From a bacterium (GTDB lineage Bacteria > Sumerlaeota > Sumerlaeia > MVZB01): 40,324 bases of DNA. Made by a program: the position numbers and the translations under genes. Under the pieces are notes generated by a model. The model was not told the DNA's origin. It saw only the letters and a list, made by a program, of their open reading frames with translations, and made no database searches. Shown one piece after another: positions 1 to 40,324 of this stretch. Location of the stretch: positions 1 to 40,324 of the forward strand of contig JAJFUE010000005.1 in assembly GCA_021372575.1 (NCBI GenBank), in the 5' to 3' direction. Position 1 is the stretch's first letter, and every line of letters begins with the position of its first letter.

Positions 1-2
1 GC

Positions 3-56
3 TCCGGCAATCTGCTTGATTCCCTCCGCGCCGATCTCCTGACCTCCCCGCCATAA
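3..56 (+). CDS. C-terminal end of an upstream gene (partial, unidentified)
   Basis: Of the three forward frames entering from the left edge, this one stays open longest and ends with TAA at 54-56; the other two stop at positions 16-18 and 40-42. It encodes only about 17 residues (ending LRADLLTSPP), too little to recognise a family. It is listed as the probable last codons of a gene that lies mostly outside the window. Confidence 0.3.
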   Translation, partial: SGNLLDSLRADLLTSPP

Positions 57-58
57 TC

Positions 59-99
59 GAGGTAATACCTCGCCCCGGCACCGCCGCCGGTAATACCTC
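59..99. repeat. Direct repeat GGTAATACCTC (two copies)
   Basis: The 11-mer GGTAATACCTC occurs at 61-71 and again at 89-99. The first copy sits inside a small palindrome, GAGGT-AAT-ACCTC (59-71), just after the stop codon of the partial upstream gene. Its function is unknown; it could be part of an operator or a weak terminator. Confidence 0.35.
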
Positions 100-189
100 A
101 CCCCCATTGAAGCGTTCCACACTTCCCCCCCTCCGCCGAAACGGCCCGCCCGTTTTCGCGCCACTTTCGCATGTACACCCATGTGGAGT

Positions 190-296
190 GCGGCAGCTTG
201 CTGCCGCTTAGACCCAGGGGAGCTTGCTCCCCGTTCGCACACCAGCCAGTCACGGGCAAGCAAGCTTGCCCGGACAAAGCGGCAGCAAGTTGCCGC
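190..296. repeat. Array of four perfect or near-perfect hairpins with GC-TT-GC / GC-AA-GC cores
   Basis: Four palindromes follow one another: 190-207 (stem GCGGCAGC, loop TT), 217-232 (stem GGGGAGC, loop TT), 253-272 (stem CGGGCAAGC, loop AA) and 279-296 (stem GCGGCAGC, loop AA, one G-T pair). Each is built around AGCTTGCT or its complement. The first two have TT loops and the last two AA loops, so the whole array is roughly an inverted repeat of itself and could fold into a cruciform. No gene covers it. It most resembles the short palindromic intergenic repeats (REP-like) of many bacterial genomes. Confidence 0.75.
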
Positions 297-385
297 AGTC
301 CAAATAATGTTGCCGAGCCCTGCGCTATCACCGGAAATTTCGGGGATGTTCGACCAATTAAGAAATAAGGTCGCTTCGAGTAATC

Positions 386-404
386 CCAGGCCCTTCGGGC
401 CTGG
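386..404 (+). terminator. GC-rich hairpin followed by TTTGTTT (possible intrinsic terminator)
   Basis: The stem CCAGGCCC/GGGCCTGG closes on TTC and is followed at once by TTTGTTT (405-411). The shape is that of a Rho-independent terminator on the plus strand. No gene ends close upstream, so it may equally be one more intergenic palindrome. Confidence 0.45.
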
Positions 405-454
405 TTTGTTTCGAAATCATTTGGAACCAGCTCGAATTTGGAATTTTGCAGCAG

Positions 455-471
455 CACGAGCACGAGCACGA
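455..471. repeat. CACGAG hexanucleotide repeat
   Basis: CACGAG is repeated nearly three times. The same hexamer reappears next to GATTAC repeats at 6760-6799 and 24301-24327, and as its complement at 34655-34680, always between genes. Confidence 0.6.
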
Positions 472-511
472 AGATTCCGACTGAAGGCGGGACTCCCGAA
501 CCGATTGTGAT

Positions 512-532
512 GCCGGTTTTGGCAAAACCGGC
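512..532. repeat. Perfect hairpin GCCGGTTTT-GGC-AAAACCGGC
   Basis: A 9-bp perfect stem with a three-base loop is followed by CTACCTTTTGTTTG. It lies in the non-coding stretch upstream of the pyruvate phosphate dikinase gene. The stretch 57-697 otherwise shows no credible gene; its short open frames are low-complexity readings of the repeats. Confidence 0.55.
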
Positions 533-682
533 CTACCTTTTGTTTGACTTTCCTTCGTGAATGGCGAGAATACCGCGGTGTGTGTACGCGGAGACTTGGC
601 GCACTGGACCGGGGTATGACCGGCGCTGGAGGCGCTGGTTGGCCCACGAGGCACTCAAAAACTCATCATTTCATAGCTGACT

Positions 683-687
683 GGAGG
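683..687 (+). promoter_or_regulatory. Ribosome binding site that fixes the ppdK start
   Basis: GGAGG lies 10 nt before the ATG at 698 but only one base before the in-frame TTG at 689. This favours ATG 698 over the longer TTG-started frame. Confidence 0.75.
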
Positions 688-697
688 TTTGATTCCG

Positions 698-3586
<2,889 letters not shown>

Positions 3587-3605
3587 GCTAACGCCTTGTA
3601 AGTGC

Positions 3606-3638
3606 AAGCGGCTGAACTCCGTGTGGGTTCAGCCGCTT
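3606..3638 (+). terminator. Intrinsic terminator after ppdK
   Basis: A perfect 12-bp stem AAGCGGCTGAAC/GTTCAGCCGCTT closes a 9-base loop 20 bases after the ppdK stop codon. The following T run is short (TT, then TGCATTTG). Confidence 0.75.
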
Positions 3639-3680
3639 TGCATTTGGGGATGGGCGCGGATGGGACTTAATGGAATCGGG

Positions 3681-3709
3681 TTGACATCTTTGGCTTGATT
3701 CCATACTCT
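3681..3709 (+). promoter_or_regulatory. Possible sigma-70 type promoter for the C1 peptidase gene
   Basis: A perfect TTGACA (3681-3686) is followed after 17 bases by TACTCT (3704-3709), a weak -10 match. It lies 85 bp before the ATG of the next gene and after the ppdK terminator, so its position is sensible. Only the -35 half is convincing. Confidence 0.35.
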
Positions 3710-3793
3710 TCGATAAGAATTTCATTTATTCAACAAACCGCGCGGTAGGCGACGATCATTTTCGTGCAGCATTCCATCCCAAGGTGAAGAACC

Positions 3794-6655
3794 ATGATGT
3801 CTTGGAAATCACTTCGCATTCTGTTGGCAGCTTTGATTTTCGCGACGTTAAGCATGGGCATGGATGCCCGGGCCGGCTCGGACCTGACTTGGGTCGAGCC
3901 GAAGGCCGGGACGGATCTGGTCAAGCTCAAGGGGGCGATCGAGGCCGGCGGGGGAAAGGTCCTGACGCTGGCGCCCGAGGGGAGGCTGCTGGTGCGGTAT
4001 CCGGCGGGCGCCCAATTGGCGTCGGTTCCCGGCGTGGCCTCGGCTCAGCCGATGGCCGCGGCGGCCATCGAGGCCCAGCCGGCCGGCCGCGGCCTCGGAG
4101 CGCGCAAGCCGACGCCGGAGTCCGAAGCCAAGCTCGGCGCCAAGCGCGTGGCGAGCGTCGCGCCCAACACGCTCAGCACGGACCGCGCGGCGCTGCAGGG
4201 CGAGGCGACGCTGGCATCAAGCGTCGATAACTCGCTGTCGATTTACTTCCCGCCCATCCGCTCGCAGGGCGGCCAGGGTTCGTGCGTGGCGTGGGCGTCG
4301 GCCTACTATTACAACACGTTTACCCAGGCGTCCGACGAAGGTCAGACGGCGTCGTCCGGCAACAACGACGTGATCTGCAGCCCGGCGTTTGTGTATAACC
4401 TCACCAACGGCGGCTACGATAACGGGTTGATCATGACCGACGGCCTGTATCTGATCGGTCTGTCCGGGTCCTGCACGTGGACGATGATGCCTTACAACCA
4501 GACGGACTACCTGACGTGGCCGACCGAGGCGGCGTGGGTCGATGCGCTCAAGCGGCGCACGTCGGATGTGAACGAGATCGGCGACTGGTATGACGGCTGC
4601 ACGGACGCGGACATCCTCGCGATCAAGCAGCATCTGGCCAACGGCAACATCGCCATCACGGGGACGGACATCTTCGACAACATGTATTATTCGTACCCGT
4701 CCAACACGGTTGGCGTGAACAACGGCGTCCTGTTCGCCAACAGCGCGACGTATGTGGGCGGCCATGCGATGACGGTCGTCGGCTACGATGACAACAAGTC
4801 GTATTTCGACGGCACGACGACGAAATACGGCGCGTTCCTCATCGCCAATTCGTGGGGCAACGACTGGGGGACCTACAACTCGGCCGGCACGAGCCTCGGG
4901 TTCATGTGGGTCGCTTACGATTACTTCAAGCTGGGGCACAACGGCTCATACGAGGTGTTCGGCTCGGCGTATTTCAGCAACGACCGCGACAACTACCGGA
5001 GCAAGCTGTATGCCACCGCGGGGGTGAATCACACCAACCGCGGCTACCTCGCCCTGAACGCCGGCGTGGGGCCGGTTGCCACGCCGTTGTGGATGTCGGA
5101 CTACCCGCTCCTGTTCTCGGGCGGCACGGCGACGTCGATCAACGATACGAAGCGGGTCGTAGTCGATATGAACGACGCGATCGAGTCGATCGCCTGGCCC
5201 AATGTCAATTTGTTTGTCGAGACGTATCTGTCGAGCAGCGCGACGAACTATGGCAGCGTCAGCGGCGCGACGTTCTATCATGACTTCGACCACAACGGGA
5301 CGTATGAGCAGGTCGCGGCGACGAACACGCCGTTGACGCTCACGCCGGGGAATTATTCTGACGCCACGGCGCAGTTTGTGTGGTGCGACGGCTCGCTCAA
5401 CAAATTCGCGTGGAGCGCGATCGGGTCGCCGCAGGCGTATCAGCCGTTCACGGCGACGATCACGGCTCAGGACGCGCTCAACCGGGCGGTGACGGGATTC
5501 ACCGGGACGGGGACCGTGCGCGGTTGCGTCGATACGACGACGACGGTCGGTACGGGAACCTACGCCTACAAGCTGCCGCTGGACACGTATTGGAAGGCGG
5601 CGCGCACGCAGAGCATTTACCTGCACAGCGAGCTGGGCGGGGCGGCGACGTGGACGGGACTGCTTCTCGACGTGACGACGATTCCGACGCAGAAGCTGAA
5701 CAACTTCACGATCCGGATCAAGCACACGCAGCAGGCCTACGTCTGGACGCCGGTCTGGGAGGACGGCTGGACGACGGTGTGCCAGCAGGATCGCTGGATC
5801 AACTCGACGGGGTGGGCGTATTTCAAATTCGACAGGCCGTTCGTCTATAACGGCACCGACAACATCATCATCGATTTCTCGTTCTGGAACACCTCGTACA
5901 CGGATGACGCCCTCGTCAACAACACCACCACGAGCGATTATCGCAGCCTGTTCAAGGGGAGCGACACGCTGGGCAACCCGCTGACATGGACGGGATGGAC
6001 GGGCAATCCGGCGACGGCGCAATCGGTTCCGAACATCAAGCTTGTGAACAGCCGCTCGATTTCGATGACGCCGGGCACGACGGGCAATTTCACGGCGGGC
6101 GTCTGGAGCGGTTCGGTCACGGTCAACGAGTCGGTCAATTCGATGTACCTGGAGATCGACGACGGGGCCGGCCATGTGGGCCGGTCGAACCTCTTTAACG
6201 TCGCGCCGGGCAGCCCGACCGGATCGCTGACGGTGACGATCAATCCGCCGGCGGCGGTATCGGCCGGCGCGATGTGGCGGCGCGTGGGCCAATCGACGTG
6301 GCGCGCGAGCGGTTCAACCGAGAGCGGCATCGCTGCGGGCGGCTATACGGTCGAATTCAAGCAGACGCCGGGCTGGAACACGGCCGCCTCGGCACCGGTG
6401 ACGGTCACGTCGGGGGGCAGCGCATCGGCCTCGGGGACCTACACGCAGATGTCGGTGGTGTGGATCGATTTCGGATTCGGAGGGACCGAATACGGAACGC
6501 AAACCGATCCGTATTGCCTGCTCGATCATGGGATCAATGCCGTGACCTCCGGCGGATTGATTTATTTGAAGCCCGGAACGAGCAGTCAGACATTGAGGAT
6601 CACCAAGCCGCTGCGGCTTGAGTCGGTCGGCGGGACGGCCACGATCGGGCGATAA
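3794..6655 (+). CDS. Secreted papain-like (C1) cysteine peptidase with C-terminal modules
   Basis: Exported protease, 953 residues. A signal peptide with a hydrophobic core LLAALIFATLSM is followed by a propeptide-like region. The C1A domain shows the oxyanion Gln and catalytic Cys in GGQGSCVAWASAYYYN (Cys164), the catalytic His in YVGGHAMTVVGYDD (His324) and the Asn in LIANSWGNDWG (Asn352). After about residue 390 come beta-rich modules. One near 810-890 has the pattern GSLTVTINPP...GAMWRR...GGYTVEF...VTVTSGG..SGTY, and the last 65 residues read VWIDFGFGGTEYGTQTDPY...TLRITKPLRLESVGGTATIG, resembling the first rungs of a beta-helix. The start has AAGGTGAAG upstream; ATG 3797 is an equal alternative. 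Family is certain, target unknown. Confidence 0.9.
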   Translation: MMSWKSLRILLAALIFATLSMGMDARAGSDLTWVEPKAGTDLVKLKGAIEAGGGKVLTLAPEGRLLVRYPAGAQLASVPGVASAQPMAAAAIEAQPAGRGLGARKPTPESEAKLGAKRVASVAPNTLSTDRAALQGEATLASSVDNSLSIYFPPIRSQGGQGSCVAWASAYYYNTFTQASDEGQTASSGNNDVICSPAFVYNLTNGGYDNGLIMTDGLYLIGLSGSCTWTMMPYNQTDYLTWPTEAAWVDALKRRTSDVNEIGDWYDGCTDADILAIKQHLANGNIAITGTDIFDNMYYSYPSNTVGVNNGVLFANSATYVGGHAMTVVGYDDNKSYFDGTTTKYGAFLIANSWGNDWGTYNSAGTSLGFMWVAYDYFKLGHNGSYEVFGSAYFSNDRDNYRSKLYATAGVNHTNRGYLALNAGVGPVATPLWMSDYPLLFSGGTATSINDTKRVVVDMNDAIESIAWPNVNLFVETYLSSSATNYGSVSGATFYHDFDHNGTYEQVAATNTPLTLTPGNYSDATAQFVWCDGSLNKFAWSAIGSPQAYQPFTATITAQDALNRAVTGFTGTGTVRGCVDTTTTVGTGTYAYKLPLDTYWKAARTQSIYLHSELGGAATWTGLLLDVTTIPTQKLNNFTIRIKHTQQAYVWTPVWEDGWTTVCQQDRWINSTGWAYFKFDRPFVYNGTDNIIIDFSFWNTSYTDDALVNNTTTSDYRSLFKGSDTLGNPLTWTGWTGNPATAQSVPNIKLVNSRSISMTPGTTGNFTAGVWSGSVTVNESVNSMYLEIDDGAGHVGRSNLFNVAPGSPTGSLTVTINPPAAVSAGAMWRRVGQSTWRASGSTESGIAAGGYTVEFKQTPGWNTAASAPVTVTSGGSASASGTYTQMSVVWIDFGFGGTEYGTQTDPYCLLDHGINAVTSGGLIYLKPGTSSQTLRITKPLRLESVGGTATIGR

Positions 6656-6681
6656 ACGCGGAGAATTCGAGATGAAAAGAA

Positions 6682-6713
6682 AAATGGCCGGACCTGCATG
6701 GGTTCGGCCATTT
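6682..6713. terminator. Bidirectional hairpin terminator between convergent genes
   Basis: AAATGGCCGGACC pairs with GGTTCGGCCATTT around a 6-base loop, with one G-T pair. An A-rich run precedes it and a T-rich run follows, so it can serve both the plus-strand peptidase gene and the minus-strand cdsA transcript. Confidence 0.75.
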
Positions 6714-6730
6714 CTTCATAAGAGCGAGTG

Positions 6731-6822
6731 GATCTCATCCGCCGTTTTGGTTATTGGATCGATTACGATTACGATTACGATTACGAGCACGAGCACGACG
6801 GAAAACATTCGTCAGGGGCCTA
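6731..6822. repeat. Dispersed intergenic element with GATTAC/GAGCAC repeats, copy 1
   Basis: The element runs from GATCTCATCCGCCGTTTTGG through TTATTGGATC, four GATTAC units and two GAGCAC units to ATTCGTCAGGGGCCTA, ending exactly at the cdsA stop codon. A second copy at 24271-24352 shares nearly every block and also ends at the stop codon of a minus-strand gene, there unrelated to cdsA. Confidence 0.8.
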
Positions 6823-7656
6823 GAACAAACTGAAATCACGGAACAGTTTCAAGTAGGCGTAAAAGACGATCGTCGTGAACAGGAGGCTGTCGATGATGTC
6901 GAGCATGCCGCCGTGGCCGGTGAAGGTTTGGCCGGAGTCCTTGACGCCGATGCCGCGTTTCAGGCGGCTTTCGGCGAGGTCCCCCCACGGGGCCACGAGG
7001 CTGAAAATCAGCGACAGGGCGATCACTGCAGGCCAGCTGAAGATGCGGTCGATGTTGTTCCAGAAAAGTTTCATCAGGACCGCGACGCCGATGGTCATCG
7101 CGACGCCGCCGGCCATGCCTTCCCATGTCTTGCCGGGGCTGATGCCGGGGCACATCTTGTGCCGGCCGAACATGCGGCCGATGAAGTAGGCGCCGGTGTC
7201 GGACGACCACGTCACGAGCACAAGGAAGATGATGTAGTGCTCGGAGCTGTCGGCGCCGCGGACGCGGAAGGTTTGCCAGATGGCCATCAGCAGCGACAGC
7301 GGCAGCGCCACGTAAATGAGTGACGCCAGCGAGCGCGAAACGAGGTCACCGGGGTTGGCGTCCTGCGTGAACGTGATGATTCCGAGGCCCAGGACGGCGG
7401 CCATGCCGATGACGATGAACATGTATTCATAATGCAGGAAATAGGCGGTGACGAGCATGGCCACCGCCGAAGCCAGCGTGAGCCAGATGAGCCACTTCGG
7501 GGGTTTTTCGCGGCCGAGGTAGATAAACTCGTGCACGCCCATCAGCGCGCCGAACGCGAGCAGGAGGATCATGAGAAACTGCATGTGCGGCGCGAAGAGC
7601 GCGACGAAGAACAGGATGAAGAAGACAACGCCGGAAAGTAGTCGCATCGACAACAT
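6820..7656 (-). CDS. cdsA: Phosphatidate cytidylyltransferase
   Basis: Integral membrane enzyme that makes CDP-diacylglycerol from phosphatidic acid and CTP, the branch point of phospholipid synthesis. The 278-residue protein has about seven or eight hydrophobic segments and the C-terminal family signature SRLKRGIGVKDSG...GHGGMLDIIDSLLF. The usual Asp-Arg of the signature (GHGG-x-x-D-R-x-D) is Asp-Ile here, a notable substitution. SSDTGAYFIGRMFGRHK and ISPGKTWEG are also typical. It lies six bases downstream of uppS on the same strand, the classic uppS-cdsA order, so the two are surely cotranscribed. ATG 7656 is used; an internal ATG three codons later is possible. Confidence 0.95.
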   Translation of the reverse strand: MLSMRLLSGVVFFILFFVALFAPHMQFLMILLLAFGALMGVHEFIYLGREKPPKWLIWLTLASAVAMLVTAYFLHYEYMFIVIGMAAVLGLGIITFTQDANPGDLVSRSLASLIYVALPLSLLMAIWQTFRVRGADSSEHYIIFLVLVTWSSDTGAYFIGRMFGRHKMCPGISPGKTWEGMAGGVAMTIGVAVLMKLFWNNIDRIFSWPAVIALSLIFSLVAPWGDLAESRLKRGIGVKDSGQTFTGHGGMLDIIDSLLFTTIVFYAYLKLFRDFSLF

Positions 7657-7662
7657 GGGCGA

Positions 7663-8469
7663 TCAACCTCGCGGGGCGGTGGATTGGCCGACGCCGCCGT
7701 AACGGCGTTCGCGGCGCTGGTAGTCGGCAAGCGCTTCGAGCAGTTGCCGGCGGCGGAAGTCGGGCCATAGCACGGGCGTCACGAAAATCACGGCGTAGGC
7801 GATCTGCCAGAGCAGGAAATTGGTCACGCGCATTTCGCCTCTGGTGCGCACGAGGAGGTCGGGGTCGGGCAGGCCGGCCGTGTCGAGCACGGCGTCGATC
7901 GCCGCCTCGTTGATCTGCGCCGGATCGGGATGCTGCGCGACGAGCTTGCGCGCGGCGCGGACGAGTTCGTCGCGGCCGCCGTAGCTGAGCGACAGGACCA
8001 GCTTCATGCCGGTGTTGTTCGCGGTCAGACGCATCGTTTCGTCGAGCGCGGCGCGGGCGCCGTTGGGGAGATCGTCGAGGCTGCCGATCGCGAGCAGGCG
8101 GATGTTGTTGTCCATCAGCTCGTCGCGCTCGGCGATGAGGAACCGGCGGAGGAGCTCCATGAGCGCGGCGATCTCGGCCTTGGGGCGGCGCCAGTTTTCC
8201 TTGCTGAACGCGTAAAGGGTGAGGACCTGGAGGCGCAGCTGCGCGCAGGTGCGGGTGGCCTCGCGGACCGAATCGATGCCGGCCTCGTGGCCGCGGATGC
8301 GGTCCAGGTAGCCGCGCTGGCGCGCCCAGCGGCCGTTGCCGTCCATGATGATGGCGACGTGCGCGGGCAGGCGCCCGGGATCGAGCTGCGCGAGCAGTTG
8401 GCGCTCGTCGGCGCTCCAGTCGCGCGACGCCTCCGGCCACCAAGCCTGGGGTGTGATGGGTTCGGACAT
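7663..8469 (-). CDS. uppS: Isoprenyl transferase (undecaprenyl diphosphate synthase family)
   Basis: Cis-prenyltransferase that extends farnesyl diphosphate with isopentenyl diphosphate to make the lipid carrier for cell wall synthesis. The 268-residue protein has the substrate loop HVAIIMDGNGRWARQRG with the metal-binding Asp, LTLYAFSKENWRRP, and the C-terminal RTRGEMRVTNFLLWQ. The AYAE motif usual in bacteria, whose Glu binds Mg, reads AYAV here (codon 7789-7791), followed by VLWPDF. Start: ATG 8469 follows GAGAGGATTG, and MSEPITPQAWW is a reasonable N-terminus; the frame is open further upstream to 8802 but that part is low-complexity and overlaps cutA. It is the first gene of the uppS-cdsA pair. 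Confidence 0.95.
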   Translation of the reverse strand: MSEPITPQAWWPEASRDWSADERQLLAQLDPGRLPAHVAIIMDGNGRWARQRGYLDRIRGHEAGIDSVREATRTCAQLRLQVLTLYAFSKENWRRPKAEIAALMELLRRFLIAERDELMDNNIRLLAIGSLDDLPNGARAALDETMRLTANNTGMKLVLSLSYGGRDELVRAARKLVAQHPDPAQINEAAIDAVLDTAGLPDPDLLVRTRGEMRVTNFLLWQIAYAVIFVTPVLWPDFRRRQLLEALADYQRRERRYGGVGQSTAPRG

Positions 8470-8505
8470 CGTGAACAATCCTCTCGGGCCATTGTGCCGA
8501 TGGGC

Positions 8506-8540
8506 GATGAAAGATGAAAGATGAAAGATGAAAGATGAAA
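8506..8540. repeat. Five tandem copies of GATGAAA
   Basis: GATGAAA is repeated five times without error, followed by a short CCGATCCGA duplication (8548-8569). It lies between cutA and uppS, just upstream of the uppS ribosome binding site on the minus strand, so copy number could affect uppS spacing or expression. Related GATGAAT repeats occur at 14653-14676. Confidence 0.85.
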
Positions 8541-8573
8541 GGAAAATCCGACCGATCCGACCGATCCGACGGA

Positions 8574-8900
8574 TCAATCCCCCGTCTCGGCGACCAGCCA
8601 TTTTTGATAGCGGTCGCTGATTTCGACGGCGGGGATGGCGAGGATTTCGGGGGTTTCGTAGGGGTGGTGTTCGCGGATGAATTGCTCGAGGGCGGGCCAG
8701 TGGTCGCGGCGGGTTTTGATGAGCGCCAGGTATTCCTGCGCGGTCTCGATTTTGGATTGCCAGCGGTAGGTGCTCGTCATCGGGGGGAGGACCTGCACGC
8801 ACGCGGCCAACCTGTTTTCCACGATCTGGCGCGCCAGGGCATTGGCGGCGTCGGCGTTGTCGAATGTCGTCATGACGACGATGGCATCATTCTGATTCAT
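8574..8900 (-). CDS. cutA: CutA family protein (CutA1, divalent ion tolerance)
   Basis: Small trimeric ferredoxin-like-fold protein, named for copper tolerance in Escherichia coli; its exact biochemical role is unsettled. The 108 residues match the family along their whole length: AIVVMTTFDNADAANALARQ, then NRLAACVQVLPPMTSTYRW, ALIKTRRDHWPALEQFI and HHPYETPEILAIPAVEIS. ATG 8900 follows GGGGAACAAAA, a good ribosome binding site. It lies upstream of uppS and cdsA on the same strand, separated by about 100 bp of simple repeats, so cotranscription is possible but not assured. Confidence 0.95.
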   Translation of the reverse strand: MNQNDAIVVMTTFDNADAANALARQIVENRLAACVQVLPPMTSTYRWQSKIETAQEYLALIKTRRDHWPALEQFIREHHPYETPEILAIPAVEISDRYQKWLVAETGD

Positions 8901-8987
8901 TTTTGTTCCCCATTCCTATTTTCAACGCGCTCTGATATATGGTGGTGGGATCGGACGCGGCTGGCAAGGGAAAGAAAGATCTGTGTC

Positions 8988-9071
8988 GCCCCTTCGGGGC
9001 TTTGAGAAAAAAAACACACCGCTGTCCCAGGGCTTACGCCCTGGGCTAAGTTGTATCGCCCCTGCCGGGGC
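8988..9071. repeat. Three GC-rich hairpins (intergenic repeat family)
   Basis: GCCCC-TTC-GGGGC (8988-9000), CCCAGGGC-TTAC-GCCCTGGG (9026-9045) and GCCCC-TGCC-GGGGC (9058-9071) follow one another between cutA and the divergent hydrolase gene. The outer two share TCGCCCCT...GGGGCTTTG. Related hairpins occur at 30270-30372 and 32956-33001, so this looks like a dispersed palindromic repeat. Confidence 0.7.
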
Positions 9072-9127
9072 TTTGGCTTTCGATAAATACGTATGCGAGT
9101 GAAAAGACGGGAAGGTGGGAGTTCAAC

Positions 9128-9931
9128 ATGAAGATCGTGCGGGTTCGGACTCATGACGGCGAAGTTTGCCACGGCGTTTGGGAAGCCGACGGCTCGGTGC
9201 GGCCGATCGAGGGCGACATTCTCGGCGAGTGGAAGCCGGGGACGAAGCGGCTGCCGGTGGAGGCGATCGAGCGGATCCTGGCGCCGATCGATCCGCCGAA
9301 CATCATCGCCATCGGCCTGAACTACGTGGCGCACGCGCACGAAATCCACATGAAGCTGCCGACCGCGCCGGTCGTGTTCCTGAAGGCGACGACATCGCTG
9401 ATCGGTCCCGGCGACGGGATCGTGCTGCCGCCGCAGGCCGCGGACGAGGTCGATTACGAGGCCGAGCTGGTGCTGGTGATCGGCAGGAAGGCGCGCGGCG
9501 TGGGCCAGGCCGAGGCCATGGATTATGTGCTGGGCTGGACGGCGGGCAATGACGTCAGCGCGCGGGATTGCCAGGCGCGGCTGGACCGGCAGTGGGCGCG
9601 CGCCAAGAGTTTCGACACGTTCTGCCCGCTTGGGCCGTGCATCCAGACCGAGGGCGACCCGGACAGGCTGGCCGTGCGCAGCCGCCTGAACGGCGAGGTC
9701 ATGCAGGATTCCAACACGAGCGACATGATTTTCAATTGCCACACGCTGGTCAGTTACCTGTCGCACCAGATGACGCTGCTGCCGGGGACGGTGATCATGA
9801 CCGGAACGCCGCAGGGTGTCGGCCAGACGCGCGTCCCGCCGCATTACATGAAGGACGGCGACACGATCGAAATCGAGATCGAGGGGATCGGGACGCTGCG
9901 CAATCCGGTAAGGAAGATGGCGATCTCGTGA
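9128..9931 (+). CDS. Fumarylacetoacetate hydrolase (FAH) family protein
   Basis: FAH-fold hydrolase or decarboxylase acting on a 2,4-diketo acid or related compound in catabolism; the exact substrate cannot be read from sequence. The 267-residue protein has the family core: IIAIGLNYVAHAHE, the metal site DEVDYEAELVLVIG with the conserved acidic residues, GWTAGNDVSARDCQ, the substrate region AKSFDTFCPLGP, LNGEVMQDSNTSDMIF and the end region TLLPGTVIMTGTPQGVG with DGDTIEIEIEGIG. ATG 9128 follows AAGGTGGGAG. It precedes an SSS transporter gene by about 200 bp and may belong to the same catabolic group (inference); some relatives act in L-rhamnose or L-fucose breakdown. Confidence 0.93.
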   Translation: MKIVRVRTHDGEVCHGVWEADGSVRPIEGDILGEWKPGTKRLPVEAIERILAPIDPPNIIAIGLNYVAHAHEIHMKLPTAPVVFLKATTSLIGPGDGIVLPPQAADEVDYEAELVLVIGRKARGVGQAEAMDYVLGWTAGNDVSARDCQARLDRQWARAKSFDTFCPLGPCIQTEGDPDRLAVRSRLNGEVMQDSNTSDMIFNCHTLVSYLSHQMTLLPGTVIMTGTPQGVGQTRVPPHYMKDGDTIEIEIEGIGTLRNPVRKMAIS

Positions 9932-9936
9932 GGTAG

Positions 9937-9967
9937 ATGGGAATCATGGGAATCATGGGACTTATGG
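9937..9967. repeat. Short tandem repeat ATGGGAATC
   Basis: ATGGGAATC is present twice and then degenerates to ATGGGACTT and ATGGGCC, just after the hydrolase stop codon. It is simple-sequence DNA with no visible function. The rest of 9968-10127 contains no gene or clear hairpin. Confidence 0.5.
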
Positions 9968-10127
9968 GCCCCATGCTCATTCAGGGCTCGCGCGATTTTT
10001 GAAATTTCAGTTTCAAATAGGAACGTGGTGTGGTGTATTGGCTGAGGCGATCGGCGGCAGCGGGTGCGGACCGCCGAAAAACGCCCCAAGCTGAAAAAAA
10101 ATAAATTACACCAAAGGACGGATCCTC

Positions 10128-12014
10128 ATGCCACAAGGCCACATTTATCCAGCGGACTTTTTGATTATTGCGGCATTTTTTCTTGCTCTGCCCTTTATCG
10201 GGGCGTATTTCGCCGGCCGGATGAAGGACATGAAGGACTTTTTCAGCGGCGGGCGGGCGTTGCCGTGGTGGCTGTCGGGCGTGTCGTTCTACATGGCCAG
10301 CTTCAGCGCGTTCGCTTTCGTGACCTACTCGGACATGGCCTACTACAACGGCCTGCCGGCGTTTTTCATTTACTGGTGCCACATTCCGGCGGCGTTGATC
10401 AGCACGTTCATTTTCGCGGCGAGATGGCGGCGCGCCTCGACGACCAGTCCGCTTGAATACATCAAGGAACGCTACGGCGATGTGATGCGTCAGTGCCTGG
10501 CATGGATCGGCCTGCCGCTGCGCGTGATCGACAACTCGACGCGCCTGTTTTCGATCGCGGTGCTGGTGACGGGGAGTCTCGGTTTGGTGTTCGGCAAGGA
10601 CTGGGGGATATTCAAGCCTGGAACGGAGATGTATTGGATGGTGATCCTTTCCGGCATCATCATTCTCGTTTATTCGTTCATGGGCGGGTTGTGGGCGATC
10701 GTGGTGACCGACTTTGTCCAGTTTCTTGTGATGTTGACGGCGGTGATCGTGCTGCTGATCCTGTCGCTCAAGGCGGTCGTGGCCCACGGCGGGATGGCGG
10801 CGTTCACCGCCCAGGTAAGCCAGCAGGATCCCAACTTTTTCCATTTGCTGAACGTGACACCCCAGCAGACGATCGACGCGAAGTACATGATCTCGTGGCT
10901 GGTGATCATATCGTTGAGCCTGTCGTCGAACTGGGCGCTCGTGCAGCGGTATTACTCGGTGAAAACCGACAATGAAGCCCGCAAGGTCGGCATGCTGATG
11001 CTGACGCTGATGGCGGTGACGCCGTTGCTGCTGTTCCTGCCGGCGCTCATGGCGCGGCTTTACATGCCGGGCATCGTGGGCAAGAACATCGTCTATGCGC
11101 AAATCTGCAAGGGATTGCTACCGGCCGGCATGATCGGGATGCTGATCTCGGCGATGTTTTCGGCGACGATGTCCACGCTGGCGGGGGACTTCAACGCGAT
11201 GAGCGCGGTGATCACGAGCGATATTTACCGGCCGCTGCGCCCGAAAGCGAGCCAGCGCGAATACCTGCTGGCCGGCCGACTTTTCACGGTCGTGGTGGGC
11301 GTGATCATCATCGGCATGACGCTCTACATCGTGTATCTGTTCAACCACAAGATCAAGCTGACGCTGTTCGACCTGATGACGCGGTTGTTCGCGACTTTCC
11401 TGCCGCCGATCGCGATTCCGATGTTCGTCGGCCTGTGGAACCGCCGGTTTAACAATACGAGCGGCATGTTCGGCCTGATCCTTGGCATTGCCTCGGGGTT
11501 CACATGTTTCCTGATCAGCACGAATGCCAACTGGTTCGGCGTCGATAGCGAAGCGATCGCCAAGGCTTACGCCGCGGTCGAAAAGGCGGCGCCGGTGCTG
11601 ACGGCGAAGGAATTCTGGATTTATAACCTGGGCCAGACATGGTTGGTCCTCACCATCACGATCGTCGTGACGATCGCCGGCATGCTGATCGGGAATTCGA
11701 TCTCGACCGACAGTCCCGAGCGCCGCGAGAAGATCGAGGGCCTGTTCAGGCGGCTCGAGGAGCCCGAGTCGGCCGTGATCGCGGAGCGCGAGAAGAAGCT
11801 CAAGAGCGTCGAGTTCACGCCATTCCCGATCATCGGGATCGTGTTCGGCACGCTGGGCGCATTGTTTATCTTGTTCGTCCGGATCGCGACGCCGGGGGCG
11901 CCCGCGATCGACAAGACGATCGGCACCGTCACAGGAATCCTGATGATGATCGTCGCGGTGGGGATTTATTGCCTGAAATACGTGGTGCGCTCGAGATCGA
12001 TGCGCTCCGAGTAG
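10128..12014 (+). CDS. Sodium:solute symporter (SSS) family transporter
   Basis: Inner-membrane symporter that uses the sodium gradient to import an organic solute such as a sugar or organic acid. The 628-residue protein has about 13-14 hydrophobic segments. Family marks include DFFSGGRALPWWLSGVSF near the N-terminus, PLEYIKERYG, YSFMGGLWAIVVTDFVQFLV and GLLPAGMIGMLISAMFSATM followed by MSTLAGDFNAMSAV. A cytoplasmic stretch near residues 520-560 is charged (EREKKLKS). ATG 10128 follows AAAGGACGG. The genes downstream are an oxidoreductase and an aminotransferase, which suggests that the imported substrate is a sugar or amino sugar derivative (inference). Confidence 0.95.
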   Translation: MPQGHIYPADFLIIAAFFLALPFIGAYFAGRMKDMKDFFSGGRALPWWLSGVSFYMASFSAFAFVTYSDMAYYNGLPAFFIYWCHIPAALISTFIFAARWRRASTTSPLEYIKERYGDVMRQCLAWIGLPLRVIDNSTRLFSIAVLVTGSLGLVFGKDWGIFKPGTEMYWMVILSGIIILVYSFMGGLWAIVVTDFVQFLVMLTAVIVLLILSLKAVVAHGGMAAFTAQVSQQDPNFFHLLNVTPQQTIDAKYMISWLVIISLSLSSNWALVQRYYSVKTDNEARKVGMLMLTLMAVTPLLLFLPALMARLYMPGIVGKNIVYAQICKGLLPAGMIGMLISAMFSATMSTLAGDFNAMSAVITSDIYRPLRPKASQREYLLAGRLFTVVVGVIIIGMTLYIVYLFNHKIKLTLFDLMTRLFATFLPPIAIPMFVGLWNRRFNNTSGMFGLILGIASGFTCFLISTNANWFGVDSEAIAKAYAAVEKAAPVLTAKEFWIYNLGQTWLVLTITIVVTIAGMLIGNSISTDSPERREKIEGLFRRLEEPESAVIAEREKKLKSVEFTPFPIIGIVFGTLGALFILFVRIATPGAPAIDKTIGTVTGILMMIVAVGIYCLKYVVRSRSMRSE

Positions 12015-12142
12015 CAAATAGCTTGAAAAGATTCCGCGTCCGTTGACAATAGACGGCGGCTTGCTGAAAGCAGTTATGATCCGTCATCGGCCTGAAGAAC
12101 GCCCGGTGCGGGCAGACCACACTACGAAAGAAGGAACGGGCA

Positions 12143-13195
12143 ATGAGCAAATCGGAAAAGTTGAGAGTCGGCATCGTAGGCGCCGGTTTCATGGGCAAGA
12201 CCTATGCGGCGTGCGTCGTGAAGAATATCCCCGAGGCCGAGCTGGTCGGGGTATCCGCGGTGAAAGGTGCCGAGGAAATCGCCGACGAGTATAAAGTGAA
12301 GCAGTACGAGCGTTGGGAAGATCTCGTCAACAGCGACCAGGTCGATGTGATCCTGACGCCGACGCCGCAGAAGTTCCACCACACGATCGCGATGGCGGCG
12401 GCCAACGCCGGCAAGCACGTCATGGTCGAGAAGCCGATGGCGATCACGGTCGAGGAATGCGACGACATCATCGCCGCGTGCAAGAAGAACAACGTCAAGT
12501 GCACCGTCGCGCAGACGCAGCGCCACCGGATCTGCAACTACGCCGCCAAGGACCTGCTCGACTCGGGCAAGCTCGGCCAGATCCACCAGATCCGCGGCCT
12601 GTGCATGAGCGCCGAGGCCAAGGCGGGCGTTCCGCCGTGGAATCTCGAGGCGGACCAGGGCGGGCTGATCCTGGGCCACTGCATCCACACCTACGACTCG
12701 ATCCGCTTCTTCACGGGCAAGGAATTCAAGTCCATTTTCGCGTTCTGCCGCAACTACATGCCGAAGGACCGCGACGGCCGCGTGCTGCCGTCGGACGGCA
12801 CGGTGGAGGCGCTTGCGGAAATGAGCGACGGTTCGACCGCCTACATGTTCAACTCGTTCGAGATCCCGAAACCGGGCTTCAACGAGCAGTATAATTTCCA
12901 AGTCTATTGCGAGAACGGCCTGCTGGACATCGAGGCTTACAGCCGCACGAAGATGGCGGTCAAGGACGGCCAGTGGGAGACGATCGCCGAGCAGCCGCCG
13001 ATCGACTGGAAGGGCAAGGGCTACCTGGACCAGGTGCGCCTGCAGTCGTTCACGCGTCACCTCAGCACGTTCTTCCACGCGATCCTCAACGGCACCGAGC
13101 CGCCGATCACGGGTTGGGACGGCCGCCAGGCCGTGGCCGCCGTGCTAGCGTGCTACGAGTCCCAGCGCACCGGCAAGCCGGTCGAATTGAAGTAA
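12143..13195 (+). CDS. Gfo/Idh/MocA family oxidoreductase
   Basis: NAD(P)-dependent dehydrogenase of a family acting on sugars, inositols and their derivatives. Seen in the 350 residues: the Rossmann fingerprint KLRVGIVGAGFMGKTYA at the N-terminus, the EKP motif in HVMVEKPMAITVEEC, QTQRHRICNYAAKDLL, and the C-terminal-domain motif GGLILGHCIHTYDSIRFFTG, in which the conserved His is kept. There is no signal peptide, unlike many relatives, so it is cytoplasmic. ATG 12143 follows AAGAAGGAACGG. A hairpin terminator lies behind it. Substrate is unknown; the transporter upstream and aminotransferase downstream fit a carbohydrate pathway. Confidence 0.95.
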   Translation: MSKSEKLRVGIVGAGFMGKTYAACVVKNIPEAELVGVSAVKGAEEIADEYKVKQYERWEDLVNSDQVDVILTPTPQKFHHTIAMAAANAGKHVMVEKPMAITVEECDDIIAACKKNNVKCTVAQTQRHRICNYAAKDLLDSGKLGQIHQIRGLCMSAEAKAGVPPWNLEADQGGLILGHCIHTYDSIRFFTGKEFKSIFAFCRNYMPKDRDGRVLPSDGTVEALAEMSDGSTAYMFNSFEIPKPGFNEQYNFQVYCENGLLDIEAYSRTKMAVKDGQWETIAEQPPIDWKGKGYLDQVRLQSFTRHLSTFFHAILNGTEPPITGWDGRQAVAAVLACYESQRTGKPVELK

Positions 13196-13207
13196 CCAAC
13201 AGGGGCG

Positions 13208-13235
13208 AAGGGGGGATCAAAAACGGTCCCCCCTT
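13208..13235 (+). terminator. Intrinsic terminator after the oxidoreductase gene
   Basis: AAGGGGGGA pairs with TCCCCCCTT around a 10-base loop and is followed by CTTTGG. It begins 13 bases after the stop codon. The T run is short. Confidence 0.65.
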
Positions 13236-13341
13236 CTTTGGCCTCGGGCGGAATCCTGAATATCGGTTTTCGAGAGTGAAAAGAACCCCAAACCATCTTT
13301 GAAAAACGGTCGTTCTTTGAGAACGGCAGGAGATTGGCGCA

Positions 13342-14658
13342 ATGCAGTTCGAGAATTCGGCCCGGCTTCTTGAGCGGGCCCGCAAGGTGATTCCGGGGGG
13401 AATCAACAGCAACGTGCGGGCGCTGTGGGATCCGCACCCGATGTTTTACCAGCGCGGCGAAGGCGCGCGCGTGTGGGACGTCGATGGCAACGAATATATC
13501 GACTACGTGCTGGGCCGGGGTCCGGCGTTGCTTGGGCACAGCCCGAAGCCGGTTCTGGACGCGGTGGCCGAGCAGCTGCACAAGGGCCTGATCTACGCGG
13601 GCCAGACCGAGCTCGAGGTCGAGGCGGCCGAGCTGGTATGCAAGTTCACGCCGTGCGCCGAGCGCGTGCGGTTCACGTCTTCGGGCTCGGAGTCGGTTCA
13701 CGCCGTGCTGCGCCTGGCGCGCTCGGCGACGGGACGGCTGAAGATCCTGCGCTTCGAGTCGGCGTATCACGGCTGGTTCGACAACATCGCGTGGAGCGGC
13801 GGATGCCCGCTGGACCGGGTCGGTTCGCGCGAGCGGCCGAACATCCTGCCGAGCAGCGAGGGCCAGAACCCGCTTGACGCGCAGAACCTGATTGTGTTGC
13901 CGTGGAACGACCTCGGCCTGGTGGAAAAGGTTTTCGCCGAGCAGGGCGACCAGATCGCGGCGATCATCACCGAGCCGCTGATGGCGAACAACGGCGCGGT
14001 GCAGCCAAAGGAAGGATTCCTGCAGGGGCTGCGCGACATCTGCGACAAATACGGCGCGCTGCTGATTTTCGACGAAGTCATCACGGGTTTTCGGCTGTCG
14101 CTTGCGAGCGGCCAGGGCTACTATGGCGTGACGCCGGACCTGGCGACGTTCGCCAAGGCGATCGCCGGCGGCATGCCGGTCGGGGCGTTCGCGGGCAAGG
14201 CGCAGCACATGGACCGGTTGGGGACGCTCAAGACCGTCCACGCCGGCACGTACAATGCGATGCCGATGATGATGGCGGCCGTCAAGGCGGCGCTGCTGAT
14301 GCTGAGCGCCGACGACGCCATGCTGCTCAAGCGCGCGGCTGCCACGGCCGAGCAGTTGCGGCAGGGCTTCCGTGCGATCGCGCGGAAGATGGAGATGCCG
14401 GTCGATGTCCGCGGCGCCGGCCCGATCATGCACGTCTCGTTCCTGCCGCCCGGCTCGGCGCCGGTCGTCGATTCGCGCACGTATGCGCAGACCGACGCGG
14501 CCAAAACGCGCCGGCTGTTCCGCGAGCTTCAGCGGCGCGGCATCCGTTCGACGCCGGCCGGGTTGATGTTCGTCTCGACCGAGCACGGCGAGCGCGAAAT
14601 CGAACAGACGCTGACGGCGATGGAAGGCGCATTGAAGGCAATGATGAATGCGGAATGA
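13342..14658 (+). CDS. Class III PLP-dependent aminotransferase, glutamate-1-semialdehyde aminomutase-like
   Basis: PLP enzyme of fold type I that moves an amino group within or between substrates. Its 438 residues follow the glutamate-1-semialdehyde 2,1-aminomutase pattern: ARKVIPGGINSNVRAL, VWDVDGNEYIDYVLGRGP, VRFTSSGSESVHAVLRLARS, YHGWFDN, LIFDEVITGFR with the PLP-binding Asp, and TFAKAIAGGMPVGAF with Lys272 as the Schiff-base residue. It is not a clear HemL: HAGTYNAMP replaces the usual GGTFNGNP region, there are no other tetrapyrrole genes nearby, and its neighbours look catabolic. A strong AGGAG lies before ATG 13342. The best call is a GSAM-like aminotransferase of unknown substrate; HemL itself is the alternative. 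Confidence 0.85.
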   Translation: MQFENSARLLERARKVIPGGINSNVRALWDPHPMFYQRGEGARVWDVDGNEYIDYVLGRGPALLGHSPKPVLDAVAEQLHKGLIYAGQTELEVEAAELVCKFTPCAERVRFTSSGSESVHAVLRLARSATGRLKILRFESAYHGWFDNIAWSGGCPLDRVGSRERPNILPSSEGQNPLDAQNLIVLPWNDLGLVEKVFAEQGDQIAAIITEPLMANNGAVQPKEGFLQGLRDICDKYGALLIFDEVITGFRLSLASGQGYYGVTPDLATFAKAIAGGMPVGAFAGKAQHMDRLGTLKTVHAGTYNAMPMMMAAVKAALLMLSADDAMLLKRAAATAEQLRQGFRAIARKMEMPVDVRGAGPIMHVSFLPPGSAPVVDSRTYAQTDAAKTRRLFRELQRRGIRSTPAGLMFVSTEHGEREIEQTLTAMEGALKAMMNAE

Positions 14659-14770
14659 TGAATGATGAATGAATGCGCTGTCGGAGCGATCGGATTGTAG
14701 AACCGGGTATCAACGCGGCTTGTGGGCCGCGCGACGTCTTGAATACACATCAGGTTGAAAGGGGAGAGGT

Positions 14771-17449
14771 ATGATGAAGAATCGATTGATATGGTCAATC
14801 GCGCTGTCGGTTATTCTTGTGATTGCCGCCCAGGCGCAGGCCCCTCGCCAGGCTGCGCCGGCAGCTTCCCAGGAGGTGCCCAGCGGCAGTGTCATGGCCG
14901 CGCCCGCCCAGCCGAATCCGGCCAAGCAGGCGTCGTGGGAATACGTGTTCGGCGACAAGGCGAGGCTCGATCCGGCCAAGGTGGCCGAGGTCAAGGCCGC
15001 CAAGCCCGGCAAGCGCTTCTGGTATGACGCGAACAACGACGGCAAAGTCGATGAAGTGTGGTTCATCGACATCGACCCGCGCCACACCGACAAGGCCAAG
15101 CCGGTCCTTGTGAAGGCCGTCGATGAAGACGGCGACCTGAAGGTCGGCGACGAACCCGACAAGGACAGCGACCTTTACATCGCCGACTGGAAAGCCGACG
15201 GCACGGTCGATTCGATCGTCGATTACGAGGACGAGGACGGTGACCAGGACCTGGACTCGATGGGCATCTACTCGGCCTCGGCCAACGGCGTCCGCTGCTG
15301 GTGGTCGCACGACGACGGCGACGACAACCTGCTGTGGACCGACACCAACTACACCTACGACCAGAACCTCAACCAGGTCAGCTGCCACTTCAACGGCGAC
15401 GAGTGTTTCTATGCGATCCGCATCGCCCCGGGCGAGAAACAGTGGACGGCATATTACGAGAACCCGTTCGTGTTCCTGGACCGCGACAAGGATGGGGTGA
15501 CCGAGGAAGTCATCCGCGTCACCGGCGAGAACGGGATGATCCAGACGCTGCGCTGGAGCTTTGATGCGGACAACGACGCGACGCTCAAATCACCGCGCGA
15601 CTATGACGTGTCCATCTCCGCGCACGGCCCGGGCTGGATCGGCCCCGGCCAGAACAGCGGCTACACGCTGCGTTTCGGCGAGGACATGAGTTGGCACCCG
15701 AAGATCCGAGGCTTTGAGACGGGGCTCATGCTGGCGCCGCAAAAGGCGTCCGATTTCCTGCGCCCGATCGTGTGGGGCGGCGAGCTCATGACGTGGGACG
15801 AGAACGACGTGAACGTCGATGTGCGCTGGCCGTCACAGGCCGGCGAGCGCTGGGAAGGCATCCTGAACAACGCCTATACCAAGGACGGCAAGGTGATCTT
15901 TCCGGCCGTTGGCGGCCCGAGCTGCGGCCCGTTCAACAAGCGCAACGAATACGTCGAGAAGCCGAAGGGCGCGAACGAGTTCTACTTCAGCCCGGCCGAC
16001 CAGCGCATGCACATCAAGAACGCGACGCGGACGTGGATCGACGTCGATTACAACGAAGACAAGAAAACCGACATGTTCTACGAGTTCTTAGACACGAACG
16101 GCAACGGGATCGTCGATCAGATCAAGCTCGACGTGAACGGCGACGGCCAGGTCGAGGACACGTGGAAGCTCGGCGAAGACGGCATCAAGCCGGTCCAGTG
16201 GACGTTCGAATCGATCAACAAGGCGACGGGTCACGTCGAGAAGAAAGAGCCCGTCCGCCTGTATAACCTGAACATGGCCCTTGCGGCGGCGCTCGAGAGC
16301 GGCAAGGCCGGCGCCGGCGCCGACGACGTGTGGAACATGATCGAGAACAAGTTCAAGACGCCGACCATCGACGAGTACGTCATGAACGAGCTGATCAAGA
16401 GCGACGAATCGATGCTGTATTACCTGCGGCTCGCGGCCGACCGGCGCATCTGCGCGCTCAAGGCCCAGGCCGGCAAGGACTTCGCCGATAAGCTCGACGA
16501 GGCCCGCGCCCAGGGCGACACCGACGCGATGACGAAGCTTGTCCGCAAGCAGTTCAAGGTCGGCGAGCCGAAGGTGGAATACGCCGAGTTTGTCGCCCAA
16601 TTGCGCAAGGAACCCGAGCGCAAGCGCGTGGCGTGGGACGACACATGGCTGCCCCCGAACGTCGGCTGGGAAGCCGAGCCCGAAACCGCCTACCGGATGT
16701 ATTTCGGCCACTTCGATTGCTTCGGCAAGAGCCGCGACGTGCTGTGCTACCCGATCCTGACCTCGCCCAATCGCGGCGGCGGCGGCAGCTACCACAAGCA
16801 GCAGGCGTGGGGCATGGATATGCTGCACATCGGCAATACGTGCGGCATCGGCGGCCTGATGCTGTGGATCAACGGCAAGCCGTATCCGGTGTTCAAAGCC
16901 GAGACGCAGACGACCGGCCCGCTGTTCGCGTGGCACAAGGGCCCGATCAAGGAAGACAACAACGGGCTGACGATGGAATGCGTCGTGACGAACGTCGGGC
17001 CGGAGAAGAATCCGTACACCGTGACGTTCCGGCCGCAGGCCATCGCCGGCCGACCCGACTCGCCGATCGATGTCACGATCACCGGCGGCAAGAAGGGCGA
17101 CAAGGTTGAAGTCGGCATCGGCCTGATCGGCTTCACCGGCGGCAAGGCGATGAGCAACCAGACGCTGCTCCTCGACAAGAAGGCGGGCGTCATGGGGCTT
17201 CGCGGCTGGCAGGATCCGGAGATCGGCTACGTGGGCCTCGGCATCGTGTTCCCGGCCAAGCGCTTCATCCGCCAGGAAGACGCGGGGCTGGGCCCGCAGC
17301 ACTATGCCGTCCTGAAGTACAAGGTCGGCGAGACGTTCACTTACAGCATTCGCGCCGACTGGGTGCGCGGGCATCGCTTCCCGGTGTTCCCGTCGGCCGA
17401 GAACTGGATGGATATGCTTCGCGAGACGGCAAAAATCACGAAGTATTAA
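14771..17449 (+). CDS. Secreted DUF4861-type protein rich in calcium-binding loops
   Basis: An exported 892-residue protein with signal peptide MMKNRLIWSIALSVILVIAA followed by QAQA. Residues 75-165 hold acidic repeats of the Ca-loop type (DANNDGKVDEV, DEDGDLKVGDEPDKDSD, DYEDEDGDQDLDSMG), and more appear near 420-460 (DTNGNGIVDQ, DVNGDGQVED). The last 270 residues look like DUF4861: NVGWEAEPETAYRMYFG, FDCFGKSRDVL, QAWGMDMLHIGNTCGIGG and the closing FTYSIRADWV. DUF4861 proteins often sit in polysaccharide-degradation loci, but no activity is assigned here. A ribosome binding site AAGGGGAGAGG precedes ATG 14771, and a perfect terminator follows. DUF4861 is recognised from memory of the family, without a search. 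Confidence 0.8.
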   Translation: MMKNRLIWSIALSVILVIAAQAQAPRQAAPAASQEVPSGSVMAAPAQPNPAKQASWEYVFGDKARLDPAKVAEVKAAKPGKRFWYDANNDGKVDEVWFIDIDPRHTDKAKPVLVKAVDEDGDLKVGDEPDKDSDLYIADWKADGTVDSIVDYEDEDGDQDLDSMGIYSASANGVRCWWSHDDGDDNLLWTDTNYTYDQNLNQVSCHFNGDECFYAIRIAPGEKQWTAYYENPFVFLDRDKDGVTEEVIRVTGENGMIQTLRWSFDADNDATLKSPRDYDVSISAHGPGWIGPGQNSGYTLRFGEDMSWHPKIRGFETGLMLAPQKASDFLRPIVWGGELMTWDENDVNVDVRWPSQAGERWEGILNNAYTKDGKVIFPAVGGPSCGPFNKRNEYVEKPKGANEFYFSPADQRMHIKNATRTWIDVDYNEDKKTDMFYEFLDTNGNGIVDQIKLDVNGDGQVEDTWKLGEDGIKPVQWTFESINKATGHVEKKEPVRLYNLNMALAAALESGKAGAGADDVWNMIENKFKTPTIDEYVMNELIKSDESMLYYLRLAADRRICALKAQAGKDFADKLDEARAQGDTDAMTKLVRKQFKVGEPKVEYAEFVAQLRKEPERKRVAWDDTWLPPNVGWEAEPETAYRMYFGHFDCFGKSRDVLCYPILTSPNRGGGGSYHKQQAWGMDMLHIGNTCGIGGLMLWINGKPYPVFKAETQTTGPLFAWHKGPIKEDNNGLTMECVVTNVGPEKNPYTVTFRPQAIAGRPDSPIDVTITGGKKGDKVEVGIGLIGFTGGKAMSNQTLLLDKKAGVMGLRGWQDPEIGYVGLGIVFPAKRFIRQEDAGLGPQHYAVLKYKVGETFTYSIRADWVRGHRFPVFPSAENWMDMLRETAKITKY

Positions 17450-17470
17450 GCACGGTCCGATCGATCAAGA

Positions 17471-17504
17471 AAACCCATGGGGCGGCCGCCCCATGGGTTT
17501 TTTT
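17471..17504 (+). terminator. Strong intrinsic terminator after the DUF4861 gene
   Basis: A 30-base perfect palindrome (17471-17500, arms starting AAACCCATGGGG) is followed by a continuous T run to 17504. It lies 22 bases after the stop codon, and its A run on the left would also work on the minus strand. Confidence 0.92.
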
Positions 17505-17721
17505 GCGGGCGCGGCGGTGATGCGCAAAAAACTGCCTGATTCGTTCATTTGTAATTTGTCCTTCACTTTTCGTTCTGCAATTCCGATTCGGCGCGGGGCC
17601 TTTTTTTCGCCTTGCATGCTTTGTTTGGCGCGCCGATAATAGCGGCCACTTTGATCGATTCTGGTGTCCGATTTTTGTTCGAAATCGTTCGCAGGTCTGA
17701 GCCAGCAAAGGTCCAACGCGT

Positions 17722-18714
17722 ATGACATTGGGTTCGGTTTCCCCTGTGCCAGCGCCGTCCGCCAGTCTGCGCCTCCTCGTTGTCGATGATGAGCCGATGT
17801 TGCGCAGCGTGATTCAGGAATTCCTGACGATCCTGGGCTTCACCGAGCATCACATCGCCGGAGACGGCCAGCAGGCGCTGGAAATCCTGCGCAACCATCC
17901 GATTGATTGCGTTCTCAGCGACATTCGCATGCCCGAGATGGAACTCGAGGAGTTGCTCGGGATCGTGCGCAAGAAGTGGCCCGACATCGTCGTGATCGCC
18001 ACGTCGGGCTATTCGGACATGGAGAGCGCGGCGAACATCATTGGCAAGGGGGCGGCGGATTTCCTCGGCAAGCCGCTGAACCTGGATTCGCTCGAGGCGG
18101 CGCTGCGCTGGGTGGCGTGGCGCCGCGGGATGCTCGGGCTGGCCAAGGGCGCGGATTCGGACACGGCCGCCGTGGCCGCGGCGCTCGAGTCGGCGCCGGT
18201 GTTCATCGACAAGATGCGTCACGCCCGGCGGGTCGGCATGCTGCTGGAGAAACTGGACACCGGCCTTGGCGACTCGCGCCGCGACCTCGTCATGGCCGGG
18301 CTGCTTCACGAAATGGGGATGTGCCAACAGGTCCATTTCCTTTGCGAACAGCCGCGAAGCCTGAACGATCACGAGCAGACGCTCGTGCGGATTGCGTCGG
18401 TGATCGGCGGGGCGCTGGTCGGGCAGGCGCTCGGGCGCCGCGAACTGGACGCCATCATCGGCAGCCACGCCAACTGGCAGGCGATCAGCGACGCCCGGAT
18501 CCGCCAGGAGCCGCTTATGGAGGCGGCGCTGTGGCTGGGGCTGGCCAATACGATCGTCGGCTGCACGACGGAGCGGCCCGACCGGCCGGCGATCAAAATC
18601 CAGCGCGTTCGAGAATCGCTTGATCGCCGCGCGCACCAGACGCCGACCGAGCCGTTGCGCCGGCTGCTCGACCAGTGGCCGGCCGTCGAGGGTGCGCTGG
18701 CGGCGAAAGACTGA
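17722..18714 (+). CDS. Response regulator with a degenerate HD-GYP-like output domain
   Basis: Residues 16-135 are a complete receiver domain: VVDDEP with the acidic pair Asp22/Asp23, phosphoacceptor Asp67 in VLSDIRMPEM, Thr/Ser in ATSGYSD and Lys117 in LGKPLN. Residues 165-330 resemble an HD-GYP phosphodiesterase in outline (LLHEMGM, DHEQTLVRIASVIGGALVG, IIGSHANWQ), but the HD pair is His-Glu, the Lys after Gly is Met, the next metal His is missing and HHExxDGxGYP is reduced to SHANW. It is therefore probably not a c-di-GMP hydrolase but a phosphorylation-controlled binding protein (inference). No kinase is adjacent. The ribosome binding site is weak (AAAGG, 11 bases before the ATG). Confidence 0.85.
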   Translation: MTLGSVSPVPAPSASLRLLVVDDEPMLRSVIQEFLTILGFTEHHIAGDGQQALEILRNHPIDCVLSDIRMPEMELEELLGIVRKKWPDIVVIATSGYSDMESAANIIGKGAADFLGKPLNLDSLEAALRWVAWRRGMLGLAKGADSDTAAVAAALESAPVFIDKMRHARRVGMLLEKLDTGLGDSRRDLVMAGLLHEMGMCQQVHFLCEQPRSLNDHEQTLVRIASVIGGALVGQALGRRELDAIIGSHANWQAISDARIRQEPLMEAALWLGLANTIVGCTTERPDRPAIKIQRVRESLDRRAHQTPTEPLRRLLDQWPAVEGALAAKD

Positions 18715-18880
18715 GGAGGATCGGTTCGGCTCGAATTTTTGAGTGCTTTTAGCTTGTAACAATCGGGTTTTTAAGATCATATGGTCGAACGAAGTGTTGT
18801 GGCTCTTGATTTTGAAAACCCTGACCCGAGGCCCTGGTTCCTGGACCCGATGCATTCCTGAAGAAGGATCGGCGTGAGCG

Positions 18881-21800
18881 ATGGCAAAGAGCATGTTTTC
18901 CCAAGCGAACGGCCGGATAGCCCGGCGCGTTATTTCGGCACCCATGGCGGGTGCCCGGCAAGTCGGAAGATGGCTGGCCGTGGCGGCGCTGATCCTGGCC
19001 GTCGGCGTCTCCGCCCCGGCCCAGAGCCTTTTGCTCAAGAGCGGCGCGATTGATCCGAAGTCGATTCCGGCCGCCAAGGTCGCGAGTATTCCGAAAATCC
19101 AGGCGCTCGCATCAGGCGAACGGCGCGTCGTGCTCGTGCAGTGGTCGTCGCCGATTGATGCGGCCAAGCTCAAGGCGCTCGAGGGCCAGGGCGCGCAGAT
19201 CATCCAGCCTGTTCCCGATCAGGGCTACCTGGTGGCGCTGCCGGCCTCGGTGTCGGTGTCGGGCCTCGCGGGCGTGAAATCGGCCACGGCCCCGAGCTGG
19301 GCGTCGGTGATGGACCCGTCATGGAAGCTGCACCCGGAAGTCTCGAAAAGCATCGAGACGAACGCGGCGGCCAGGCTGAGCGCGGCGGCATCGACCAAGC
19401 AGGTCGTCCGGCGCTACGTCATCCAGGCCGTCAAGACCGGTGGCGAGGCGGCCGTCCAGAAGGCGCTGTCTTCGCGCGGGTTTTCGGCAAAGCAGACGGG
19501 CCAGATGAGCCTGGTCGAAAACTGGACCGTCGAGGCCGACGACGACGCGGTCGCGAGCCTCAGCTATCTCAACTCCGTCATCTGGATCGAGCCGTACCGC
19601 GAGCCGAAACTGCACGGCGAGCGCGAGGCGCTTGCCGTTTCCGGCAATTTTAAGGCCGATTACTCGGACGTCGTCGATGCCGGCTCGAGCGTGTATCAGG
19701 CGTGGCTGAATTCGGTCGGACTGAGCGGCGCGGGCGTCGTCGTGCACGTGATGGACGACGGCCTTTCGCAGGGCAACTACAGCAACATCGACGGCACGGC
19801 CCACCCGGACATCGTCGGCCGGATCGTCGGCATCGACAACGCGACAACCGATGAGTCCGGCGACAGCGGCGGCGGCCATGGCCACCTCAACGCGTCGATC
19901 ATCATGGGCCGGCCGATCGCGGCCGGGGGGCTGCTCGACAAGGACGGCTACAAGCTCGGCCAGGGCGTGGCGCCCAACGCGCGCGTGTATGCGACCAAGA
20001 TCTTCAACAACTTCGACGCGTACGACGTGGGCGGGCGCACGTTCAACTCGATGGTGAGCACCGCCTACATCGCCGGGGCGCGCATTTCGTCCAACTCGTG
20101 GGGCGCGTCGGTCAACGGCGAATACGACTCCCAGGCCCAGCTATACGATTACATGACGCGCGACGCCAGCATGTATGAGACCGGCCTGCAGCCGATGACG
20201 TTCGTTTTCTCCGCCTCCAACGACGGTCCCTATCCGCAGTCGATGGGCTCGCCGGGAACCGGCAAGAACATGATCAGCGTGGGCGCAATGGAAAATGCCG
20301 ACCAGGGCCTGCTGGACGGGAGCGGGATGGGGCCTGAGGAGTCCAACGACATGCGCGACGTGGCGATTTTCTCCAGCCGCGGCCCGCTGGCCGACGGGCG
20401 CATTGGCCCGACCATCGCCGCCGTCGGCGTGCACGTTCCGGGGGCGGCCTCGGACTCGCGCAATTTCAACGGCTCCGGCGTTTCGGGGCGCGACATTTCC
20501 TCGCTGGAGCGCTACGAACCCGTTTCGAACACGAAATACTATCCGGCCAACCAGCACTATTACACATGGAGCAGCGGGACGAGCCATTCGTGCCCGACGG
20601 TCGCCGGCGAGGCGGCGTTGTTCTACGAGTGGTATCTCAAGACCTTCGGCTCGGCCCCGAGCCCCGCGCTGGTCAAGGCGGCCTTGATCGCCGGCGCCAT
20701 CGATCCGGTCGGCGGCCAGGTCAATCGCGGCGGGGAGATGCTCGGCTTCGCCCCGAACAACGAGGTCGGCTGGGGATTCACGACCCTCAAGGGAGTCGTG
20801 GATGGATCGCGGCAGATCCTGATCCGCGACCAGACAAAAATCTTCACCGAGAACAGCCAGACGTTCTATCAGAACGTGCAGGTCCCGGACTCGACCAAGC
20901 CGCTGCGCATCGTGCTCACATGGACCGACGTTCCGGGTTACCCCGGCGCGTCCAAGTCTCTCGTCAATGACCTGGACCTGAGCGTCACCGACGGGACCAC
21001 GATCTGGAAGGGCAACGTGTTCACCAACGGGCGCTCGACCGAGGGCGGCGAGGCCGATCGCGTCAACAACGTCGAGTGCGTGTTCATTCCGAACCCGACG
21101 CCGTCGGTCTATACGATCATGGTCAAGTCGGCCAGCCTGAACGGCGACGCGCTGCCGGGCGTCGGCGGGGCGATCGAGCAGGACTTCGCGCTGATCGTCA
21201 CCAACGGCGCCGACCAGACGCCTGTCGGGCGCGCCTCGTTCGACAAGGCCATTTACGCGTGCAGCGACCCGATCCAGATCTCGGTCAGCGATTCCGACCT
21301 CAAGGGGGCCGGCACGACGACGGTCGATGTCTCGAGCCAGCTCACCGGCGACACGGAGACGATCGTGCTGAACGAGGTTCCGACCCGGACCGGCATCATG
21401 CGCGGCACGCTCTCGTGCAACAGCGAGGATCCGACGGCGGGCGACGGCGTGCTGTCGGTGCGCGACGGCGACACGATCACGGCCGTCTATCACGACGCGA
21501 CCAAGGGCTCCAACGGCCAGCCGCTCGTCTCGACGGCGACCGCGCGCCTGGATTGCTCGGCGCCGGCCCTGTCCGACGTCACGATCGATGAAGTCACCGA
21601 CGAATCGGCGACGATCAGCGTCACGGCCAGCGAGGCCGCGCAAATCGCGATCGTCTATGGGACGGCCGGAGCCGAAACGAGCCTGCAGGTGGTGCACGCG
21701 GTCAGCAGCACGTCGCACACGTTCACGCTGACCGGCCTGACGGCGCAAACGGATTATTTCTTCAAGGTGAGGATGACCGACGCGGCCGGCAACTCGGCCA

Positions 21801-24061
21801 CGGCCGGCAACATCAACGACACGTATTTCGGCTTCCAGACCCGCGGCCGCGAAACGGTCCTTTTCGAACAGATCGAGACCGGCATCGCGAACCGCTGGAG
21901 CCACATCGCCACCGTGGGGACCGACGATTGGCATCCGGCCACGTCGGCCGCGTATGTCAAGTCGCCGACCCACTCCTGGTTCTCGGCGGACGTGAATTCG
22001 GTCAAGGACGACCGGCTGTTCGCGCCGATCGTGGCGCTTCCGAACGGCGACGTGCGCATGGAATTCTGGCACACCTACGAATTCGAGCACGTCGGCGTGA
22101 GCAACGGCTACGACGGCGGCGTCCTCGAGATTACGGACGACGGCGGCGCCAGCTGGACCGACCTCGGGCCCTATATCCTCGAAGGCGGCTACAACTCGAC
22201 CATCTCGTCCTACTTCGACAATCCGCTTGCCGGGAGGCACGCGTGGAGCGGCGGCCAGCTCGGGTCGTTGACCCGCGTGCTCGTCGATCTGAGCGCGTAT
22301 CGCGGCAAGACGGTGCAGGTGCGCTGGAGAATCGGCTGCGATTCGAGCCGCGCCGGCAACGGCTGGTATATCGACGACGTGTCGATTTATTCCTACAGCG
22401 ACATCACGACCCCCCTGGCCCTGCTCCGCTTCGACCAGGATGGCTTCTCCAACTCGACACCGTCCGTCCACTTCAGCATTCGCGATCAGCAATTCTCCAG
22501 CACGGACGAGGGCCAGACGCCGGCCGATTTCTTCGTTTCGGTTCCCGGCCGGCTGGCGCCGGTCGCGATCGACTCGTCGCTCCTGACGCTCAACCCCGTC
22601 ACGCCGGAAATGGACGTGTGGGACGGCTACCTGCCGTTCACGACCGGCAGCCAGCCCGGCCACGTGCTGGTGGCCGGTGCGGTCGATGTGCTCGAGGGCG
22701 AGCGCGTCCGGCTGATTTACTACGACTACAACGACGGGGCCGGGCACGACGTTTATGTCAGCGATGACATCCGCCTCGACAGCACGCCGCCGACGGTGAC
22801 GTCGTTCACTTCGTCGGGCGTGTCCGACAGCTCGTCCGTCTATCACCTGACCACCAGCGAGCCGGCCAGGATCAAGGTCCACTACGGCACGTCGCCGAGC
22901 TACCTGACGCTGCTCATCGAGGACAACGAACTCGCGACGGAGCACGACATCAACTTTGAGAACCTCGCCGCGTGCAAGGCGTATTACTTCTATGTCGAGG
23001 TCACCGACCAGGCGGGCAACACGACGGTGCTCAAGAACCAGGGCGAACTGTTCGGGTTCCGCACCTGCTCGCAAACGGTCACCCTCGACACGCTCGATCC
23101 GGCGCCGACGCTGCGCTGGAGCCATTCGGCCGCCATGGGCACGGATGACTGGACGTATGTCATCAAGTCAAGCGCGTGGAACGCCAACGCGACCGGCTAC
23201 GTGCGCAGCGGCGTCAACGCGTGGTCGTGCGCCGACGTTCCCGAGCTCAAGGACGATTCGCTGGTGCTGGGGCCGTTCACCATCACCTCGATGATGAAGC
23301 TCAGTTTCTGGCACACGTACCAGCTCGAAAAGACTTTCGACGGCGCGGTCATCGAAGTCTCGACCGACGGCGGCAAGAACTGGATCGACCTGGGGCCGGA
23401 AATCATCGAAGGCCGTTACACCGGGATTATTTCCGGCAACTTCCACAGCCCGATCTCGAACCGGTCGGCGTGGACCGGCGGCATGCTCGGCACGATGACG
23501 CAGGTCATCGTCGATCTGCGCAAGTATTCGGGCTCCGACCGGCTGATCCGGTTCCGCCTCGGGTGCGACACGACGCAGAACCAGCGCGGCTGGATGATCG
23601 ACGACGTGTCGCTGATCTCCTACGACACGTGCGGGACGCAGTTCCCGGCGGAGCCGCAGGCGCTCAGCCCGCTCGACAACGCCAAGGGCGTGCCGTTCAA
23701 CCAGCCGGCGCTGTACTGGGAGAAGATCAAGGGCGCGACGAAATACCAGGTCTTCTTCGGCACGTCGGCCGATTCGCTGGCGCTGCTCGGCGAGACGACG
23801 AACAACTATTACGTCGTCCCACAGGTGCTGAAGGCCGGCCGGCGCTACTACTGGGCGGTGCGGGCGTTCAACTCGGTCGGCGCGGGCGACGTGGGCAGCG
23901 CCGTCTCGTTCAAGACCGCGACCGTCGATCCGGCCGCCATCGGGCGGCATATCATCGGCAAGTCATCCCTGATGACCTCCGAGAAGACCGCCGTCGATTA
24001 CAACAACGACGGCATGATCACGATCGACGAATTGGTAACGGATGTTAATAATTCGAGGTAA
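18881..24061 (+). CDS. Large secreted subtilase (S8 peptidase) with duplicated C-terminal modules and terminal EF-hand loop
   Basis: An exported serine protease of 1726 residues. A long N-terminal region with hydrophobic core WLAVAALILAVGVSAPAQS is the signal peptide. The catalytic triad is visible: Asp292 in VVHVMDDGLS, His333 in GGGHGHLNASII and Ser568 in SSGTSHSCPTVAGEAALF, with Asn in FVFSASNDGP. After a jelly-roll-like region (about 640-770) come an Fn3-like module (about 895-990), a choice-of-anchor-like module (993-1173), then a second Fn3-like (about 1305-1400) and a second anchor-like module (1402-1581). These are tandem duplicates: both have RWSH, FWHTY, WIDLGP or WTDLGP, and GWxIDDVS. 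A last Fn3-like module precedes a perfect EF-hand loop DYNNDGMITIDE at the C-terminus. ATG 18881 follows AAGGA. Substrate unknown. Confidence 0.93.
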   Translation: MAKSMFSQANGRIARRVISAPMAGARQVGRWLAVAALILAVGVSAPAQSLLLKSGAIDPKSIPAAKVASIPKIQALASGERRVVLVQWSSPIDAAKLKALEGQGAQIIQPVPDQGYLVALPASVSVSGLAGVKSATAPSWASVMDPSWKLHPEVSKSIETNAAARLSAAASTKQVVRRYVIQAVKTGGEAAVQKALSSRGFSAKQTGQMSLVENWTVEADDDAVASLSYLNSVIWIEPYREPKLHGEREALAVSGNFKADYSDVVDAGSSVYQAWLNSVGLSGAGVVVHVMDDGLSQGNYSNIDGTAHPDIVGRIVGIDNATTDESGDSGGGHGHLNASIIMGRPIAAGGLLDKDGYKLGQGVAPNARVYATKIFNNFDAYDVGGRTFNSMVSTAYIAGARISSNSWGASVNGEYDSQAQLYDYMTRDASMYETGLQPMTFVFSASNDGPYPQSMGSPGTGKNMISVGAMENADQGLLDGSGMGPEESNDMRDVAIFSSRGPLADGRIGPTIAAVGVHVPGAASDSRNFNGSGVSGRDISSLERYEPVSNTKYYPANQHYYTWSSGTSHSCPTVAGEAALFYEWYLKTFGSAPSPALVKAALIAGAIDPVGGQVNRGGEMLGFAPNNEVGWGFTTLKGVVDGSRQILIRDQTKIFTENSQTFYQNVQVPDSTKPLRIVLTWTDVPGYPGASKSLVNDLDLSVTDGTTIWKGNVFTNGRSTEGGEADRVNNVECVFIPNPTPSVYTIMVKSASLNGDALPGVGGAIEQDFALIVTNGADQTPVGRASFDKAIYACSDPIQISVSDSDLKGAGTTTVDVSSQLTGDTETIVLNEVPTRTGIMRGTLSCNSEDPTAGDGVLSVRDGDTITAVYHDATKGSNGQPLVSTATARLDCSAPALSDVTIDEVTDESATISVTASEAAQIAIVYGTAGAETSLQVVHAVSSTSHTFTLTGLTAQTDYFFKVRMTDAAGNSATAGNINDTYFGFQTRGRETVLFEQIETGIANRWSHIATVGTDDWHPATSAAYVKSPTHSWFSADVNSVKDDRLFAPIVALPNGDVRMEFWHTYEFEHVGVSNGYDGGVLEITDDGGASWTDLGPYILEGGYNSTISSYFDNPLAGRHAWSGGQLGSLTRVLVDLSAYRGKTVQVRWRIGCDSSRAGNGWYIDDVSIYSYSDITTPLALLRFDQDGFSNSTPSVHFSIRDQQFSSTDEGQTPADFFVSVPGRLAPVAIDSSLLTLNPVTPEMDVWDGYLPFTTGSQPGHVLVAGAVDVLEGERVRLIYYDYNDGAGHDVYVSDDIRLDSTPPTVTSFTSSGVSDSSSVYHLTTSEPARIKVHYGTSPSYLTLLIEDNELATEHDINFENLAACKAYYFYVEVTDQAGNTTVLKNQGELFGFRTCSQTVTLDTLDPAPTLRWSHSAAMGTDDWTYVIKSSAWNANATGYVRSGVNAWSCADVPELKDDSLVLGPFTITSMMKLSFWHTYQLEKTFDGAVIEVSTDGGKNWIDLGPEIIEGRYTGIISGNFHSPISNRSAWTGGMLGTMTQVIVDLRKYSGSDRLIRFRLGCDTTQNQRGWMIDDVSLISYDTCGTQFPAEPQALSPLDNAKGVPFNQPALYWEKIKGATKYQVFFGTSADSLALLGETTNNYYVVPQVLKAGRRYYWAVRAFNSVGAGDVGSAVSFKTATVDPAAIGRHIIGKSSLMTSEKTAVDYNNDGMITIDELVTDVNNSR

Positions 24062-24083
24062 ATAGAATTCCATTGGAATAAGA

Positions 24084-24112
24084 AAAACCCCGGCCCGCAA
24101 GGCTGGGGTTTT
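24084..24112 (+). terminator. Intrinsic terminator after the subtilase gene
   Basis: AAAACCCCGGCC pairs with GGCTGGGGTTTT around CGCAA (one G-T pair), followed by T at 24113. It lies 22 bases after the stop codon. Confidence 0.88.
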
Positions 24113-24270
24113 TGCTATTCTATTCGTGCATGTGCCCGTCATCGTGATCGAATCAATCAGCGACTCACGAAACCGATAACTGTCTGGATCGTGTTGATTC
24201 CCGTAAGACTTTTGCAACAGACTATAGGGTAAAAAAATAACTCTTCATGCAATAAATGGGCATTGGTTAT

Positions 24271-24352
24271 GATCTCGTCAGCCGTTTTGGTTATTGGATC
24301 GATTACGACTACGAGCACGAGCACGAACTGAAAATATTCGTCAAGGGCTCTA
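24271..24352. repeat. Dispersed intergenic element with GATTAC/GAGCAC repeats, copy 2
   Basis: It begins GATCTCGTCAGCCGTTTTGG, continues TTATTGGATC, GATTAC, GACTAC and two GAGCAC units, and ends ATTCGTCAAGGGCTCTA at the stop codon of the DUF62 gene. It matches copy 1 at 6731-6822 except for two fewer GATTAC units and scattered substitutions. The rest of 24114-24270 shows no gene. Confidence 0.8.
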
Positions 24353-25141
24353 CTTAAAGACGACGTCGATGATCGAAATCTTGCCCGCGATTTCAGCGGC
24401 CGAGCCCATGTTGATCCCGATCTCGAGCGTCCCGGCCGAACCCCAGTAGGCAAGGGGAGAACCGGCAGGAACGTTGCTGAACGTTTTCGAGATTTGCGTG
24501 ATGCGCAGCGGGCCGGCCTGGATTTCGAAGGGCTGATCGAATTTTGCCTCGTATTTCTCGCGCCAAATATTTGTTATGAGATTTCCGAATCGATCGACGA
24601 GCATGACGCGCGCGCGAATGCCGTCGGCTGTTTCTTCGGGATCGAGGCTCAGCCGAACGGGATCGGCGACCGGCGGGCCGAGGTGGAATGGATAGCCCTC
24701 CGCCAGCAAAGCCGCGGCCGGCGCGAACAGATCGCGCCCTTGAAATGTAAGGCTCGGCTCTTCCGGGGTTAATAACGGCGCCGGGATCTCAAACAGCTCA
24801 AAATCCGAGGCGCGTTCCAACAGCGGCGTGGCGAGACCGTTGTCCGGTCCCGAGAAATAATGCGTTCCGATTCGGCCCCATATCGCGCGCCGATGCGAGC
24901 CGACGCCAGGATCAACCACGCAGCACAAAACCGCATCGGAGGGGACCGAATTCAACGCGGCGTTCAGCACGAACGCGCCGGCCGCCACGTTCTGCGGCGG
25001 GACTCCGTGGGATAAGTCGATGATCGTGGCATCGGGCGCGCGGCGATGGATTTCGGCCTTCATCGCGCCAACATACCAGTCCTCCAACCCAAAATCCGTC
25101 AGCAGAAAAATCGGCCGAAGTGGGAGCCGGCCGGGCTTCAT
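24350..25141 (-). CDS. SAM hydroxide adenosyltransferase (DUF62 / chlorinase-fluorinase family)
   Basis: Family members split S-adenosylmethionine with water or hydroxide to adenosine and methionine; halide-using relatives (SalL, FlA) are rare. The 263-residue protein has the family marks ITDFG-like FLLTDFGLEDWYVGAMKAEI, IIDLSHGVPPQNVAAGAFVL, CVVDPGVGSHRRAIWGRIG, FSGPDNGLATPLL, FQGRDLFAPAAALLA and the C-terminal LVDRFGNLITNI. The Asp/Arg/His residues of the hydroxide-activating group are plausibly present, so the water-using reaction is more likely than halogenation. Its ATG overlaps the stop codon of the upstream ABC ATPase gene by four bases (ATGA), so translation is coupled. The biological reason for wasting SAM is not known for this family. 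Confidence 0.92.
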   Translation of the reverse strand: MKPGRLPLRPIFLLTDFGLEDWYVGAMKAEIHRRAPDATIIDLSHGVPPQNVAAGAFVLNAALNSVPSDAVLCCVVDPGVGSHRRAIWGRIGTHYFSGPDNGLATPLLERASDFELFEIPAPLLTPEEPSLTFQGRDLFAPAAALLAEGYPFHLGPPVADPVRLSLDPEETADGIRARVMLVDRFGNLITNIWREKYEAKFDQPFEIQAGPLRITQISKTFSNVPAGSPLAYWGSAGTLEIGINMGSAAEIAGKISIIDVVFK

Positions 25142-26049
25142 GACTCCGCCTCGAGTGGCCGGATGAGCGGGCGGGCATCGACCTGGTGCTCGCGCAGGCG
25201 CACGACTTGGGCGCCGCCGGCCGCAAGATCATTGACCACCTCGAGCGGATTCTCGACACGGCCGTCGAGGCTCAGCAAAAGATATTGATCCTCGGCGTCA
25301 GCCTCGAGGATCAACGGATGGCGTTTCGCCTGTTCAAGGATCTCGGACGCCGGGCCGCCAAGCTCGATTTCAAGGAGCCGTCCGCCGCCGAGGCGCGCGG
25401 CGATTTCCGCCGCCGGCCCGAGCGCGATCAGGCGGCCTTCGTGCAGCACCCCGATGCGATCGCACAGGCCGACGAGGTCGGTCATCATGTTCGAGCCGAC
25501 GATGATCGTTTTGCCCATGGCGCGGATGCGGGCGATCAGCCCGCGAATGCGCAGGCACGCCGGCAGGTCGAGCCCGATCGAGGGGTGGTCCAACAGCAGC
25601 ACGGGCGGGTCGTGAACGAGCGTCCGCATGAGGCCCAGGCGCTGGCGCGCCTCGCGGTCAAGGCTATCGACGAACTCATCGGCGCGCTCGGTGAGACCGG
25701 CCAGCCCGAGCAAGTCGCCGGTTTCCGTGTTCGATTCGATGCCGGCGCAGCGCATGAAAAACCCGAGGTATTCGCTGACACGCATGTCGTCGTAGAGGCC
25801 CATGAAGAACGGAAGGTAGCCGACCTTGCGGCGAACCTGATCGGGTTCGCGGACGACGTCGTGGCCGGCGACGGTCGCCGATCCGCCGTCGGGCGCGATC
25901 AGCGTGGCGAGCAGCTTGAGCGTGGTCGATTTGCCCGAATGAATCGGCCCGAGCAGGCCGACGACCTCGCCCTCGGCGACCTGGATCGTCAAGCCCAGCA
26001 GCCTCGAATGGCGGCCAATCGTCCAGGAAAGATCGTGCGTCTGGATCAT
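25138..26049 (-). CDS. Degenerate ABC-2 type transporter ATP-binding protein
   Basis: The 303-residue protein has the ABC ATPase fold but has lost key residues. With MIQTHDLSW as start, Walker A is GPIHSGKS (34-41, Lys40 kept, the middle Gly changed to His). The signature is LDREA instead of LSxGx (130-134), the Walker B catalytic Glu is His155 (LLLDHPSIGLD), and the switch His is Asn187 (GSNMMTD). Surrounding blocks (RRKVGYLPFFMGLYDD, RLGLMRTLVHDPPV, GRLIALG) follow the exporter ATPase subfamily closely, so this is true degeneration within that group. It can probably bind nucleotide but not hydrolyse it. No permease gene is adjacent. Starts at 26079 or 26121 are also open; 26049 has GGGGAC upstream and the usual family N-terminus. 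Confidence 0.88.
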   Translation of the reverse strand: MIQTHDLSWTIGRHSRLLGLTIQVAEGEVVGLLGPIHSGKSTTLKLLATLIAPDGGSATVAGHDVVREPDQVRRKVGYLPFFMGLYDDMRVSEYLGFFMRCAGIESNTETGDLLGLAGLTERADEFVDSLDREARQRLGLMRTLVHDPPVLLLDHPSIGLDLPACLRIRGLIARIRAMGKTIIVGSNMMTDLVGLCDRIGVLHEGRLIALGPAAEIAARLGGGRLLEIELGGPASEILEQAKRHPLILEADAEDQYLLLSLDGRVENPLEVVNDLAAGGAQVVRLREHQVDARPLIRPLEAES

Positions 26050-26194
26050 GAGCCCAAGTCCCCGGTTGAATGTTATCATGTTGCAATCCCGGCCGCGGAA
26101 TGGCCAGCTTAAAAAATACATTTCTTTCCGCGCGCCAAGGTTATAAAAATTTCACTGGCCCTTGTGCCGGTTCAGCCATTTTACGCGAGGCGTC

Positions 26195-28789
26195 ATGTTC
26201 AAGCGAATCCTGCATATCCTGCCTGGCCTGCTCGGGCTGGTTTTGTTTGTCGCCGCCATGGCGTTCCTGCATCATTTACTCAGCCAGTTCAAATATGCCG
26301 AGATCGTCCACAGCCTGCGCGCCATCCCGACGCGCTCGCTGACGATCGCGACGTTGCTGACGATTTCCGCGTATTGGCTGCTGACGCTTTACGACCAGAT
26401 GGCGTGCCTTTACGTGGGCAACCCCCTGCCGTACCGTCGCGTGGCGCTGGTGTCGTATGTCGGCTACGCGTTCGCGAACAGCGTCGGCCTGGCCAATCTC
26501 GCCGGCGGCTCGATCCGGTTCCGCTTTTACATCAGCTGGGGCTTTTCGCCCATCGACATCACCAAGATCGTGTTGTTCTGCGGGCTGAGCCTGTGGCTCG
26601 GGCTCGCGTTGCTCATGAGCGTCTTGCTTTGCTGGATACCCGGCCCGATTTCCCACCAGCTCGGCATGTCGCTGGCGCCGTTGCGGCCGATCGGGATCGC
26701 GCTCATCACGGGCATCGCGATTTATGCGCTCGTGTGCACGGTGCGCCGCAAGCCGCTGTCGTGGCGCGGGCTCGAGCTACAACTTCCCGCGCCGCCCCTC
26801 GTGGTCAGCCAGTTCATACTGGGCTCGCTCGACTGGCTTCTGTGCGGCGCGGTGCTTTACCAACTCCTTCCCCAGCAGTCGCACATTAGTTTCCCGCTGT
26901 TCATGGCCGTGTTCATGCTCGGCCACGCGGCCGGCGGGGTGAGCCAGGTTCCGGGCGGGCTGGGCGTGTTCGAGAGCACGATGCTTCTGGCGCTCGACGG
27001 CACGGCGCCGCGCCAGCAGCTCATCGGGGCGCTGCTGGCCTACCGCGCGATCTATTACCTGTTGCCGCTGATCGGCGCATCGGCCGCGCTGGCGATCCAC
27101 GAACTGACGATCCAGCGCAAGCAGATCCGCCAGATCGGGCGCGTGCTGAGCTCATGGGTGCCGCCGGTCGTGCCGCAGGTGCTGGTCTTTTCGACGTTCT
27201 TCGCCGGGGTGATCCTGCTGATGTCGGGCGCGACGCCGCCCAGCCACGACCGCCTCGACTGGCTGCGCGAATACTTTCCATTGCCATTGGTGGAGGCCTC
27301 GCACTTCCTCGGCTCGATCATCGGCATGGGTTTGCTCATTCTTGCGCGCGGCTTGCAGCGGCGGCTCGATGCCGCGTACTGGCTGACGGCGATCCTGCTG
27401 GGGCTCTCCATTTTCACGGCGCTGTTCAAGGGCTTCAACTACGAGGAATCGATCGTGCTGGTGCTGATGCTGATGGCGCTGCTGCCGGCGCGGCGGCATT
27501 TCTATCGCAAGGCGTCGCTGCTCAGCGAGCCGTTCACGACGAGCTGGGTCATCGCGATCGTGCTGGTGCTGGCGACCTCGATCTGGCTCGGCATGTTCGC
27601 GCACCGGAACGAGACATACGCCGAGGACCTGTGGTGGAAGTTCGCGTTCAACGCCAGCGCGCCGCGTTTCCTGCGCGCGAGCATCGGCGCCGCCTGCGTG
27701 GCGCTTCTCGTGAGCATCGCGCAACTCCTGCGCCAGGCCGAATATATGCCGGTGCGGCCGGCCGCCGAGGATCTCGAACGCATCAAGCCGATCGTCGAGT
27801 CCTCAGGCGAGACCTATCCATGGATGGTGATGCTCGGCGACAAGCAGTTCCTGCCCGGTCCGAGCGGCAAGTCGTTTCTGATGTTCGGCGTGGAGGGCCG
27901 CAGTTGGATCGCGTTGCGCGAGCCCGTGGGCGCGGAGGAGGACTACCCCGACCTGTTGTGGCGATTCCGCGAACTGTGCGAGCACCACGGCGGGTGGACG
28001 GTGTTCTACCAGATCTCGCCGCGGCGCCTGAACCTTTACATCGACCTCGGCCTCGCCCTCCTGAAAATCGGCGAGGAGGCGTTCGTCGATCTCGCCCAGT
28101 TCACGATCGAGGGCCGGCACCAGCGCGACTTCCGCCAGGCCGTCAACCGCATCGAGCATGAGGACGGACGCATGGAGATCCTGCCGGCCGGATCGGCGAC
28201 CTCGATCCTCTCCGAGCTCAAAACGATTTCCGACGCATGGGTCGAAAGCCGCGCCGGCGGCGAAAAAGGCTTCTCGCTCGGGTTCTTCGACGAGGCGTAT
28301 CTCAACCGCACGCCGCTTGCCGTCGTGCGTCATGGCGGCCGCATCGTCGCGTTCGCGAACGTGCTGATGAGCGGCGGCAAGGAAGAGCTGTCGGTCGATC
28401 TGATGCGCCACCTGCCCGACGGGCCGGCCGGCGTGATGGATTACCTGTTCGTCAAGCTCATGCAATGGGGCCGCGAGGACGGCTACAAGCGCTTCAACCT
28501 CGGCATGACCCCGCTGGCGGGCCTCGAGACGCACCAACTCGCGCCGATGTGGAACCGCATCGGCGGCCTGCTCTACCGCCACGGCGAACACTTTTATAAT
28601 TTCAAGGGTTTACGGCAATACAAGGAGAAGTTCCATCCGCAGTGGGAACCGCGCTACCTGGCCACGCCGGGCGGCCTGATCACGCCGAGGGTCCTCGTCG
28701 ATCTGGCCGCGATCATCGGGCGCAAAGGCCCGAAAAACCGCAAGGAACGCAAGTTCGAGTTGCGCCGCAAACTCGCGCGCCACGTTTGA
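26195..28789 (+). CDS. mprF: MprF-type phosphatidylglycerol lysyltransferase/flippase
   Basis: Membrane protein that transfers an amino acid (usually lysine, from its tRNA) to phosphatidylglycerol and flips the product outward, lowering the negative charge of the membrane and giving resistance to cationic peptides. The 864 residues hold about 14 hydrophobic segments (to about residue 510), with flippase-like blocks SVGLANLAGGSIRFRFY and AGGVSQVPGGLGVFESTMLL, then a cytosolic DUF2156 synthase domain: FLMFGVEGRSWIALREPVG, LGLALLKIGEEAFVDLAQF, GFFDEAYLNRTPLAVVRHGG, MDYLFVKLMQWGREDGYKRF and NLGMTPLAGL. ATG 26195 follows GCGAGG; the frame opens 11 codons earlier without a ribosome binding site. 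glgC follows 39 bases later, so they may be cotranscribed. The amino acid transferred is unknown. Confidence 0.95.
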   Translation: MFKRILHILPGLLGLVLFVAAMAFLHHLLSQFKYAEIVHSLRAIPTRSLTIATLLTISAYWLLTLYDQMACLYVGNPLPYRRVALVSYVGYAFANSVGLANLAGGSIRFRFYISWGFSPIDITKIVLFCGLSLWLGLALLMSVLLCWIPGPISHQLGMSLAPLRPIGIALITGIAIYALVCTVRRKPLSWRGLELQLPAPPLVVSQFILGSLDWLLCGAVLYQLLPQQSHISFPLFMAVFMLGHAAGGVSQVPGGLGVFESTMLLALDGTAPRQQLIGALLAYRAIYYLLPLIGASAALAIHELTIQRKQIRQIGRVLSSWVPPVVPQVLVFSTFFAGVILLMSGATPPSHDRLDWLREYFPLPLVEASHFLGSIIGMGLLILARGLQRRLDAAYWLTAILLGLSIFTALFKGFNYEESIVLVLMLMALLPARRHFYRKASLLSEPFTTSWVIAIVLVLATSIWLGMFAHRNETYAEDLWWKFAFNASAPRFLRASIGAACVALLVSIAQLLRQAEYMPVRPAAEDLERIKPIVESSGETYPWMVMLGDKQFLPGPSGKSFLMFGVEGRSWIALREPVGAEEDYPDLLWRFRELCEHHGGWTVFYQISPRRLNLYIDLGLALLKIGEEAFVDLAQFTIEGRHQRDFRQAVNRIEHEDGRMEILPAGSATSILSELKTISDAWVESRAGGEKGFSLGFFDEAYLNRTPLAVVRHGGRIVAFANVLMSGGKEELSVDLMRHLPDGPAGVMDYLFVKLMQWGREDGYKRFNLGMTPLAGLETHQLAPMWNRIGGLLYRHGEHFYNFKGLRQYKEKFHPQWEPRYLATPGGLITPRVLVDLAAIIGRKGPKNRKERKFELRRKLARHV

Positions 28790-28828
28790 GCCTCGAGATG
28801 TTCCAATACCAATGACTGGTGACGACAG

Positions 28829-30142
28829 ATGATCACGAGACCGTTTGCCCCTTCGATCAGCCGCATGGCGATTTCCGTCGTGCTGGGAGGCGGCCGCGGC
28901 ACGCGGCTGTGGCCGCTGACAGAATACCGCGCCAAGCCGGCCGTACCGCTGGCCGGGAAGTACAGGCTGATCGACATCCCGATCAGCAACTGTCTCAACT
29001 CGGGGCTGGACCGCATCTACGTGCTGACGCAGTTCATGTCGAGCTCGCTCAACCGGCACGTCACCTCCACGTATCAGCTCGACCCGTTCAGCCGTGGGTT
29101 CGTCGCGATCGAGGTCGCGCACCAGAGCGCCGAGTCGTTCGACTGGTATCAGGGCACCGCCGACGCCGTGCGACGCAACTGGAAGGAAATCCTGCAGTGG
29201 CGCACGCCGTACGTTGTCATCCTGCCCGGCGACACGGTGTTCCGCATGGACCTGAGCCAGATGCTCGAGTTCCACCGCGAGCGCGAGGCCGACATCACCG
29301 TCGCCGTGCACCCCGTCGAGAAGAAACGCGCGTCGTCGTTTGGCATCGTTCAGATGGACGAAGGCGACCGGATCGTCAAGATGCTCGAGAAGCCCAAGGG
29401 CGAGCTGCCGCCGCCGTCGTGTTCGCCGCGGCAAATGGAAGACTGGGGCATGAACGAGGAGTCGCCGTACCTCGGCTCGATGGGCATTTACATTTTCAAC
29501 AGTGAGGTGCTGCTCGATTACCTGCAGAAAGAGGACCTCACCGATTTCGGACATCACATCCTGCCGGCCGCGGTTGATAAGTGCCGCGTGCACGGCTACG
29601 TGTTCAGCGACTATTGGGAGGACATCGGGACGATCGGCGCGTTCTTCAAGGCCAACCTCGAGCTGGCGCGGCCGAAACCGCCGTTCAGTTTCTATCATCC
29701 CGAGGCACCGATCTACACGCACATCCGGTTCCTGCCCTCGACGCGCATGAGCCGGGTCGATTTCCACAACACGCAGATCGCCGAGGGCTGCGACATTCGC
29801 GAGGCCGTCATCGACGAGTGCATGATCGGCGTGCGCAGCGTGATCCGTAGCGGCGTCAAAATGCGCCGGGTCGTCATGATGGGCGCCGATTTCTACGAGG
29901 GCGGCTACACCACGCCGGCCTGGGAGCCGGTCAACCCGAACGACCCCAAGATCGGCATCGGCGACGGCACGGTGATCGAGAACGCGATCATCGACAAGAA
30001 CGCGCGGGTGGGCGAGGGGTGCCGGCTGGTCAATAAAGACGGCCTCGAAACCTACGACGACCCCGCCGGCCGCTACTACATCCGCGACGGCGTCATCCTC
30101 ATCCCCAAGCACGCCGTGATCCAATCGGGAACGGAAATCTAG
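28829..30142 (+). CDS. glgC: Glucose-1-phosphate adenylyltransferase (ADP-glucose pyrophosphorylase)
   Basis: Makes ADP-glucose from ATP and glucose 1-phosphate, the committed step of bacterial glycogen synthesis. The 437 residues show the nucleotidyltransferase motif VVLGGGRGTRLWPLTEYRAK, the substrate and regulator region AVPLAGKYRLIDIPISNC, YGTADAV-type sequence WYQGTADAVRRNW, VVILPGDTVFRMD, SFGIVQMD, a glucose phosphate block YLGSMGIYIFNSEVLLDYL, SDYWEDIGTIGAFF, and a C-terminal left-handed beta-helix (NTQIAEGCDI, DECMIGVRSVI, IIDKNARVG). ATG 28829 is used; an internal ATG at 28865, just before the motif, is possible. No glycogen synthase gene is in the window. The next gene is in a different, AT-rich region, so the operon ends here. 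Confidence 0.96.
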   Translation: MITRPFAPSISRMAISVVLGGGRGTRLWPLTEYRAKPAVPLAGKYRLIDIPISNCLNSGLDRIYVLTQFMSSSLNRHVTSTYQLDPFSRGFVAIEVAHQSAESFDWYQGTADAVRRNWKEILQWRTPYVVILPGDTVFRMDLSQMLEFHREREADITVAVHPVEKKRASSFGIVQMDEGDRIVKMLEKPKGELPPPSCSPRQMEDWGMNEESPYLGSMGIYIFNSEVLLDYLQKEDLTDFGHHILPAAVDKCRVHGYVFSDYWEDIGTIGAFFKANLELARPKPPFSFYHPEAPIYTHIRFLPSTRMSRVDFHNTQIAEGCDIREAVIDECMIGVRSVIRSGVKMRRVVMMGADFYEGGYTTPAWEPVNPNDPKIGIGDGTVIENAIIDKNARVGEGCRLVNKDGLETYDDPAGRYYIRDGVILIPKHAVIQSGTEI

Positions 30143-30150
30143 GTCAGTAG

Positions 30151-30171
30151 GTCGCTTCGGCTCGAAGCGAC
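30151..30171 (+). terminator. Hairpin after glgC (possible terminator)
   Basis: GTCGCTTC pairs perfectly with GAAGCGAC around GGCTC, nine bases after the glgC stop codon. No T run follows (CATTGC), so it may be an mRNA 3' end stabiliser or a repeat rather than an intrinsic terminator. Confidence 0.45.
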
Positions 30172-30173
30172 AT

Positions 30174-30201
30174 TGCAGTAGCCCGAGCATAAGCGAGGGA
30201 C
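30174..30201 (+). repeat. 28-bp dispersed repeat, copy 1 (TGCAGTAGCCCGAGC...)
   Basis: The 28-mer starting TGCAGTAGCCCGAGC and ending AAGCGAGGGAC is present again, inverted and with one mismatch, at 34700-34727 between the kinase and regulator genes. Confidence 0.8.
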
Positions 30202-30219
30202 AAGCTCACGACCATACGA

Positions 30220-30254
30220 GTCGCAGAGGAGCAGAGACAAGCCGAGAGCGCAGA
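30220..30254 (+). repeat. CGCAGAG repeat element, copy 1
   Basis: GTCGCAGAGGAGCAGAGA, a 9- to 10-base variable stretch, then CGCAGAGA. An inverted copy lies at 31230-31264 on the other side of the AT-rich gene. Confidence 0.75.
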
Positions 30255-30269
30255 GACAAATAACATGCT

Positions 30270-30372
30270 CAGCCTGAAAGGCTGACCCAGTCCAAACAGC
30301 CCAGGGTAAGCGAGCGAAGCGAGCGCAACCCTGGGTTAAGCGCCCGTATTTCATCGTAACCCTGAAAGGGTT
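30270..30372. repeat. Three hairpins, two with TGAAA loops
   Basis: CAGCC-TGAAA-GGCTG (30270-30284), CCCAGGGT...ACCCTGGG (30300-30307 with 30328-30335, enclosing GCGAGCGAAGCGAGCGC) and AACCC-TGAAA-GGGTT (30358-30372). The middle one resembles the CCCAGGGC hairpin at 9026-9045. Together with the neighbouring repeats this fills the 300 bases between glgC and the next gene. Confidence 0.65.
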
Positions 30373-30403
30373 ACCCAGTGTGATTTCTAAAACAGAAACT
30401 CTG

Positions 30404-30446
30404 TTCACGAAATTCACGAAAAAAGACCACGAAAGACACGAAAAAG
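30404..30446 (+). repeat. CACGAAA repeat element, copy 1
   Basis: About 43 bases of TTCACGAAATTCACGAAA, AAAGACCACGAAAGACACG and AAAAAG. Nearly the same 43-mer is present inverted at 31278-31320, and a shorter, decayed copy at 33116-33150. It reaches the proposed start codon of the AT-rich gene. Confidence 0.85.
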
Positions 30447-31195
30447 TGAGCGGTGGTTGCGATAACGAGATCATTCGGGAGATTGAGGACGATATTTTAT
30501 ATCTGTCCGAATCTCCACGTTTTGACATTGTGTTCGACGCCTATTGCAATTATTACTCAAATTTAAGCAACGCGAAGAAAGAAGCGTTTCATGAGTTCAT
30601 GGGAAATGTCATTCTGAATGAATCTGAAGGTCCATTCCGTAACGCGACACTGACAGTTTATGAAACCAATCGGATAGAAGCCGTCGATCATTTCGTGGCC
30701 GAATATCTTTCGGCGAATCCTGTCACCCGCACAAAACCGGAATATTGTAATAAATATGAGCTTCTGAATATCTTGCTCCAACACGGCAATGCAGATGGCA
30801 TTAGGATCTATGATTTGATGGAGAAGAATGTTAAATTATCCAATTTCGATCGGGACCTTCATTACCGTAAACGATTAGTGATCATGGCGACTTTGTGTGT
30901 ATCTGTTGATGCTTTTGTGGAGAAAGCCATGAACTACATTTTGCCGCGTATTTTCTGGGATTCGCCCAAAAGAAAATCCATCGTTTGCGAAGTGGCAAAT
31001 TGGATTATTCGGTACAATCCGGATTCTTTGGAACGAATTGTGAAAGAAATTGAAATTAGAGACGCCGAGAAAGCGTTCGTTTTCTGCAGGAATATGTATG
31101 AATACGTGAAGATACTCAGTGACAGCGTGTTCAAGGCGATGAAAAAGGAAGAAATTATCGCAAAATTATTAGAATTAGGGGTTCAAAAGAAATAG
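30446..31195 (+). CDS. Uncharacterised protein encoded in an AT-rich island
   Basis: No family recognised. The 249-residue product is acidic-basic mixed, probably mostly helical, with no signal peptide or membrane segment; blocks include DDILYLSESPRFDIVFDAYC, HEFMGNVILNESEGPF, EYLSANPVTRTKPEYCNKYE and a Lys-rich end MKKEEIIAKLLELGVQKK. It is far richer in A and T than every neighbour and uses AAA, AAT, GAA and ATT freely, a sign of horizontal origin. The frame is open from ATG 30380, but those 22 codons are only the CACGAAA repeat read as protein (KFTKKDHERHEK), so GTG 30446 is preferred; no strong ribosome binding site decides it. Dispersed repeats flank it on both sides. It may be an accessory or cargo gene. 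Confidence 0.65.
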   Translation: MSGGCDNEIIREIEDDILYLSESPRFDIVFDAYCNYYSNLSNAKKEAFHEFMGNVILNESEGPFRNATLTVYETNRIEAVDHFVAEYLSANPVTRTKPEYCNKYELLNILLQHGNADGIRIYDLMEKNVKLSNFDRDLHYRKRLVIMATLCVSVDAFVEKAMNYILPRIFWDSPKRKSIVCEVANWIIRYNPDSLERIVKEIEIRDAEKAFVFCRNMYEYVKILSDSVFKAMKKEEIIAKLLELGVQKK

Positions 31196-31229
31196 GGTGC
31201 AGATGAGTTGTCTGGAAACGCAAATTCTT

Positions 31230-31264
31230 CTCTGCGTCCTCTGTCCATCTCTGCTTCTCTGCGA
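31230..31264 (-). repeat. CGCAGAG repeat element, copy 2 (inverted)
   Basis: The reverse complement reads GTCGCAGAGAAGCAGAGA, a variable stretch, then CGCAGAGA, matching copy 1 at 30220-30254. It begins 34 bases after the stop of the AT-rich gene. Confidence 0.75.
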
Positions 31265-31277
31265 CAAATAATATTTC

Positions 31278-31320
31278 CTTTTTCGTGGCTTTCGTGGTCT
31301 TCTTTCGTGTATTTCGTGAC
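31278..31320 (-). repeat. CACGAAA repeat element, copy 2 (inverted)
   Basis: The reverse complement reads GTCACGAAATACACGAAAG, AAGACCACGAAAGCCACG and AAAAAG, the same 43-base unit as copy 1 with a handful of substitutions. It ends 30 bases before the start of the next gene. Confidence 0.85.
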
Positions 31321-31350
31321 CTGAATTTCTGTTGCCGGTGAACCAACTCG

Positions 31351-32844
31351 ATGACCGATTCCCCCTCCAAGCCCGTTTCTCGCGACCTGACCGTCCAGAC
31401 GTTTGCCGTTTTTCTTGTCGTCTCGCTCCTCTACTGGGCGTTTCGGAGCAAGGGGCTGGATGATTATGATTCGGTCCAGTTCGCGTTCGGCGTGAAGCAA
31501 TTCAATCTGTTCGCGCACACGCCACACCCGCCGGGGTATCCGCTCTATATTTTCGCGGGCAAGGTGCTGGGCTTCGTCGGCATGGACGCGCCGAAGGCTT
31601 TAACGCTGGTTTCTTGCCTTGGCGGTGGCTTATTCACGGCTTCATGGTTTTTCATCTGCGCACGGCGGTTTGGTCGCGGACTGGCTTTTGTTCTGGCCGC
31701 GGCGCTGATGCTTGCGCCGATGCAGTGGATGACCGCAACCAAGGTGCTGACCGACGCACCCGCCAGCGCGTTGATTGCCGTGGAGCTGGCCGTCATCAGC
31801 ATCTATCATGACCAACGAAGCTTCAAATGGCTTGCGCTTGCCGCAATCGCCGGCGCGATCGGCGCGGGAATTCGGCCGCAGAATATCGGCGTCCTTCTGC
31901 TCATTTTAATTGTCGGGCTCGCATGGGTGCGCGCCGGATGGCGTCATTGGGCCGGCGCGCTTCTCGTATTCCTCATCGCAAATCTCCTCTGGCTCATTCC
32001 GGTGCTGTGGAGCCAGTCGATTCTGCCAGAGGGTCATGGCAGCTGGTTGACCTATCCACGCCAGCTTCTTCATCAGTGGCAATGGCGGCTCGACAAGCCG
32101 GCCGTCTATATCGGCGCCGGCGACTGGAGCGCAGGGTTTTTGTATCGCTACGTTCTCGACCACACGCTCAAGGTATGGTTCGAATACGGGTTCGGGTGGA
32201 AGCCAAGAAGTGTCGGGGGGCTTGCCGGGCTCGCGCTTTATTTCGGCGGCATGTGGCTTTACATCCGGCGCGGCCTGATTTGGGAACACGCCTCGTTCTG
32301 GCGCTTGCACCTGATCTGGGCTGTGGTTTATTTCGTGATGGTGTTCAGTTTTCTTCCGGCCGCGGTGAGATATCAATTGCCGATCCTGCCGCTGTTGCTC
32401 CTTCCCGCAATCGCAGGGTTGTGGAGCCTGCAAAATCAAAAGCGCTGGATCGCGCTGGCCCTGCCGGTGATGCTGTTTCTCCCTTCGGCCGATTTGATTG
32501 CGCAAAACCACAACGACCTCGCGCCGCCGATCAAGGCCGTACGTTACCTCAATAAAAAGTATCCGGAGAAGGAGCGCGGGAAGGTGATGCTCTTTCTCGC
32601 CAGCGCGCGGCGGCATGCCGAGTGGTATGGGCCCGGGTACAGGATCGATTCGATCGACAACGCGGCGAAAATGGGCGACGCGGTCCTGTCGCACTCGTTG
32701 GCCATCTATACCGACGAAAAGGATTTTGTTGAGAGAACCAAGTGGCGGAATGTGAAACTCGTCAGGCTTAAGCAGTTCAAGCGCTCGGTCACCATCCACC
32801 ACAAGCATGATAGGATTGTGATTTATCAGGTTGTCCGCACGTAA
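31351..32844 (+). CDS. GT-C type membrane glycosyltransferase-like protein (ArnT/PMT-like)
   Basis: Predicted inner-membrane enzyme of the group that transfers a sugar from a polyprenyl phosphate carrier to an acceptor in the periplasm. The 497-residue protein has about 10-11 hydrophobic segments. The first outer loop carries the acidic motif GLDDYDSVQFAFGV that binds the sugar-phosphate and metal in GT-C enzymes, followed by HTPHPPGYPLYIFAGKVLG. Other blocks are MTATKVLTDAPASALIAVEL and GIRPQNIGVLLLILIVG. The last 110 residues form a soluble domain (KVMLFLASARRHAEWYGPGY). There is no neighbouring polysaccharide cluster, so donor and acceptor are unknown. ATG 31351 lies after GGTGAA, 30 bases beyond a dispersed repeat. 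Confidence 0.82.
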   Translation: MTDSPSKPVSRDLTVQTFAVFLVVSLLYWAFRSKGLDDYDSVQFAFGVKQFNLFAHTPHPPGYPLYIFAGKVLGFVGMDAPKALTLVSCLGGGLFTASWFFICARRFGRGLAFVLAAALMLAPMQWMTATKVLTDAPASALIAVELAVISIYHDQRSFKWLALAAIAGAIGAGIRPQNIGVLLLILIVGLAWVRAGWRHWAGALLVFLIANLLWLIPVLWSQSILPEGHGSWLTYPRQLLHQWQWRLDKPAVYIGAGDWSAGFLYRYVLDHTLKVWFEYGFGWKPRSVGGLAGLALYFGGMWLYIRRGLIWEHASFWRLHLIWAVVYFVMVFSFLPAAVRYQLPILPLLLLPAIAGLWSLQNQKRWIALALPVMLFLPSADLIAQNHNDLAPPIKAVRYLNKKYPEKERGKVMLFLASARRHAEWYGPGYRIDSIDNAAKMGDAVLSHSLAIYTDEKDFVERTKWRNVKLVRLKQFKRSVTIHHKHDRIVIYQVVRT

Positions 32845-32919
32845 GGGGCTCCAGATTGTAGATTATCGGAAATGGGCAATATCCGGAGTCCTTCTTGAAA
32901 ACAATATCCATTATCAGTC

Positions 32920-33001
32920 GTCCCTACGGGACTTGGAATCTGGCGCAACTTTAAACCCGCCATTGTCATGGCGGGCTGAAAGCAATCGCCCCTGACGGGG
33001 C
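32920..33001. repeat. Three short hairpins between convergent genes
   Basis: GTCCC-TAC-GGGAC (32920-32932), CCCGCCAT-TGTC-ATGGCGGG (32956-32975) and GCCCC-TGAC-GGGGC (32988-33001). The last matches the GCCCC hairpins at 8988 and 9058. The 300-base gap 32845-33152 contains only these and the repeat at 33116; a further small palindrome CAAACT-GA-AGTTTG lies at 33058-33071. Confidence 0.6.
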
Positions 33002-33115
33002 TCGCAAGAAATCTTTTTCGAGAGACGTTTAAACTGTTCCAAGGCAGGCACCGGAGCAAACTGAAGTTTGAACTCCGAACCGGAATTCAAACCTCACGCG
33101 AAAGCATCAAGCACA

Positions 33116-33150
33116 TTTTCGTGCTCTTTTTTCGTGATTTTCGGACCTGA
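33116..33150 (-). repeat. CACGAAA repeat element, copy 3 (decayed)
   Basis: The reverse complement begins TCAGGTCCGAAAATCACG and continues AAAAAAGAGCACGAAAA. TCAGGTC also borders copy 2, so the unit extends beyond the CACGAAA core. It lies directly after the stop codon of the sigma-54 activator gene. Confidence 0.6.
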
Positions 33151-33152
33151 TT

Positions 33153-34619
33153 TTATACACGCGCGGGTTCGCCGTTTGGCTCCCGTTGTAGTCCGTATTG
33201 CTGGATCTTGTACAATAGGCAGCGATACGAAATGCCGAGGTCGCGGGCGGATTTCTTGCGGTTCCAGCCGTGCTGGTCGAGGCTCATCTGGATCGCGCGC
33301 CGCTCGATTTCGGCCAGCACGCCCTCGCTGATTTCCTTGAGCGTCTTGTCCTGGAAGAACGAGTCGGGGAGGAACGCCGGATTGAGCGGCCCCTTGATCG
33401 CGCCGACGGTTCCGCCGGCGAGGTGAGGCGCTTCGTTGGCGTGGGTCGCGATGTGGTTGGCGATTTCCTGCTCGCCGAAGATCACGACGCGCTTGATGAG
33501 GCTTTCCAGCTCGCGCACGTTGCCCGGCCAGTGGTAGTCGATCAGCGACTTCTCGCTTTCGGCCGAAAGCGGCTCGATTTCCTTCGTGAATTTCTCGCAG
33601 TAGTGCTGCAGGAAGTGGTGGCTGAGCAGCGTGATGTCTTCGCGGCGTTCTCGCAGCGGCGGGAGGTGCACCGTGATGTCGTTGATGCGGTAGAACAGGT
33701 CGAGCCGGAAATCCTTCGACTGGATGCGTTGCTCGATGTCGATGTTCGTCGCGCAGATGAGGCGCACGTTGACCTTGACCGTCTGCGTGCCGCCGACACG
33801 GAAGAATTCCTTGTGCTCGAGCACCTGCAGGAGCTTGGACTGAATGCCGGCCGGCATTTCGCCGATTTCGTCGAGGAAGATCGTGCCGTTGTCGGCGAGC
33901 TCAAAGCGGCCGGGCTTGCTGCGATAGGCTCCGGTGAACGCGCCGGGCTCGTGGCCGAACAGTTCGCTTTCGAGCAGGTCCGGCGGCAGCGCCGCGCAGT
34001 TGACCTTGACGAACGGCCCGCGCTGGCGATCCGAGTTTTGATGGATGAGCCGCGCCGCAATGTCCTTGCCGGTGCCGCTTTCACCGCGGATCAGCACGTT
34101 GAGGTCGGTCTGGCCGATCTGCTCGATGAGCTCGCGCACGCGCTGGAACGCCGGCGTTTCGCCGATGAAGTTGCCCCACAGCGACTGTTTCGCAAGCTCG
34201 GACTCGAGGCGTTTCACTCTTTGTTTGAGGTCTTTTTTCTCGAGCACCTTGTGGATGCAAAGCTCGACCATTTCCACGTCGAACGGTTTCACGATGAAAT
34301 CATCGGCGCCGCCCTGCACGGCCTGCACGACGATCGGCGTGTCGGCGTGGCCGGAAACGATGATGACGCTGATCGTCGGGTCTTTTTTCTTGATGTAGTT
34401 GAGCAGCTGGATGCCGTCCATGCCGGGCATCTTGATGTCGAGCAGGCAGACGTCGGGGCGGAACGTGTCAAGCCGTCCGATCGCCGTGCGCCCGTCGTTG
34501 CACCCCTCGACGATGAACTCGTTGGAGTTGATGCCGTCGCTCAGGATCCACGTCACGTTCGGGTCGTCATCGACCGCCAGGATCCGGATCTTGCCGTTGA
34601 TGCTATCGACGGAGTTCAT
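33153..34619 (-). CDS. NtrC-family sigma-54 dependent response regulator
   Basis: Transcription activator of 488 residues with three domains. The receiver (about 10-130) has AVDDDP, phosphoacceptor Asp in VCLLDIKMPGMDG and Lys in FIVKPFD. The AAA+ domain (about 150-390) has Walker A RGESGTGKDIAARL, the sigma-54 contact loop EPGAFTGAYRSKPGRF, Walker B GTIFLDEIGEMP, and the sensor region HWPGNVRELESLIKRVV. The C-terminal Fis-type helix-turn-helix is RKKSARDLGISYRCLLYKIQ. An intact GAFTGA loop means it should open promoters with sigma-54. It lies 127 bases downstream of a hybrid histidine kinase on the same strand, its likely partner. A clear -24/-12 promoter at 36795 next to the divergent gene is a likely target (inference). 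Confidence 0.95.
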   Translation of the reverse strand: MNSVDSINGKIRILAVDDDPNVTWILSDGINSNEFIVEGCNDGRTAIGRLDTFRPDVCLLDIKMPGMDGIQLLNYIKKKDPTISVIIVSGHADTPIVVQAVQGGADDFIVKPFDVEMVELCIHKVLEKKDLKQRVKRLESELAKQSLWGNFIGETPAFQRVRELIEQIGQTDLNVLIRGESGTGKDIAARLIHQNSDRQRGPFVKVNCAALPPDLLESELFGHEPGAFTGAYRSKPGRFELADNGTIFLDEIGEMPAGIQSKLLQVLEHKEFFRVGGTQTVKVNVRLICATNIDIEQRIQSKDFRLDLFYRINDITVHLPPLRERREDITLLSHHFLQHYCEKFTKEIEPLSAESEKSLIDYHWPGNVRELESLIKRVVIFGEQEIANHIATHANEAPHLAGGTVGAIKGPLNPAFLPDSFFQDKTLKEISEGVLAEIERRAIQMSLDQHGWNRKKSARDLGISYRCLLYKIQQYGLQREPNGEPARV

Positions 34620-34654
34620 GCTGCGTTCGCCTTTCTGCTGCTGCCATCATCAAA

Positions 34655-34727
34655 TCGTGCTCGTAATCGTGATCGTGATCAAAAATCGCTTGTGCGCCAG
34701 TCCCTCGCTTACGCTCGGGCTACTGCA
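34655..34727. repeat. Hexanucleotide repeat plus inverted copy of the 28-bp repeat
   Basis: TCGTGC-TCGTAA-TCGTGA-TCGTGA (34655-34678) is the complement of the GATTAC/GAGCAC type repeat. It is followed by the inverted 28-mer (34700-34727) that also occurs at 30174-30201. Together they make up most of the gap between the kinase and regulator genes. Confidence 0.75.
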
Positions 34728-34746
34728 TTGGACTCATGCAATGGGC

Positions 34747-36459
34747 TCACGCCTTCGGCAAATAAATAAAGAACGTCGATCCTTTCCCGGGCTGGCTTTC
34801 AACGTGAATGTGGCCGAGGTTCTTTTTCACGATGCGCTGCACGGCGGAAAGGCCCAGCCCCTTTCCCTCGGGCTTGGTCGTGAAGAACCGGCTGAAAATC
34901 TTCTTCATGTTCTCTTCGGGGATGCCGCAGCCGTTGTCGCACACGGCGGCCATGGCGAAGTTTTCGGGCTGCCGGCCGGACTGGCGCAGGCGATCGATGT
35001 GCACGCCGGCGAGGTCCTTGCACGTGGTCAGCTCGAGCCGTCCGGCGGAGGGCATGGCGTGGCATGCGTTTGTGATCAGGTTGATGAACGCTTCAATGAG
35101 GTTGCGCGTGAGGCCGAGGATCAGCACGCCGCCGGGCTCGAAGTTCTTGACGACGTTGATGCCGTGCTGGTCGAGCACCGAGCCGCTGACCTCGATCGCC
35201 TTGTCGAGCAACTCGTTGAGATCGACCGGCACCATGTTCATTTCTTTGGGGTCATAGAAGTTGACGAGTTCGCTGACGAGGCTTTCCATGCGGCCGAGGT
35301 TGCTGGTGAGCTGGCCGAGGCAGCGCGTGCGGCGGCCTTCGTCGGACCAGCCGGTGGCGAGCAGCCCGGCCGCGCCGCGCAGCGCCGTCATCGGGTGGCG
35401 CAGGTCGTGCGCGATCTCGCTGATGAGCTCGCCGAGCCCCGCGAGCTGCCCTGTGCGCGTGACGAAGTTGCGTTGTTCGATCGCGGCCAGAAGCTGCGAG
35501 ATGGCGAGGCCGATCATGCGTTCCTCGCCCTGCGAGAGCCGTTGCGGGCCGCTCTTGCGCACGAGGCCAACCAGGCCGGCAAAGGTCTGGCGCACGTGCA
35601 GCGGCATGAGCATGACTTTTTCGAGATTGGCCTCGGGCAGGCGGCCGCGCACCTCGGCCATGAATCGGTCGATGTTAAGCCCGGATTCCTCGCGGGCGAC
35701 GGCGTGGATCAGCTCGCCCTCGCGGCGGAACAGGTGCGCGATCTGCTCGCACAGGCCGGCGCCGGTGCGCCCCTGGCTGAACTTGAGGTGCAGGTCGCGC
35801 GCGTTCAAGTCATAGACGACGCAGAAGGATTCCTCGAAATCGATGAGCCGCCGCAGCAGTTGGAAAATCCGCCGGATCGCGTCCTCGCTTGAAATCAGCC
35901 CTTCGGGCGTGTGGCTGAGCTCGAAGATGGTCGCCATCTGCTCGTTGAGCGCGCGCAGCGTGCCGATTGTCTCCTCGAGGTCGTGCGTGGCCTCCTTGAC
36001 GCGGTCCTCGAGCAGGTCGCGTTCGCGGCGCAGCGCCATCAGCAGCCGGTCGTTCTCGTCCGACATGCGCTTCTTTTCGACCGCGCGCGCGATGACGCGC
36101 AGCATGTCGATGACGTTGAGCGGCTTGGTCAGCATGTCGTAGGCGCCCGACTTGAGCGCCTCGATGACGTGGTCCATGCTCGCCATGCCGCTGATGACGA
36201 TCGTCGGCGTGTTGGGCTGGTGGACGTGGGCGTCCTCGATCAGGGCCAGGCCCGACTCGGGCTCGTTGAGGAAGATATCGACGACGATGGCGTCGAAGAC
36301 CTGGGCGGAGAGGATCGCGCGGGCTTCGGCCAGGTTTGCCGCAAGACTGACGTTGTAATGGTTGGCTGCCAGAACTTCGTGAAACAGGTCACGGATCATC
36401 GACTGGTCATCGAGGACAAGGACGGACGCCGCCGGTTCGAAGATGGTCGGGTCGAGCAT
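34747..36459 (-). CDS. Hybrid sensor histidine kinase: receiver, GAF-like and kinase domains
   Basis: Cytosolic kinase of about 570 residues; no membrane segment is seen. Order: N-terminal receiver (VLVLDDQSMIRDLF, phosphoacceptor Asp in AIVVDIFLNEPESG, Lys in MLTKPLN), a coiled coil (DENDRLLMALRRERDLLEDR), a GAF-like region (about 200-350), a dimerisation domain with the phospho-His in EIAHDLRHPMTALRGAAG, and the ATPase domain with N box NLITNACHAMPSAG, DNGCGIPEENMKKIFSRFFT and GKGLGLSAVQRIV. With an input receiver, it probably relays a signal from another phosphotransfer step to the sigma-54 activator encoded just downstream. The frame is open to ATG 36567, where an ATTATA-like box overlaps; ATG 36459 (MLDPTIFEP) gives the usual short lead into the receiver, but neither has a strong ribosome binding site. 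Confidence 0.92.
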   Translation of the reverse strand: MLDPTIFEPAASVLVLDDQSMIRDLFHEVLAANHYNVSLAANLAEARAILSAQVFDAIVVDIFLNEPESGLALIEDAHVHQPNTPTIVISGMASMDHVIEALKSGAYDMLTKPLNVIDMLRVIARAVEKKRMSDENDRLLMALRRERDLLEDRVKEATHDLEETIGTLRALNEQMATIFELSHTPEGLISSEDAIRRIFQLLRRLIDFEESFCVVYDLNARDLHLKFSQGRTGAGLCEQIAHLFRREGELIHAVAREESGLNIDRFMAEVRGRLPEANLEKVMLMPLHVRQTFAGLVGLVRKSGPQRLSQGEERMIGLAISQLLAAIEQRNFVTRTGQLAGLGELISEIAHDLRHPMTALRGAAGLLATGWSDEGRRTRCLGQLTSNLGRMESLVSELVNFYDPKEMNMVPVDLNELLDKAIEVSGSVLDQHGINVVKNFEPGGVLILGLTRNLIEAFINLITNACHAMPSAGRLELTTCKDLAGVHIDRLRQSGRQPENFAMAAVCDNGCGIPEENMKKIFSRFFTTKPEGKGLGLSAVQRIVKKNLGHIHVESQPGKGSTFFIYLPKA

Positions 36460-36621
36460 GGATCGAGACTGTCGGGCCAGTTGAGGAGTCACTGCCGGAA
36501 CCTTGCGAGTTACCAATTGGGCCGCATCGTATTTCAAACATACGACGGGTTCGCCATCCGAAAACATCCCAGAGGCCTATAATATGCATCGGCTTTCATC
36601 GTGCTGGCCATAAAAAAAACT

Positions 36622-36678
36622 GTTTCACACTCTTAAAAAATTGCAATGATCTGCTCTTTAAGGGTGAAACAAATTGCA
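36622..36678. promoter_or_regulatory. Candidate activator binding region (imperfect inverted repeat plus AAATTGCA direct repeat)
   Basis: GTTTCACACTCTTAAA (36622-36637) faces TTTAAGGGTGAAAC (36657-36670), an imperfect inverted repeat, and AAATTGCA occurs at 36638-36645 and 36671-36678, 33 bases apart (about three helical turns). It lies in the divergent region, 120-170 bp upstream of the sigma-54 promoter, where enhancer sites normally are. Binding is inferred from position and symmetry only. Confidence 0.4.
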
Positions 36679-36794
36679 GACGCCTCAAGGGATGCTCCGT
36701 GTACCGACGTGTCAAACCACGCCAAAAACCCTCATTTTACTGTTTTTAATGCAAAATCTGATTTTGAACCGTTGCCGGTAGTTTTTGCGGATTC

Positions 36795-36809
36795 TGGCAT
36801 CAGGATTGC
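36795..36809 (+). promoter_or_regulatory. Sigma-54 (-24/-12) promoter
   Basis: TGGCATCAGGATTGC matches the consensus TGGCACG-N4-TTGC with the invariant GG and GC at exact spacing and two mismatches. Transcription would start near 36821, which rules out an upstream GTG at 36810 and agrees with the start at 36861. An NtrC-type activator with intact GAFTGA is encoded 2.2 kb away. Confidence 0.72.
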
Positions 36810-36845
36810 GTGGGAGGTTGCGGGGACTGGTTTCGCATTGTAGTA

Positions 36846-36853
36846 AAGAAGGG
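36846..36853 (+). promoter_or_regulatory. Ribosome binding site deciding the GTG start at 36861
   Basis: AAGAAGGG ends seven bases before GTG 36861 and is the only good site in this region. The next ATG (36927) has none. Confidence 0.6.
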
Positions 36854-36860
36854 TCATTCC

Positions 36861-37493
36861 GTGCCCTCAACTCGGTTGCAGTCTGTTGCACGCCTTGTCG
36901 GCGAGCAAGCCGAGGACCACACTGGCATGCGAAGAGATCTCATGGACACAGGCGAACTCAACAAGGAACTGTCATCGACCAAGGCGCGCCTCGCTGAACT
37001 CGAGGCGCAGAACACGAAGCTTATTACCCAGCTTCAGCGCCTCTTCCCCGAAGCCATCCATGACCAGGATACCCAGCTTTATTCCAACGCCTACTTTCAC
37101 ACGCGGCTCAAAGAAGAAATCGTCCGCTCCGAACGCTACCGGCACTACCTGTCCCTTATTTTGATCCACGTCGAGCTCAAGGACCGGCAATCGACCCAGC
37201 AGATCACGCGCGAGATCAGCCGCATCGGCCGCGAGCTGATGAGCGGGCTGACGCGCCGCAACGACGTCGTCGCCCTCTACAGCAAGCGCCAGATGATCGT
37301 GATGCTCCCCGAGACCGGCCCGCGCGGTGCCGCCCTCCTCATGAACCGCTTCATGTCCACGTTCCCCAACAACGGCCGCCGCATGACCTGCTCAATCCTG
37401 TCCTACCCCAACGACGCGACGAACATCGAAATGGTCCTCAACCAGATCCACGAGCGCAGCGAAAACCTCTTCCGCGGCGTGACCAAGGCCTGA
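36861..37493 (+). CDS. Degenerate GGDEF-domain protein
   Basis: A 210-residue soluble protein. Residues about 28-60 form a coiled coil (TGELNKELSSTKARLAELEA). The rest aligns by eye with a GGDEF domain: DQDTQLYSNAYFHTRLKEE for DxLTGLxNRRxF, LSLILIHVEL for the first strand, and RRNDVVALYSKRQMIVMLPE where a cyclase has RxDxxxRYGGDEFxxLLPE. The catalytic motif is thus YSKRQM, and the metal-binding Asp of the first strand is lost (HVEL), so it should not make c-di-GMP. It may be a scaffold or effector (inference). It is transcribed divergently from the kinase and activator genes and has its own sigma-54 promoter. A truncated copy lies at 39889-40198. ATG 36927 is an alternative start. Confidence 0.8.
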   Translation: MPSTRLQSVARLVGEQAEDHTGMRRDLMDTGELNKELSSTKARLAELEAQNTKLITQLQRLFPEAIHDQDTQLYSNAYFHTRLKEEIVRSERYRHYLSLILIHVELKDRQSTQQITREISRIGRELMSGLTRRNDVVALYSKRQMIVMLPETGPRGAALLMNRFMSTFPNNGRRMTCSILSYPNDATNIEMVLNQIHERSENLFRGVTKA

Positions 37494-37624
37494 TTTCTCA
37501 GCATGATCGATTTTGGGTTATGGGGCCTGTGAGTCCTATGAGTCTGCTTGCGCTTTCAGCGCGCGGATTTCACCGGGGAGCATGGCGATTTGTCCACCGC
37601 TGTGGCGATCCGTAAAGAACCTTT

Positions 37625-39753
37625 TTATTTCAACAGACGCCAATCCCATTCGACGCCATTCTTTGTATCGATCTTGACCACGAAGGCATTGTAATCGCCC
37701 CACGGCCAGTTGGAAGAATCCATGACACCGGTCACGAAAATATTGCCTGGGATATCCACGGTGATCCCCCGTCCGAAATCTTCAGTGGTGTCGCCCAGGT
37801 ATGTGGACCACAGGCGTTTGCCCGAAGTTGAAAGCTTAACCATTCGAAACCACCCGACATCCAGCCGGAAGACTTGGTGTCACCGGTCACATAGACATTG
37901 CCTGAGATATCCAATGCGATATCCCAACCATAATCGACGTCGCCTCCGCCCAGGTACGTGGACCACAGGTGTTTGCCCGAACTCGACAGCTTCGCCACAT
38001 ATGCGTCGCCATCGCCATTGTAACTCGTATCGAAACCTCCCGACGTCCATCCGGAAGACTGGGTGAAACCGGTTACGTAAACATTACCCGATCCATCCAC
38101 TGCGTCACGACTGGCCCAGTCCGCACGACTTCCGCCCAGATACGTGGACCACAAGTGGCCTCCCGAATTTGACAGTTTCGCCACGAAGGCGTCAAGGTAG
38201 CCGTTGTAACTCGTATCGAAACCGCCCGATGTCCAGCCGGAAGATTCAGTATAACCAGTCGCGAAGACATTGCCCGATCCGTCCAACGCGATACCTATTG
38301 CAGTATCCCGTTTTATTCCGCCCAGGTACGTGGACCACAGGTGTTTGCCCGAACTTGACATCTTCATCACATATGCGTCGCTATTGCCATTGTAACTCGT
38401 ATCGAAACCGCCCGATATCCACCCGGAAGAAGCGGTTTCGCCGGTCACGAAGACATTGCCCGATCCATCCACTGCGATACCATTACCGGTATCGCTCTGG
38501 CTTCCGCCCAGGTACGTGGACCACAGGTGTTGGCCCGAACTCGACATCTTCATCACAAAGCCGTCCGAACCGCCATTGAAACTCGTATCGAAACCGCCTG
38601 ACGTCCAGCCGGAAGAAGCGGTCGGGCCGGTCACAAAGACATTGCCCGATCCATCTATCGCGATACTATCGCCCTCATCGCTATTGCCTCCGCCCAGGTA
38701 GGTGGACCATATCAGACCGCCCGCGCTTGACAGCTTCGCCACGAAGGCGTCCGAATTGCCATTGAAACTCGTATCAAAACCGCCTGACGTCCAACCGGAA
38801 GAAGCGGTCCGGCCGGTCACATAGACATTGCCCGATTCGTCCAGCGCGATATCATTACCTTCATCGTCGCCGCTGCCGCCCAGGTATGCGGACCAGACCA
38901 GTTTGGGGTCGATGGTCAAACCCTGATTTGAATCGTATGGCCCGGTGATTTCGAAGCCGCACGATTTTTCGCCGCGCATGGCAAAGCGGATGGCAACGGG
39001 TCTGCGTTGGCCGCCGCTTTCCTGCCAGGCAACCGGCGCGTCGTCAATGAGCGGGGACCAACCCTTGGCCGGCGTCACTTCGAGCGCGCCGCCGGGCCGC
39101 CCCGCCAGGCCCGCGATCCCGTCGTATTGGAACTCGATTTTGCGCGGGTCGGCGCCGGGCGCGACCTCGAACTGGTATTTGATTCCGCCCGCGCGGCTCT
39201 CGACGCGCAGGTCGATCCCGTCATAAACGTTTTTGTAGCTCACGGCGTTCCACGTCGGCACGGCTTCGCGCCAGGAGTTGGGATCCCCCCGGCGGAAATT
39301 GATCGTCGCGCTGGTTTTTTCATCGCCGGCCGGCATCACCGCTCGTGCCCCGGCCAGCCGCATCGTGAACACCGTCCCTTTGAATCCGGGCCGATCCATG
39401 CCACGGTCGAACGGCATGCCCCGCCGCGCATCGTTCCTTGCCGTCGCCGATGTGGGCGTCTCGCGCCGCATGAGCTGGAACTTGAGCGTCCCGCTTGTGA
39501 GCCCGACGTTCACGCCGCCGGCGCTCAGTGCGAACCGCACCGACAAGTCGGGCCACTGCCCCATGTTCTCGACAAACACCGGTGCCGATTGCTGAAACCG
39601 CTGAACGGCCGGCCGCACGGAAGCTTCCTGCCGCGGGGTAAGTCGCGGCGGCGCCTGCGCACGGAGCCCTTGGTGAGCAAGGATCAACAATGAGATCGAC
39701 GCCCAAAGCACGATTGCCCGCGCAACGCCGGATGTCAGCCAAATGCCCATCAT
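37625..39753 (-). pseudogene. SBBP-repeat secreted protein gene, frameshifted by a 31-bp deletion
   Basis: Encodes a signal peptide (ATG 39753 after GGAGAAAGCAGA; hydrophobic VLWASISLLILAHQG), a region with VENMGQWPDLSVRFALSAGG like that preceding SBBP repeats in other large secreted proteins, then seven tandem 62-residue units of the type WSTYLGG...GNVFVTG...SGWTSGGFDTSYNG...KMSSSG, expected to form a beta-propeller. In the seventh unit 31 bases present in the sixth are missing at 37843/37844, so the frame shifts. Translation would end at 37732 with an unrelated tail (EWLSFQLRANACGP), while the true end of the propeller (MVKLSTSGKRLWSTYLGD to DWRLLK) continues in another frame to 37625. It may still make a truncated protein. 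The longer frame opens 21 bases upstream but lacks a ribosome binding site. Confidence 0.82.
37790..38912 (-). repeat. Tandem 186-bp coding repeats (SBBP units)
   Basis: About six to seven near-identical units of 186 bp. Blocks such as CCCAGGTACGTGGACCACAG and CCATTGTAACTCGTATCGAA recur at that period. DNA-level similarity is high, suggesting recent expansion or homogenisation. Confidence 0.85.
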
Positions 39754-39888
39754 TCTGCTTTCTCCGCGCGGCAATTCTATAAACCAGGAACGCAGTTAAC
39801 AACTCAAACTGATGATGCTTGTATATTCCGCAATATGATCAGTGTCAAAGGCTAAATAGGGATCGTGTCGGACCACATTGATCATGTA

Positions 39889-40198
39889 GCGCCTCTACCC
39901 CGAAGCCATCCATGATCAGGATACCCAGCTTTATTCCAACGCCTATTTTCACACGCGCCTCAAGGAAGAAATCGTCCGCTCCGAGCGCTACCGGCATTAC
40001 CTGTCGCTGATCCTGATCCACGTCGAGCTCAAGGACTGCCAGTCCACGCAGCAGATCACGCGCGAGATCAGCCGCATCGGGCGCGAGCTGATGAGCGGGC
40101 TGACGCGCCGCAACGACGTCGTCGCCCTCTACAGCAAGCGCCAGATGATCGTGATGCTCCCCGAGACCGACCCGCGCGGTGCGGCCCTCCTCCTCAAC
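39889..40198 (+). pseudogene. Truncated copy of the degenerate GGDEF gene
   Basis: These 310 bp align without gaps to 37037-37346. I count 21 base differences by eye, giving 15 silent codon changes and 4 amino acid changes (F to Y, R to C, G to D, M to L). The copy lacks the start, the coiled coil and the last 49 codons, and at 40198 it runs into a transposase gene fragment. The silent pattern shows that the copy evolved under selection as a working paralogue before it was cut. Confidence 0.88.
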
Positions 40199-40324
40199 GC
40201 GATTGATCCATTTGTAGCCGGTCTTGCGGCTGATGCCGAACTGGCGGCAAAGCTCGGCGATGGACGCATCGTGCTGCGCGTGGGCGGCAATGAACATCAG
40301 ACGTTGACTCACCGGTTGGGTCAC
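40199..40324 (-). mobile_element. 5' part of an IS481-type transposase gene, cut at the junction
   Basis: Read on the minus strand, the first 42 codons at the window edge encode an N-terminal helix-turn-helix typical of IS481 transposases (QRLMFIAAHA, IAELCRQFGISRKTGYKW). After INR the similarity stops at the junction with the GGDEF-like copy, and the open frame continues only as antisense of that gene. No DDE domain is present here. The start codon may be GTG 40322-40324 or lie beyond the window. Confidence 0.75.

Follow-up and report, generated by a model that had tools for sequence, protein, structure and literature searches.

An ABC-2-type ATPase paralogue with degenerate catalytic motifs in two genera of Sumerlaeota, a candidate non-hydrolysing subunit

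The locus and its genes

The window, i.e. the whole stretch of 40,324 nucleotides that was analysed (contig JAJFUE010000005.1 of the Sumerlaeota assembly GCA_021372575.1), carries on the minus strand, at positions 25138-26049, the gene of a degenerate ABC-2-type (DrrA/GldA-like) ATPase paralogue of 303 residues, hereafter P0001. The reading frame is open throughout, with zero stops, its start codon at MIQ is backed by alignment with relatives, and the GC content at the three codon positions (0.73/0.43/0.84) follows a coding pattern; the intact frame described in an earlier note on this DNA is thus borne out. The product is recognised by the Pfam ABC_tran profile over the curated cut-off (68.4 bits versus 25), while the C-terminal DrrA domain is not recognised by Pfam. 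The top NCBIfam matches are drrA (TIGR01188; score 163, cut-off 312) and GldA (TIGR03522; score 158, cut-off 403), both under their cut-offs, which is also the case for an intact paralogue encoded in the same genome (247 and 235, respectively).

Downstream, and also on the minus strand (24350-25141), lies the gene of a SAM hydrolase (SAM hydroxide adenosyltransferase, DUF62) of 263 residues, assigned through the Pfam domains SAM_HAT_N and SAM_HAT_C, the NCBIfam (R)-SAM hydrolase match being below cut-off. Its ATG (25141) falls inside the stop codon of the ABC gene (25138), giving the four-base ATGA overlap that had been pointed out before, and the two genes are probably co-transcribed in this genome. 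On the other side, the ABC gene adjoins a divergent gene for phosphatidylglycerol lysyltransferase (LPG synthase; 26162-28789, plus strand), and no ABC-2 permease is adjacent.

The SAM hydrolase has Gln (TFQGRD) at the position of His127 of PH0463, which we take to be a member of the catalytic triad, and keeps the counterparts of Asp68 and Arg75. In the aligned Sumerlaeota loci this position is mostly His, with Gln in one locus of another genome (L094 of G005) and Glu in L103, L104, L107 and L108; therefore, it varies naturally. Elsewhere in the window, the plus strand encodes two predicted very large proteases, namely a papain-family protein of 953 residues (3794-6655) and a subtilase of 1726 residues with fibronectin and MAM-like domains (18881-24061).

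Motif losses in P0001 and in its orthologue

The motifs of P0001, all given here on the minus strand, differ in the degree to which they are kept. Walker A (GPIHSGKST, residues 34-42; 25924-25950) matches the GxxxxGK[ST] pattern, with the P-loop Lys40 and Ser41 in place. The signature (residues 130-134; 25648-25662) reads LDREA where intact relatives have LSRGM, and thus lacks both the Ser and the second Gly of the LSxG sequence of active ABC domains. In Walker B (VLLLDHP, residues 150-156; 25582-25602) Asp154 is kept and the catalytic residue that follows it, Glu155, is replaced by His, and in the switch (VGSN, residues 184-187; 25489-25500), which is ISSH in intact relatives, His187 is replaced by Asn. 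The A-loop aromatic residue is also replaced (Ile11). The segment formed by the Q-loop and the region that docks on the membrane subunit (residues 76-105; 25735-25824), a role that we take from general knowledge of ABC transporters, is preserved to much the same degree as in distant relatives with intact motifs, the Q-loop itself being LPFF instead of MPDF.

The aberrant signature, Walker B, switch and Walker A sequences are those claimed in the earlier note, and a control within the same genome sets them apart: all 43 other readable ABC domains, read region by region, keep the S-x-G of the signature and the Walker B Glu. Locus L207 was left out of this control, being unreadable by the motif scan, and in three Wzt-type domains, where the scan picked the D-loop, the Walker B Glu was read by eye. 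In one further ABC domain (L201, G000:C192:22693-23133) the signature (YSTGQ) and Walker B (DEP) are both intact, and the switch His was not seen in the stretch read.

A search with a two-sequence profile of 61 genomes, comprising the genome of the window, all available relatives from the phylum and outgroups, revealed an orthologue in exactly one of the 60 other genomes, G001, which belongs to the same family and to another genus. The two proteins share 39% identity; P0001 and the G001 protein score 566 and 592 bits, respectively, and the next best match, at 272 bits, is the intact paralogue of the window genome. The G001 gene lies downstream of hprK, with no permease nearby. Its motifs read GPIGSGKSA, LGREE, LLILDSP, GLPL and LGTN: the Gly replaced by His37 in P0001 is present, a change that the orthologue thus does not share, but the Ser and second Gly of the signature, the Glu after the Walker B Asp (DSP, as opposed to DHP in P0001), the switch His (GTN, as opposed to GSN) and the A-loop aromatic residue are lost here too. 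With the strict positions of 17 intact Sumerlaeota-type ATPases as the reference, the changes N36I, A38S, T41S, G133E, C139G, P162L, S185G, H187N and E191D are common to both proteins, and K9, S131, M134 and E155 are lost in both, each to differing residues (E155 to His in P0001 and to Ser in G001). The G001 copy has lost, in addition, T42 of the P-loop (T42A) and D161 of the D-loop (D161P).

The substitutions that the earlier note had proposed to look for in relatives are therefore found in part, with Gly to Glu in the signature, His to Asn in the switch and the catalytic Glu missing, and the sole orthologue is degenerate instead of carrying standard motifs. As such common changes are present in a second genome, the loss of motifs is not the private decay of one copy, an explanation which is thereby ruled out. 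A sequencing error is unlikely as well, since three motifs are altered without any frameshift and the changes are shared with the orthologue. Most simply, at least the signature Gly and the switch His would have changed before the two genera diverged, whereas the loss of the catalytic Glu may fall on either side of that divergence.

In the phylogenetic tree the two proteins form one clade (support 100/99) among the intact exporter ATPases of Sumerlaeota, although the exact sister of the pair is not resolved and the long branches make the placement less sure. Together with DrrA and GldA as the nearest named families, this agrees with the ABC-2 exporter subfamily proposed earlier. The stem of the pair measures 1.72 and the tips 1.82 and 2.53 changes per column, the latter being about six to eight times the median tip (0.32). 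A peptide-pattern scan of 84,980 named genomes, which depends on short matching peptides and could overlook divergent members, returned only intact, distant relatives with no more than 36% identity.

Constraint, fold and the parent exporter

Both frames are open, with a GC content at third codon positions of 0.84 (P0001) and 0.88 (G001). In a pairwise codon model an omega of 1 was rejected over the whole divergence of the two genes (2dlnL 107), only the test against omega = 1 being usable, since synonymous sites are saturated at this distance and the dN/dS value suggested in the earlier note as a check is, as a consequence, unobtainable. The raised rate on the branches of the pair reflects weak constraint. 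Thus, the view that the changes had been selected, instead of resulting from random decay, holds to the extent that the losses are shared with the orthologue and that omega = 1 is rejected, but it has to be set against a strongly raised rate.

Conservation also differs along the protein. In the switch region, 36% of the family-strict positions are kept in the degenerate pair, compared with 73-91% in seven intact relatives, and in the P-loop region 53% compared with 67-93%. In the Q-loop and docking segment (residues 76-105), 56% (P0001) and 70% (G001) are kept, against 56-78% in the same seven relatives. The N-terminal A-loop part of the two proteins is likewise poorly preserved, with 31% and 23% of the strict positions left. 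It is thus chiefly the machinery for hydrolysis that has suffered, along with this N-terminal part. An AlphaFold2 model built on a four-sequence alignment has an ABC-type fold (pLDDT 75, pTM 0.64; residues 84-121 and 289-303 unreliable), and Foldseek matches it best to ABC ATPases, with TM_1403 and TM0544 at the top.

The exporter from which P0001 appears to derive is found in various states of preservation. In G003 (L083), one strand carries in succession the genes for a large protein (p860, with a weak DUF4350 match in the window genome), for the ATPase and for the permease, then a 744-codon gene and the gene for a MoxR-like ATPase, the last two being named by a look at their sequences only. 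The window genome splits the exporter genes, with p860 and the intact ATPase (LSRGM, LLLDEP and SSH) on contig C13 (L082) and the permease homologue on contig C193 (L170). The absence of a permease next to P0001, correctly stated in the earlier note, is thus not distinctive, as the intact paralogue is likewise without one. The only traces of the exporter in G001 are on contig C67 (L169, about 500-1870): what is left of p860 is frameshifted and has an internal deletion, and the permease is reduced to an inverted N-terminal fragment and a C-terminal part, with no ATPase between these pieces. This locus may be a genuine wreck, a misassembly being less likely in view of the several kinds of lesion. 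No intact ATPase paralogue was found in G001, a genome 81% complete, nor were a P0001-type gene and the exporter in G002, at 71% completeness, so that both absences weigh little.

A putative non-hydrolysing subunit and the alternatives

It was previously suggested that P0001 could be a nucleotide sensor, unable to hydrolyse ATP and linked to SAM cleavage; this was weighed here as a sensor of nucleotides or SAM that works with the adjoining SAM hydrolase. The four-base overlap, with the probable translational coupling that it entails in the window, is what favours such a link, but the pairing is not found in relatives: 34 of 40 Sumerlaeota genomes encode a SAM hydrolase, which is thus nearly universal in the phylum and does without such a partner, and at the further loci examined, from about 30 genomes, no ABC homologue lies within about 1.5 kb of it. 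G002 and G003 have none next to their SAM hydrolase either. The two genes are on separate contigs in G001, where the SAM hydrolase follows a 956-codon gene and the orthologue adjoins hprK. The partnership was rejected because the pairing is conserved neither in G001 nor in any other locus searched; as a conserved system it is refuted, and even in the window we regard it as highly improbable. The overlap is taken to be an incidental local arrangement, which illustrates that even a striking overlap between genes can be incidental.

Of the remaining explanations, there is about an even chance that P0001 is a pseudo-ATPase paralogue of the Sumerlaeota exporter motor, which would act as a non-hydrolysing subunit. 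According to this proposal, a paralogue of a DrrA/GldA-type exporter ATPase would have lost the signature Ser and Gly, the Walker B Glu and the switch His, in part, on the simplest account, before the two genera separated, while retaining the P-loop Lys and Ser, the Walker B Asp and the segment for docking on the membrane subunit. With its catalytic Glu, switch His and signature Ser and Gly all missing, an ABC protein is expected neither to hydrolyse ATP nor to form the closed ATP sandwich. P0001 would still fold as an ABC nucleotide-binding domain and, since the P-loop Lys and Ser and the Walker B Asp are kept, may still bind nucleotide weakly, although the A-loop aromatic residue is gone. 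The protein could then assist a permease or an active ABC ATPase in a regulatory or structural capacity, and retention of the docking segment suggests a partner subunit. Set against this are the long tips, the broken exporter and the further losses in G001, the occurrence in two genomes only, the A-loop aromatic residue missing from both copies and the failure to identify a partner. With the exporter locus broken and no intact paralogue found, strict dependence on that exporter is questionable in G001.

The main rival, and a serious one, is that P0001 is a slowly decaying relic, i.e. a duplicated exporter ATPase which drifts, weakly constrained, after losing its role and has survived so far by luck or because it lies upstream of a gene that is needed, which in the window would be the SAM hydrolase. 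The very long stem and tips, T42A and D161P in G001, the wrecked parent exporter in the same genome and the failure to find either the gene or the exporter in G002 (incomplete as it is) are all in keeping with decay; yet at 39% identity two lineages still hold about 300 open codons with coding third positions, omega = 1 is rejected over their divergence, the docking segment is kept in preference to the catalytic parts, and the shared signature and switch changes imply that the copies persisted long after inactivation. Decay is, on balance, the less likely explanation, although the evidence is not decisive between it and the pseudo-ATPase partner. It is quite unlikely that P0001 has been repurposed as a P-loop protein outside transport, in which the ABC fold would support a new ligand or protein interaction, for instance as a nucleotide sensor, scaffold or regulator. 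Both copies keep the P-loop Lys and Ser and the Walker B Asp, neither has a permease nearby, and that of G001 persists despite the broken exporter, but no ligand is supported, no neighbour is conserved and the docking segment, a typical feature of transporter subunits, is still present. Along related lines, we consider it unlikely that the pair represents a stand-alone pseudo-ATPase family that outlives its exporter (intact in the window genome, wrecked in G001) as a nucleotide-binding switch or scaffold without hydrolysis.

Should mere decay be at work, P0001 is an unremarkable case of exporter loss. As an ABC ATPase that is separately encoded, has lost all three catalytic motifs and is open in two genera, it would otherwise be a natural experiment on the functions open to an ABC domain once hydrolysis is gone. 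A search for ABC pseudo-ATPases in a body of literature with few subscription journals yielded nothing usable. With the DrrA/GldA-type exporter ATPases P0001 shares family, length, P-loop, Walker B Asp, docking segment and position in the tree; it differs from them in the lost signature, catalytic Glu, switch His and A-loop aromatic residue, in having no DrrA C-terminal domain by Pfam, in scoring far below the cut-offs and in having no adjoining permease. The neighbouring gene is a clear member of the SAM hydrolases (DUF62, Pfam SAM_HAT), separate from the ABC gene and elsewhere unlinked to it. Degenerate nucleotide-binding domains are well known from heterodimeric ABC exporters such as TM287/288, TAP1/2, CFTR and BmrCD, in which the degenerate domain is normally paired with a second one so that a single ATP site still functions. 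P0001 resembles them as an ABC subunit without consensus catalytic residues, theirs being thought to act with an active partner. However, it has neither a fused membrane domain nor an adjacent partner gene, and, whereas TM287/288-type heterodimers usually have their defects distributed in a way that leaves one composite site intact, P0001 alone has lost the Walker B Glu, the switch His and the signature, so that both sites of a heterodimer containing it would be impaired. Degenerate ABC domains being generally known, a separately encoded ABC ATPase that lacks all three motifs in two genera is a modest variant of this theme.
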